Shown here: piece by piece, positions 1 to 43,084 of the stretch
How the letters are laid out: every line of letters begins with the position of its first letter
How positions within the stretch are numbered: position 1 is the first letter of the stretch
The notes under the pieces: generated by a model
The model's database searches: none
What the model was told of the DNA's origin: nothing
The model's input: the letters and a program-made list of their open reading frames with translations, nothing else
Position numbers and translations under genes: made by a program
From: a virus
DNA length: 43,084 bases
Reading direction: 5' to 3' (one strand)
IMG/VR virus record: IMGVR_UViG_3300005918_000040
Coordinates: 1-43,084 of that record

Positions 1-1611
1 AAATTTCCTCATGCATAAAACACGATTTGAGCGACCATCGCCAGCTTCAAGTGTTGTAGAGTCTATCCCGCTTAATACTTGTGGCGATCCTGCACCGGAC
101 ACATAAAGTATATTATCGTTATATCCGTAAATACCCCGGTCTTTCCATACCGTGCTGCACACGCCGACAGTTCCGATATCCGTTATATCGAAATACGGCA
201 TGGTTTTCATGGTAACGGTTATATCTTCTCCAAGCGTTGTATCCACTGTGAAGTAAAACCAATGAGCGAAATAAGGCAGATCGTTAAATTGAGTTTGTTC
301 TGCCGTGGTTTTTAAATCCCATGTAATCCAACCGGACTTTGTAAAGCCGTCTGTTCCGTCAACAATATTGGATACAGATTCAAAAGCGACACCGGTCCAT
401 GTCCTGATATCATCAACAGTGGCTGTTTCTACCGTATTCGGCGTGGCGCCAACGTCAACGTAAACACCGATAATATTATCAAAACTGGAAAAATAGCCTT
501 TATCATTTGCGGTCATTTCTGAAAGGGTGATCAATGCCGCTGAATAATTCTTATAAGTGCCTCCGGTAGCCGAGTAAACATATTTTTGGCATTCTATGAT
601 ATCCACAGCTATGCCATCCCAAAGATTTGCTATGTCCTGAAAATCAGCCTCATACGTTACAGAACTTATTTCAACAGAGGATCCAAGATCAGGATCACCT
701 GACTTTATATAAAGCTGGTACCACCACCCGTTTTCTCCGAACAAATAACGAGGCTTCTCATCAGATGGAGACGCCCATGTCATAGCACCTGAAGCGGCAA
801 GCGTCACGCCCGCTGCCGCAGTACCATCCGTTATAGCTACATTTGTCCATGCACCGTTATTATAATTTAACTCGAATATGGTTGTTGCATCATTGGCAGA
901 TTTCACGACAAAATTAAAAGCGTCCGCTCGAACGGCCGTTTTAATAAATATACAGTCATAATCATTGGCGAGATCAGCTAAAGCAGATAGTGTTGCGTAT
1001 GTGGTTGTTAGACCATCAACGAGGTTCTTTGTTGCGTCTTCTCCCTTTGTCGGGATTTTAGGAATAGCCTCTGTAGCCTTAACGATCATAACCTTGTCTA
1101 CATATTCTGACTCGCCAGGGTAAATCTGATGCTGATCTGCAGCGTTAGAAAATATCAGTTTATCTCGGATAACGCTCCATGAAGCAGGGGAACCACCGGT
1201 GGTTCCGGCAAAAATGCTACTTCCGAATGTTGCTGGGCTTACAGCCGGTGGAGCGGTGGTGGCTTCTAAAACATCACCATCGTTCATTTGAGCAAATACA
1301 TGCCGCTCAACTTTTTTACCCTTACTAAACTGATAAAGCGTCATAGCCTGATTGGTACCGTCAGCAGTCACATGCTGCCTTGTCTGCCCCAGACGAGGTT
1401 TAAAACCCGGATGCGTTGGCCTCATATTCTGAATCATAGAAAAAGAGCCCATGGGAAGAAGAGTTTTGTTTTTGGACGTTACCACTCCTCCGCGTAAACC
1501 ATCTTTTAATATAGGCTGCTTAACCGAAAACCTGGCCTCGTTACCGCCTGTTTTTGGACCCGGACGACTTTTATTAGATCCTGACCCTAAAGCCCCTCTC
1601 ATATCAGCCAT
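1..1611 (-). CDS. Nozzle-like tail protein, partial (3' end beyond left edge)
   Basis: An open frame runs from the ATG at 1611 to the window edge without a stop (537 codons), so the C-terminus is missing. The N-terminus is disordered and basic (MADMRGALGSGSNK). It is followed by a segment of the type GSFSMIQNMRP...GFKPRLGQT and then YQFSKGKKVERHVFAQ, which resembles the start of podovirus nozzle or stabilisation proteins: a line about locations and a reference polyline of beta repeats. The rest is rich in Thr, Gly, Asp and aromatic residues, as expected of a beta-propeller-like virion protein. It starts directly after the adaptor gene (stop at 1612), the usual place of the nozzle gene in short-tailed phages. 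The nozzle role is inferred from order and composition; a different tail protein is possible. Confidence 0.6.
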   Translation of the reverse strand, partial: MADMRGALGSGSNKSRPGPKTGGNEARFSVKQPILKDGLRGGVVTSKNKTLLPMGSFSMIQNMRPTHPGFKPRLGQTRQHVTADGTNQAMTLYQFSKGKKVERHVFAQMNDGDVLEATTAPPAVSPATFGSSIFAGTTGGSPASWSVIRDKLIFSNAADQHQIYPGESEYVDKVMIVKATEAIPKIPTKGEDATKNLVDGLTTTYATLSALADLANDYDCIFIKTAVRADAFNFVVKSANDATTIFELNYNNGAWTNVAITDGTAAAGVTLAASGAMTWASPSDEKPRYLFGENGWWYQLYIKSGDPDLGSSVEISSVTYEADFQDIANLWDGIAVDIIECQKYVYSATGGTYKNYSAALITLSEMTANDKGYFSSFDNIIGVYVDVGATPNTVETATVDDIRTWTGVAFESVSNIVDGTDGFTKSGWITWDLKTTAEQTQFNDLPYFAHWFYFTVDTTLGEDITVTMKTMPYFDITDIGTVGVCSTVWKDRGIYGYNDNILYVSGAGSPQVLSGIDSTTLEAGDGRSNRVLCMRKF

Positions 1612-2538
1612 TTATCGATTCCTTCTGCTTTGTTTTAAAACCCTTTGTGCGATTTCCTGCTTGGTTTTGTTAACTTCCATGGCAAATAAACCGCCGATTT
1701 CGTCAGCGCCTGCATAATCCTTTACGGGCACCTTAAAAAGACTCGCCGCTCCGTAACAGATTCCTTTACATACTCGGGGAGAAAACCGCCAGAAGGCGTA
1801 ATCCGAATATACAGGAGAAGGCATACACACATACGGTAGAGTGAACGTATCACCTGCATTTTCGATCGGAGCGTCAAAAACAAGCTGAGACTCTGAGGAC
1901 GGCTGAATAACGTAGTTATCGTTTTCAGCAAAATTGTTTTCACAATCAGACTCTCCAAACAAGGCAGCTTCAAGATGAGTGGCATCTGTTACGGTCAGGA
2001 CATACCCGGACGAGCCATTTTCGCCATCGTCCTTATTGTGAATGATATCTCGCTCATAAACTTTGTCTGTGGTAAGAAAAAGCTTAGTGGAGTCTGTAAG
2101 CGTGGCCTGGCCACCCGATCCTTCGTCAGCGGTCGTTATTGTGCTTTCAATTAATGTTTCTTTGGTAGGCTTATCTATAATAGAAAAACTGCCAGGGGTG
2201 GATTTTGAATCTGTCTGGTTAGCCATGAAAATATTAGCATATTCAACCATGACAGGATAGGTCGTCTGCTCTTCCGTTGCATTGTAATAACGACCGAACC
2301 ATCTACCGTTAACCGTTTTCATGTACGGCCGGATAAAGTCCGGAGGGATATCATATTCCTGGGTATCTTCCAGCGTGGTTATTGCCAGGTTTTTATGAAG
2401 TATCCCGGTCTCTCTTAGAAAAATAGAGGCGGCAAGATCAAGATTTTCGTATAAACGAAGATAAGACGCGTATGCGTTTGTTACCCTTAACTCATCGGCA
2501 TAGTCAAGGGTGAGACTAATCAGTTTTTTGCCATCCAT
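1612..2538 (-). CDS. Head-tail adaptor-like protein
   Basis: 308 residues, ATG start with a GAGGTAA Shine-Dalgarno site. The N-terminal third has the helical pattern seen in podovirus adaptors (T7 gp11 or P22 gp4 type): a run such as LRLYENLDLAASIFLRETGI followed by TTLEDTQEYDIPPDF, where the TT...Q.EYDLP signature is typical. The middle (about residues 125-225) is beta-rich and polar, perhaps an inserted domain. The C-terminal part is again helical and ends in a basic tail (RVLKQSRRNR). It lies between the capsid genes and the nozzle-like gene, and its stop abuts the next start. The protein would form the ring joining portal to tail. The role rests on signature and synteny only. Confidence 0.65.
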   Translation of the reverse strand: MDGKKLISLTLDYADELRVTNAYASYLRLYENLDLAASIFLRETGILHKNLAITTLEDTQEYDIPPDFIRPYMKTVNGRWFGRYYNATEEQTTYPVMVEYANIFMANQTDSKSTPGSFSIIDKPTKETLIESTITTADEGSGGQATLTDSTKLFLTTDKVYERDIIHNKDDGENGSSGYVLTVTDATHLEAALFGESDCENNFAENDNYVIQPSSESQLVFDAPIENAGDTFTLPYVCMPSPVYSDYAFWRFSPRVCKGICYGAASLFKVPVKDYAGADEIGGLFAMEVNKTKQEIAQRVLKQSRRNR

Positions 2539-2556
2539 TATTACCTCACTCGCTAT

Positions 2557-2621
2557 TTACATAGCCAGCAAGAACCCACGAACGTAGAAAAATAACACAA
2601 CGGCAAAAACAATCGCCGGAG
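2557..2621 (-). other. Out-of-frame transmembrane segment after the zinc ribbon
   Basis: Directly downstream of the zinc-ribbon stop, the -1 frame encodes a hydrophobic segment (WITPAIVFAVVLFFYV, then RGFLLAM and a stop at 2557). This frame has no ATG, GTG or TTG of its own; it is open back to a stop near 2655. One extra base in the run of five A residues at about 2636-2640 would join it to the zinc ribbon as a single membrane-anchored protein of about 78 residues. Either an indel error or a translational frameshift would explain this. Confidence 0.4.
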
Positions 2622-2783
2622 TTATCCAGTTTCTGAGAAAAACTCTAAATCCTCCCCAATAGAATCAGACATATCATATCCGCACCTCGGACATATATTC
2701 ACGTTTGGGCTTAACTGGAAATCTTCAACAATAACGGCATCACAATTCGGACATACGCGGACGCCTCCATCGTTACTTGCCAT
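2622..2783 (-). CDS. Small zinc-ribbon protein
   Basis: 53 residues, too short for many gene callers. It begins with ATG at 2783, abutting the stop of the upstream 206-residue gene. Two knuckles are visible: CPNC (residues 11-14) and CPRCG (31-35), the classic four-cysteine zinc ribbon. The tail is acidic (SIGEDLEFF). Its last codons overlap a -1 frame that encodes a membrane segment, so the annotated stop may be artificial. Function is unknown; in virion operons such ribbons may bind nucleic acid or act as chaperones, but nothing here proves that. Confidence 0.65.
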   Translation of the reverse strand: MASNDGGVRVCPNCDAVIVEDFQLSPNVNICPRCGYDMSDSIGEDLEFFSETG

Positions 2784-3404
2784 TTAAAATTCCTTATCTT
2801 TAACATCTTTCGATTCGGATCCAGCATCTCCCTGAACCGAGCCTTGAGATGGTACGTTTTTGGAGTTCTCGCTTGTTTCTGTTTTTTGTTCTACAACTTC
2901 GGCCTCTGGCGGTTTTTTGGATTGATCGAGTTTTTCGTAAATCCAGTCGTTAAAAGACAAAGAGTTTGCCTGACCCCACCAGTCCGGCCGTTCCTTAAAA
3001 AATTCTGTCCAAGGGCATGGCTCTACGTTTTCAGGTCTTTTTTCATCCGCCGCATAGCGAGCATATAAGATATTATCGAGATCAGCACTGTCGGGCGATT
3101 CTTCTTCGCTGAAATCACCGGCAAGAACCCTGCTTTTTTCTTCTTCTTTTGCATAAAAATCTTCTGACAGTTTCTTGCCTAAACGTCTCCACCAGCTTTT
3201 AGCGGCTTCTCTGTGAACTCCTTCTGGTATAACATCTAATTCACCCATTCCTTTAACCGGGTTTCCGTTCTTATACCCGTATAATCCGCCCATATGCAAA
3301 AATATATGACGACCTGACGATTCACTCCAAGACCTTAAGACTTCAACAGTTACCAGTTGTTCCTTACCGTTAATCATCTTTTTTACTTTTAATTCCTGAG
3401 TCAT
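2784..3404 (-). CDS. Charged protein of the virion operon, unknown function
   Basis: 206 residues with an ATG preceded by GAAAGGGAA. The first 75 residues look folded and mixed alpha/beta (KKMINGKEQLVTVEVLRSWS...HIFLHMGGLYGY). The region after about residue 90 is rich in Glu, Lys and Trp. The last 40 residues are low-complexity (KTETSENSKNVPSQG...DVKDKEF) and probably disordered. I do not recognise the family. It lies between capsid-associated and adaptor genes. The leader carries a hairpin also found before the scaffold gene, suggesting separate control of its expression. Confidence 0.6.
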   Translation of the reverse strand: MTQELKVKKMINGKEQLVTVEVLRSWSESSGRHIFLHMGGLYGYKNGNPVKGMGELDVIPEGVHREAAKSWWRRLGKKLSEDFYAKEEEKSRVLAGDFSEEESPDSADLDNILYARYAADEKRPENVEPCPWTEFFKERPDWWGQANSLSFNDWIYEKLDQSKKPPEAEVVEQKTETSENSKNVPSQGSVQGDAGSESKDVKDKEF

Positions 3405-3441
3405 GCTGTTCCCTTTCGGCGTTATCCCGGCAAAAGCCAGG
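3405..3441 (-). promoter_or_regulatory. Hairpin leader, copy 2 (before the 206-residue gene)
   Basis: On the minus strand: hairpin CCTGGC-TTTT-GCCGGG (3426-3441, one G-T pair), then GATAACGCCGAAAGGGAACA just before the ATG. The leader of the scaffold gene (6584-6619) has a hairpin in the same position followed by GATAACGCGAAAGGGAAAA. The downstream block is conserved while the hairpin sequence differs, which suggests that structure is conserved. It could be an RNA stabiliser, a processing site or part of a late control element. Confidence 0.45.
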
Positions 3442-3451
3442 GGCCTGATTG

Positions 3452-3497
3452 TTGACTGCCGGGCCGGCTAAAAATGCCGGCACGGCCCGTTAGTCAA
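3452..3497. terminator. Long GC-rich hairpin downstream of the 114-residue gene
   Basis: Nested inverted repeat: TTGACT/AGTCAA outside, CGGGCC/GGCCCG inside, and GGC/GCC around a TAAAAAT loop. A T-rich tract (T8) follows only on the plus-strand side; the same tract gives A8 upstream on the minus strand. For the minus-strand operon it is therefore a strong 3' hairpin without a U-tract: attenuator, RNA stabiliser, or a block to antisense plus-strand transcription. Confidence 0.45.
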
Positions 3498-3508
3498 TAT
3501 TCTTTTTT

Positions 3509-3853
3509 TTATGCTCCAAACAAAACCATCTTAAAAGATACGGCTGTAGGAGTAATTCCGGAAGTTGCGTTTGTTCCGGAAATTGCGATTTTAATTTTAT
3601 GATTAGTGGAATCATACCGGTGGAAATAAGTAGCAACTCCGTTATAGGGATCCTCAATAATCCCCATTTGTATTTGTTTCTTAAAACCAAATACACTCTT
3701 ATCGGGGAGAGGTACACCTCCGGTAGGATATGTCAACGAGCCGTCACCAAAAGTAACAGTCGCCATTACTATCTTCTTCGGCCCTGATGGCACAAGATCA
3801 TTATCAGCCTGTGACGCAGTAACCGTAACATCGGTGGATGCTAAAGCGGTCAT
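3509..3853 (-). CDS. Small virion protein, probably capsid-associated
   Basis: 114 residues, ATG with a strong AAGGAGAA site. It is beta-rich, with a YPTGGVPLP...FGFKKQI...DPYNGVATYFHRYD..NHKIKI pattern. I associate that pattern with small proteins encoded beside phage major capsid genes. It lies two genes downstream of the capsid protein. A decoration or head-tail role is plausible from position, but the family assignment is from memory of similar patterns only. Confidence 0.6.
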   Translation of the reverse strand: MTALASTDVTVTASQADNDLVPSGPKKIVMATVTFGDGSLTYPTGGVPLPDKSVFGFKKQIQMGIIEDPYNGVATYFHRYDSTNHKIKIAISGTNATSGITPTAVSFKMVLFGA

Positions 3854-3919
3854 GATTAGTTCTCCTTAAGTATTAAGTAAGTGGGATGCTATATAAGCAC
3901 CCCACGGTTAAATTACTCT

Positions 3920-4387
3920 TTACGCAGTTGCGACCATATCAGATTGATTGGCAATCGTTTCTGGCCAATACTTAACCAATAGATGCGGATAGAAATGCCC
4001 GGCCGCTCCCGTGCCAGCAGCAGCGACAGTCATATCGACTATTACCTGATCGCCGGCGTTCAGAATCCCGGCTGTTTCTCCAACAGCCACAAGGTCGTAC
4101 ATAAGTTTACCAGCGACTGCCGTTCCAACGGTGAGTGCCGCGATCGTACCTGTGGTCATTGATGCGTCGGATCCTGCTGTCGGTCGAAAATTAAAATTGA
4201 CAGTAGGGGTACTGGTGGTTCCTGCACACGTTTCCGTAACAACGATACCCGCCATATACACCTGGCATTTAAAAGGGATGTTAAAAACAGCTATATCCCC
4301 TGTAGATGCAGAGCAGTCAACACCGAGAGCATCGGCATAATCCAGCGGGAGAAAAGCTTGGATTGGTATTACAACATTTGATAACAT
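3920..4387 (-). CDS. Probable head decoration or minor virion protein
   Basis: 155 residues directly downstream of the major capsid gene, with a GGAGGG site. Composition is Ala, Gly, Thr and Val rich with few charged residues, alternating hydrophobic strands and Gly/Thr turns (TGTIAALTVGTAVAGKLMYD). This fits a beta-sandwich decoration or fibre-like protein. The position next to the capsid gene supports a role on the head surface. No catalytic motif is visible. Confidence 0.55.
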   Translation of the reverse strand: MLSNVVIPIQAFLPLDYADALGVDCSASTGDIAVFNIPFKCQVYMAGIVVTETCAGTTSTPTVNFNFRPTAGSDASMTTGTIAALTVGTAVAGKLMYDLVAVGETAGILNAGDQVIVDMTVAAAGTGAAGHFYPHLLVKYWPETIANQSDMVATA

Positions 4388-4433
4388 GGCTTAAAGCCCT
4401 CCTTTATAGTTATAACTTAACCGAACAAGCAGG

Positions 4434-5393
4434 TTAAGAAGATGAAACTCGAACGATCTTTGCTTCAAGATCGGTCGCAGTATTCCATGTGGTAGCGAAT
4501 GAGACGATCCCGTACCAAATAACAGCCTTTACTCGTCCGAAATCTCCGGAGAAGTTTGGATCTGCTCTAAGATGCGGAAAATCAACCTCGATTCTCGTTA
4601 CCGCTTCATCACCGAATACAACACCCTCGCCGAGGACAGACCCATCTCCAACGCCGTTTGAAAGAGCGCTTTCATGGGTAACTTCAAGTAAACGGACGGA
4701 TTCGCATTGCCCGATCTCAGAATTGTATATAAGATCACCCTTCCTCAGATACATGTTCCAAGCTTCAATTACTCGATCATCCTTTAACCCTCTAAGACCC
4801 TTTGTTGCAAACGCACCGATATAATGATTCCCGGTGTAGAAAGGAACGTGCAGGTCGTTAGTCATATAATCTCGAATGGTTCCGAGATGGGCTTTTGTGA
4901 GGTTAAACGTTGCTTGGGTACTTGCGGTACCGTCCGTGTCCCACGTTCCACCGGTCAACGAGGTAGGAATAAAAATAACCTTTGCCTCATTAAACGCGGT
5001 CGCTGCTGCCGTGTCCATAACCTTGCCCATCTGACGAGCGAGGGTTTTTTGAGCCCCTTGCTTTGGATCGAACATGGAAAGTTCCTGAGCAAGGTTAGTG
5101 TATTCAATGCCACGGCCCCATTCATAAATAGTAATAGCCCGGGTGCCCATTTCTAACTTATCGATCGGAACGCGGGTTCTCTCTTCCAATTTAGCGCTTG
5201 TTGGCTCTGATGTTTCTTTGTAATGAAAAATATTTACCGTTTCACCCATTCTTTTTCCGTACCCTGGGAGCTTATCGGTAAATGGCACAAAGATGAACTT
5301 TTCAGCCGCCAATTCAAGTAACTTTGCCGAAATGTGATGGTTCTTATAAACGCCATCTGTGGCGTCATAGGTCCAAGTATATACCTGGCTCAT
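4434..5393 (-). CDS. Major capsid protein, N4-gp56-like family
   Basis: 319 residues, ATG with a GGAGAATG-type site. The N-terminus (SAKLLELAAEKFIFVPFTDK, then LPGYGKRMGETVNIFHY) and the following LEERTRVPIDKLEMGTRAITIYEWGRGI segment match the pattern of N4-gp56 family HK97-fold capsid proteins: helix, a beta-hairpin described by GKGETVxW, then the TEG...L....IT..QYG motif. The middle holds the P-domain-like segment (HLGTIRDYMTNDLHVPFYTG). It sits directly after the scaffold gene, as expected. It would form the icosahedral shell. Confidence in the capsid role is high; the exact subfamily is less certain. Confidence 0.85.
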   Translation of the reverse strand: MSQVYTWTYDATDGVYKNHHISAKLLELAAEKFIFVPFTDKLPGYGKRMGETVNIFHYKETSEPTSAKLEERTRVPIDKLEMGTRAITIYEWGRGIEYTNLAQELSMFDPKQGAQKTLARQMGKVMDTAAATAFNEAKVIFIPTSLTGGTWDTDGTASTQATFNLTKAHLGTIRDYMTNDLHVPFYTGNHYIGAFATKGLRGLKDDRVIEAWNMYLRKGDLIYNSEIGQCESVRLLEVTHESALSNGVGDGSVLGEGVVFGDEAVTRIEVDFPHLRADPNFSGDFGRVKAVIWYGIVSFATTWNTATDLEAKIVRVSSS

Positions 5394-5425
5394 AGTTCAT
5401 TCTCCTTATCAATAGCTGTTCGGAG

Positions 5426-6583
5426 CTAAATCCTTCGCTTTTCCGCAGCAGAGTTTATAGCACCTTCCAGCGTCAACGGCTGATCTGCCCCTGCCGCTGA
5501 TCCGGGAAGAACACGATTTCCCTTTCCAAGAGGTGCTTTGCTGTCATGGATAATCTCAGTTTTTTTCTCCGCATTGTATTTTAGTGTTTGATCTATCGCC
5601 CAAACAGTCTGATCCTGAACTGTAATTGGAACTTTATTTTCATCAACCATCGGAGCTTGAGCGATAAAGTGCATTAACACCGGATCGTTTTTTGTTAAAC
5701 CCGGAGTATCTGCTGCATTTAATCTGGATTCGAGATAGTCTGCTCTTGTTTGATCCACGGCCCATTTCACTTGAGCATCAAAATCAAGTGGATTCCCCTG
5801 AGAATCTGATACGGGCGCTTTTTGAGCATATGAAACATAAACTTCATCATCAGGATTTACACCTAAAGATGATGCAACGCTGTTCGCGTACTTCAATGCA
5901 TCACCGCTGGCGGGCTGATCATCGATCGTTGATGTGTCTTGTGATTGCGTTATCGGGCCTGCGGTTGTCGCCGGCTGTGAAGTTGGTATGTCACTTTCTT
6001 CTGGCGGCGCAGATCCGGGCTCTGGCACATACTTAAACCCTCTCAAATCAACGGCAACATCAGATTGCAAACTAGCTACATTCTTATGATAGTCATCGCT
6101 GTCTGGATCGAGATCTTCCATATCCTTGATTAGTTTTTCATTACGCTCTGTTGCGAATTGTTTAAAAGCATCATTCTCTTTTACCTCCTGTTCAGCCTCT
6201 AGCGCTTCACGTTTTTCTTTCGAACGCAAAGACTCTGTTTCTTGCTCAAGAGTGGCATACTTACTTTCCAGCTCTGTAACGTACCGACGCTGGTTAAGAT
6301 ACCCCTTCTCGGCGGCAGGATGGTTTTTAAACCTAAAGTGTCCCGGAACATCATCTAACGTACCGGCGGTTGCCCCGGTTACTATCGGTTCTGGTGCTGC
6401 TGTCGGGTCCACAACAACATCGGGAGCAGGCTGCCCTATTGGAGATGGTCCAACTACGTTTGCTCCATCTTCGGAGGGTAGTTCGAACATATCCAGGCCC
6501 TTCACGATCAACGCTTCAGAATCCAACGATTCTTGACCTGCTGTTGCCCCTTCGTCTTGAGGACTAAAATATTTTGGTGACAT
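5426..6583 (-). CDS. Capsid scaffolding protein
   Basis: 385 residues, strongly acidic and hydrophilic, Pro/Ala/Asp rich at the N-terminus. A predicted coiled coil covers about residues 95-150 (RRYVTELESKYATLEQETES, then LRSKEKREALEAEQEVKEND), and a basic C-terminal end (INSAAEKRRI) is typical of scaffolds that dock on the coat protein. It lies between portal-proximal genes and the major capsid gene, the canonical scaffold position. No protease motif is visible, so it probably exits intact or is degraded by others. Its leader has a hairpin shared with the 206-residue gene. Confidence 0.75.
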   Translation of the reverse strand: MSPKYFSPQDEGATAGQESLDSEALIVKGLDMFELPSEDGANVVGPSPIGQPAPDVVVDPTAAPEPIVTGATAGTLDDVPGHFRFKNHPAAEKGYLNQRRYVTELESKYATLEQETESLRSKEKREALEAEQEVKENDAFKQFATERNEKLIKDMEDLDPDSDDYHKNVASLQSDVAVDLRGFKYVPEPGSAPPEESDIPTSQPATTAGPITQSQDTSTIDDQPASGDALKYANSVASSLGVNPDDEVYVSYAQKAPVSDSQGNPLDFDAQVKWAVDQTRADYLESRLNAADTPGLTKNDPVLMHFIAQAPMVDENKVPITVQDQTVWAIDQTLKYNAEKKTEIIHDSKAPLGKGNRVLPGSAAGADQPLTLEGAINSAAEKRRI

Positions 6584-6619
6584 TTGCTTTTCCCTTTCGC
6601 GTTATCCCCGTTTACGGGG
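6584..6619 (-). promoter_or_regulatory. Hairpin leader, copy 1 (before the scaffold gene)
   Basis: On the minus strand a hairpin CCCCG-TAAA-CGGGG (6606-6619) is followed by GATAACGCGAAAGGGAAAA and the ATG. It shares its downstream block with the leader at 3405-3441. Scaffold is needed in large amounts, so a stabilising 5' hairpin would make sense; this is inference. Confidence 0.45.
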
Positions 6620-6771
6620 GGCTACTTTGGAGTATAATTTCGGAGCCTGCTGTTTTTTAGACGTTCTCCACCCGGAGAAACAAACCCCAACTCTAATCTT
6701 TTGGCCGAAAAACTCACAATTCATATTTTTTTATTTGATCTTTCATTTTACGATATATCTTTTATTTTTAA

Positions 6772-6840
6772 CCTGGAGCCTTTGGACTCCCGGATTCGCA
6801 GTCCGGTACCTTTTTTCGAAGTTGCCCATTAGACTCCAGG
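6772..6840 (-). ncRNA. tRNA-like hairpin element between the 107-residue and scaffold genes
   Basis: On the minus strand, 69 nt start with CCTGGAG and end with CTCCAGG (a 7-bp acceptor-like stem). Inside is an anticodon-like arm: CCGGA, loop CTGCGAA, TCCGG, which would place GCG as anticodon. The D-arm side has a TAATGGGCAAC stretch like a D-loop. The T-arm side is too short (about 11 nt) for a normal tRNA. The 5' arm overlaps the last codons and stop of the 107-residue gene. It is therefore a degenerate tRNA-like or regulatory structure, unlikely to be a working tRNA. Confidence 0.35.
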
Positions 6841-7152
6841 GGCCTTGCCGGGCTCAAAATATCTACTAGCCAATTCTTCGGCTGCTTTTTTCCCATCAAC
6901 TTCTGTTGCTCCAACCCTGTTAAGCATGTCATTAAAAGCCTTTGCCTCCGGATCGTTTTGTATTAATACATTTATCCGAGCCGTAAGACTCTTCTTAATC
7001 ATAGAAATTAAAATTGCCCCGGCCTCTGTTTTAGACAAAGACGACAGCTTGGCTTTTTGCTCTAACTTCGATTTTGCCGCGTTATCCCTTTCAGCATCAA
7101 CCGAAGCGATCGGCCTGTTTGTTTGAATATCTGTATGTGCTCCTTTATCCAT
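6829..7152 (-). CDS. Unknown helical protein of the virion operon
   Basis: 107 residues, mostly predicted helix with Lys/Glu/Ala-rich stretches (AERDNAAKSKLEQKAKLSSL, then MIKKSLTARINVLIQNDPEA). It ends in GKAPGV. There is no recognisable motif. Located between portal and scaffold, it might be an assembly factor. Its stop codon lies within the 5' arm of a tRNA-like hairpin (6772-6840), so its 3' end may be structured in the mRNA. Confidence 0.55.
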   Translation of the reverse strand: MDKGAHTDIQTNRPIASVDAERDNAAKSKLEQKAKLSSLSKTEAGAILISMIKKSLTARINVLIQNDPEAKAFNDMLNRVGATEVDGKKAAEELASRYFEPGKAPGV

Positions 7153-7161
7153 AATATACCC

Positions 7162-7344
7162 TTAATTGTCCTGTTCAGCCGCTGCTGCTCTTTCTGCGGC
7201 CCTTTTTTCCAGATCGGCAGTATACTCCCCCTCTAACTGTTCCAACATTCTTCGTCCTGCCGGACGGAGCCCCCATTTTCGCCGGGGATCATTTGGCGCA
7301 TAAGGCTTAATCTTTTTTGGTGCTGCTGGTTTTACTGCTGCCAT
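7162..7344 (-). CDS. Small basic protein downstream of the portal
   Basis: 60 residues starting 2 nt after the portal stop (GGAGGAAGATAAA precedes the ATG). The N-terminal half is Pro/Lys/Arg rich (PAAPKKIKPYAPNDPRRKWG); the second half is a single Ala/Glu/Arg helix. A DNA- or RNA-binding or assembly role is possible, but I do not recognise the family. Confidence 0.55.
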   Translation of the reverse strand: MAAVKPAAPKKIKPYAPNDPRRKWGLRPAGRRMLEQLEGEYTADLEKRAAERAAAAEQDN

Positions 7345-7345
7345 T

Positions 7346-9364
7346 TTATCTTCCTCCCGTATTGTCAGGTTTATTTGCTTCTGTTGCCATTTTCTTTATT
7401 TCAGCTGCAACCTTTTTAGCCTCGAGTAAAAATTCTTTTTCAGCGAGTACAAGCTCTTCTCTTTGAGTAGCTATACTCTCTAAGACTTTTTGAGTTTTAG
7501 CTTGGACAGCTTCAACATCAGCATCCTGTTTTGAAGCTTCCAATTGAGTAAACGTAGCTTTTATGTGCTCGCCTTTTTTCATCGCTTCATTTTCTGCCTG
7601 TCCGATTTGCTGAGCGGTTTCTTCATCCACGAATACACCTTCATCTTCCAGCTGTATTCTGGATTCGAGTGCTTTAAGGGTTTTATACGGATCAACATAT
7701 GGAGCAAAACGAGGGGTGCTCGCAAGCGGGATGACAACTTCTTTTAAGTGAGAAAGAGTTTCCTGCTCTCTCATCAATGCCTGCATGCCGGATACATGAA
7801 AACTTCCTGACGGTTCTGGAAGATTTGTAATCGTTTTTCCGGGCTCTTCGCTCCCGGGTATAATTCCTAGAGTTTTAAGGGCTTCAGGACCGAGAATTCT
7901 TTCATAATCACTAAAACCTGCGTATGTCTGCATAGCGTCTCTGGCAGCGACTAATGCCCATTTTGCGCCGGCCTCGATATTAGAGCCCATCAGGCTGAAC
8001 ACGCCTAAAGACTGGTTTAGATTCTGTGCGCTTTCTCTGAACGTCATATCCTGTCTATACCCTGGTAATCCCTGGACAGAATCATTAACAAATGATCCTC
8101 TTTGAAAATTCTGATCATAATACTGCAAATTAGATAAAATAGAGTTTGATACGTCTCTTCGATCAACAGTTCTTACAGCTGCGTTTCCATGAACAGATGC
8201 ATTAGCAAGATATTCCTTTCCGGGCCACATCTGAACATCTGTTGGATCTACAAGCTGATCAACAACGATTTCAGACGGTGGGTTTACAACCCATTTATAA
8301 TTATCTTCGTGGAGACACATAAGCTGATTCATAGCCAGCCATAAAGATTGGACGGACTTCAATAAGCCTCTACCTCCAAACGTTAAAAGATCCGGAAGAA
8401 CAGAAAAACTAATGCCGGGCCATCTTAAAGTAGAATACGGAGAGTTGGTGGGTTTTTCTATTACGCGATGACCGGCAACCGTATAAGTGCCTTTTTCCAG
8501 CAGCATCTCGCCGTTCGGGCTTAATACCGATCCCCAAAACTCACCGGTCAATACCATAGTCCTGAACTCTGATCGCTGAATAAGCTGGTCTTTTCTTATT
8601 GCGCATGCCTCTTTGGTCATAAGATCATCGTTTACAGATGAATCACCGGCTTCCGTGGCTTTCGCTCTTTCAACGTCAAAATATTTCCCACCTTTTTGGC
8701 CTGCTTGCAAAACGAAATAATCCATCCATTCTTCATGGATCCAAAACAAACCGGATTGAGGATCTCTTGAAAGAGCGTCCGGATCTCTATGGATTTTCCA
8801 TGGCTCGATTAAATCAAACCGCAGACCGACACCTGGAGTGTATTGAGGTATCATCTCCATAGAATCACCAATCGCAAGACCCATGGTAGTGGCGTCACCG
8901 AACCGAGTTACAAAATCAGCGTTCTGATCGTTAAGCTCAATCGTCATTGCATCCTGCCAGAACTCTGCAGCTCCTTTATTCAACTTATCAGTGATCGTTA
9001 AGAACTCAGGCGTAAACGCTTTTTTCACACTTGCCGCACCAAACTGCACAGCTGAAAAAGGCTTAGGGATTACAGTTTTAGACTGCCAGCTTTCTTTTTG
9101 ACTATAAAACTCAGGCTCATCCTCTTTATACATTTTATAAAGGTCGTCCTGCTCTTTTCTTATATCAGCATTCGCTTCAACAGACGTTTTTTTACAATCC
9201 ATATAATAATCGACAAAATGCTTTTCGTTCTCTCCAGCGTATGCATCTGCGGCTTCTTCACGCTCAGCTAGTTCTTTAGGATCGATAATTGTGGATCCAG
9301 CATGACTGGCCTTAATGATATCATCATTTAGTTCGTCAAAAGCTTTATTTATAGGTTCAGCCAT
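7346..9364 (-). CDS. Portal protein
   Basis: 672 residues, the size of podovirus portals. Typical features are the stem and wing region with MEMIPQYTPGVGLRFDLIEP, then WKIHRDPDALSRDPQSGLFW, followed by a long helix-rich clip and crown. The C-terminal 100 residues are a charged coiled coil (EAVQAKTQKVLESIATQREE, then LVLAEKEFLLEAKKVAAEIK), like the barrel of P22-type portals. It lies between large terminase and scaffold genes. It forms the dodecameric vertex that docks terminase and later the tail adaptor. The assignment rests on size, order and pattern. Confidence 0.8.
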   Translation of the reverse strand: MAEPINKAFDELNDDIIKASHAGSTIIDPKELAEREEAADAYAGENEKHFVDYYMDCKKTSVEANADIRKEQDDLYKMYKEDEPEFYSQKESWQSKTVIPKPFSAVQFGAASVKKAFTPEFLTITDKLNKGAAEFWQDAMTIELNDQNADFVTRFGDATTMGLAIGDSMEMIPQYTPGVGLRFDLIEPWKIHRDPDALSRDPQSGLFWIHEEWMDYFVLQAGQKGGKYFDVERAKATEAGDSSVNDDLMTKEACAIRKDQLIQRSEFRTMVLTGEFWGSVLSPNGEMLLEKGTYTVAGHRVIEKPTNSPYSTLRWPGISFSVLPDLLTFGGRGLLKSVQSLWLAMNQLMCLHEDNYKWVVNPPSEIVVDQLVDPTDVQMWPGKEYLANASVHGNAAVRTVDRRDVSNSILSNLQYYDQNFQRGSFVNDSVQGLPGYRQDMTFRESAQNLNQSLGVFSLMGSNIEAGAKWALVAARDAMQTYAGFSDYERILGPEALKTLGIIPGSEEPGKTITNLPEPSGSFHVSGMQALMREQETLSHLKEVVIPLASTPRFAPYVDPYKTLKALESRIQLEDEGVFVDEETAQQIGQAENEAMKKGEHIKATFTQLEASKQDADVEAVQAKTQKVLESIATQREELVLAEKEFLLEAKKVAAEIKKMATEANKPDNTGGR

Positions 9365-9375
9365 AACATTACCCT

Positions 9376-9630
9376 CTAAAGCCCGGCTCCTGGTGAGTCG
9401 GGGAATATTTTATCGAATTGTTCACTATAAGTTTTTTTCTGGTTACTGACCGCGTTCCAATCTCCATGTGATGCTTGACATTGAGGCGTACACACATGTT
9501 TATCAGGCTCTCCGTTATGACCCTTTACCGTATGAGTTGTTTGGTCACACTGAGTACATTTAAAAACTTCAGCTGGTGGCTGGCCTTTTCCCATGTACTG
9601 CTCCATTGGCCAATATTTTTTATAGCTCAT
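9376..9630 (-). CDS. Small zinc-binding protein between terminase and portal
   Basis: 84 residues. The ATG overlaps the TGA of the large terminase gene (ATGA), with GGAGG upstream, so the two are translationally coupled. A cysteine cluster CTQC (about residues 25-28) and CTPQC (about 46-50) suggests one zinc knuckle. Coupling to terminase suggests a packaging helper, for example a small HNH-like or DNA-binding factor, though no HNH signature is complete. Confidence 0.6.
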   Translation of the reverse strand: MSYKKYWPMEQYMGKGQPPAEVFKCTQCDQTTHTVKGHNGEPDKHVCTPQCQASHGDWNAVSNQKKTYSEQFDKIFPDSPGAGL

Positions 9631-11108
9631 GCCCGAACCTCCGAGTTTAGTATTTTAGGCTTTTGGCCTGAAGTTCTACTTGTTGCGTAACTATTTGCAA
9701 TCGCCCTTGGATCCCTGCGGCGGGTCTTGTTTTGTTCTGATTTTGGCCTTACATATGGAAAAATCATACTGACTCCGTAAGAAAAAGCATCACCAAGATC
9801 GGCGTAACTATCCTTTACGGGTATCGGACCTATAGTCCTTCCGTTATTATCTTTTTTAAAATGCCAACCACCGTTCAAAGCTCTATGAAGATTATAAGCT
9901 GTGGAGGATAGCTTTATTTTTGGACCTGAACCGTCAGGAGCCATCTGGCTAAGAGCGGTTCGTGTTGGATCAATTCTGTGATGCCATCGCGTAGGGCCAG
10001 CTTCAAAGCGTGTTTTTAAAAGATCCTCAACCACTTTTGCTGTGTTTCTTGTAACAGTTGACTGATCAGGCTGGTACATAGACGGATCGCCTATATCACG
10101 CCATGTCTGGATTTTATCTTTATATTTAGGCCCTGCGAGTGTAGGGATAACAGAATTCTCTATAAGTTCCCTCATTCCTGACCCTGGCATTGTTAAAGCT
10201 TCGTGGATCCATAATTGAGCGGGTATTACCATTTGCCCAATAATACATACAGGATGATGCCAGGCGTCATAAAAACGAACGCCAATAGCATTTTTAAGAA
10301 CAGGAAGCTCCGTGTCAGAATAGTGAATAGCTTTATTATAACCGGCAGTAACAGCCACTCCTTGAGAAACAGGCGCTGCCTTACCCTCTACATATCTGGC
10401 GTATTTACCAGCATCGTCTTTAAAAGCAGCGATATTTGCCGCTCTGGCTTTTTCGTTTAAAAACTTATTATCGCCATATGCGATTCGATAAACTTCTTTT
10501 ATTATCTCAACACCCGTGTCCGGATCTTTTGCGATCACACTCGGCTCGTTTGCAAGCGATTCTGTCCAATGATCTTCATCTGCCGGGTTTTGCGTAATTT
10601 GCACCCGCATTTCAGTACCGGTTTGACGAGCGGCTCTGGCCACACACAACTGATAAGTGTCTCGAGACAGCCCGGCGTTTGCACGCTCGATAATAGGTGC
10701 TGGTTCCTCAAGCCATATACAAGCGTATTCAGGCCCTTGAAGTTTAGATAATGAAGCCGGGTCATCAATACCAAAAAGACTGCACTCAACTTTCGGAGTG
10801 CATTTTATTCTCATAATTTTATTATCGTCATGAAAAGATACCCAGTCACCCAGAATTTCTTTTAAACTGATAACTGTGGAGGTTTTAATGTTTTGGTGGG
10901 TGTCTCTGATTATTGCGGCTCGAATATCTCTTCCGCATCGTTGGGCGTGTCTGATTAATGCAGCGGCGCCGGCATGAGTTTTTCCTTCACCCATGGGTCC
11001 GTGTAAAATAACAACATCAGCGTTTGAATGAACGAACATACTTTGCGTTGGAGAAAGCTGCATAAACAGATCGTTTTTTGAAGCTGTTATTATATTATTT
11101 ACTGTCAT
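9627..11108 (-). CDS. terL: Terminase large subunit
   Basis: 493 residues. The ATPase domain has a Walker A-like GPMGEGKT at 37-44 and a Walker B ACIWLEEP at about 129-136 with the catalytic acidic pair. The nuclease domain shows the three conserved acidic sites: D281 in RFYDAWHHP, the RDIGDP cluster near 338-341, and DSYADLGDAFSYG near 433-445. This is the packaging motor that cuts and translocates DNA into the procapsid via the portal. It starts within the end of the small-subunit gene (14-nt overlap). The family can be T7-like or related; the sequence alone does not fix the packaging type. Confidence 0.9.
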   Translation of the reverse strand: MTVNNIITASKNDLFMQLSPTQSMFVHSNADVVILHGPMGEGKTHAGAAALIRHAQRCGRDIRAAIIRDTHQNIKTSTVISLKEILGDWVSFHDDNKIMRIKCTPKVECSLFGIDDPASLSKLQGPEYACIWLEEPAPIIERANAGLSRDTYQLCVARAARQTGTEMRVQITQNPADEDHWTESLANEPSVIAKDPDTGVEIIKEVYRIAYGDNKFLNEKARAANIAAFKDDAGKYARYVEGKAAPVSQGVAVTAGYNKAIHYSDTELPVLKNAIGVRFYDAWHHPVCIIGQMVIPAQLWIHEALTMPGSGMRELIENSVIPTLAGPKYKDKIQTWRDIGDPSMYQPDQSTVTRNTAKVVEDLLKTRFEAGPTRWHHRIDPTRTALSQMAPDGSGPKIKLSSTAYNLHRALNGGWHFKKDNNGRTIGPIPVKDSYADLGDAFSYGVSMIFPYVRPKSEQNKTRRRDPRAIANSYATSRTSGQKPKILNSEVRA

Positions 11109-11760
11109 CAGGCCCTTCGCCTTTTATAAGAAACGGAACAAGCTCACCATCTTTTTTCTGGTGATAATCGGCTGAGCTATCCATAATAATAATATTGCCT
11201 TTTCCTTCACCTTCAAGGATCGCAATATGCTGTAGTTTTAATCCAATAATCCGGATCGCGGCGTTCATAGCCTCAATACGTTTCTTCTGAAGCCGTGAAT
11301 CCATAAGGATATAACTTAAACTTTTCTTCATTATCCATTGAATTCGGCGTTCTTTTTCTTTTTCTCGTTTCCCTGGATCTGATTCGAAACCAGGCAGGGT
11401 TAAATTATCTGTCCACATACCCACATCTCTTGCGATGCCAGCTCTGGCTTCGGCTAATCGATCAGCAGCATCAATCGGATCCTCAGCGGCCCAGTCTAAA
11501 AGCTGAACCTCCATTGCCTCTAACGCCTTCATATCTTCAGGTATTACTGTATCAATATGATCAGATACGATTTTTAAGGCTTCAGGCTTTATTTTATCGA
11601 CAGTTCTCTTAAGATAGGTAGTAACAGCGCTCTTAGATATCTTATATCCGCTGTTCGAAAGTATTAATCTGATTTGAGACGCAGAAATAATCCCGGAAGC
11701 GATCATTTTATTGACTTCTTCCGACTTACCATCACGTTCTATTTTGGTTAGCGTATTCAA
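11095..11760 (-). CDS. Probable terminase small subunit
   Basis: Up to 221 residues, located just upstream of and overlapping terL. The N-terminal part contains a helix-turn-helix-like stretch (ASQIRLILSNSGYKISKSAV) suitable for recognising pac or cos. The middle is helical (oligomerisation), and the C-terminus is short and polar. The longest frame starts at a TTG with no clear ribosome site. An ATG at 11706 has GGAAGAAG 9 nt upstream and may be the true start, giving 203 residues. The role comes from position and architecture. Confidence 0.65.
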   Translation of the reverse strand: MNTLTKIERDGKSEEVNKMIASGIISASQIRLILSNSGYKISKSAVTTYLKRTVDKIKPEALKIVSDHIDTVIPEDMKALEAMEVQLLDWAAEDPIDAADRLAEARAGIARDVGMWTDNLTLPGFESDPGKREKEKERRIQWIMKKSLSYILMDSRLQKKRIEAMNAAIRIIGLKLQHIAILEGEGKGNIIIMDSSADYHQKKDGELVPFLIKGEGPDDSK

Positions 11761-12134
11761 CGTATATCGTGAGATCTCAGCTTATGAGGGTGAATGTTCG
11801 TTTAACAGGTCACTTGTCGATCCTCGGTTAAATGGCGTAGCCTTACACATGCTTCGATGCCGAGTAGTATAACACAGGTTTTTTATATAAATAAGATTAG
11901 GCATATTTTGCTACTCAATAGTGTACCAGAATACAGTAGACGTTTATTATGGACTATTTTATTTTATTTTTTATTAAAAAAAGTTATTGACAATGAAATG
12001 AAAATCAGGCAAACACATCAAATCCCCCAGAATTTCAATGATTCAAATTACTGAAAATATTTGTCTTTTTTTATTTTTTACCCCGCACCCCTCTCCTTTC
12101 TTTTCCGATCACTGAAACTTAATGCTGTTTATTT
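11761..12134. other. AT-rich intergenic stretch upstream of the virion operon
   Basis: No convincing gene on either strand. It includes a minus-strand TATACT (about 11870) that could be a -10 box for the virion operon, but no good -35 at 16-18 bp. A plus-strand TTGACA at about 11984 lacks a good -10. The stretch 11945-12090 is nearly pure A/T. Confidence 0.4.
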
Positions 12135-12163
12135 TTGGCAAAATATTACACGTATACTATTAT
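12135..12163 (+). promoter_or_regulatory. Sigma70-type promoter of a candidate small RNA
   Basis: TTGGCA at 12135-12140, a 17-bp spacer, then TATTAT at 12158-12163. Both boxes are close to consensus with ideal spacing. No gene follows within 850 bp, but a hairpin with T8 does. Confidence 0.55.
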
Positions 12164-12167
12164 GAAT

Positions 12168-12235
12168 GGGGGGATAGAGGCTCCAGTCTCCCGGTTTCGC
12201 TTTTGGTGTCCCAGGATAGGGGTCCCATTTTTTTT
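12168..12235 (+). ncRNA. Candidate small RNA with intrinsic terminator
   Basis: Starting about 7 nt after the -10 box, a roughly 66-nt G-rich transcript can form GGGGGA/TCTCCC near the 5' end. It ends in an imperfect hairpin GGTGTCCC-AGGATA-GGGGTCCC followed by ATTTTTTTT (T8 at 12228-12235). There is no start codon with a ribosome site. It could be a regulatory RNA, a replication RNA for the adjacent origin-like region, or an attenuated leader. I recognise no known family. Confidence 0.45.
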
Positions 12236-12425
12236 ATTCGTACCAATTTAAACAGCCAGCAGCAGCAACGATCTTAAATAATACATAAAAGTTAAGACGA
12301 TAGTAAACGCAACAATCAGCCATTAATCCAGATACTTGCGCCCATATCCACTTAATATAATACACACACCAGGCCGGAGACCTCCCAAGTTTTACAAGTA
12401 TAATGATATAAGTTAAACCGCCGCC

Positions 12426-12476
12426 CCTCTGTTCTTCTCTAGCGATTAATAGAGAAAATCAACCAATAAACAGAGG
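12426..12476. repeat. Nested inverted repeat
   Basis: Outer arms CCTCTGTT (12426-12433) and AACAGAGG (12469-12476) enclose inner arms TTCTCT (12435-12440) and AGAGAA (12451-12456). This lies in non-coding DNA between the small-RNA candidate and the iterons. The rest of 12237-12542 shows no convincing gene. Confidence 0.4.
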
Positions 12477-12542
12477 CAAACCCGGCGAATGCTGCCGCGA
12501 TCCAGGCAAAACTCACACACGAATAATAGTTTTGACTGCTTT

Positions 12543-12830
12543 CCGTGGTCATTTTAAAAATGGGCACGATTCAAAAATGGGCACAAAATGGGCACAACTA
12601 TTTGCAATCAATCCAGGCCCCTGGCTGGCCGTGCCCCATTTGGACAGTTATTTTGCACTACTCTATAGCATTCTGTATATACCTATCTTTTTTTCTTTTT
12701 TAATTTCAAATCTAATAAGATTAGAAAAACTGGGCAAATAGGGCAACCCCTTGAAATCATTGGCCAGAGTGTGCCCATTTTTGGTAGTCAAAAATGACCA
12801 CGGATGGCTCTGTGCCCATTTTCGCGAACC
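12543..12830. other. Candidate replication origin with iterons
   Basis: ATGGGCAC occurs three times in direct orientation (12560, 12577, 12588) and as its complement GTGCCCAT at 12771 and 12812, plus a one-base variant GTGCCCCAT at 12631. The first and second groups are flanked by CCGTGGTCATTTT (12543-12555) and its exact complement AAAATGACCACGG (12791-12803). Between them is an AT-rich tract (about 12645-12725) with T-runs. The last iteron sits inside a GGATGG...CCATCC inverted repeat. Repeated short motifs, dyad symmetry and an AT-rich core are typical of an initiator-dependent origin; the same pattern could be an operator array. Confidence 0.5.
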
Positions 12831-12930
12831 ATCCGGCCAGTTTTACATGTTACCAAATTAACAAATGATACCTGGCAATCATTAAATAACTATTTATAAG
12901 AAATTTTCATATCTTTAAAAAAGAAAGGGT

Positions 12931-12983
12931 GCGGGTAAAACCCGCTTGACAAAGATTGCTATCTGTGATAGCTAGGATATAAA
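12931..12983 (+). promoter_or_regulatory. Early promoter/operator module, copy 1
   Basis: A hairpin GCGGG-TAAAA-CCCGC (12931-12945) abuts TTGACA (12946-12951). Next comes a perfect palindromic operator GCTATC-TGT-GATAGC (12958-12972), then TATAAA at 12978-12983 and GATCAAGATAAA. A TAGCTA at 17-bp spacing could serve as -10, but TATAAA (26 bp from TTGACA) is better conserved between the two copies. A repressor or activator bound to the operator would therefore sit over the polymerase site. The second copy is at 15250-15287. Confidence 0.65.
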
Positions 12984-13016
12984 GATCAAGATAAACCTTA
13001 AACCGGAGGCGCAAAC

Positions 13017-13397
13017 ATGACAAAAATCGACAAAAAAGAATATTATCATAATTTGCGACAAAGATGGCAGCAAGCAAAAGAGCTGTCAAAAACTAAAGAG
13101 GATCAAATCAAGGCTATTATATCAACTCACGGTATGAACATCAGCCATACAGGGTTCATGCTTGTAGCTCAGCAGCTCAAAGAACAATCACTTGATGGCC
13201 TGCCATACCTGGACGCCAAAACATACAAAGGATGGATTGAAAACGGGTTCCAAGTTCAAAAGGGCCAAAAATCAACTCTATCAGGTGTAACATGGATATC
13301 TGTAAAAGGTAAGGCCGACAATGACGAGGACAACGGCTATATGATGCCTAAAGAATATAAGCTTTTTCACCGCTCCCAGGTCGAAGAGGTTATTTAA
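13017..13397 (+). CDS. ArdC N-terminal-domain-like protein
   Basis: 126 residues. The ATG has GGAGGCGCAAAC upstream. After a helical N-terminus, the region KGWIENGFQVQKGQKSTLSG followed by VTWISV and PKEYKLFHRSQVEEV resembles the ArdC-type single-stranded-DNA-binding domain (GxxVxKGEKG...W...Y.LFN.SQ) of plasmid and phage anti-restriction proteins. The ArdC metalloprotease part is absent, so it would be a stand-alone DNA-binding domain. It is the first gene behind early promoter copy 1, consistent with protecting incoming DNA. The match is by pattern only. Confidence 0.55.
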   Translation: MTKIDKKEYYHNLRQRWQQAKELSKTKEDQIKAIISTHGMNISHTGFMLVAQQLKEQSLDGLPYLDAKTYKGWIENGFQVQKGQKSTLSGVTWISVKGKADNDEDNGYMMPKEYKLFHRSQVEEVI

Positions 13398-13401
13398 TAT
13401 T

Positions 13402-13488
13402 AAATGATTTTACCTAGGCGTCCGGACAACTCCAGGCGCCGAATAAAAACATTTAATAAATATCAACAAAAAAAAAGGGAGGCGCAAA
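13402..13488 (+). repeat. Duplicated intergenic hairpin block, copy 1
   Basis: About 87 bp nearly identical to 15450-15536. It contains TTTTACCTAGGCG, a hairpin GGCGTC-C-GGA-CAAC-TCC-A-GGCGCC (13417-13440), AATAAAAA, ATTTAATAA, an A-run, and the GGAGGCGCAA leader of the next gene. The copies differ at stem position 5 (T here, C in copy 2), which keeps pairing as G-T, suggesting that the RNA fold matters. No U-tract follows, so it is not a simple terminator. Confidence 0.6.
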
Positions 13489-13489
13489 C

Positions 13490-15196
13490 ATGACAAACGA
13501 AAATGGGTTTACTGCAACGTATTCACCGGACGATAATAAATTGCGACTGTATGCAGAATCAAGACTTGATAAGGACCTTTATAATAAAGTCAGGGCAGAG
13601 GGTTTTAGATGGGCACCATCACAAAAACTATTTGTTGCTCCCAAGTGGACCCCTGCAAGAGAAGACTTGCTCCTTGAGTTATGCGGCGAGGTAGGAGACG
13701 AGGACACCAGCCTAGTAGAACGGGCAGAAGAACGCGCGGACCGTTTTGATAATTACAGCGAGAAACGAGCAAAGGACGGAGACGCGGCCAGGAGCGGAGT
13801 TAAATCGATAACGGACCATATCCCACTTGGGCAGCCTATACTAATAGGACACCACAGTGAAAAACGAGCAAGAAAAGACGCGGAACGCATTGAAAACGGT
13901 ATGAGAAAAGCCGTTAAAATGTGGGAAACGTCCGAATATTGGGAAAGGAGAGCAGCCGGAACGATCAGGCACGCAGAACGTAAAGAACGGCCAGACGTCC
14001 GCGCCCGGAGAATTAAAAAGATTGAAGCGCATATCCGCCGATGCAAATCCTATTACACGCAAAACATGAGAATAAAACCTATTATGCAAACAGGCTGGAG
14101 AGATCCAGAGGGAACCCCACCGAGTGAACATGTATGGTGCGGCAATGGTCGCGGCGGTAATTGGACAAAAAAAGCAAATCTTGAAGCAATAGAAAAAGGA
14201 TATGCAAGATGGATTCAGCACTATGAAAACCGGTTGACCTATGAAAAAGCTTTACTTGAAGCCCAGGGAGGCAGCGAGCTGATTAAACCAAAACCCAGGC
14301 CCAAACAATTACCGATATGTAATTATTTAGCGCCGGACGGGATCAGGTTTGAAAATCAATATCATAGGGGTGAATTTATGGTTTATCCTCAAGTACAAAT
14401 GACCAAGGCGGATTATTCAAAAATATACACAGATCATAAGGGAGGCCGCGAGGTTGAAAACTCCCACCGGGTACGGACCGCATTTTTAAAAGGTGGGTCA
14501 GTATGCGTATTTTTAACTGATAGTAAGACGCACAAAAAACCCGGACCAATAGAAAAACAACCACCGGCACAAAAAGCCAGGCCAAGAACTCAAAGCTATA
14601 CCCCACCAGAAAAAACAAAGCTGGACGATATGCAAGAAGCTTTAAAAAAAGGCGTACAGGTTGTTGTAGCGCCGCAGCTGTTTCCGACGCCAAACGAGAT
14701 AGCCGAAAAAATGGCAGAACATGCAGATATTTTAGCAGGTGAAAGCATTCTTGAGCCCAGTGCGGGTACCGGGGTTTTAATTGGTGCAGTTGGTTGCAAG
14801 TGTATGCCAGGCGGTAAAATGATTGCAGTTGAGATTAATAAAAATCTTTGTGATAAACTTGAAAATGATTTCCCACTCACCGAGATAATTAATCAGGATT
14901 TTTTAAGCTGCAACGGCAACCTGGATAAATTCGATAAAATCATAATGAACCCACCATATAAAAACGGCGAGGATATAAAGCATATCAGACACGCCATAAG
15001 TTTTCTAAAACCCGGCGGCCGGTTGGTTGCCTTATGTGCCAATGGACCCAGGCAGCAGGAAAAGATAAAACCATTAACAACCACTTGGGAGGATTTACCG
15101 GCCGGAACGTTTAAAGAGGCAGGAACGATGGTAAATACTGCTTTAATCACGATTGAGAAACAAGAATACATCCTATTAACCGATGAGGTTATTTAA
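13490..15196 (+). CDS. DUF3560 protein fused to an adenine-type methyltransferase domain
   Basis: 568 residues. Residues 1 to about 200 match the DUF3560 pattern seen in plasmid and phage proteins (RLYAESRLDKDLYNKVRAEG, FRWAPSQKLF, ERAEERADRFDNYSEKRA, GHHSEKRARKDAERI). The C-terminal domain has SAM motif I EPSAGTG (about 422-428) and catalytic motif IV NPPY (about 487-490), typical of N6-adenine DNA methyltransferases, plus LKPGGRL. It probably modifies phage or plasmid DNA to evade restriction. It follows the ArdC-like gene in the early operon. No target-recognition domain is obvious. Confidence 0.75.
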   Translation: MTNENGFTATYSPDDNKLRLYAESRLDKDLYNKVRAEGFRWAPSQKLFVAPKWTPAREDLLLELCGEVGDEDTSLVERAEERADRFDNYSEKRAKDGDAARSGVKSITDHIPLGQPILIGHHSEKRARKDAERIENGMRKAVKMWETSEYWERRAAGTIRHAERKERPDVRARRIKKIEAHIRRCKSYYTQNMRIKPIMQTGWRDPEGTPPSEHVWCGNGRGGNWTKKANLEAIEKGYARWIQHYENRLTYEKALLEAQGGSELIKPKPRPKQLPICNYLAPDGIRFENQYHRGEFMVYPQVQMTKADYSKIYTDHKGGREVENSHRVRTAFLKGGSVCVFLTDSKTHKKPGPIEKQPPAQKARPRTQSYTPPEKTKLDDMQEALKKGVQVVVAPQLFPTPNEIAEKMAEHADILAGESILEPSAGTGVLIGAVGCKCMPGGKMIAVEINKNLCDKLENDFPLTEIINQDFLSCNGNLDKFDKIIMNPPYKNGEDIKHIRHAISFLKPGGRLVALCANGPRQQEKIKPLTTTWEDLPAGTFKEAGTMVNTALITIEKQEYILLTDEVI

Positions 15197-15249
15197 TCTT
15201 AACAAATTTCTATAACTTAAGACTGGCCGGGCACGGGTAAAAAAGCAGC

Positions 15250-15287
15250 TTGACATTGAGTGCTATCTGTGATAGCTTAGCTATAAA
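15250..15287 (+). promoter_or_regulatory. Early promoter/operator module, copy 2
   Basis: TTGACA (15250-15255), the same 15-bp operator GCTATCTGTGATAGC (15262-15276), and TATAAA (15282-15287), followed by GATCAAGATAAATC. It matches copy 1 at 12946-12983 almost base for base across about 55 bp, while the flanking DNA differs. It would start a second early transcript at the small zinc-finger gene. Confidence 0.65.
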
Positions 15288-15322
15288 GATCAAGATAAAT
15301 CTTAAAAAGGAGGTTAAAAAAA

Positions 15323-15451
15323 ATGGAAAAAAGCACTTGTATTGAATGCCAGGAAAACGAAGCGGATATGGGATCAGATTTTTGTAGCGGGTGCCGGGAA
15401 GAAATATTGAAGGCTGCCGGTGTACTGGATCTAGAAAAGATTTTTAGTTAA
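15323..15451 (+). CDS. Small zinc-finger protein
   Basis: 42 residues with an AAGGAGG site. A CIEC (6-9) and CSGC (21-24) pair forms a compact four-cysteine zinc site; the spacing recalls TraR/DksA-type fingers, but the protein is shorter than either. It is the first gene after the second early promoter module and is followed by the second hairpin block, so the whole cassette copies the layout of the first module with a different gene inside. Confidence 0.6.
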   Translation: MEKSTCIECQENEADMGSDFCSGCREEILKAAGVLDLEKIFS

Positions 15452-15536
15452 ATGGTTTTACCTAGGCGCCCGGATCACTCCAGGCGCCGAATAAAAATAT
15501 TTAATAATATCAACCAAAAAAAAGAGGAGGCGCAAC
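15450..15536 (+). repeat. Duplicated intergenic hairpin block, copy 2
   Basis: Second copy of the block at 13402-13488. The hairpin GGCGCC-C-GGA-TCAC-TCC-A-GGCGCC lies at 15465-15488. The loop differs (TCAC versus CAAC) and one stem base differs, with pairing kept. The block ends at the start of the next gene, including its GGAGGCGCAA leader. Confidence 0.6.
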
Positions 15537-15537
15537 A

Positions 15538-15747
15538 ATGACGAAACAAATTGAGATAGAAACAATTCACTATTCACTGGAAAAAGGACAAAGAGAACAG
15601 ATGGTAAAACAAATTCAAGAATATGGGGAATATGATTTTTTTTCAGAATATGCCGCATACATTAAAAATTTATATCAATCCGGCGAATACCACTTTAAAT
15701 ACTTTACGGATGCTGTGATATCTTATTTTCGCATAACATCTGATTAA
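15538..15747 (+). CDS. Unknown early protein
   Basis: 69 residues, ATG with GGAGGCGCAAC. It is rich in Tyr, Phe and Glu (YGEYDFFSEYAAYIKNLYQS) and looks helical and acidic, in the style of small phage inhibitors of host proteins. No known family is recognised. Confidence 0.55.
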   Translation: MTKQIEIETIHYSLEKGQREQMVKQIQEYGEYDFFSEYAAYIKNLYQSGEYHFKYFTDAVISYFRITSD

Positions 15748-15780
15748 ATGGTGTTAAATTATTTCTATAACTTAGGACTT

Positions 15781-15800
15781 GGCCGGGAACATACCCGGCC
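15781..15800 (+). promoter_or_regulatory. Intergenic GC hairpin
   Basis: Perfect 7-bp inverted repeat GGCCGGG-AACATA-CCCGGCC between two early genes, 11 nt before an AAGGAGG site. It lacks a U-tract, so it looks like an RNA processing or stability element rather than a terminator. Confidence 0.5.
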
Positions 15801-15819
15801 AGGCAAGGAGGTGCGGATC

Positions 15820-16008
15820 ATGGACGAAAAAATCAAATGGAATGAATCATCATTTGCTATCAGAAAAGCAGTCGCCGAACTTATCGGATGGTGTACAAAA
15901 AAAGGCGAACTCACAAAAACAGGTAAACGAATTGCCGGTTCAGACTGGCAAGGATTAACACCAGCAGCAAGAAACATACTTATAAATCATGGTATTACAG
16001 CAGAGTAG
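15820..16008 (+). CDS. Unknown early protein
   Basis: 62 residues. I chose the ATG at 15820 because of AAGGAGGTGCGGATC just upstream; the frame is open from 15748 but lacks a site there and would cross the hairpin. The chain is helical (SSFAIRKAVAELIGWCTKKG, then LTPAARNILINHGI). Function unknown. Confidence 0.55.
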   Translation: MDEKIKWNESSFAIRKAVAELIGWCTKKGELTKTGKRIAGSDWQGLTPAARNILINHGITAE

Positions 16009-16021
16009 GGAGGCGCAAACA

Positions 16022-16273
16022 ATGAAATGGATCGTACAAATGAGGCAGGATGCAAATACATACGCCGTTATATTATCGCATCAAAAGAACGGCAGCGCAA
16101 AAGTGTGCGCATGCAATGATACTGACTTTCATCCGGCAATACGATCAACGCTTGGATGGTACCCGGAACCATTAGAAATTAATGTCTCCCTGGTGCCGGA
16201 ACTGATTAGAAAAAAGATAGTAAACCATATCCGGCGGCGGGTTGATAAGAATCTTAATATCGATAACACTTAA
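16022..16273 (+). CDS. Unknown early protein
   Basis: 83 residues from ATG 16022 (GGAGGCGCAAACA upstream). It has mixed alpha/beta character, beginning MKWIVQMRQDANTYAVILSH and ending in a basic helix (RKKIVNHIRRRVDKNLN). Function unknown. Confidence 0.55.
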   Translation: MKWIVQMRQDANTYAVILSHQKNGSAKVCACNDTDFHPAIRSTLGWYPEPLEINVSLVPELIRKKIVNHIRRRVDKNLNIDNT

Positions 16274-16289
16274 AAAAAGAGGTGAGAAA

Positions 16290-16829
16290 ATGGCAACAAA
16301 AAAACCGAAATTCACACCAGGCAAGTTCGAGAACGTTTATTTTGATGGTAGCTATATAGCAAATGGCAGCCTGATAGTAAGGCACGACCTTGCCGCTCTT
16401 CCAGAAGAAATACAGACATTGATTGATGCAGGGGTAAAGAAGTTCTCCAGAAAAAACAAAGAATTTAATACAGAGGACCCGACGCTGCCAGATATAGCCG
16501 GGCTGATAAATGGACTTGGCGAATTGTTTACACCTGAAAAACTCAAGATTGGTATCAATCTAGGTGATGGCTGGCTTTATCCATTTATTTATGAAGATGT
16601 TTTTGAAGAGAAAATGAGATGTTTAATGGTATTTATTAAGGAAAAGTATGAACCATTAACAAATATCCCCGGCGAGTTATTTATTAATAACGCTGACACG
16701 CTTATTATTAAAGATCTTAATGGTGAGGTGCTGCTGGTGGTTATGGGTTGCAGACCAGGGAACCGGGAAAACCTTATACAAGAAGCGGTCCAGTTAAAAA
16801 GGGGTTTAGATGCAGAACAAAGGAGGTGA
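16290..16829 (+). CDS. Unknown early protein
   Basis: 179 residues starting at ATG 16290 (AGAGGTGAG upstream). It is one of the longer proteins of this arm. Internal hydrophobic strands (LIVRHDLAALPEEIQTLIDA; EVLLVVMGCRPG) suggest a compact alpha/beta fold. I do not recognise a family or motif. Confidence 0.55.
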   Translation: MATKKPKFTPGKFENVYFDGSYIANGSLIVRHDLAALPEEIQTLIDAGVKKFSRKNKEFNTEDPTLPDIAGLINGLGELFTPEKLKIGINLGDGWLYPFIYEDVFEEKMRCLMVFIKEKYEPLTNIPGELFINNADTLIIKDLNGEVLLVVMGCRPGNRENLIQEAVQLKRGLDAEQRR

Positions 16830-16872
16830 TATTATGAAATAAGCATTAAACCGCTTAATATTTCAGCAATGG

Positions 16873-16892
16873 CCGCCGGGATCGTCCGGCGG
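16873..16892 (+). promoter_or_regulatory. Intergenic GC hairpin
   Basis: Perfect 7-bp inverted repeat CCGCCGG-GATCGT-CCGGCGG, followed by CATAACGGAG. No U-tract. It is one of several such hairpins between early genes. Confidence 0.45.
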
Positions 16893-16932
16893 TCATAACG
16901 GAGACATTAATCTAACCCCAGGAGGCGCAACC

Positions 16933-17193
16933 ATGAAGATAGAAGAAATACAACTCAAAGAATTTGCAAGGAATTACACAGGATATTTACCACAGATGGT
17001 ATGCATATCGACAATTTATAAGCCAGAGCTTTCAATCTATACCCAGCTAAAAAGAATACCGCCGAAGATATCCGCTTTCTTTGACAGATCTAAAATAGCA
17101 AAGGTGTATAAAAGCAACCACGCACCGGACCCAAGGGATAACTATTATCTGATATTATCAACCGACGATACAATCTTTATGATTGAATACTAA
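16933..17193 (+). CDS. Unknown early protein
   Basis: 86 residues, ATG after GGAGGCGCAACC. It is basic and contains IPPKISAFFDRSKIAKVYKS; the C-terminal half looks like a small beta fold (YYLILSTDDTIFMIEY). Function unknown. Confidence 0.5.
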   Translation: MKIEEIQLKEFARNYTGYLPQMVCISTIYKPELSIYTQLKRIPPKISAFFDRSKIAKVYKSNHAPDPRDNYYLILSTDDTIFMIEY

Positions 17194-17223
17194 TTATTAC
17201 CTAAAACTTAAAGGAGGCGGATC

Positions 17224-17607
17224 ATGGGAGACAAAAAAGATTATTTAATAACGCATACACACAGGCATGGAGTAAGTTCTGGAATTTTAAATTGCGACCC
17301 GGACATTTTTCCCCAAAACGAACAAAAAATCGCGGATATCTTGGACATAGACTTTGAACCGGACCGAGACGAACGCATAGAGTGGATCCTGCTGGAAACC
17401 CTTGACGTCACCAAATACGCCGGACAGGATGCTATCCGTGACGATTTTTACGAAAAAGATTGGCCCGTGTCAGAGCTGGCTGGACTCTTAACCAGATACA
17501 GGGATTGGTGCAGCCGAAACAACCAGCTTCCAGAGGTTGAAAGCGTGGAAGAAATAAATGAAAGCAACATCAGCCATGTTGCATACCACGCGGAAATGCC
17601 AAGTTAA
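17224..17607 (+). CDS. Unknown acidic early protein
   Basis: 127 residues with AAAGGAGGCGGATC before the ATG. It is acidic overall (IDFEPDRDERIEWILLETLD) and predicted helical. Small acidic early proteins often inhibit host nucleic-acid enzymes, but nothing specific is visible here. Confidence 0.5.
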   Translation: MGDKKDYLITHTHRHGVSSGILNCDPDIFPQNEQKIADILDIDFEPDRDERIEWILLETLDVTKYAGQDAIRDDFYEKDWPVSELAGLLTRYRDWCSRNNQLPEVESVEEINESNISHVAYHAEMPS

Positions 17608-17638
17608 CAACTATCTAAAACTTAAAGGAGGTGCGAAA

Positions 17639-17851
17639 ATGAAGTTAAAAGAATACGCGCAGCGTATAAATGAACTATTGGAGGACGGAAACGGAGATCT
17701 ACAGGTTGTTTATTCCCCATATTCTGAAGGATACCCCGTTGCGCGGGTTTATTGCAAACCAGATGTTGGACATTTTGACGACGCAAATGGAGAATTCACG
17801 AACAAAGCCGATGACTACACAGATGCAGTAAACGCTGTTTGTATTAATTAA
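17639..17851 (+). CDS. Unknown early protein
   Basis: 70 residues from ATG 17639, with AAAGGAGGTGCGAAA upstream. The sequence KLKEYAQRINELLEDGNGDL followed by QVVYSPYSEGYPVARVYCKP recalls small phage proteins of the form 'LIxxLxxLPxxxxVxxxxxEGYxxA', a widespread pattern of unknown role. Confidence 0.55.
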   Translation: MKLKEYAQRINELLEDGNGDLQVVYSPYSEGYPVARVYCKPDVGHFDDANGEFTNKADDYTDAVNAVCIN

Positions 17852-17882
17852 CGACTAACTAAAAGTTAAAGGAGGGAGGAGA

Positions 17883-18077
17883 ATGTCAAAACTAATTCAA
17901 GTGCCAGGAACAAGTCAATTTGTTAATCCTGATTTTGTTACAAATGTATTCCTGATCCGGCCATCAGGAAAATACCGAACTGAATTATTTGTTATCGGTA
18001 ACGAGGGATATACAACCAAAAGAATTGCAACAAAAGCCGACATATTAGACGTAGTTAAGGCTATAAACCAGAGATAA
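17883..18077 (+). CDS. Unknown small protein, paralogue of the 18278 gene
   Basis: 64 residues with GGAGGGAGGAGA before the ATG. It shares the layout (L-I/V-xxPGTxxxVNPxxVTN...TEL-x-VI-x-NEG...T-x-A-D/E-L-D-V-V-x-A-I/L-N-Q) with the 75-residue protein at 18278-18505. The two are separated by one small gene, suggesting local duplication. Beta-strands with a C-terminal helix; function unknown. Confidence 0.6.
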   Translation: MSKLIQVPGTSQFVNPDFVTNVFLIRPSGKYRTELFVIGNEGYTTKRIATKADILDVVKAINQR

Positions 18078-18091
18078 CGGAGGCGAGGATC

Positions 18092-18259
18092 ATGGACCAG
18101 GCGATACACACCAAAATAAACGAGTTAAGTCGCGCAGAAATTAAAACCATTTTCGAATCACGCTGCGAGTTTGAAATCATGGAGTACGAACGAACAGAGG
18201 ACCTAAGAGAGATACTCCGGCAGGAAGTTGAAGCCGGTAAAATGACATTACCAGAATAA
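18092..18259 (+). CDS. Unknown small helical protein
   Basis: 55 residues, ATG after GGAGGCGAGGATC. The chain is a continuous charged helix (KINELSRAEIKTIFESRCEF, then ERTEDLREILRQEVEAGK). It lies between two paralogous genes. No family recognised. Confidence 0.5.
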   Translation: MDQAIHTKINELSRAEIKTIFESRCEFEIMEYERTEDLREILRQEVEAGKMTLPE

Positions 18260-18277
18260 AACAAGGAGGTGCGGATC

Positions 18278-18505
18278 ATGGCAGCATTGGTAAAAATACC
18301 AGGCACAGAGGAATGGGTAAACCCTGCTTATGTAACAAATACATGTAGAGTAGCAGAGAATTACCTTCTAAGGACTCACACAGAGCTATCTGTTATTGCC
18401 AGTAACAATGAGGGTGTTATTTTTGTAACAAAGGAGTACGGGGTCAAAAAAATAACAACATTAGCCGAGCTGGACGTGGTTATTGCAGCATTAAATCAAG
18501 ATTAA
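18278..18505 (+). CDS. Unknown small protein, paralogue of the 17883 gene
   Basis: 75 residues from ATG 18278 (AAGGAGGTGCGGATC). It aligns over its full length with the 64-residue protein at 17883-18077 and has a short insert in the middle. The leader of this gene is also nearly identical to that at 15805-15819. Confidence 0.6.
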   Translation: MAALVKIPGTEEWVNPAYVTNTCRVAENYLLRTHTELSVIASNNEGVIFVTKEYGVKKITTLAELDVVIAALNQD

Positions 18506-18535
18506 CGACTGACCACAACTTAAGGAGAAAATTAT

Positions 18536-18853
18536 ATGAGAAATTACAGGAGGCTTATAAAATCTATCAGAAAACAATGCTGGTTTTGTGGCGTTAAAGC
18601 CAATGCAAAATATGTATCGGACTATATGCATGAACATTCTGCTTTCGATGAGGAATGTCCAGGAGACTATTACCATGATGAATGTCTCAAAAAAATATTG
18701 TGCAGTTACAAAAGAGAGTGGGACAAGACTGCTTGGATGGCTTGGAATATAGCCAGTAGGATAAAGGAGGATAAAAGGAGAGATGCTTCAAGGGCAAGAG
18801 CCATGGAGGATTTGTGCAAAGCCATGGAGGATTGGTGTAAAGACATAAAATAA
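18536..18853 (+). CDS. Zinc-binding protein with a C-terminal tandem repeat
   Basis: 105 residues. CWFC (16-19) and later CPGD...HDEC suggest a zinc site with an added His/Cys pair. The C-terminus carries a tandem repeat (AMEDLCK, AMEDWCK) from a 21-bp DNA duplication at about 18800-18842. Function unknown. Confidence 0.5.
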   Translation: MRNYRRLIKSIRKQCWFCGVKANAKYVSDYMHEHSAFDEECPGDYYHDECLKKILCSYKREWDKTAWMAWNIASRIKEDKRRDASRARAMEDLCKAMEDWCKDIK

Positions 18854-18888
18854 ACCGTAACAACCGCCAATAACTTAAGGAGGTAAAA

Positions 18889-19152
18889 ATGGTAAAAGCA
18901 AAAGATGTTTTTTTTCCACTTCATATCGAAAACGTGGATACGGAGATGCTGGAAGAACAAAGGATAATTATCAATAACATCCTGGACAGGAATACAAAAG
19001 AAGGATTTCTTTCCGGCAACGAAGAAGCAGCGCTTACAGGTGTGTGTAACATGCTCGATTACTGGTCAGATAAAAAATATTACGACCAGCATGGATCAAA
19101 TACCGGCAGCAGGGGGCTGATAGGGATGAAAAAAAATCCCGATCGTCAATAA
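18889..19152 (+). CDS. Unknown early protein
   Basis: 87 residues, ATG after AACTTAAGGAGGTAAAA. Helical (EEQRIIINNILDRNTKEGFL, then NEEAALTGVCNMLDYWSDKK). Its stop overlaps the next intergenic leader, where the phrase 'ATAACTTAA' occurs twice. Function unknown. Confidence 0.5.
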   Translation: MVKAKDVFFPLHIENVDTEMLEEQRIIINNILDRNTKEGFLSGNEEAALTGVCNMLDYWSDKKYYDQHGSNTGSRGLIGMKKNPDRQ

Positions 19153-19193
19153 CTTAACGATCGGCAATAACTTAAGGAGGTAAAACAAAAAAA

Positions 19194-19484
19194 ATGACAC
19201 GGACATATATAGACATTAAGTTTCATGGATGTATCGAAAAAGACTCGAAATGGAATGGAATGGTCAAAGCCTGGTATGCATGCAAAGCAGCAAAAACAGA
19301 AATACCATTAGAGGTTGATAACTATTTTAATGGGAATGAGCCGGATCGTGACGGCGGGATAATCGAGCTGGAGCCAATATCCGAAAGAACATCAGGACTG
19401 GATGAATCGGTACGATATCGGATAGACCTGAAATCCCTATCTAAAGATATAGAGTTCTTAGACGTTGAAATACTAAAACCTTAA
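19194..19484 (+). CDS. Unknown early protein
   Basis: 96 residues, ATG with an AACTTAAGGAGGTAAAAC leader. Mixed alpha/beta; contains FHGCIEKDSKWNGMVKAWYA and an acidic end. No motif recognised. Confidence 0.5.
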   Translation: MTRTYIDIKFHGCIEKDSKWNGMVKAWYACKAAKTEIPLEVDNYFNGNEPDRDGGIIELEPISERTSGLDESVRYRIDLKSLSKDIEFLDVEILKP

Positions 19485-19514
19485 CCACCGCCAATAAATT
19501 GGGAGGGAAAAATC

Positions 19515-19910
19515 ATGGAACGCAAAGATCAAAGGAGACGAATCATGGAATATGTCAGAATATCAGTATCCGGTGGAGTAGCGACGGTAACTAAAATGAC
19601 AAAAGGCGTCACCGTAGAGATCAATGAATACGATATCGACGGTGCCGATGAATCACTCAATATCACAGTGGATGAACACGGTGCCCGGATGATCCAGGAC
19701 ATCATCAGAAGAGGATCGGCTCATAAAACAGGCATATTCGATGGAACAGTGGGTTTTTGCGGCCGCTGTGGGCACGGATACCCCATTGAAACGATGCATC
19801 TTCAACATGTAAACGAATACACGGATAAAGAGATGGGGATCCCTGACTCGTTCCTGTGTTCGTTGTGTAAGGTAGAAATAGCAAGGGATATAGCTGCGGA
19901 CCAGCTGTAA
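19515..19910 (+). CDS. Zinc-binding early protein
   Basis: 131 residues from the ATG at 19515 (GGAGGGAAAAATC upstream). A second ATG at 19545 also has an AAGGAGACGAATC site, so the start is doubtful and the first 10 residues may be a remnant of leader duplication. Cysteines CGRCG (about 77-81) and CSLC (about 117-120) form a probable zinc ribbon. Function unknown. Confidence 0.55.
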   Translation: MERKDQRRRIMEYVRISVSGGVATVTKMTKGVTVEINEYDIDGADESLNITVDEHGARMIQDIIRRGSAHKTGIFDGTVGFCGRCGHGYPIETMHLQHVNEYTDKEMGIPDSFLCSLCKVEIARDIAADQL

Positions 19911-19920
19911 AAACAGAACC

Positions 19921-19948
19921 GGGAACAAAGAGGTGAGGCTTTGTTCCC
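19921..19948 (+). promoter_or_regulatory. Intergenic hairpin
   Basis: Perfect 10-bp stem GGGAACAAAG / CTTTGTTCCC around an 8-nt loop, 11 nt after a gene stop. No U-tract follows. It could be a mRNA stabiliser or processing site. Confidence 0.5.
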
Positions 19949-19994
19949 AGTCTGATTGAGGTGACACTAACCTTAAAGGAAAAACGAGTCAAAA

Positions 19995-20045
19995 ATGGAT
20001 CAAATTAAGCCTAACAGAATAAAAATGACTGTCAAATACTTTTAA
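19995..20045 (+). CDS. Possible 16-residue leader peptide
   Basis: ATG with AAAGGAAAAACGAG upstream; peptide MDQIKPNRIKMTVKYF. Very short and unsupported by similarity. It sits in the 180-bp gap before the next gene, between a hairpin and an AT-rich palindrome. Confidence 0.2.
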   Translation: MDQIKPNRIKMTVKYF

Positions 20046-20060
20046 ACAAAAAAGGACACT

Positions 20061-20078
20061 TTAATATAACTATATTAA
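20061..20078. promoter_or_regulatory. AT-rich palindrome upstream of the 20091 gene
   Basis: TTAATATA-AC-TATATTAA, 8-bp arms with a 2-bp gap, ending 3 bp before the GGAG site of the next gene. It could be an operator or a melting region of a promoter. No matching copy was seen elsewhere. Confidence 0.35.
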
Positions 20079-20090
20079 TTGGAGAACCGT

Positions 20091-20273
20091 ATGGACCAAT
20101 CAACGATAGACGAAGCCGTAAAGATAGCGACAAGATCAGCTTTATATGGTCACCCTGTTAGCTCTATAACCTGGATCCCACCTGCAACTGCATCCAGCGA
20201 CCCTAGAGGATCTTTTTTGATAGAAGACTATAGGTATTCAAGCGCAGCGGAGACGCCGCCATGGGAAGGATGA
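20091..20273 (+). CDS. Unknown early protein
   Basis: 60 residues from ATG 20091, with TTGGAGAACCGT upstream; an in-frame TTG at 20079 lies within the ribosome site and is unlikely to be the start. The N-terminus is helical (STIDEAVKIATRSALYG), the rest polar and Pro-rich. Function unknown. Confidence 0.5.
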   Translation: MDQSTIDEAVKIATRSALYGHPVSSITWIPPATASSDPRGSFLIEDYRYSSAAETPPWEG

Positions 20274-20322
20274 ATCTATAACAAAAACCAACTAACAATA
20301 AAAATGGGGGAAGGACGGCAAA

Positions 20323-20520
20323 ATGAAATCAATCAGAAATATTGGAATATTAGAAGCAAGAGTAAAAGGCCAGTCATATACCGAGATTGGAGAAAAACAT
20401 AATATCTCAAAACAAAGATGCCAGAAAATATGCCAGGTCTTAATGGAAGAATACACGCGCCTGAAGAATAAAAAGCATGTTTATTGGAACGGAAGAAAGA
20501 AAAACCTAAAAATAGCCTAA
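20323..20520 (+). CDS. Sigma-region-4-like helix-turn-helix protein
   Basis: 65 residues. The segment ARVKGQSYTEIGEKHNISKQ followed by RCQKICQVL matches the helix-turn-helix of sigma70 region 4.2 (GxSYxEIGxxxxISxQRVxxI). A basic tail follows. It would bind DNA and may regulate the early operon or contact RNA polymerase. The weak GGGGGAAGG site suggests modest expression. Confidence 0.6.
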   Translation: MKSIRNIGILEARVKGQSYTEIGEKHNISKQRCQKICQVLMEEYTRLKNKKHVYWNGRKKNLKIA

Positions 20521-20537
20521 AACTTAAGGAGGGAAAA

Positions 20538-20735
20538 ATGAACAAACTTATAATTGAATTAAAGTATAGAGACCTTGTTGAAGAAGCCAGTGAAATATCA
20601 GCAATAGTTACACTTAAGGCAGAAGGGCCAAGAGAAGATATCGAAAGGATAACAAAAGCGATCCGAGATGCAATACCAGGAAACCAACCTGAATGGCCGG
20701 AAGGCACTATAAGCGAAAAACAGCCTAAAACTTAA
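20538..20735 (+). CDS. Unknown early protein
   Basis: 65 residues from ATG 20538, chosen for AACTTAAGGAGGGAAAA upstream. Beta-alpha pattern: NKLIIELKYRDLVEEASEIS then EGPREDIERITKAIRDAI. Function unknown. Confidence 0.5.
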   Translation: MNKLIIELKYRDLVEEASEISAIVTLKAEGPREDIERITKAIRDAIPGNQPEWPEGTISEKQPKT

Positions 20736-20748
20736 GGAGGAAAAAGAT

Positions 20749-21156
20749 ATGAGCCTTTCATGCAGTTGTGATTATGATTATGACTATGAGCCAGGCGATT
20801 GGATGTATTGGTTTGAAAATAGCTCTGATTTTATCCCCCTAGATACAACCCGCCGAAAAAGGTGTTGTAGTTGTAACGAATTAATAGATATAGGGGCGTT
20901 GTGTATTAAATATCCAAGGCGTAGATATCCGCATGATGAAATAGAATCAAATATAAAAATGGGGACAGATTTAGAAAGCGCCTTTTGCGATGAACCCTGT
21001 ATTTCTATATCTGACTATTATCACTGTGAAAAATGTGGAGAGATTTTTCTAAACCTGACAGACATTGGGTACGAGTGTCTTTTGCCCGAAGAAGACATGA
21101 GAGAAAGCTTAAAAGAATACCACGAATTAACGGGCTTTAGGTATACAAAGCCTTAA
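20749..21156 (+). CDS. Cysteine-rich, probable zinc-binding protein
   Basis: 135 residues, ATG with AACTTAAGGAGGAAAA. It carries CCSC (about residues 39-42), a C...C pair around 78-82 and CEKCG (about 92-96), consistent with two zinc sites. It is acidic outside these. This is one of several unrelated zinc-ribbon proteins in this phage. Confidence 0.55.
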   Translation: MSLSCSCDYDYDYEPGDWMYWFENSSDFIPLDTTRRKRCCSCNELIDIGALCIKYPRRRYPHDEIESNIKMGTDLESAFCDEPCISISDYYHCEKCGEIFLNLTDIGYECLLPEEDMRESLKEYHELTGFRYTKP

Positions 21157-21183
21157 TAACAACCTAAAACTTAGGAGGAAAAA

Positions 21184-21330
21184 ATGCAGGAATTATGGAA
21201 AGGGATAGCAATATTTGGGATATGGGCGTCTATCGGAGCCGTAGGCGTGGCAAGTGGTGCCGTGCCGGTTGTCGGATTTCTGGCGTTTTGTGGCATGTTT
21301 GCGACCCTTGGAATATGCCTTTTTGGATAG
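21184..21330 (+). CDS. Small membrane protein
   Basis: 48 residues with AACTTAGGAGGAAAAA before the ATG. Two hydrophobic segments (IAIFGIWASIGAVGVASGAV and VGFLAFCGMFATLGICLF) indicate a two-helix hairpin. Possible roles include superinfection exclusion or membrane perturbation; nothing specific is visible. Confidence 0.55.
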   Translation: MQELWKGIAIFGIWASIGAVGVASGAVPVVGFLAFCGMFATLGICLFG

Positions 21331-21366
21331 AAAAACTCAATATAAACTTTAAAAGGAGGTGAGATC

Positions 21367-21755
21367 GTGGATTTCAAAGAACAAATCGCAAAGGCTATTA
21401 TTAAAAAAGTTAAAACCCGCACAAAGATAATGGATTTTTCTAATAAGTTACAAAAAGCCATGTTGTTGGAAGATAAAGACATAAGGCTTGCGAGAGAGCA
21501 TGACGTTCGGTGGAATTTTAAAGACTTTTTATTCCTTTTTCTATCATCCCATCGTCTAGGCCGTTTTTAAAACATGGTTGGGCAGACCTATTAGAATGTG
21601 TCCCAATAGACACTGACAATGATTTTGGGTTTTCAAATAGGCCAGATCCTAAGACCCCGGAGGGATGGCATTACAAGATGGAAGGAACAGCAACCGAAAT
21701 CCTACCGCCGGATAATGTCCAAAAGCAGATATTAAAATATATTAAATCATTATAA
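21367..21755 (+). pseudogene. Early gene interrupted by a frameshift
   Basis: A GTG start (21367, AAAAGGAGGTGAGATC upstream) begins MDFKEQIAKAIIKKVKTRTK and the frame stops at 21570. The -1 frame continues without a stop from the TTTTT run at about 21527-21531 to 21755: IPFSIIPSSRPFLKHGWADL, then LECVPIDTDNDFGFSNRPDP and so on. This second part has no start codon of its own but looks like normal protein. One additional T would give a single protein of about 128 residues. Sequencing indel, true mutation or a frameshift site are all possible. Confidence 0.5.
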
Positions 21756-21793
21756 AAAAACAACCTTAACGATAGTCAAAAAGGGAGGGAAAA

Positions 21794-22048
21794 ATGTCAG
21801 ACGCAGACAAATTACAGGTACTCGTTGTCGAGGCTCTTCGGTGTAGGTCTATTTATCGAAAAGCCCTGGATGAAATAGATAAATATGGAGATTTAATAAA
21901 CATGCAGGCCACTGCGAGAAAGGCGATCTCCGATGCCTGCCAACCTGTCGGTGAAGCGGACACGAAAGAGCCAGAGATTAAAAAAAGTGGTTGCAAGTGG
22001 TTTGAGGAACCAGACTTTTGTCTCCGCGAACACGAATCGGTTCAGTAG
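21794..22048 (+). CDS. Unknown early protein
   Basis: 84 residues, ATG after AAAGGGAGGGAAAA. Helical (LQVLVVEALRCRSIYRKALD), with a C-terminal CKWF...FCLREH cluster. Function unknown. Confidence 0.5.
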   Translation: MSDADKLQVLVVEALRCRSIYRKALDEIDKYGDLINMQATARKAISDACQPVGEADTKEPEIKKSGCKWFEEPDFCLREHESVQ

Positions 22049-22089
22049 CATCAACCCTATTAACCGTCAATAAGTTGGGAGGGAGGAAT

Positions 22090-22347
22090 ATGTCAGAATG
22101 TTGCGAAGATTATAAAAAAGGAGTTGAGAACATAAACGATTGTATGGCTTTTTGTGCAAATCAATATACTGGCCCTGTGGGTCAATATAAGTTTTTTATG
22201 TTTTGTCCGTGGTGTGGCTCGAAGCTAAAACCCACCGAACCTGACGTTGAAGCGGGTCCGAAAGAGACTATCATGGTAAACCATCCGCCTTGGTGTGGAA
22301 AGTGCAACAAGTTCCATACTAAAAATGAGCGCTGCAATGTGTATTAA
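22090..22347 (+). CDS. Small zinc-ribbon protein
   Basis: 85 residues from ATG 22090 (GGGAGGGAGGAAT). FCPWCGSKLKP (about 41-51) is a typical zinc-ribbon knuckle of phage proteins, and PPWCGKCNKFH...C follows. The N-terminal CC and C residues may complete the sites. Function unknown. Confidence 0.6.
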   Translation: MSECCEDYKKGVENINDCMAFCANQYTGPVGQYKFFMFCPWCGSKLKPTEPDVEAGPKETIMVNHPPWCGKCNKFHTKNERCNVY

Positions 22348-22373
22348 CCATCAGCAATAAGTTGGGAGGGATA

Positions 22374-22721
22374 ATGATTGATTATGATAGCAATATTAAC
22401 AACCAAGGAAAACTTATAGAACCCTCAACCATATTGATGTCAATGGCTATCGTTATATCTATATGGTTTTGGCATGAGAAAACTCTGGTGCTGGGGCCAT
22501 TGATATGGGGTTTAGGATCTTGTTTTTTTATTATTCGAAACTCTATTAAAGGCAAAAAGTGCAAACGGTGCGATATAGACATAAGCAATTCGTTTTTTTG
22601 CCAGAGCTGTGTAGAAGATTATTTCTTCAACTTTCCGGTAATATACACAACATCTGCAATATTCTCTTTATTTGTTTGGTATTTTTTATTGCCGGAAATC
22701 TACAATATATTAATTAAATAG
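22374..22721 (+). CDS. Membrane protein with an internal zinc ribbon
   Basis: 115 residues from ATG 22374 (GGGAGGGATA). Two hydrophobic helices (about 20-55) are followed by CKRCD...FFCQSC (about 66-80), then a further hydrophobic segment (TTSAIFSLFVWYFLLPEIY). A cytoplasmic zinc hairpin between membrane helices is likely. Function unknown. Confidence 0.55.
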   Translation: MIDYDSNINNQGKLIEPSTILMSMAIVISIWFWHEKTLVLGPLIWGLGSCFFIIRNSIKGKKCKRCDIDISNSFFCQSCVEDYFFNFPVIYTTSAIFSLFVWYFLLPEIYNILIK

Positions 22722-22750
22722 CACCGATAAGTTAGGAGGAAATTAAAAAC

Positions 22751-22879
22751 ATGAGTATGAAACCGGCGCAATGCCAAAAATCGAAAGAGGTAAAAACCCT
22801 GAGAATGAGCAATGGCCTTCAACGCTTCTATTACGGCGTGATAAGGCTCTTAACAATTAAAAAAGGACGGAGGTGCTAA
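22751..22879 (+). CDS. Small basic protein
   Basis: 42 residues with TTAGGAGGAAATT upstream. The N-terminus and C-terminus are basic (KKGRRC). Its stop overlaps the next ATG (TAATG), so the two are coupled. No family recognised. Confidence 0.45.
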   Translation: MSMKPAQCQKSKEVKTLRMSNGLQRFYYGVIRLLTIKKGRRC

Positions 22880-23046
22880 TGGGTAAAGAAAAAAACAAAG
22901 ATGTTCTGATCAGAGATTTTCCTGCGGATCTTCACAAAAAAATCAAACATTATAAAATCGATAACAACGGAATAAGCGTTAGCGATTGTATGATAAAACT
23001 CATGAAAAAGGGGCTTAAAGATGATAAAAAATCAAAATCATCCTAA
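22879..23046 (+). CDS. Ribbon-helix-helix-like DNA-binding protein
   Basis: 55 residues. VLIRDFPADLHKKIKHYKID followed by GISVSDCMIKLMKKGLK fits the Arc/MetJ-type ribbon-helix-helix pattern (beta-strand, then two helices with a G-I-S turn). The gene overlaps the integrase start by 26 nt, so it is likely a partner or regulator of the recombinase, for instance as a repressor or directionality factor. Confidence 0.6.
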   Translation: MGKEKNKDVLIRDFPADLHKKIKHYKIDNNGISVSDCMIKLMKKGLKDDKKSKSS

Positions 23047-23602
23047 GAAGGGATCAGCGATAAAGGTGCAGCCTATCACCCGTATGAAGGACATAGCGAC
23101 CCTTAAGCAGATATTAAGCCCAAGAGACCTATGCCTTTTTACTATTGGCATAAACACGGGCTTAAGGGCATCAGACCTTATCCGGATCAGATTAGATCAA
23201 GTTCAATATCTGGAGCCGATGGAAGAGCTTGAGCCAAAAGAGAAGAAAAATGCTAAATACAAACGAATCAATTTTAACAAAACGTGCGTTGAGGCTACGC
23301 AGGCATATCTCGCAACAAGAAAAGATGACTTCAAGTGGCTTTTCCCAAATCCGCAAGGAGAACATATCTCAGCGCCTTATGTAAACAGCCTGGTCAAAGG
23401 ATGGTGTAAAAGATTAAATTTAAAGGGCAATTACGGTAGCCATACGCTGAGGAAGACGTTTGGATACATGCAGAGAACAAAATACAATGCCAGTGTTGCG
23501 CTATTGGTTTTTATTTTTAATCACAGGTCCGAGAAACAAACCCTAGATTATTTATGCATCCAGCCAGAAGAGATCAAGGAAGTTTACAGCAACAACATAT
23601 AA
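23021..23602 (+). CDS. Compact tyrosine recombinase (integrase)
   Basis: 193 residues. Catalytic residues are visible: R49 in GLRASDL, a Lys near 81, H141 and R144 in GSHTLRKTFGY, H168 in FNHRSEK, and the nucleophile Y177 in TLDYLCI. The arm-binding N-terminal domain and most of the core-binding domain are missing, so it is close to a bare catalytic domain. It could integrate the phage or resolve multimers. A ribbon-helix-helix gene overlaps its start. No attachment site could be identified. Confidence 0.8.
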   Translation: MIKNQNHPKKGSAIKVQPITRMKDIATLKQILSPRDLCLFTIGINTGLRASDLIRIRLDQVQYLEPMEELEPKEKKNAKYKRINFNKTCVEATQAYLATRKDDFKWLFPNPQGEHISAPYVNSLVKGWCKRLNLKGNYGSHTLRKTFGYMQRTKYNASVALLVFIFNHRSEKQTLDYLCIQPEEIKEVYSNNI

Positions 23603-23639
23603 AAAAACCCCGGCCTGTGAGCATAACCACAGACCGGGG
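23601..23639 (-). terminator. Intrinsic terminator (minus strand)
   Basis: 12-bp stem with one C-A mismatch: CCCCGG-C-CTGTG / CACAG-A-CCGGGG, loop of 8 nt. On the minus strand it is followed by TTTTTTT, the standard form. On the plus strand no U-tract follows, though the hairpin may also slow transcription past the integrase gene. Confidence 0.8.
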
Positions 23640-23694
23640 GAAAATCGAAAAGGAGCCTTATCTACTTTGGACGATCCAAAGAGTATTGGGCCTT
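23601..23694 (-). ncRNA. Candidate small RNA B
   Basis: Promoter on the minus strand at 23727-23700 (TTGACA, 16-bp spacer, TAATAT). The transcript of about 93 nt has a perfect hairpin CTTTGGA-TCG-TCCAAAG (23665-23681) and a single-stranded linker with GGCTCCTTTTC. It ends with the strong T7 terminator at 23601-23639. No ribosome site with a usable ATG. The CUCCUUUU stretch could pair with Shine-Dalgarno regions. Confidence 0.6.
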
Positions 23695-23699
23695 TTTAT

Positions 23700-23727
23700 A
23701 TATTAAACAATTCTTCTTAATTGTCAA
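23700..23727 (-). promoter_or_regulatory. Promoter of small RNA B
   Basis: TTGACA at 23727-23722 (minus), TAATAT at 23705-23700, 16-bp spacing. It starts directly after the U-tract of small RNA A. It resembles the promoter at 23852-23824 in both boxes and spacer (TTAAGA..AATTG in both), so they look duplicated. Confidence 0.6.
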
Positions 23728-23728
23728 C

Positions 23729-23818
23729 TAAAAAATGCCCGATCGGACTTAGCAATCCTCCCTTAAAAAGATTCGTTGCTTAATCTCAAATCGGGCATTT
23801 AGCAAAGAAACGAAAACA
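23729..23818 (-). ncRNA. Candidate small RNA A
   Basis: Promoter at 23852-23824. The approximately 89-nt transcript is closed by a perfect 11-bp stem, AAATGCCCGAT (23800-23790) with ATCGGGCATTT (23743-23733), and ends in TTTTTT. Inside, TTA(A)GCAA pairs with TTGCTAA and exposes a loop with TTTTTAAGGGAGG. That loop copies the ribosome-binding leader of the early genes. No clear coding sequence. Confidence 0.6.
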
Positions 23819-23823
23819 CAAAT

Positions 23824-23852
23824 AATATAAATCAATTAATCTTAACTGTCAA
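23824..23852 (-). promoter_or_regulatory. Promoter of small RNA A
   Basis: TTGACA at 23852-23847 (minus), 17-bp spacer, TATATT at 23829-23824. It lies just downstream of the stop of the 62-residue gene (23860), so it reads away from any gene. Confidence 0.6.
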
Positions 23853-23859
23853 CAAAAAG

Positions 23860-24048
23860 TTAAGTCGCTATCACCATTTTTATCTCGCTGTCAGTAACTT
23901 CTCTGTAAGCAGTTTCAAACGTTTTCTTTGGACTCCAGGACACATATCCGTCCGGATACGTCACGCTATATCCAGGTTGGCCGAACTCGTTTTTACTGGG
24001 ATATGCGGTGATAACCTTTGCGCCGATATACAGTTTTTTCTCGCTCAT
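23860..24048 (-). CDS. Conserved phage protein with SVTYPDGYxSWSPKxxFExAYR motif
   Basis: 62 residues, ATG with AAAGGATAG. The sequence YIGAKVITAYPSKN...GYSVTYPDGYVSWSPKKTFE, then TAYREVT matches a small protein family seen often in phages of Gram-negative bacteria; no function is established. It is the last gene of the minus-strand operon before the small-RNA locus. Confidence 0.7.
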   Translation of the reverse strand: MSEKKLYIGAKVITAYPSKNEFGQPGYSVTYPDGYVSWSPKKTFETAYREVTDSEIKMVIAT

Positions 24049-24071
24049 AACTCTATCCTTTCTTTTTAAGG

Positions 24072-26732
24072 TTAAACAGCCGAAGACGGTCCGCCGGCCA
24101 GGTTATCATCGATCTCGTCAGTAAGATCAATACCCGTAAACGCCCAGTATCGATTAGGACCTATCTTTCTTCTGGATTTATCCACGCCGTTAATCATTAC
24201 AACTTGCTCGTAAAATCGATGCTTACCCCATGGTTTATATTGAGCTGCTTTACACCAATTAGTGAATTCCATATGAAACTTCGCGCACGACACATTACAC
24301 TCTTCGTTGTCAGGCTCAACCACGCAGCGCTCTTCAACAAACTGAAGCACGTTATTAATATTCTTCATAAATCTTGCGTGATCTTTTTTAGCCTGATCAG
24401 ACATAACAAACCCTTTGTTTAATATCAGACGATTTACAGAATGAAGCATCCACATAAAAATACCGTCCAGTTCTTTTTCTCTAAGATAATCCCTTAAATC
24501 AACGTCTTTGCTCGGTGATTTTTCAAAATCCTGGTTAAACTCCAACACCAGCACACGGCGCTCAAAACCGGGAGTTCTGTCTGTAATACCGGGGGGCTCG
24601 TTCATACCGAATATAAACTTAGCTGTGTTATTAAACTCCACTCGAGAAGAATGTTTATGCTCACCAGCGATAATCTCGCCGGATATAGCAGCTTTTAAAA
24701 CGTCAGTAGCAACCTGCTTTTTAGAAGATTCTGTGCATAAATTAACGAGTTTGTGCTGCAACGCCGGGATAGAAAAACGCTCTGACAGCTGATCCAGGTT
24801 AACGCGGCATGTATTATGGATCCCAACGACCTGAGATAATGTATCTATCACAGTGGATTTACCGTTACCGCCAATACCGTAGCAAAACAGACATTTTTCG
24901 AACTTACACGTTGTCATAATACAATACGCCATAAAATCCTGTACTAACTGGCGCTTGCTTTCTCCAACACCGTCTGGTTCCGGGAAGATCTCTTGTAAAA
25001 AACGCTCCCACCGATTGCATTCTGCGTCCATATCGTAACTGACGTTTAGCTGTATCCTGGAGCCGTACTTATGATCGTGATCGATCAGTTCAAGTTTATC
25101 AGTGGTCATATCCACCATACCGTTTTTTACGTTTATAAGATCAGGCATGGCAGGCCAGTCTTTTTCTGATCTTCGGACTTTACCCTTAAATATCTTCTTA
25201 ACAGAATCAATATAATTACCTTTTATTAATTCTCCCATGGCGGTGATAAGCACTGACTCTACTTTTTCTTCTTCGAATCGATCCCAAATACCGTTCTCGT
25301 ATTTATAATACATGCCGTCAGTCCAGGCGATCGGATGCAAATATGCTGCTAAATAACTCGCAGCCCAGTCCTGGATCATCTCTTTTCTGCCGGACGCTGC
25401 ATTTACTTTAAAAAACGAATCAGGATCGATGACGTGAGGAGGCTTAACCAATGCAGAATCGTACACTTCCATCTGGTTTATAAAGCTTAACTGAGATAAA
25501 TCATCAGCGTATTCGCTTAATACAACCGCTGGCTTTGTCTTTTTCTTGGTTTTAGTGTCGGGCTTCCAGTTAGGATCGTAACCGGTCATAAACTCTGTGA
25601 GTTTTTCTGATCCGGATAGGAGTTGCTTTACGTCCTGCCATTTATATCCCTTACAAGAATCGTGAAAGCAGTTAAACGTGATTTTACCATCGTTATAAAC
25701 AAAAATCTCTGCATCTCTTTTATGGTTCTCGCCAAACGGGCACTTCTCAAGGCCGTAGCTCATGCCATGGCCTTTGTTTTCTTCTTTATATAAATCCCAT
25801 CCGTGATATTCTAAGTATTTTTTAACATCAAGTGATCCTAGAGAGTCTGACGGCATGCGAGTGGTTTTACCGACAGCAGGAACGTTACTTGCCGGTGCCG
25901 CGGGTCCGGCTTCAGCGGCCTTAGCGTCATCGTAGAATTTTACAAGGCTTTTGAGCTTTCTAAGATCCAATACCGGTACTTCATCTAACGATTTAACGGT
26001 GTTACTAAATAAATGAGACTGTCGGTGAGGACGATCTTCAGTGTGCTTGCCTTTTCTGGACATAGTGCCGTATAATTTACCGAGCTGCGCGATCTTTACA
26101 ACACTTGTGTCGATCTCTACATTAAATTTTTCAGCCGGAAACTTCATATTAATCGCGCAAAGAGCTTTGTGCAGTAATCCGTCTTTTTTGCCTATATCGT
26201 CTGACACATCAAGATCGTTCAACCGGAACCAGATATGATACCCGTTACCGCTCATACCGCCTATATGCCCTTCGAACTTAAACTCGTCTCTTAGCCAAGA
26301 CACAACCGCTTGCCCGGCCTTATGGCCATAATCAAGCTCTTTCTGGGTGGATGCTACACCAGAAACGTGCTCATCACCCTTAGGATCTATATCGATCATC
26401 AGCCAGCGAATACAACGAATATCGTTAGCGCTCGTTTGCTTAGATCGGTTGTGATCATAGATTTCTAATTCGTTTGGAGATCGTGACAGGCACGCTTTTT
26501 TGGGGGGATTTGCTGTAAACCAGATTGCTTCAGCTTCAAAACTATCAAGACTTTCAACAGCTTTAGCAAAATTTTGCTCGTTATCAAAATACCCGTATAT
26601 TATAGAATTTTTACGAGCGTATTCGTTTTTCCAGGCGGGATCTTTACCGACAATCCCTTTCGCTCTTACCTCTACAACTTCGCCTTCTTTAAAAAACAGC
26701 CGATAAACCCATCCGTAGTCTATTTCTCCCAT
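24072..26732 (-). CDS. Primase-helicase (PrimPol-like domain plus SF3 helicase)
   Basis: 886 residues. The N-terminal region has motifs of archaeo-eukaryotic-type primase-polymerases: MIDIDPKGD (about 112-120, metal-binding acids), SGNGYHIWF (about 161-169) and KIAQLGKLYGTMSRKG (about 214-229). A zinc cluster CPFGENH...CFHDSC (about 330-360) follows. The C-terminal half is a P4/D5-type superfamily 3 helicase: Walker A GIGGNGKST (about 617-625), then IFGMNEPPGITDRTPGFERR as motif C and arginine finger. This single protein could unwind and prime at the origin, probably the iterons at 12.5 kb. No separate DNA polymerase is seen, so host polymerase is probably used. Confidence 0.85.
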   Translation of the reverse strand: MGEIDYGWVYRLFFKEGEVVEVRAKGIVGKDPAWKNEYARKNSIIYGYFDNEQNFAKAVESLDSFEAEAIWFTANPPKKACLSRSPNELEIYDHNRSKQTSANDIRCIRWLMIDIDPKGDEHVSGVASTQKELDYGHKAGQAVVSWLRDEFKFEGHIGGMSGNGYHIWFRLNDLDVSDDIGKKDGLLHKALCAINMKFPAEKFNVEIDTSVVKIAQLGKLYGTMSRKGKHTEDRPHRQSHLFSNTVKSLDEVPVLDLRKLKSLVKFYDDAKAAEAGPAAPASNVPAVGKTTRMPSDSLGSLDVKKYLEYHGWDLYKEENKGHGMSYGLEKCPFGENHKRDAEIFVYNDGKITFNCFHDSCKGYKWQDVKQLLSGSEKLTEFMTGYDPNWKPDTKTKKKTKPAVVLSEYADDLSQLSFINQMEVYDSALVKPPHVIDPDSFFKVNAASGRKEMIQDWAASYLAAYLHPIAWTDGMYYKYENGIWDRFEEEKVESVLITAMGELIKGNYIDSVKKIFKGKVRRSEKDWPAMPDLINVKNGMVDMTTDKLELIDHDHKYGSRIQLNVSYDMDAECNRWERFLQEIFPEPDGVGESKRQLVQDFMAYCIMTTCKFEKCLFCYGIGGNGKSTVIDTLSQVVGIHNTCRVNLDQLSERFSIPALQHKLVNLCTESSKKQVATDVLKAAISGEIIAGEHKHSSRVEFNNTAKFIFGMNEPPGITDRTPGFERRVLVLEFNQDFEKSPSKDVDLRDYLREKELDGIFMWMLHSVNRLILNKGFVMSDQAKKDHARFMKNINNVLQFVEERCVVEPDNEECNVSCAKFHMEFTNWCKAAQYKPWGKHRFYEQVVMINGVDKSRRKIGPNRYWAFTGIDLTDEIDDNLAGGPSSAV

Positions 26733-26787
26733 ATTAAAAACACCTCCGCAGTATCACCTTGTTCTTATTTTCGATTTTTATCGGGTG

Positions 26788-27015
26788 TTAGCCTTCTGGC
26801 ACGCCGGTTAGGCTGGCAACGTTATAGCTCGTTTTCATCCATTCATCTAAAACGTCTATATGATATTTTGGTTTGCCAACGCCGCCGGCTCTAGGAACGC
26901 CTTTTGTCTGCGTTAAAAAATACCCGCGAGACATATTACAGTACACAGCAGCCTCATCAGTGCTCAGCCACGGGGTACTGATTTCTTCACCCTTTTTTGT
27001 TGGTATTTTTTTCAT
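26788..27015 (-). CDS. Excisionase-like helix-turn-helix protein
   Basis: 75 residues from ATG 27015; a longer frame begins at a GTG (27060) inside the upstream gene. PWLSTDEAAVYCNMSRGYFL, then GVPRAGGVGKPKYHIDVLDE matches the MerR/AlpA-type winged HTH of excisionases and phage regulators (LSTxEAAxYLxxSxxTLxxxxxxG...YRxxDLDxW). It might direct the recombinase at 23021 or control the replication gene it precedes. Confidence 0.65.
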   Translation of the reverse strand: MKKIPTKKGEEISTPWLSTDEAAVYCNMSRGYFLTQTKGVPRAGGVGKPKYHIDVLDEWMKTSYNVASLTGVPEG

Positions 27016-27292
27016 CTTTTTTAGGACCGTCAACAGATTCGTTATATTGTATTCCTCCACACAAATCGCACTTAATCACATCAACCTGAACCAGCTGTTC
27101 CTTGCCTATCGGGCTTTGAATCGCTGATACGATCTTATACCGGGTAAGATGTACGAAAAACACCCCACCGCATTCAGTGCATTTTAAATCATTGCAATGC
27201 GGCAGATCGACTGTCAGTTTTACCTGCTGTGGAGCCCCAGGCGGCACAGGACCGCCTTTACTTCCGCTACCCATTGGTACTGGTTTCTTCAT
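26987..27292 (-). CDS. Zinc-ribbon protein
   Basis: 101 residues. The N-terminus is Gly/Pro rich (GSGSKGGPVPPGAPQQ). CTEC (about 37-40) and CDLCGGI (about 74-80) form a zinc ribbon enclosing beta-strands (GVFFVHLTRYKIVSAIQS). It overlaps the start of the excisionase-like gene, implying coupling. Possibly a nucleic-acid-binding helper for replication; unproven. Confidence 0.6.
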   Translation of the reverse strand: MKKPVPMGSGSKGGPVPPGAPQQVKLTVDLPHCNDLKCTECGGVFFVHLTRYKIVSAIQSPIGKEQLVQVDVIKCDLCGGIQYNESVDGPKKDEKNTNKKG

Positions 27293-28512
27293 TTTTTCTC
27301 TCCTTTTTTACGATCGCGTTTTAAGCGTTTAAAGTGAAATTTTAAGAATTCAGGTGTATCGCCCGCTTTCTTATCGTGGGCTTTATATATACGTCTTGGC
27401 ATATTAAGGTCATGGAACAAAAAACGCAAGGCATTATCTCTCATAATGTCAGACCAAAAGCCGGCCGGACATTTATAAATAAACGGCTTTACCCACTGTT
27501 CGAGTTTCCATGTGTGCCTCATCATAGGCCAATCGGATCCGTACATGATTTTTTTTAAGGCTTTTTCGCCAGAAGCCCATATATTTTTAAAATACGTGTC
27601 TACCAGTTTTTTATCATGCGCCTGATCGTTATACGCAAGATCCGTGTAAACGTTATCGAATTTTCTGCATAAATACAGTATTTTTTCTGCCCAAATGTTT
27701 TTAGAATACATTATCAAGCCAGGCTCTACATCCTGCAGATCCTGACCGAGATGCGCGAGATTTAAGCGAAGAGTTGGGTACAGATTTAATACATGCTCCC
27801 AGTTTACCGGGTCCGTATATCCGAGCCGGGCTTCTTCATCGCCCATGGTTTTATCAGAATACGCACCGCCCCTGGAGCAATGGATTGTAATAGGGATATT
27901 CTTAGAATCAGCGTATTCGTAAAACGTCCATAAATCATCGATCTGTTTTAAGGTGAGCTCCTTACCGGCATTACTGGAAGGCAAGGGGTTCCAGCCAAGC
28001 GCGGGATACATTTTAACGCCTAAAAACCCTTTATTTTCTAAGGCGTCTTTTACGATTTCAAGCGCATCGTCTCTTCTAGGATCGTAATGAACAAACGGCA
28101 TTAAAACCCCGTAATGACGATTAGCTACGTCAGACATGGACGAGATCTGTGTTTTCCATGGTATCTCAGGCTTGTCTCCAAATGACGACTGCTCCAGATC
28201 CATCATATTTAAAATCATTAGCTGAGTGTTAGCCAGCTTCATTTCTTTACGAAGATCAACAGCCTGGCAATAAACCGGTTTTTCAATAAGGTTAAACAGA
28301 TCTACAATATATCTGTATTTCTTACCGGGCCAGAGCCATGATATAATGCCAGCAGCCCATCTTGTGCGTTTATTTCTTAAAAACAACTCCCGGACAGGGG
28401 CCCTGGTCTTGATGTACTCGTCAGGGATATCACCCCAGCAAAACTCATGCCCGTGAACATCCACAAAACCCAGTTTTTCATTGTCCATAATGCTTTTTAT
28501 TAAATCACTCAT
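27289..28512 (-). CDS. Amidohydrolase-superfamily metal-dependent hydrolase
   Basis: 407 residues. The signature of the amidohydrolase-2 (TIM barrel) family is complete: HxH in VDVHGHEF (H20, H22), a central GVKMYPALGWNP, the His of TIHCSRGG (about 209), the His of LNLAHLGQ (about 253) and the Asp of MYGSDWPM (about 325). These metal ligands imply an active hydrolase or decarboxylase; the substrate is unknown. The gene ends with a Lys/Arg-rich tail. It sits in a tight cluster with two SAM methyltransferases (start at 28512 overlaps the upstream stop). Such an enzyme is rare in phages; it may be host-derived. Confidence 0.8.
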   Translation of the reverse strand: MSDLIKSIMDNEKLGFVDVHGHEFCWGDIPDEYIKTRAPVRELFLRNKRTRWAAGIISWLWPGKKYRYIVDLFNLIEKPVYCQAVDLRKEMKLANTQLMILNMMDLEQSSFGDKPEIPWKTQISSMSDVANRHYGVLMPFVHYDPRRDDALEIVKDALENKGFLGVKMYPALGWNPLPSSNAGKELTLKQIDDLWTFYEYADSKNIPITIHCSRGGAYSDKTMGDEEARLGYTDPVNWEHVLNLYPTLRLNLAHLGQDLQDVEPGLIMYSKNIWAEKILYLCRKFDNVYTDLAYNDQAHDKKLVDTYFKNIWASGEKALKKIMYGSDWPMMRHTWKLEQWVKPFIYKCPAGFWSDIMRDNALRFLFHDLNMPRRIYKAHDKKAGDTPEFLKFHFKRLKRDRKKGEKK

Positions 28513-29345
28513 ATCAATCCTCCCTCATATTTAAAAATCATCATATTCTCATATGGATAGATGTTTTGGAGCTTTTCTAAAGGTATTTGTTTTTCAATAT
28601 CTTTTTTAATCTTACCAACTGTTTTTTCATCATAGACATATCCTAAATCCTCAAATTCATCTATCCAGTATTGTTTTGGCTGCTCGTTAACATGACCGTC
28701 TCCGCGCTGGCCTTTTCTAGCAGCAGAAAACAAAACCGTGCTGCTTAACGATATTATGTTTTGCAAGAAAACGTCGGTTCTATCCTCTGGTATATGCTCC
28801 GCAACTTCAAAGCTAATAGCGAGATCAAAAATGTCGTGGGCATGCAAAAAAGGCATGGACACGTCAGTCAAAACGATATTGTCTTTTACGTTCGACCGAT
28901 CAATAGCCACCATGCTGCCTTCAAACCCCTGTACATCCACACCAATATTCTTAAATATTGATAGATACAGCCCCAGGCCGCAGCCTATATCAACTACCGA
29001 TGCTGGCTGGATATGATGCATAACAGCAGCGGTTAGCGCAGGCACAAAATCATCATATTTCTTAATAATACGATCATAAAAATCCTCATCATACAGGTCT
29101 AACTCGACCTCACCTTTTTCAGCGGTGATTTCTTTATATAAAGTCTGAGCCTTGTCAGTTGCATCGGATATCAGCTTACTGATAATGTTAAAATCATCTT
29201 TTTCAAGAGACGCTTTAATCATCTTCCAGTACCTTAGCTGCAAAGGAATGGTAAGATTGCATACGATATCGTCTGCCGATAATATGTTTTTTTTTACGGT
29301 TTGATCGTTTCTTCTTAATGTTTTATTCATAGCCTCACTATCCAC
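28509..29345 (-). CDS. SAM-dependent methyltransferase
   Basis: 278 residues. Motif I VVDIGCGLGLYL (about 117-128), a GFEGS acidic-loop equivalent and the ISFEVAEHIPED motif (about 180-190) define a class I small-molecule or glycan methyltransferase fold. The N-terminal 80 residues are an extra helical domain. The catalytic partner motif of DNA methyltransferases is absent, so it probably acts on a small molecule, lipid or sugar. It overlaps the neighbouring genes on both sides (operon). Confidence 0.8.
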   Translation of the reverse strand: MDSEAMNKTLRRNDQTVKKNILSADDIVCNLTIPLQLRYWKMIKASLEKDDFNIISKLISDATDKAQTLYKEITAEKGEVELDLYDEDFYDRIIKKYDDFVPALTAAVMHHIQPASVVDIGCGLGLYLSIFKNIGVDVQGFEGSMVAIDRSNVKDNIVLTDVSMPFLHAHDIFDLAISFEVAEHIPEDRTDVFLQNIISLSSTVLFSAARKGQRGDGHVNEQPKQYWIDEFEDLGYVYDEKTVGKIKKDIEKQIPLEKLQNIYPYENMMIFKYEGGLI

Positions 29346-29869
29346 GAAGAACCAAAGGTTGCAAAGTCCGTATACATCTCTAATACGGCTTTTTTAACTG
29401 ACGGGAACTCTATATCATGACCTGATATATATCCGCCGGATCTGGCCTTGACACTCCATGCGAGGATATCTGCTAAAACGTCCTCGTATTTATGAGACGC
29501 ATCGATATAAACCATATCAAGAGTGTAATTTTCAATATTTTCACAGGCCTCCAAGCTAGGAATACATACCTGCTCAACCTTCTCATTATCAATAAACCTA
29601 AAAAAGAAGATAGCCCTGGCCGTATCCAGCCTGTCCTGATCATTAGAATTAACATCAGCATCATCATATCCTGCTAAATAAGGATCAACAGACAAAACGT
29701 TATCAAAGTAATTAGCAAATGTTTTTGTAGAAAACCCGACTAATGAGCCTACCTCCACCATAGAGTTAAACCGGGTCATAACCATATTTTCACACATGGT
29801 TTTCAGTTCATGCCTCTTACAATGAAACGTGTGATCATTAATGGTTATAGTGTTTGCATAATTCTTCAA
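29327..29869 (-). CDS. SAM-dependent methyltransferase (Methyltransf_24-like)
   Basis: 180 residues. VEVGSLVGFSTKTF (about 38-51) is the SAM-binding loop; LDMVYIDASHKYEDVLADI (about 117-135) and SGGYISGHD are typical of the Methyltransf_24 type, which often methylate sugars or peptide side chains. It is the first gene of the three-gene cluster with the second methyltransferase and the amidohydrolase. Its leader reads CCTTAACTTTTAGGGAG. Confidence 0.75.
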   Translation of the reverse strand: MKNYANTITINDHTFHCKRHELKTMCENMVMTRFNSMVEVGSLVGFSTKTFANYFDNVLSVDPYLAGYDDADVNSNDQDRLDTARAIFFFRFIDNEKVEQVCIPSLEACENIENYTLDMVYIDASHKYEDVLADILAWSVKARSGGYISGHDIEFPSVKKAVLEMYTDFATFGSSWIVRL

Positions 29870-29900
29870 TATTAATTACTCCCTAAAAGTTAAGGTTCTA

Positions 29901-30239
29901 TTATAAATACATAAACTCTATCCTGTTAACAATGGAGCCTGGCCTGCACTTATTATGTTTACAAAACATATCGATAAAATCAGCCACAGTCATACTGGGG
30001 AACCCTTCCAATTTAAGCTCGTTCGAATCGATCGCTTTAAGCCAATCAGTGCGGACCGACACAACTCCTATCTGGCAAATCTTCTTAACCTTTTCACCCT
30101 TCTTCAGGCCTTGGCATTTTTCGCAAGCATTTAGGATGTCGCCTGGCTTTAAAAACCACCATCCTATGCGGCGTGTGACAGTTTTGGTTTTATTTTTAAT
30201 TTGCTCAGTAGTGAGCATAAAACTCATATTTCTAGCCAT
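29901..30239 (-). CDS. ASCH-domain-like phage protein
   Basis: 112 residues. The pattern MSFMLTTEQIKNKTKTVTRR, then GWWFLKPGDIL, CQIGVVSVRTDWLKAI and GFPSMTVADFIDMFCKHNKC fits a common phage protein with an ASCH-like fold thought to bind RNA or act as a small regulator. No function proved. It lies alone upstream of the methyltransferase cluster. Confidence 0.75.
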   Translation of the reverse strand: MARNMSFMLTTEQIKNKTKTVTRRIGWWFLKPGDILNACEKCQGLKKGEKVKKICQIGVVSVRTDWLKAIDSNELKLEGFPSMTVADFIDMFCKHNKCRPGSIVNRIEFMYL

Positions 30240-30270
30240 TAGTTATTCCCTATTAGTTAGTTGTTTTGTT

Positions 30271-30420
30271 TTATCTTGTAGCGATTATCGTTAATACAAC
30301 ACCTCCAGTCCATCCCAATAAATAAAAAGCCACAGGAACCTTTAATCCCAAACAGGCCTCTAAATAATATCCGACAGCCCCAAACAAAACACAACACAGT
30401 ACTGATAAAAACACTCTCAT
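30271..30420 (-). CDS. Small membrane protein
   Basis: 49 residues, missed by length filters. ATG at 30420 preceded by AACTTATAGGAAG. Two hydrophobic segments: VFLSVLCCVLFGAVGYYLEA and LLGWTGGVVLTIIAT. A two-helix membrane hairpin; function unknown. Confidence 0.55.
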   Translation of the reverse strand: MRVFLSVLCCVLFGAVGYYLEACLGLKVPVAFYLLGWTGGVVLTIIATR

Positions 30421-30436
30421 AACATCTTCCTATAAG

Positions 30437-30604
30437 TTAGGATCGGGAATGCCTATGGTGCATCCGACTGTAACCCCTATGAACGGTACTTTCTTCATTC
30501 TTAACCCTAGAAACGATGTTTTGCAAAATCTCGTTTATCGATTTAGAAGCAGGTTCAGAAGCGGCATTACCGTCAACTGATTTTTTTTTATCTTCATCCA
30601 TCAT
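30437..30604 (-). CDS. Small acidic/basic polar protein
   Basis: 55 residues from ATG 30604 (AACTTATAGGAGGAAA); the second ATG directly after could also start. A helix (SINEILQNIVSRVKNEES) is flanked by polar tails, ending with a basic His/Arg tail. Function unknown. Its leader is immediately 3' of the structured RNA at 30623-30780. Confidence 0.5.
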   Translation of the reverse strand: MMDEDKKKSVDGNAASEPASKSINEILQNIVSRVKNEESTVHRGYSRMHHRHSRS

Positions 30605-30622
30605 TTTCCTCCTATAAGTTGG

Positions 30623-30780
30623 GGTGGGAGACAGGGTTTGATACCTGCATTTGTTGGTTTGCGTAGCCTCTGCCCTACGCTCGTACCCGCATGGTAGCGA
30701 TAAGCCCCAACAACCTCATGAATTCGCCATGCGATCCTTTTCAGCCAGACATAAGGCGTCTATCTTCCGCCACTCCCACC
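30623..30780 (-). ncRNA. Structured RNA with tRNA-Leu-like ends
   Basis: Minus-strand 158 nt. 5' GGTGGGAG pairs with 3' CTCCCACC (8 bp). The 5' side continues TGGCGGAAGATAGACGCC, very like a tRNA-Leu D-arm (GGC/GCC stem). The 3' side has GCAGG-TATCAAAC-CCTGT, like a T-arm with one inserted base. Instead of an anticodon arm there are about 90 nt with TTGTTGG/CCAACAA and GCGTAG-GGCAGAGG-CTACGC hairpins. It has no open frame with a ribosome site. It could be a degenerate tRNA, a tRNA-like RNA, or a leader element of the next gene. Confidence 0.5.
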
Positions 30781-30790
30781 GTTAAGCTAT

Positions 30791-30949
30791 TTACTTTTGG
30801 ATGGTTCTTCTTTTTTTTCTAACAACTCTTTTTTTGCCGCCAGTCTGACTGCCTGATCCTCTGCCAGGAGCTCTTCCTGATCCTCCACCGCTTCCATCTC
30901 TCGGGCCGTTCGCGTTTCTCGGTGGTCCTGTCGTGTCTCGTCTTGGCAT
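30791..30949 (-). CDS. Gly/Arg-rich basic small protein
   Basis: 52 residues, ATG with AAAAGGAGGTTGTT. It starts MPRRDTTGPPRNANGPRDGS and continues with Gly/Ser/Arg-rich repeats, then a strongly basic end (GKKRVVRKKRRT). The MPRxDxTGP start resembles small DUF5320-like proteins. It may bind nucleic acid or be disordered. Function unknown. Confidence 0.55.
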   Translation of the reverse strand: MPRRDTTGPPRNANGPRDGSGGGSGRAPGRGSGSQTGGKKRVVRKKRRTIQK

Positions 30950-30990
30950 AACAACCTCCTTTTATACTGTTTAAAAGTTAAATTATATTC

Positions 30991-31215
30991 CTATAAGCTG
31001 GGGTGAGAAATCGGATTATCGGATTTCTCCTTTAACCGCAACTCTTTCATTTTATCGCCAATGTGTGTATCAACTAACATCTTAACGCAATACAGATCCC
31101 GTACAACGTCTCCGGATCCACCTCCGTATGTCGTAGCCAGCTTAAGCATTTTGTCTGATATCAAAGAGCACTCTTCAATCAACTTCCCATAATCATAGTC
31201 CTTAGACTCTGCCAT
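30991..31215 (-). CDS. Unknown helical protein
   Basis: 74 residues, ATG after TTTTGGAGATAAATTAAT. Helical (YGKLIEECSLISDKMLKLAT), Gly-rich loop GGGSGD, then another helix. Its start lies just after the structured RNA at 31238-31336. Function unknown. Confidence 0.5.
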   Translation of the reverse strand: MAESKDYDYGKLIEECSLISDKMLKLATTYGGGSGDVVRDLYCVKMLVDTHIGDKMKELRLKEKSDNPISHPSL

Positions 31216-31237
31216 ATTAATTTATCTCCAAAAGTTA

Positions 31238-31336
31238 GGATTGCAGTCCGACTCGTGTCGCATTTCAGGGCTCGTGGGTCAGTACCGCCATGGCCTTGTT
31301 CCAAGGACAACCCGTTTTCACGGGACTACAAAATCC
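31238..31336 (-). ncRNA. Structured intergenic RNA (cloverleaf-like)
   Basis: Minus-strand 99 nt. It is closed by a long helix: GGATT/AATCC plus GTAGTCC/GGACTGC (12 bp with a two-base bulge). Internal hairpins: CCCGT-GAAA-ACGGG with a GNRA loop, CCTTG-GAA-CAAGG, and CGAC-ACGA-GTCG. There is no sensible coding frame. It lies between the stop of the 101-residue gene (31365) and the Shine-Dalgarno site of the 31215 gene. It could act as a riboswitch-like leader or be processed as a separate RNA. Confidence 0.5.
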
Positions 31337-31364
31337 AAAATCATCTTCTCTCCAAAAATGAGGA

Positions 31365-31670
31365 CTACGTCTTACCTAATGCACGGCCTGTGACAACATT
31401 GGGATCACTGGGAGCAGACGGATCAATGATTACCTTCACACCCGGTACAAAAACAAGGGCCTCAGCCACGTTATCGCCCTGCTGTGTAGTTACCTGAACC
31501 ACGCATCCAACACCTGGGATCTCCATGGCTTTTGTTGATTTCATCCAGCCTTCTTCTTTTGAGCTGGCCTTACAAAGCACCTTGAACATATCGCCGTTGC
31601 CAAATGTTACCAGATCAGATACGTTTTTTTTCGCTCCTGACACATCCGAATTATGCAAAGTCTTACTCAT
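31365..31670 (-). CDS. Unknown protein
   Basis: 101 residues from ATG 31670 (AGGAGGTGTATC); the frame is open further upstream without a ribosome site. It has a beta-rich pattern (GNGDMFKVLCKASSKEEGWM, VGCVVQVTTQQGDNVAEALV) and an IDPSAPSDP loop. No family recognised. Confidence 0.55.
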   Translation of the reverse strand: MSKTLHNSDVSGAKKNVSDLVTFGNGDMFKVLCKASSKEEGWMKSTKAMEIPGVGCVVQVTTQQGDNVAEALVFVPGVKVIIDPSAPSDPNVVTGRALGKT

Positions 31671-31692
31671 GATACACCTCCTGTTTAAAAGT

Positions 31693-32070
31693 TTATGTTC
31701 TATGATGTTTCGCGATGACGGCCATAGAGCCTTCAACGCACTTACTACATATATACCCGTTTGCGCCTTTAACTAGATATTCGACCTCATTTTTAGGCTT
31801 CAGACAAAAATTACAAACGAGTTCACCTTCGTTTTTAGTTTCTGAATAAAAATCCTTTAGTTCAAACGAAAGAGGTTCCCAGTAATCCTCGGTCTTATTG
31901 TGGGCATCTGACGAGCGTGAGACAGACGCATCAGGGTTAAGATAATATCTGGTCCGGCCTTCTGCAACATACGGCTGGTTGGTTGATAGATCCTGAAATA
32001 GCCTACGAACGTATTTGCCGTTAAACTTAACATAGTTTCTGCCGAATAAATAATGAAATATGCGCCACAT
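31693..32070 (-). CDS. Protein with C-terminal ClpX-type zinc finger
   Basis: 125 residues from ATG 32070 (AAAGGTG upstream; GTG 32079 overlaps that site). The C-terminus CNFCLKPKNEVEYLVKGANG, YICSKCVE is a four-cysteine finger of the type found at the N-terminus of ClpX. The N-terminal half resembles small phage proteins with FGRNYVKFNGKYVRRLFQDL. It might compete for ClpX substrates or adaptors; this is inference. Confidence 0.6.
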   Translation of the reverse strand: MWRIFHYLFGRNYVKFNGKYVRRLFQDLSTNQPYVAEGRTRYYLNPDASVSRSSDAHNKTEDYWEPLSFELKDFYSETKNEGELVCNFCLKPKNEVEYLVKGANGYICSKCVEGSMAVIAKHHRT

Positions 32071-32082
32071 ATTAATCACCTT

Positions 32083-32475
32083 TTAATGGTTATTCATATA
32101 ATACGCTGCCCGAAGAAGATCGAAAAAGACTTGAGCGCCATTCGCCTTGACCAACCTCCTGACAGCGTTTAGAGACTTCCACTGGCCTGCATCAAACGTG
32201 AGATCTTTATCGTTAAAAAGAGGCACGAAGATTGTTTTTTCAGGGCGTTTATTAGAATCGTCAACAACTTCCGCGGTCGCATACACCCCGGTCATTCTCG
32301 GCGTTATTACATAAAGACAAAAATCACACGCTTCACGCTGCCGTAGCTCTTCGACCATACAAGCTGGAGTCCAATCGTCTACAACCGGATTAAAATAATC
32401 AATTTGCAGTACAGGGATGATCCTATCACGCCAATCAGACTCGTTACACGTTCCTCCTAAAAATACTTTTTTCAT
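32083..32475 (-). CDS. Nucleoside 2-deoxyribosyltransferase-like protein
   Basis: 130 residues from ATG 32475 (AACTTTTAGGGGGAATTT upstream); the frame is open earlier without a site. KVFLGGTCNESDWRDRIIPV, then DYFNPVVDDWT, REACDFCLYVITPRMTGVYA and AEVVDDSNKRPEKTIFV fit the family (Rossmann-like, SxTN/GGTC start, E/D catalytic site in the TGVYATAEV region). Such phage enzymes may salvage nucleosides or hydrolyse modified nucleotides. Substrate unknown. Confidence 0.7.
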   Translation of the reverse strand: MKKVFLGGTCNESDWRDRIIPVLQIDYFNPVVDDWTPACMVEELRQREACDFCLYVITPRMTGVYATAEVVDDSNKRPEKTIFVPLFNDKDLTFDAGQWKSLNAVRRLVKANGAQVFFDLLRAAYYMNNH

Positions 32476-32503
32476 TATTAAATTCCCCCTAAAAGTTAGG
32501 TTA

Positions 32504-32740
32504 TTAACCGATAGTAACCCAAACCCCACACCGCTTAGCCAGTTCTATGATAAGATCTGCCACCAAAACCTCCTCCACCTCAAACCTTGGAGCATTGACA
32601 AGTCTTATTGCATGCTGGAGGTCAGGGATGACCACCTTTGCCTCACCACCAATAAACGGAGTCGTATCCCCTTCAGGCCGTGAACGGTCTGCACAATCAA
32701 TCATTTCTGACGCAGTTTCTATGACTATCTTTGTTTTCAT
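32504..32740 (-). CDS. Unknown protein
   Basis: 78 residues, ATG after AAGGAGGTTTT. Alpha/beta with IVIETASEMIDCADRSRPEG and VLVADLIIELAKRCGVWVTI. No motif recognised. Confidence 0.5.
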   Translation of the reverse strand: MKTKIVIETASEMIDCADRSRPEGDTTPFIGGEAKVVIPDLQHAIRLVNAPRFEVEEVLVADLIIELAKRCGVWVTIG

Positions 32741-32777
32741 AAAACCTCCTTCTTCTTTTAATTGTTAGACATCGTTG

Positions 32778-32903
32778 CTACATTAACCTGAACCCTTTGA
32801 CGATCATTGACGCGTATATTTTTGCAGACTTCCAGCTGCCGCCATGAACAAAGAATCTTAGTGTAAGCCAATATATTTGTATTTTTGTTTTTATGAACTT
32901 CAT
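32778..32903 (-). CDS. Small basic protein
   Basis: 41 residues, ATG 32903 with ATGGAGAGCTGT upstream. Basic with aromatic residues (KFIKTKIQIYWLTLRFFVHG). Function unknown; included because the ribosome site is good and the gap is otherwise empty. Confidence 0.4.
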   Translation of the reverse strand: MKFIKTKIQIYWLTLRFFVHGGSWKSAKIYASMIVKGFRLM

Positions 32904-32926
32904 ACAGCTCTCCATGTGACGGTTAA

Positions 32927-33232
32927 TCAGCCGTTAAAAACACCGTGCCCAACAGAGCAGAGCGGAAGATGGAAAATACCTGCATGTGCACCGCAAACGT
33001 GACATTGCCTTACGTCATCCGAATCACCGGGACGGCGGTTCCAATCCGCAGCCATGCGTTCTTTTTCTACATACATCCATACATAATTATGAAGATCTCT
33101 TTTTAGAACATCTGCCGGCAAATAAAAAATGCATAAATTATTAGAACAACCAACGCCGTATTTTGCTTCAAAGCGTTTTCTCTCAACGCATCTTGGTTTG
33201 CTGCCGCAGGACGGACAATTTTTTAATTTCAT
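32927..33232 (-). CDS. Lar-like restriction alleviation protein with extra zinc site
   Basis: 101 residues. CPSCGSKPRC (6-15), CSNNLC (about 29-34) and the end motif AADWNRRPGD follow the Lar pattern (CPFCG...C..C....WNRR), a zinc-ribbon protein that modulates type I restriction. A second half adds CHVCGAHAGIFHLPLC, uncommon in Lar, suggesting an extra zinc site. It would complement the early ArdC-like and methyltransferase proteins. The function is from the family, not shown here. Confidence 0.65.
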   Translation of the reverse strand: MKLKNCPSCGSKPRCVERKRFEAKYGVGCSNNLCIFYLPADVLKRDLHNYVWMYVEKERMAADWNRRPGDSDDVRQCHVCGAHAGIFHLPLCSVGHGVFNG

Positions 33233-33504
33233 TTAACACATTCCCACATGAGTTTCATGGCAGTCGCTCTGGTTTTTCTAATCTGCTCGTTTAATATTTT
33301 TAAAGCCTCGTCATCTACCCCGAAACCTACAGGTTCAAAATCACCGTCGTAAGCAATAGAATTACCGTATTCCTTGATCTCTATCTTCATTGGCGGTGGT
33401 GGCTCGAGCTCGACAAGGATGTAATCATCTGGTTTTTTATCAAAAACAGATTTAGGTACCAGCACCAGGGCAGCAATGGCTTTTAAAAATGTACGTCGTT
33501 TCAT
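33229..33504 (-). CDS. Small protein with Tat-type signal peptide
   Basis: 91 residues. The N-terminus MKRRTFLKAIAALVLVP is a textbook twin-arginine signal (RRTFLK plus hydrophobic core). The rest is soluble with a helical end (DDEALKILNEQIRKTRATAM). It would be exported folded if the host has a Tat system. Similar short Tat-signal proteins occur in phage genomes with unknown function. The stop overlaps the next start. Confidence 0.65.
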   Translation of the reverse strand: MKRRTFLKAIAALVLVPKSVFDKKPDDYILVELEPPPPMKIEIKEYGNSIAYDGDFEPVGFGVDDEALKILNEQIRKTRATAMKLMWECVK

Positions 33505-33725
33505 TTTCCTTTACCAAATAAAAAAGTTACGGTTATACGCCCGGATCCAAGTTGATCCACAAGGGCCGTTCTCCAGCCTTTTACCTTATACACACGACTA
33601 ATATAATGGTGGTCCGGATCATGAGGATGCTCATAGAACAGTCTCTTCCACCAGACAAAGTAAAACAAGGGGACTAGCAACCGTTGCCATTTACCAGATG
33701 GATATCTGACAGGGATGTTTTTCAT
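33501..33725 (-). CDS. Unknown protein
   Basis: 74 residues. Basic and aromatic (LLVPLFYFVWWKRLFYEHPH) with a C-terminal FGKGK. It overlaps both neighbouring genes by 4 nt. Possibly membrane-associated; unknown. Confidence 0.5.
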   Translation of the reverse strand: MKNIPVRYPSGKWQRLLVPLFYFVWWKRLFYEHPHDPDHHYISRVYKVKGWRTALVDQLGSGRITVTFLFGKGK

Positions 33726-34090
33726 TCGCCTTTACCTGTGATCTTAATTTCTTCTTTGCTCCAGTCCACATAAATTCTTTCTTTATCCTCTGTCCATTTC
33801 ACAGGCCTTCGCTCTGTGGATCCGTCCGGATAATGGATAGTAACCCCATCACAGTCAAAAGCATAAGCCCACAGGCCCTTACGAGGCGTGAATGCAGGAA
33901 GCTTGGCGAAGATATCACCTGAAATCGGAGCAGCCTCATCGATCCATAGCATCTCACTTTTAATACCGTGACCGTCAGATTCGGACTTTATTAAAAACGT
34001 TGAACCACAGGCCCTGCATCTGAGCTTATGATAGATATTTTTTCGATAGAGTTGTATAATTTCACAAGTAAGACATTTATATGGGATCAT
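33722..34090 (-). CDS. Zinc-ribbon protein
   Basis: 122 residues. YKCLTC (about 4-9) and LRCRACGS (about 23-30) form a zinc ribbon at the N-terminus. The rest is beta-rich with DGVTIHYPDGSTERRPVKWT. It ends EIKITGKGE, a tail encoded by the same approximately 25-bp sequence as the end of the upstream gene. Function unknown. Confidence 0.55.
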   Translation of the reverse strand: MIPYKCLTCEIIQLYRKNIYHKLRCRACGSTFLIKSESDGHGIKSEMLWIDEAAPISGDIFAKLPAFTPRKGLWAYAFDCDGVTIHYPDGSTERRPVKWTEDKERIYVDWSKEEIKITGKGE

Positions 34091-34377
34091 TCGCCTTTAC
34101 CTATGATCTTAATTTCTTGCCATATGTTGGACTGCAAATCTACCGGGAGTTCTTCGATACTCGCTCCTGGCTTTAAAACCACCACTAAAAACTCCGGATC
34201 ATAACCGTCAATTACTTCAAGTTGCGCAGAACGCTTATCGGGGTCTTCAGATTCTTCGTACACGATCTCATATACTTTTTTATCGTGATGGCAGTAGCTC
34301 TTGTAAATCGCGTCGGATATTATATACCCGAGATCTCCGTAGTTTTCTGATTGAATATCTATGACTATGACCTTCAT
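34087..34377 (-). CDS. Unknown protein
   Basis: 96 residues, alpha/beta (KVIVIDIQSENYGDLGYIIS), acidic. It ends EIKIIGKGE. Its last bases (about 34089-34117) match those of the next gene's end at 33724-33752, including the AAAGGCGAATGA junction that serves as ribosome site for the following ATG. Confidence 0.5.
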   Translation of the reverse strand: MKVIVIDIQSENYGDLGYIISDAIYKSYCHHDKKVYEIVYEESEDPDKRSAQLEVIDGYDPEFLVVVLKPGASIEELPVDLQSNIWQEIKIIGKGE

Positions 34378-34859
34378 ATCGTATCCTTTTTCTTAGGGCG
34401 TCTATATCGCGCCATATGATGTTTTTTACACCTTCCCTGGTGTCCTCTAAACCCGCTACGGTTTTTATAGAACTCCGATAACGGCCGTGGGTTCTCGCTC
34501 ATTAAACAGTCAGGACAGTGTTTATATCCTTCCTTAACAGCTCCCTCACGGTTTAAATTATGAACGTATTTAGCAGGTCGTAAAGCTGATCGAGCCATGG
34601 ATCCTTTCGGTCTTGGACAAAGCGGTTCGTCGGATGCAGCGAGCTTCTTTCTGTATTTTCGAGGATGAGCGATACTGCCTGCCAGTTCTTCGAGCGTGAT
34701 CATGTCGTTACCGCGCAAGAACTGCTCAGGCAGTTTATACTCAGGGTCTTCCACAATACGGACGTAATACACACGTGCTTCACATATGGTAGAACACGGC
34801 TCATGGCCTTTATCCGCTTTTTCATATCTGCATCCTAAACAAAAACTCTTCACCATCAT
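34374..34859 (-). CDS. Cysteine-rich phage protein, possible endonuclease-like zinc domain
   Basis: 161 residues. An N-terminal CLGC (8-11) plus further cysteines, then a C-terminal CPDCLM...LSEFYKNRSGFRGHQGRCKK block. The latter resembles a phage zinc domain (CxxC...FYK...CKxC) found near Endonuclease VII-like or HNH proteins, but the catalytic residues are not obvious. Function uncertain. Confidence 0.5.
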   Translation of the reverse strand: MMVKSFCLGCRYEKADKGHEPCSTICEARVYYVRIVEDPEYKLPEQFLRGNDMITLEELAGSIAHPRKYRKKLAASDEPLCPRPKGSMARSALRPAKYVHNLNREGAVKEGYKHCPDCLMSENPRPLSEFYKNRSGFRGHQGRCKKHHMARYRRPKKKDTI

Positions 34860-35512
34860 TCTTTAATCTGACCTCCATCCGATATAATAGCGAGAACAGT
34901 CTTTATATTATCAACCACGCCCTCAGTTATTTCATAATAAAAAGGACTGCCGTTCTTAATAATATAAGGCTTACTTAGCGCTCTTGCTGATATCAGACCG
35001 TGAAGCATCTTCTTAACGTCATGCAGGCGCATTAAACCCCTGTGGTCAGCATTATCTTTTAACGATACCTCTTTTAATTTATCATGTGCTAATTGAGCGT
35101 AATGAGATATCTTAAGCATATCCCTTAACTGATCCTCAAAACCTCGGGCGTTGCTTCCGAACCTGTCGCAGTACCTTCGTATCGCGTCAATACATTGCTG
35201 AGCAGTCCACGATTGAACCTGATCAGTGGTGCCATCCTCGCTTTCGTATTGTTTTCTGGTATACGATTCGATATGGTCTTCCACTCTTTTAGAGTACTTT
35301 ACCCAGTCACCTCTCCGGTCTAATTTTGCTGCCGGCGGATTTGCCTGGCTGAGCATATCTGTGAGGAACTCATCAGATGATAATCTCAGTTCTTCTCTCC
35401 GGTTGATTATACCGTCTGCCTCTTCCAACACTTCATTCATTTTATCTGCGGTTGTTGTTCGCTGCGTGGTCGATATTTCTTGTTTTTTAAAAAGTTCGTT
35501 ACCTGCTACCAT
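34856..35512 (-). CDS. Unknown helical protein
   Basis: 218 residues, mostly helical and charged (MNEVLEEADGIINRREELRL; AQQCIDAIRRYCDRFGSNAR). No motif I can assign. It overlaps its neighbour by 4 nt. Confidence 0.5.
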   Translation of the reverse strand: MVAGNELFKKQEISTTQRTTTADKMNEVLEEADGIINRREELRLSSDEFLTDMLSQANPPAAKLDRRGDWVKYSKRVEDHIESYTRKQYESEDGTTDQVQSWTAQQCIDAIRRYCDRFGSNARGFEDQLRDMLKISHYAQLAHDKLKEVSLKDNADHRGLMRLHDVKKMLHGLISARALSKPYIIKNGSPFYYEITEGVVDNIKTVLAIISDGGQIKE

Positions 35513-35527
35513 TATTGCACCTCTTGT

Positions 35528-35746
35528 TTAAGGTTTTTGAATGTGGGTGTTGCCAGGAGCTACAACGACCCTTTCGACAATGCTCGGCCTTATCTCTCCA
35601 GCCATTTGTCTTAACACGTCCAGCTGAGCATGCTCCAATACACCCAGGAGTTCTAAGGCATCGAACCCACTATTTGTACGAGATAGACGCATCTTGCCCT
35701 TCTGCTCATAGTCATCATCTACCTCAATAATATATCTTTTTATCAT
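35528..35746 (-). CDS. Unknown protein
   Basis: 72 residues. MIKRYIIEVDDDYEQKGKMR then a helical second half. Possibly a small helper; no family recognised. Confidence 0.45.
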   Translation of the reverse strand: MIKRYIIEVDDDYEQKGKMRLSRTNSGFDALELLGVLEHAQLDVLRQMAGEIRPSIVERVVVAPGNTHIQKP

Positions 35747-35779
35747 CGGTTCTTCTATTTTGTTTTAAGATTAATGAAG

Positions 35780-36226
35780 TTATTGATTTCTTTCTTCTGC
35801 AAACGGATCCACAAAGCCGTATATATTATCTCGAGACCGAAACGGCCGGACTTTTATATATGCGTTCCTCTTAATGGCAGCCTGAACCGTTACGTTATCA
35901 CTTCCGCCACCAGACGCGCCAATAGAAAGATAACTGTCAAGGCAATACTCAACATGGATGATCCGGCTGCAATCTAATCTTGAGTTCCAAAATACAAGAT
36001 ATCCTTCTTCCGGCATGCTCTCTGAATTCATAGCCGATTCAATAAATCTACCCTGAAGCATATTTGCATTCCAATCACCTGACCTTGGAAGCATGCCAAC
36101 TGATTTTAATATCTCGATACAAAACCCGGAGCAATCAAACCCGGCTACCGGATCGTCACCGCCCCAAATATACGGTTGGCCGAGGAAATGCCAGGCGATT
36201 TTTGTGCATGTTTCTATTTTCGTCAT
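35780..36226 (-). CDS. Endolysin, NlpC/P60-type peptidase
   Basis: 148 residues from ATG 36226 (AAAGGTGGGTAAA; the earlier GTG overlaps this site). YIWGGDDPVAGFDCSGFC carries the catalytic Cys (C32) in the typical (G)-x-D-C-S-G context; IIHVEYCLD and the YLSIGASGGG segment supply the His region. It would cleave peptidoglycan stem peptides. It lacks a signal peptide, so a holin is needed; candidates lie upstream (39080-39316, 38386-38871). Confidence 0.8.
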   Translation of the reverse strand: MTKIETCTKIAWHFLGQPYIWGGDDPVAGFDCSGFCIEILKSVGMLPRSGDWNANMLQGRFIESAMNSESMPEEGYLVFWNSRLDCSRIIHVEYCLDSYLSIGASGGGSDNVTVQAAIKRNAYIKVRPFRSRDNIYGFVDPFAEERNQ

Positions 36227-36244
36227 TTTACCCACCTTTATTGT

Positions 36245-36523
36245 TTAATGAAAAGTCCGTTTAAACATATAATGTAAATTAACACCTTCAGAAATAGCCT
36301 TTCTAAGATTAAAGTTTTCAACCATCATACTGACCGTGCCAGAGTCCTCAGTATCAATGGCTCGCATAAACCGCTCGCGAACGTCTGCATCCGCTTTAAA
36401 CTCAGGATAACAGCACGAATAATCAGGGCAGCATATCCCCTGAAAATCATGAACGGATTTACCGCTAACCCATAATTTTATCTGCTCATACGGGTCAATA
36501 CTTGGGTTTACATCATTTTTCAT
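36245..36523 (-). CDS. Conserved phage protein with CCPDYSCC motif
   Basis: 92 residues. VHDFQGICCPDYSCCYPEFK resembles a widespread phage motif (CCPDFSCC.P). Acidic second half. Function unknown. Confidence 0.6.
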   Translation of the reverse strand: MKNDVNPSIDPYEQIKLWVSGKSVHDFQGICCPDYSCCYPEFKADADVRERFMRAIDTEDSGTVSMMVENFNLRKAISEGVNLHYMFKRTFH

Positions 36524-37151
36524 TATCTACCGGCCTTCTAATTAAATATATAAACTCCCAGTAATTATCCATCACGACTTTAACAGCTCCTGGATCGTCT
36601 TTAAAAAAATACTCACTAAGGGCTGTATTGATATTGCCGTTTGATCTTTTCCATATAATACCCCACACGAATCCTGCTGATTTAATATTGTTTTCGTAAT
36701 GAAACAAATCCTTTGCTTGTAATATTATCCCGGCGTTTACCAGCTCTTCTACAAACCCAATAGGAATAGCACATAAACCAGTCGCACGATTCTTTCCAAA
36801 CCACGATTGCTGATATCCAGACCGTGACGCCAAAGCAAGAATAAACAACGGATGATCCGTACCCATGGCAGACAATACTATTTTATTACAGGTCTTGTAT
36901 GGAGTTCTGGCTGCTTTATTATATATACTGTCCGTTAAAGATACCTGGATTTTAGTTAATGACTCCAGTCTTTTTTCTTGATGCTTGTACAAAAAATATC
37001 CAGCACCAAAAAAAAGAGCGAGCAATATAGTAACGAGGGATAAAAGGACAATGAGGCGTTTTGCTGTAACCCGGATGACTTTATGCTTTATTATACCGTT
37101 TAATGTGCTGCTTAACTTATCAAGATCCGCTTTGCTGGTTTTTTTAGCCAT
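36513..37151 (-). CDS. Membrane-anchored transglycosylase-like protein, catalytic Glu apparently missing
   Basis: 212 residues with an N-terminal transmembrane helix (about 33-54: LIVLLSLVTILLALFFGAGY). The C-terminal domain follows the lytic transglycosylase fold: PLFILALASRSGYQQSW, then ATGLCAIPIGFVEEL (GxMQI-like) and NGNINTALSEYFF (AYN/GxG-like). The catalytic Glu position of the usual ESxF/Y motif reads RSGY, so activity is doubtful. It lies beside the endolysin. It may be a cell-wall-binding spanin-like or a degenerate enzyme. Confidence 0.55.
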   Translation of the reverse strand: MAKKTSKADLDKLSSTLNGIIKHKVIRVTAKRLIVLLSLVTILLALFFGAGYFLYKHQEKRLESLTKIQVSLTDSIYNKAARTPYKTCNKIVLSAMGTDHPLFILALASRSGYQQSWFGKNRATGLCAIPIGFVEELVNAGIILQAKDLFHYENNIKSAGFVWGIIWKRSNGNINTALSEYFFKDDPGAVKVVMDNYWEFIYLIRRPVDNEK

Positions 37152-37169
37152 GACACTCCTTGTAAACTT

Positions 37170-37853
37170 TTATTCTTCCTCTCTTAAAAGATCTATCAGG
37201 TTCTTAATTAATGTTTTAATCTTAGCATAAGGTACGAGCTCGTAATCATTTTCCTTAATAAACGATATAGAACCGTGCAATAAGTTATATACGTCATAAA
37301 ACTGTTTTTTAGTTATTGGGGATAAGTTCTCATCATCGGTTGGAGAAACATCAAGCACATCCGACCCTATAATTACATCTTCTTTTGGAGGTTTTTCTTT
37401 TTCGGCAGGGGCAGTTGGTTTTTCGTTTAATACGGCAGAAACAAAAGTTTTTACAAGGTCTCCGGTGATCGTAACTTCCGGGCTTTGTTCAACGCATTTT
37501 TCCCAGGTTTCTTTTTGAAGAGGTCCGCCGAGAGGGATAAGGGCTCTGACCTGTTTTTCGTTAGTAGGAAGAACCGGGCATCCTTTAAGGTTTTGTAAAG
37601 TCTCATGAGCGAGTATCAACTGATACGCCCTTGCTCTGCCTATGCCCCACTTATCATTAGCGTACTGTTCGAATGTATTACACTCACTCCTGAATAGTCT
37701 TTCGTCCCTGATACCCTTAAGCGCCTCACCGACTTTAAACGGTGCCATGGCAGCTTCTTCTATCATGTTTTCATAGACTCTTTTTCTATTCAGATCATGA
37801 CTTGATAACTCTTTTGCTTCTACTTCACTTTTTCCTGCGCCTGATTCATCCAC
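37170..37853 (-). CDS. ParB/DUF-like phage protein with RAYQLI motif
   Basis: 227 residues. GEALKGIRDERLFRSECNTF, EQYANDKWGIGRARAYQLIL and LPTNEKQVRALIPL match a helix-turn-helix domain seen in plasmid and phage proteins that regulate partition or replication. The C-terminal half is low-complexity then helical. Function uncertain. Confidence 0.6.
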   Translation of the reverse strand: MDESGAGKSEVEAKELSSHDLNRKRVYENMIEEAAMAPFKVGEALKGIRDERLFRSECNTFEQYANDKWGIGRARAYQLILAHETLQNLKGCPVLPTNEKQVRALIPLGGPLQKETWEKCVEQSPEVTITGDLVKTFVSAVLNEKPTAPAEKEKPPKEDVIIGSDVLDVSPTDDENLSPITKKQFYDVYNLLHGSISFIKENDYELVPYAKIKTLIKNLIDLLREEE

Positions 37854-37868
37854 GATTCACCCTCCGAT

Positions 37869-38126
37869 TTAAGATTTAAACATATCCTCATGCGGTATGC
37901 CAAGCTCCATGGCTATCGCTTTTTGTATATATTTTGTAGATCGTATATCCGAAAGAACCTTTGTAAAAGTAGACTCATCAATCCTTCCGCAGGCGTGTTT
38001 CTTGCCGATATCGTCAGATAAGCTCTTTTGGGTGTGCCCGGCCAGAGCGATGACCGCCCTTCTGATTCTCAGCTCAGAATAGCCCAAGCCCCTTAAGAAC
38101 ATATATGCTTTATGATGCTTAGTCAT
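37869..38126 (-). CDS. XRE/Ner-like transcriptional regulator
   Basis: 85 residues from ATG 38126. A longer frame starts at a TTG that is the first half of the -35 box, so it cannot be the true start. QKSLSDDIGKKHACGRIDES, TFTKVLSDIRSTKYIQKAIA, then MELGIPHEDMF fit a Ner/XRE-type helix-turn-helix (QxxLAxxLGxxxxTVSxxIxGxxxSxxIxxAIAxxLGIPxExLF). It is a good candidate for the phage's lifestyle repressor; its operator may be the palindrome at 38181-38210. Confidence 0.65.
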   Translation of the reverse strand: MTKHHKAYMFLRGLGYSELRIRRAVIALAGHTQKSLSDDIGKKHACGRIDESTFTKVLSDIRSTKYIQKAIAMELGIPHEDMFKS

Positions 38127-38133
38127 ATTAAGC

Positions 38134-38162
38134 TGTATATCTTTCCCCAAGAGGCTTGTCAA
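38134..38162 (-). promoter_or_regulatory. Promoter of the XRE-like regulator (near-leaderless)
   Basis: TTGACA at 38162-38157, 17-bp spacer, TATACA at 38139-38134. The ATG at 38126 lies about 8 bp from the -10 box, so the mRNA would begin at or next to the start codon, with no ribosome site, as in lambda cI from PRM. Confidence 0.6.
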
Positions 38163-38180
38163 GCAAAAAACGCCAATAAG

Positions 38181-38210
38181 TGGACAAATGTCTACCTAGG
38201 TAGACATTTG
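38181..38210. promoter_or_regulatory. 30-bp perfect palindrome (candidate operator)
   Basis: Two 13-bp arms, GACAAATGTCTAC and GTAGACATTTGTC, around a central CTAG: perfectly palindromic. Each arm holds a GACA-WW-TGTC submotif, and further TTGTC/GACAA halves lie at about 38219 on the gene side. It is 19 bp upstream of the -35 of the XRE regulator promoter. It could be an operator, or a hairpin in RNA; the U-tract (T6) is 12 bp too far for an ideal terminator. Confidence 0.6.
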
Positions 38211-38225
38211 TCTATTTATGGACAA

Positions 38226-38369
38226 CTATTTAATTTTCATAGCTGCAACCTTATCCAGTTCTTCCAGTAGTTTTTCGTCTAACTTGGTTTTATCGGTTGA
38301 AATAAGTTTTTTTAGAATACGTCTGCCAATAAGTTTGTATGCAAAGCACGCCAATGTAAAATAATTCAT
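38226..38369 (-). CDS. Small phage protein
   Basis: 47 residues from ATG 38369 (AAAGGAGAATATC). MNYFTLACFAYKLIGRRILK then a helical tail ending KVAAMKIK. Similar small proteins are common near lysis genes in phages; function unknown. Confidence 0.5.
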   Translation of the reverse strand: MNYFTLACFAYKLIGRRILKKLISTDKTKLDEKLLEELDKVAAMKIK

Positions 38370-38385
38370 GATATTCTCCTTTGTT

Positions 38386-38871
38386 TTAGTTATTTTCTTT
38401 TTCTGTTCCGGCATCGTTTACTCGTCTTGTTGGGCATTCTGCTAATCCTTTTTCGCAAAAAAAAGGTATTAATAGCTGATACAGCACCCTGCAAAAATAT
38501 AATGTACTTCCAACTGCCAGAAACAAATTTCGATGCAGCCACAACGGATTGTTAAATAAAAACCCCATACATTTATCTGGCGAATGAAGAAGCAGCCACC
38601 TCGCATACATTGCTGTGGCTATTGTTACTGCAAGACCGACTCTTTCTATTGTTAAGAACAGGTACACTACCGAGGTGTCACCTTTTTTATACATAAACCA
38701 CGCAACAGAAATAATCGCAGTTGTTAAAACCACTACTAATACCTCTATATAAATAATAAAAGCAAAGACATCTTGGTCAAAGAGTTGATAACAAATTAAA
38801 AGAGTTGTAAAGATTAAACCTCCTAACCCGCAAATCAACTTTCCTAGCATATTTGGTTTTATTTTTCGCAT
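38386..38871 (-). CDS. Four-helix membrane protein
   Basis: 161 residues with hydrophobic stretches at about 10-27, 36-58, 68-90 and 113-135. Basic C-terminus. It might be a holin-like or exclusion protein. It overlaps the small gene upstream. No family recognised. Confidence 0.5.
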   Translation of the reverse strand: MRKIKPNMLGKLICGLGGLIFTTLLICYQLFDQDVFAFIIYIEVLVVVLTTAIISVAWFMYKKGDTSVVYLFLTIERVGLAVTIATAMYARWLLLHSPDKCMGFLFNNPLWLHRNLFLAVGSTLYFCRVLYQLLIPFFCEKGLAECPTRRVNDAGTEKENN

Positions 38872-39083
38872 TTGTCATCCTCCCTTCCAAACCATAAGTC
38901 CTCAGCGCCGCCGTTTAACATCTTTATCTCGTCAAGCAAATGCTTAGCATTGTCAGATATCAGCTGCCCTGCCTCTTTGATCTCAGCGTATTTTTTTTCA
39001 GCTTCGCCGTGTTTTAGTTTTTCTTGCGGGCTTGGGTTGATGATTTCTTTGATACTTCTTACCTTATGCATAAAGCTGTTCAT
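38859..39083 (-). CDS. Small helical protein
   Basis: 74 residues, charged coiled-coil type (EKLKHGEAEKKYAEIKEAGQ). It overlaps both neighbours. Possibly a holin partner; unknown. Confidence 0.5.
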   Translation of the reverse strand: MNSFMHKVRSIKEIINPSPQEKLKHGEAEKKYAEIKEAGQLISDNAKHLLDEIKMLNGGAEDLWFGREDDKCEK

Positions 39084-39316
39084 CTTCCTGCCTCCTTTAG
39101 CCTGTCAAAAAATATCCGCATGGCCTCAGTTAAGCTGGCATTTGTTGTATTTGCCTTTTCGATTTCTTTTGTCAGGTCAGCAAGAAGAACGTCCTTTTTA
39201 GATTGAGATGCAATTATTTTTACCAATACATATGCCAGTACTCCGATTATAAAAAGACACACCATTAAAGTAGGGCTTGCAAGCTGTTCAATAAATTTTA
39301 TTATAATGGCTTCCAT
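39080..39316 (-). CDS. Holin-like membrane protein
   Basis: 78 residues: one N-terminal transmembrane helix (ASPTLMVCLFIIGVLAYVLV) and a helical, charged C-terminal half ending LTEAMRIFFDRLKEAGR. This resembles single-helix holins or UviB/BhlA-like proteins. It is the first gene of the lysis part downstream of the glycosyltransferase. Confidence 0.55.
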   Translation of the reverse strand: MEAIIIKFIEQLASPTLMVCLFIIGVLAYVLVKIIASQSKKDVLLADLTKEIEKANTTNASLTEAMRIFFDRLKEAGR

Positions 39317-39344
39317 TACTCATACCCCTGTATCGTTTTCTTAC

Positions 39345-40565
39345 TTAAGACGGTTTTTTCCTTGTAGTCATTTCCTTTTCGTACTCATTCATATTATTTA
39401 TCAAACGGCTATCCACAAAACCTTTTCGTCCGATGAGCGCTCTTGTCAGCTCAAATGCTCCCCACACATTGCCGAGTTTATGCATACATGTTGCCAGGTA
39501 ATCCGCTGGAACTTCCCAGTACTCCCTCGGATCAATAAACAGCTGGCCATCAGGCTCTTGCAGAGTCATAGCCTCTTTAAAATAAAAAGACGCCACCGCC
39601 CATTGTTCCTGCAGATAATAAACCTGGCCTTTTAGATTATAGGCTTCCGCTCGTTTCGGATCCATCTCCAGAGCGCGATCGCAAGCGATAGAACACTCAG
39701 CATAGTCTTTAAGATAACTGTAGCATCTGGCGATATCGTAAACCGCCCACCATCTTTCTTCTGCAAATGTAGACGTAATTAACCCCAAATAATGCTGGAA
39801 CGTTTTAATTGCTTTTTTAAAATCAGGTTTTGGTCCGAGCATGTACGTTCTTGCCAGGTAAAACCATCCACGACTATCGTTCGGATTTTTCTTAACAGCT
39901 GCTTCGAGCGGGCCGAGCGTTCGATTAACCTTGTCGGTCGCTTTAGTGTCATCACCTTTTTTATGATCGTGGGTGTGATACACAAGGACTGATCGATCGA
40001 CAATAGCAGGACGCTTGCTTGCAACGTATCCATGCGCTCCGGGTCCGGTAAAGGCAGGGCCGTCATCCTCGTTTTTAAACATTCGATTTCTAAAATACTT
40101 ATTCGTAACGATTGTCATATCCGCTGTTACGTCATGGATTCTGGTGGATACAACATCGATATCGTTATCAGCGTACTGTCTTAATTTATTTAAGTTGCTA
40201 ACTACCCATTCGTCACCGTCCATTAAAAGCACGTAATCTCCTGTTGCAAACGCAATAGCTTTCTGGCGAGTTTCTACTTCTGTAGTGTACGGCAGTTCAT
40301 ACAGATGCCCGTATCTTTGTATGATTTCTTTTGTTTTATCCGTGGAGCCTGTATCCACGACAATAAACTCGTCTACAATACCTTTAACAGATTCAAGGCA
40401 TCTTTCTAAAACAGCCTCTTCGTTTTTTACGATTGCTACCAACGATATTGTTTTCTTTTTTGGTGGCTGTACTTTAATAACTCGTTTTTGCGCCGTTTTT
40501 TTAGATACTTCTCCACCCACATTCGCCTTTTTCTTTTTGTGTCTTTGCACCTTTTTAGCCGACAT
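39345..40565 (-). CDS. Family 2 glycosyltransferase with C-terminal TPR region
   Basis: 406 residues. After a basic N-terminal tail (about 1-38), the GT-A domain shows ISLVAIVKNEE (40-50), FIVVDTGSTDKTKEI (67-81) and the metal-binding DGDE (116-119). The region about 225-380 contains helical TPR-like repeats (NPNDSRGWFYLARTYMLG; DPKRAEAYNLKGQVYYLQEQ). Such GT2-TPR fusions glycosylate proteins or glycans, e.g. cysteine-linked modification of peptides in related enzymes. It begins inside the end of the radical SAM gene (11-nt overlap) with its own GGGAGG site. The acceptor could be the collagen-like fibre encoded upstream in the same operon. Confidence 0.8.
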   Translation of the reverse strand: MSAKKVQRHKKKKANVGGEVSKKTAQKRVIKVQPPKKKTISLVAIVKNEEAVLERCLESVKGIVDEFIVVDTGSTDKTKEIIQRYGHLYELPYTTEVETRQKAIAFATGDYVLLMDGDEWVVSNLNKLRQYADNDIDVVSTRIHDVTADMTIVTNKYFRNRMFKNEDDGPAFTGPGAHGYVASKRPAIVDRSVLVYHTHDHKKGDDTKATDKVNRTLGPLEAAVKKNPNDSRGWFYLARTYMLGPKPDFKKAIKTFQHYLGLITSTFAEERWWAVYDIARCYSYLKDYAECSIACDRALEMDPKRAEAYNLKGQVYYLQEQWAVASFYFKEAMTLQEPDGQLFIDPREYWEVPADYLATCMHKLGNVWGAFELTRALIGRKGFVDSRLINNMNEYEKEMTTRKKPS

Positions 40566-41835
40566 TTAGCCTCCCTGTTGATTTAAGGTAATCGCGAAAA
40601 AACAATGTTTCGTCTTCCACTTCTTTTGGATCCCGGTCTTTTAAACGAATGATTTCTTTTAATTCGTTCGGACCGGTTTTTGAGTAAAAATAAAAATTAT
40701 AATTCTCCAGGTTTCTATCGATTATTTCTACGCCGTATTTACCTGGATCATCCCATATTGCTGAACCGGGCAACGGAACGAACGTGGTACAGCAAATGAT
40801 TGTAAAGGGCACGACTTTGAGCATTTTTATATTCGCAGGAACCGTGTCTTTTGTTTGGCCCGGAGTCCGGATCATAAAAAGAACTCTGGTTTTTATACCT
40901 GCGTCTGCAGCTGCTTTTAGCGCGATGGCGTTTTCTCTAGCGGTCGTGCCCTTTTTAAGAACTTTTAACACGTTATTATCAAAGGATTCTACTCCAAACG
41001 ATATTTCTTTACAACCGGCGGCTGCCATAAGCTTAAACAGATCTTTATCTACTGGTTTTGTTCGAGTGGATATTCTCCATGAAACGCCTAACGGTCCGAT
41101 CAGCTCGCACAGTTTACGAGCTCTCGGGATGCTTGCTGTAAACATATCGTCTGATATTCTAAACTGATAGATATTATAATTATCTATAACGTCTTTCATT
41201 TCTTTTACAACGTTTTCCGGCGATCTAAAGCGCACGTTTCTTTCACCGATAAATCTCGAAGAGCAAAACGCGCAGTTAAACGGGCAGCCTCTGGATGTCA
41301 GAATAACCGTGGATCCGTTTTCGTGATAGTTTTTACCGTAGGCGAAAATGTCACCACCTTGTTTAGTATCGTTTAAAAGATGTCTTGCCGGAAGAGGAAG
41401 CCAATCGAGGTTCGGAACGGGTACGCCGTGGTACAGAGGTGCGAGCTTATCTAATTGCACATCTTTAAGAACGTCTAAAATCGTTAGTTCAGCCTCGCCC
41501 ATAACGATCGAATCAACAGCGGTAGTATCAACGTAATCAGGCGTGACAGTGCCAGGTCCGCCGATAAGTATTTTTGCTTTCGGGTATTTGTTTTTTAATA
41601 AAGCTGCAAAGACGTTTGCAATAGGGATTTCCAGGCTGGTAGCTGTAATGCCGAATACGTCTGATTCTTCGATATCGGCAATAGCAGCGTCCATGGTAAA
41701 TGAAGAGTAGTTTTTTATATCGACTTCAAAATCCCTGATTTCTAATACAGCTGCTAAATACATCAGCCCGAGCGGCGCTTGCGCGTCCGGTTGCTTTAAA
41801 TACGGATGAGGTAGATATATAAAAGTTACTTTCAT
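40555..41835 (-). CDS. B12-binding-type radical SAM protein
   Basis: 426 residues. The N-terminal about 140 residues follow the cobalamin-binding Rossmann domain found in BchE-like enzymes (PLGLMYLAAVLEIRDFEVDI; SDVFGITATSLEIPIANVFA; KILIGGPGTVTPDYVDTTAV; SIVMGEAELTILDVLKDV). The radical SAM site is CPFNCAFC (184-191), the CxxxCxxC that holds the 4Fe-4S cluster. RISDDMF and KEISFGVESFDN are typical of the barrel. These enzymes usually methylate unreactive carbons or rearrange sugars. Their presence in a phage tail/lysis operon is unusual. It starts 1 nt overlapping the stop of the 121-residue gene. Confidence 0.85.
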   Translation of the reverse strand: MKVTFIYLPHPYLKQPDAQAPLGLMYLAAVLEIRDFEVDIKNYSSFTMDAAIADIEESDVFGITATSLEIPIANVFAALLKNKYPKAKILIGGPGTVTPDYVDTTAVDSIVMGEAELTILDVLKDVQLDKLAPLYHGVPVPNLDWLPLPARHLLNDTKQGGDIFAYGKNYHENGSTVILTSRGCPFNCAFCSSRFIGERNVRFRSPENVVKEMKDVIDNYNIYQFRISDDMFTASIPRARKLCELIGPLGVSWRISTRTKPVDKDLFKLMAAAGCKEISFGVESFDNNVLKVLKKGTTARENAIALKAAADAGIKTRVLFMIRTPGQTKDTVPANIKMLKVVPFTIICCTTFVPLPGSAIWDDPGKYGVEIIDRNLENYNFYFYSKTGPNELKEIIRLKDRDPKEVEDETLFFRDYLKSTGRLNVG

Positions 41836-42200
41836 TATTCTTTATAATCCTCCGGAAGTTCGCCTGCTTTTTTTAAGTCTTTAATAGCATTTTTTCTAAT
41901 CTGCTGAGCTATTTTCTTTCTGTGTTTTTGACGAATCATATCGTCTGTTTCTTCGCCGTCGGCTAATGGCACCAAATTGCCATCAACGATTTTTACCGTA
42001 TCAGGCTCCGGGATCTCTTGCAAGGGCAAAAATATCACACTCCGTTTTGGGTTTTTCTCCAGGATTCTTTCAACGCCTTTTGATGTTGTAGAATCATCGC
42101 CGACCTGCTTTGCATCCCACTTTCGATCGATTAAACCAATGCCGCCGTCTACAAAACCGGTGTCTTTATTATAACATACGAATATTTCTTTTGCTGACAT
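41835..42200 (-). CDS. Unknown protein between tail fibre and radical SAM genes
   Basis: 121 residues, ATG with AAAAAGGAGAGATAT. Beta-rich first half (IFVCYNKDTGFVDGGIGLID, VIFLPLQEIPEPDTVKIVDG) and a basic helical second half. It may be a tail-fibre chaperone or a carrier for the following enzymes. No family recognised. Confidence 0.5.
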   Translation of the reverse strand: MSAKEIFVCYNKDTGFVDGGIGLIDRKWDAKQVGDDSTTSKGVERILEKNPKRSVIFLPLQEIPEPDTVKIVDGNLVPLADGEETDDMIRQKHRKKIAQQIRKNAIKDLKKAGELPEDYKE

Positions 42201-42217
42201 ATATCTCTCCTTTTTAT

Positions 42218-43084
42218 TTACATACCATTTGATAGCCCAAAACCATAGGTATAAACATAAATCGTATGTGCTCCTGCAACACTATTTTTAATTTCCAGGA
42301 TCTGTGAAGCATCTGTTTCAACCACCTGGCTATTATAAAGTATACCGCTGTTACGATTGGCATCGGTCATGACTATCGGTTGACCGGCGCCGGAGCCATT
42401 ACGCCTCCAATAACCCGTACACGTTGCTCCATCTCCCCCTGGATGACCTCCAAGAACGCAATACGCCGATGTTGAAAAAGCGGGCATAGTTAAAGATACA
42501 TCTGTCCAAGCAGTATCTATATCAATCCCACCTAGATCAGAAACCATAGCAAAAAACACTGTCTCGCCAGAAACAGAAAAAACGAACATTGTATCTGTAG
42601 CAGTTCCATAAACCGCGAATATACACCTATCATTTCCATTATACCAGCCATGCTTTGCATCTGACCATGCTGGTGCTGTAACGCTATCCACTAACTCTGA
42701 AGCGGATATTACGGCGGATCCGGCAGTAACAATCGCTGAATCATCGAGATATAAATAAGACCATGTATCGGCCACAATGGTTGTAAATGCATATGTCAAC
42801 TGAGCATCGCAATAAACCAGCTGCTCAACCGTTCCCTGGTGATGATATGTAAAAGGGTTGATATATATCTCATCAGCATCCTTATATATAAATTGTCCTC
42901 GTATGACAAGACCTGGGGATAATCCGGCAACATCACCAGCTGCTCCGGTCGGCCCGACCGCTGTAGAAGCCGCTCCGGTGGCACCCGTATTTCCAGTGGG
43001 TCCAACCGCTGTTGAAGCTGCTCCGGTGGCGCCAACACTACCCGTTGGCCCGACCGCTGTTGAAGCTGCTCCGGCGGCACCCGT
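42218..43084 (-). CDS. Tail fibre protein with collagen-like repeats, partial
   Basis: The frame runs from the window's right edge to the stop at 42218 (288 codons visible); the N-terminus is outside. The visible start contains a 16-residue repeat TGATGAASTAVGPTGN (48-bp DNA unit, about 42960-43084) with Gly-X-Y periodicity, as in collagen-like phage fibres. After VAGLSPGLVIRGQFIYKD come compact domains ending TIYVYTYGFGLSNGM. The C-terminus may bind the host surface. The shorter frame beginning at 42799 (TTG) is only the end of this gene. Confidence 0.75.
   Translation of the reverse strand, partial: TGAAGAASTAVGPTGSVGATGAASTAVGPTGNTGATGAASTAVGPTGAAGDVAGLSPGLVIRGQFIYKDADEIYINPFTYHHQGTVEQLVYCDAQLTYAFTTIVADTWSYLYLDDSAIVTAGSAVISASELVDSVTAPAWSDAKHGWYNGNDRCIFAVYGTATDTMFVFSVSGETVFFAMVSDLGGIDIDTAWTDVSLTMPAFSTSAYCVLGGHPGGDGATCTGYWRRNGSGAGQPIVMTDANRNSGILYNSQVVETDASQILEIKNSVAGAHTIYVYTYGFGLSNGM

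Follow-up and report, generated by a model that had tools for sequence, protein, structure and literature searches.

The window analysed here, the whole 43,084-base IMG/VR virus record of an uncultured phage, carries two gene arms that run head-on into one another. Plus- and minus-strand genes converge only once in its gene map, at a gap of 257 bp (23603-23859) between the stop codon of an integrase gene (23602) and that of a 62-amino-acid open reading frame (23860); the cumulative GC skew turns at ~13 and ~23.6 kb, the same places as gene direction. The first-pass annotation had described a 258-bp gap between convergent gene blocks; the convergence stands, and the length is corrected to the measured 257 bp. 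The features of the locus, with energies and spans as predicted, are:

~13.0-23.6 kb, plus strand: plus-strand gene arm, with a tyrosine recombinase as its terminal gene
23021..23602, plus strand: tyrosine recombinase/integrase (PF00589, 8e-16; phrog_216, 6e-37)
23602..23697, minus strand: predicted RNA B, ~92-96 nt; a hairpin at the 5' end, joined by a short pyrimidine-rich linker to the terminator hairpin
23608..23639, minus strand: hairpin B2 plus U7, -24.5 kcal/mol, tail TTTTTTTA; U-tract directly next to the stop codon of the integrase gene
23649..23696, plus strand: hairpin B1 in its plus-strand reading, AAAAGG...CCTTTTT plus T-tract, -16.6 kcal/mol, tail TTTTATAT
23700..23727, minus strand: putative promoter B, TTGACA-16-TAATAT, 10/12 consensus matches
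23732..23817, minus strand: predicted RNA A, ~85 nt; a single long hairpin preceded by an unpaired, U-rich 5' leader
23733..23800, minus strand: hairpin A plus U6, -26.9 kcal/mol, tail TTTTTTAG, perfect 11-bp arms
23824..23852, minus strand: putative promoter A, TTGACA-17-TATATT, 11/12 consensus matches
23860..24048, minus strand: 62-aa ORF, the last minus-arm gene (phrog_9467, 1.9e-12; no function assigned by that family)
24072..26732, minus strand: D5-type primase/helicase (D5_N, DUF5906; PF08706, PF19263; phrog_864, 1.7e-69), near the end of the minus arm
Meeting the plus arm at the gap, minus strand: minus-strand arm, holding head, portal, terminase and replication genes

Upstream of the primase, the minus arm also holds an amidohydrolase (27289-28512) and a methyltransferase (28509-29345), which are unusual cargo in a phage.

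Both putative promoters combine a perfect TTGACA with a near-consensus -10 box, and they rank second and joint third among the 37 promoter-like sites in the 19 kb scanned. The -35 box of promoter A starts 8 bases past the stop codon of the 62-aa ORF, and promoter B lies 2 bases past the U-tract of unit A. Over a 34-nt segment the two promoters are 82% identical, with an alignment score of 47 versus 27 +/- 3.7 in shuffles, whereas the interiors of the two RNAs align at 27 versus 32 by chance and thus have no likeness above chance. The earlier suggestion that the units were duplicated therefore holds for the promoters and fails for the RNA bodies, and the duplication appears to be limited to the promoter. 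The spacers have TTAAGA..AATTG in common, and mismatch-free copies of the spacer word ACARTTAAGANNAATTG occur in the window only at promoters A and B, so that common control of the two is possible. This word differs from the palindrome GCTATCTGTGATAGC of two plus-arm promoters. The latter regions (12946-12990 and 15250-15295) are near-identical: in each, a TTGACA precedes the perfect palindrome GCTATCTGTGATAGC and TATAAAGATCAAGATAAA. The palindrome is a likely operator common to both, and probably acts as the plus arm's main switch.

With its start site placed from the position of the -10 box, RNA A has a fold z of -3.7 for 86 nt and of -5.9 for the 71-nt hairpin (range -3.0 to -5.9 by span). 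Hairpin A is predicted to be its terminator, and also the first terminator reached by the minus-strand replication operon. RNA B, whose start is placed within 23693-23699, has a fold z of -5.4 (range -4.7 to -5.4); it runs toward the integrase gene and extends as far as that gene's stop codon, with hairpin B2 as its predicted terminator. Read on the plus strand, B1 is probably the terminator of the integrase arm, and the complement of B1 is the source of the CUCCUUUU in RNA B.

Chance co-occurrence of such elements was assessed with a strict unit, defined as a promoter with 10/12 matches or more, combined with a terminator of -20 kcal/mol or lower. The real gap has two strict units, both on the minus strand, and there are no others anywhere in the window. 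Among 2000 dinucleotide shuffles of the gap one contained one or more units and none contained two, statistics that are somewhat flattering because the thresholds were picked after the gap was seen; whole-window shuffles gave a mean of 0.025 strict units. With looser cut-offs (9/12 and -11 kcal/mol) two units were still found in 0/2000 shuffles. The promoter-hairpin-U-tract architecture is far beyond chance, and these counts bear out the two minus-strand units seen in the first-pass annotation, each with promoter, hairpin and U-tract. The sequence statistics likewise favor reading them as two small-RNA units in tandem, each transcribed from one of a pair of related promoters.

Related phages were found via the head protein (56-70%), the recombinase (~52%) and the primase (~38-41% for the best ones). 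Conservation of both hairpins had been named as a check on the proposal; no sequence conservation was found, and the relatives that carry the region reach at most ~40% in the neighboring primase. Searches of phage, plasmid and IMG/VR sequences yielded no sequence relatives of RNA A or B, and the whole-gap DNA gave only chance-level matches of 30-45 nt against phages and plasmids. A DNA search of the records of near-identical contigs (L019-L022, found by portal and head protein) turned up no trace of the gap. An exact-seed IMG/VR search returned 0 matches for the loop of RNA A; for the apical hairpin of RNA B, CTTTGGATCGTCCAAAG, it returned 11 contigs, which were set aside as unrelated and probably coding, with flanks that bear no likeness to RNA B. 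No Rfam family matched above its gathering threshold in the window, and no tRNA was found; anti-hemB (the best sub-threshold match, 20.8 versus 49.5 bits) and isrC were dismissed as chance. A small toxic peptide encoded in A or B was also rejected, inspection by eye having revealed no start codon suitably spaced from a Shine-Dalgarno sequence.

One relative, G014, has an element that is alike in position and shape, though not in sequence. Its integrase-side plus genes likewise converge on a minus-strand primase side, and there (L067 2216-2124, minus strand) TTGACA-19-AATAAT lies ahead of an RNA of 93 nt that has two strong hairpins, a terminator and a fold z of -5.2; a seed search with this RNA found only G014 itself. 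As a positional analogue it lends weak support to the small-RNA reading, since it is the only instance and its promoter spacing of 19 is poor. In five primase-bearing relatives (G005, G004, G017, G021 and G011) no such unit was found downstream of the primase. A TTGACA-18-TAAAAT with a hairpin downstream of the primase in a Desulfosarcina MAG (L122) was rejected as an analogue; since it runs into a 543-aa gene and its U-tract is weak, an ordinary leader is the likelier reading. A separate observation concerns G018 (L095 6415-6612), in which a unit on the minus strand precedes a 375-aa ORF and has TTGACA-17-TATGTT, an internal repeat in two copies, CAAAGGTTACTGATA...GTGATTCAAGTCC, and a hairpin of -25 kcal/mol with a T run; it has no Rfam or tRNA match.

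A role at ribosome sites had been proposed for the pair: RNA A was said to display, in a loop, the Shine-Dalgarno leader of the early genes, TTAAGGGAGG, and RNA B to carry a CUCCUUUU able to pair with such leaders, so that the RNAs might titrate or block ribosome sites across the phage. The early-gene leaders are instead CTTAAGGAGG or CTTAAAGGAGG, i.e., CTTAA(A)GGAGG, and TTAAGGGAGG occurs once in the window, inside RNA A. The GGGAGG of RNA A is not exposed; it lies mostly in a stem, with an unpaired probability of 0.13-0.32 over most of the motif. For the RNA B linker with CUCCUUUU, the mean duplex energy with 60 phage ribosome sites is -12.0 kcal/mol versus -12.2 +/- 0.9 for shuffled linkers, and 57 of 100 shuffles were as good or better, so that its pairing with the leaders is not above random. 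With the motif of A mostly paired and the pairing of B at chance level, phage-wide titration or blocking is not supported. It is very unlikely that the RNAs are directed at Shine-Dalgarno sequences, B masking ribosome sites via CUCCUUUU and A titrating either the motif of B or ribosomes. The CUCCUUUU motif does resemble the anti-Shine-Dalgarno tail of 16S rRNA, and its CCUUUU can be unpaired if RNA B starts at 23693-23695, but starts at 23697 or 23699 leave the motif largely paired with the 5' AAAAGG. Mutual pairing of A and B is negligible, with a gain of only -1.7 kcal/mol. The motif also requires no special function, since on the plus strand the same bases make AAAAGG...CCUUUUU and a U-tract, a plausible terminator of the integrase arm.

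The main rival takes the gap as a terminator block only, in which the hairpins stop both arms and the promoter boxes are weak, silent or remnants, with no functional small RNA. Terminators are expected at a convergence, and A and B2 would end minus-strand transcripts and B1 plus-strand ones; strong two-way AAAAGG...CCTTTT hairpin terminators are also found in the relatives G004, G005, G008 and G009. What this account leaves over is a duplicated, correctly spaced pair of TTGACA boxes ~85-92 bases before terminators, which a block does not need and which chance is very unlikely to supply, and it is considered possible but doubtful. The direction of RNA B, into the integrase gene as far as its stop codon, could instead suggest that the integrase end is regulated from the minus strand, either through transcriptional interference or through antisense read-through, on the model of lambda OOP over cII. 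RNA B overlaps integrase by a few bases at most, short of an OOP-type overlap with the opposing gene; an antisense effect would require read-through of B2, which is among the strongest terminators of the window and stops B before any real overlap, and this explanation is highly improbable. Still more remote is a function in replication, in which transcription at the gap primes or activates an origin beside the primase gene. The gap does adjoin the primase operon, and three related contigs (L107, L108 and L109, ~6500-7400) have, directly downstream of the primase, a non-coding, AT-rich stretch of ~0.9 kb in which words of the GTTCA/TGTTC type recur; these stretches are possible origins of related phages. 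An iteron-like cluster, however, sits 11 kb from the gap, at 12557-12822 in the divergent non-coding region, where GTGCCCATTTT occurs five times without mismatch (three copies on one strand, two on the opposite one) inside an imperfect long inverted repeat; the gap has no such repeats. The count of GTGCCCATTTT at one mismatch was reached in 0/100 shuffles, and the cluster is a probable replication origin of the iteron type.

On balance, the reading given somewhat better than even credence, and the most likely, is that the gap encodes two independently transcribed, terminator-capped small non-coding RNAs inside a terminator block that parts the genome arms. The sequence of each predicted unit offers what is looked for in a phage intergenic small RNA: its own promoter at proper spacing and an intrinsic terminator that would give a discrete 3' end. 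The two genes would lie head to tail at the sole meeting point of the gene arms, each with its own sigma-70-type promoter and with a common spacer that would permit joint control, and each transcript would end at a strong intrinsic terminator after about 85-95 bases. Both promoters are presumed to fire, and RNAs A and B to accumulate as stable structured RNAs. Phage small RNAs usually act by base pairing, and these may pair with phage or host transcripts through their unpaired parts, which in A are the U-rich 5' leader and the apical loop and in B the pyrimidine linker; no signal pointing to a target emerged. Hairpin A would also halt the minus-arm transcript and B1, on the plus strand, the plus-arm transcript; by stopping transcripts from both arms, the hairpins of the block would keep the arms apart. 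A broader proposal, that phages of this group have a co-regulated, fast-evolving pair of small RNAs at the arm convergence, whose promoter is retained while the RNA body is exchanged, and that the site is a hotspot where regulatory RNAs arise between terminators, is speculative and on present evidence unlikely. If expressed, the units would bring two small RNAs new to an uncultured phage group, and would be a compact case of a duplicated promoter driving two unrelated RNA bodies; they would also suggest a way to keep converging genome arms separate, with terminators that serve as RNA genes as well. Their practical value will stay limited until a host or RNA data become available.

The feature is credible but ordinary, phage intergenic small RNAs being a kind already known. 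The OOP RNA of lambda is ~77 nt long. It is antisense to cII (PMC12197685, PMC5869508). Like OOP, the predicted RNAs are short phage RNAs with their own promoters and intrinsic terminators, placed beside replication genes and opposing the other arm; unlike OOP, there are two of them, their overlap with a gene is a few bases at most, and they have no sequence relation to it. Lambda PreS, encoded between ea10 and ral (PMC12197685), is a stand-alone phage small RNA between genes, as is predicted here; PreS is bound by Hfq and has dnaN as its reported target, whereas the gap RNAs are predictions from sequence. The Racr RNA anti-CRISPRs are solitary repeat units (PMC10651486) and resemble the gap RNAs as short non-coding phage RNAs in stand-alone units, but Racrs mimic CRISPR repeats and RNAs A and B have no CRISPR-like repeat evident by eye. 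The closing comparison is with two-way intrinsic terminators between convergent genes, which the B1 hairpin matches in its A-tract and T-tract arms and its place between converging operons; what sets this gap apart from them is that a duplicated pair of promoters, each with a perfect -35 box, lies between the hairpins.
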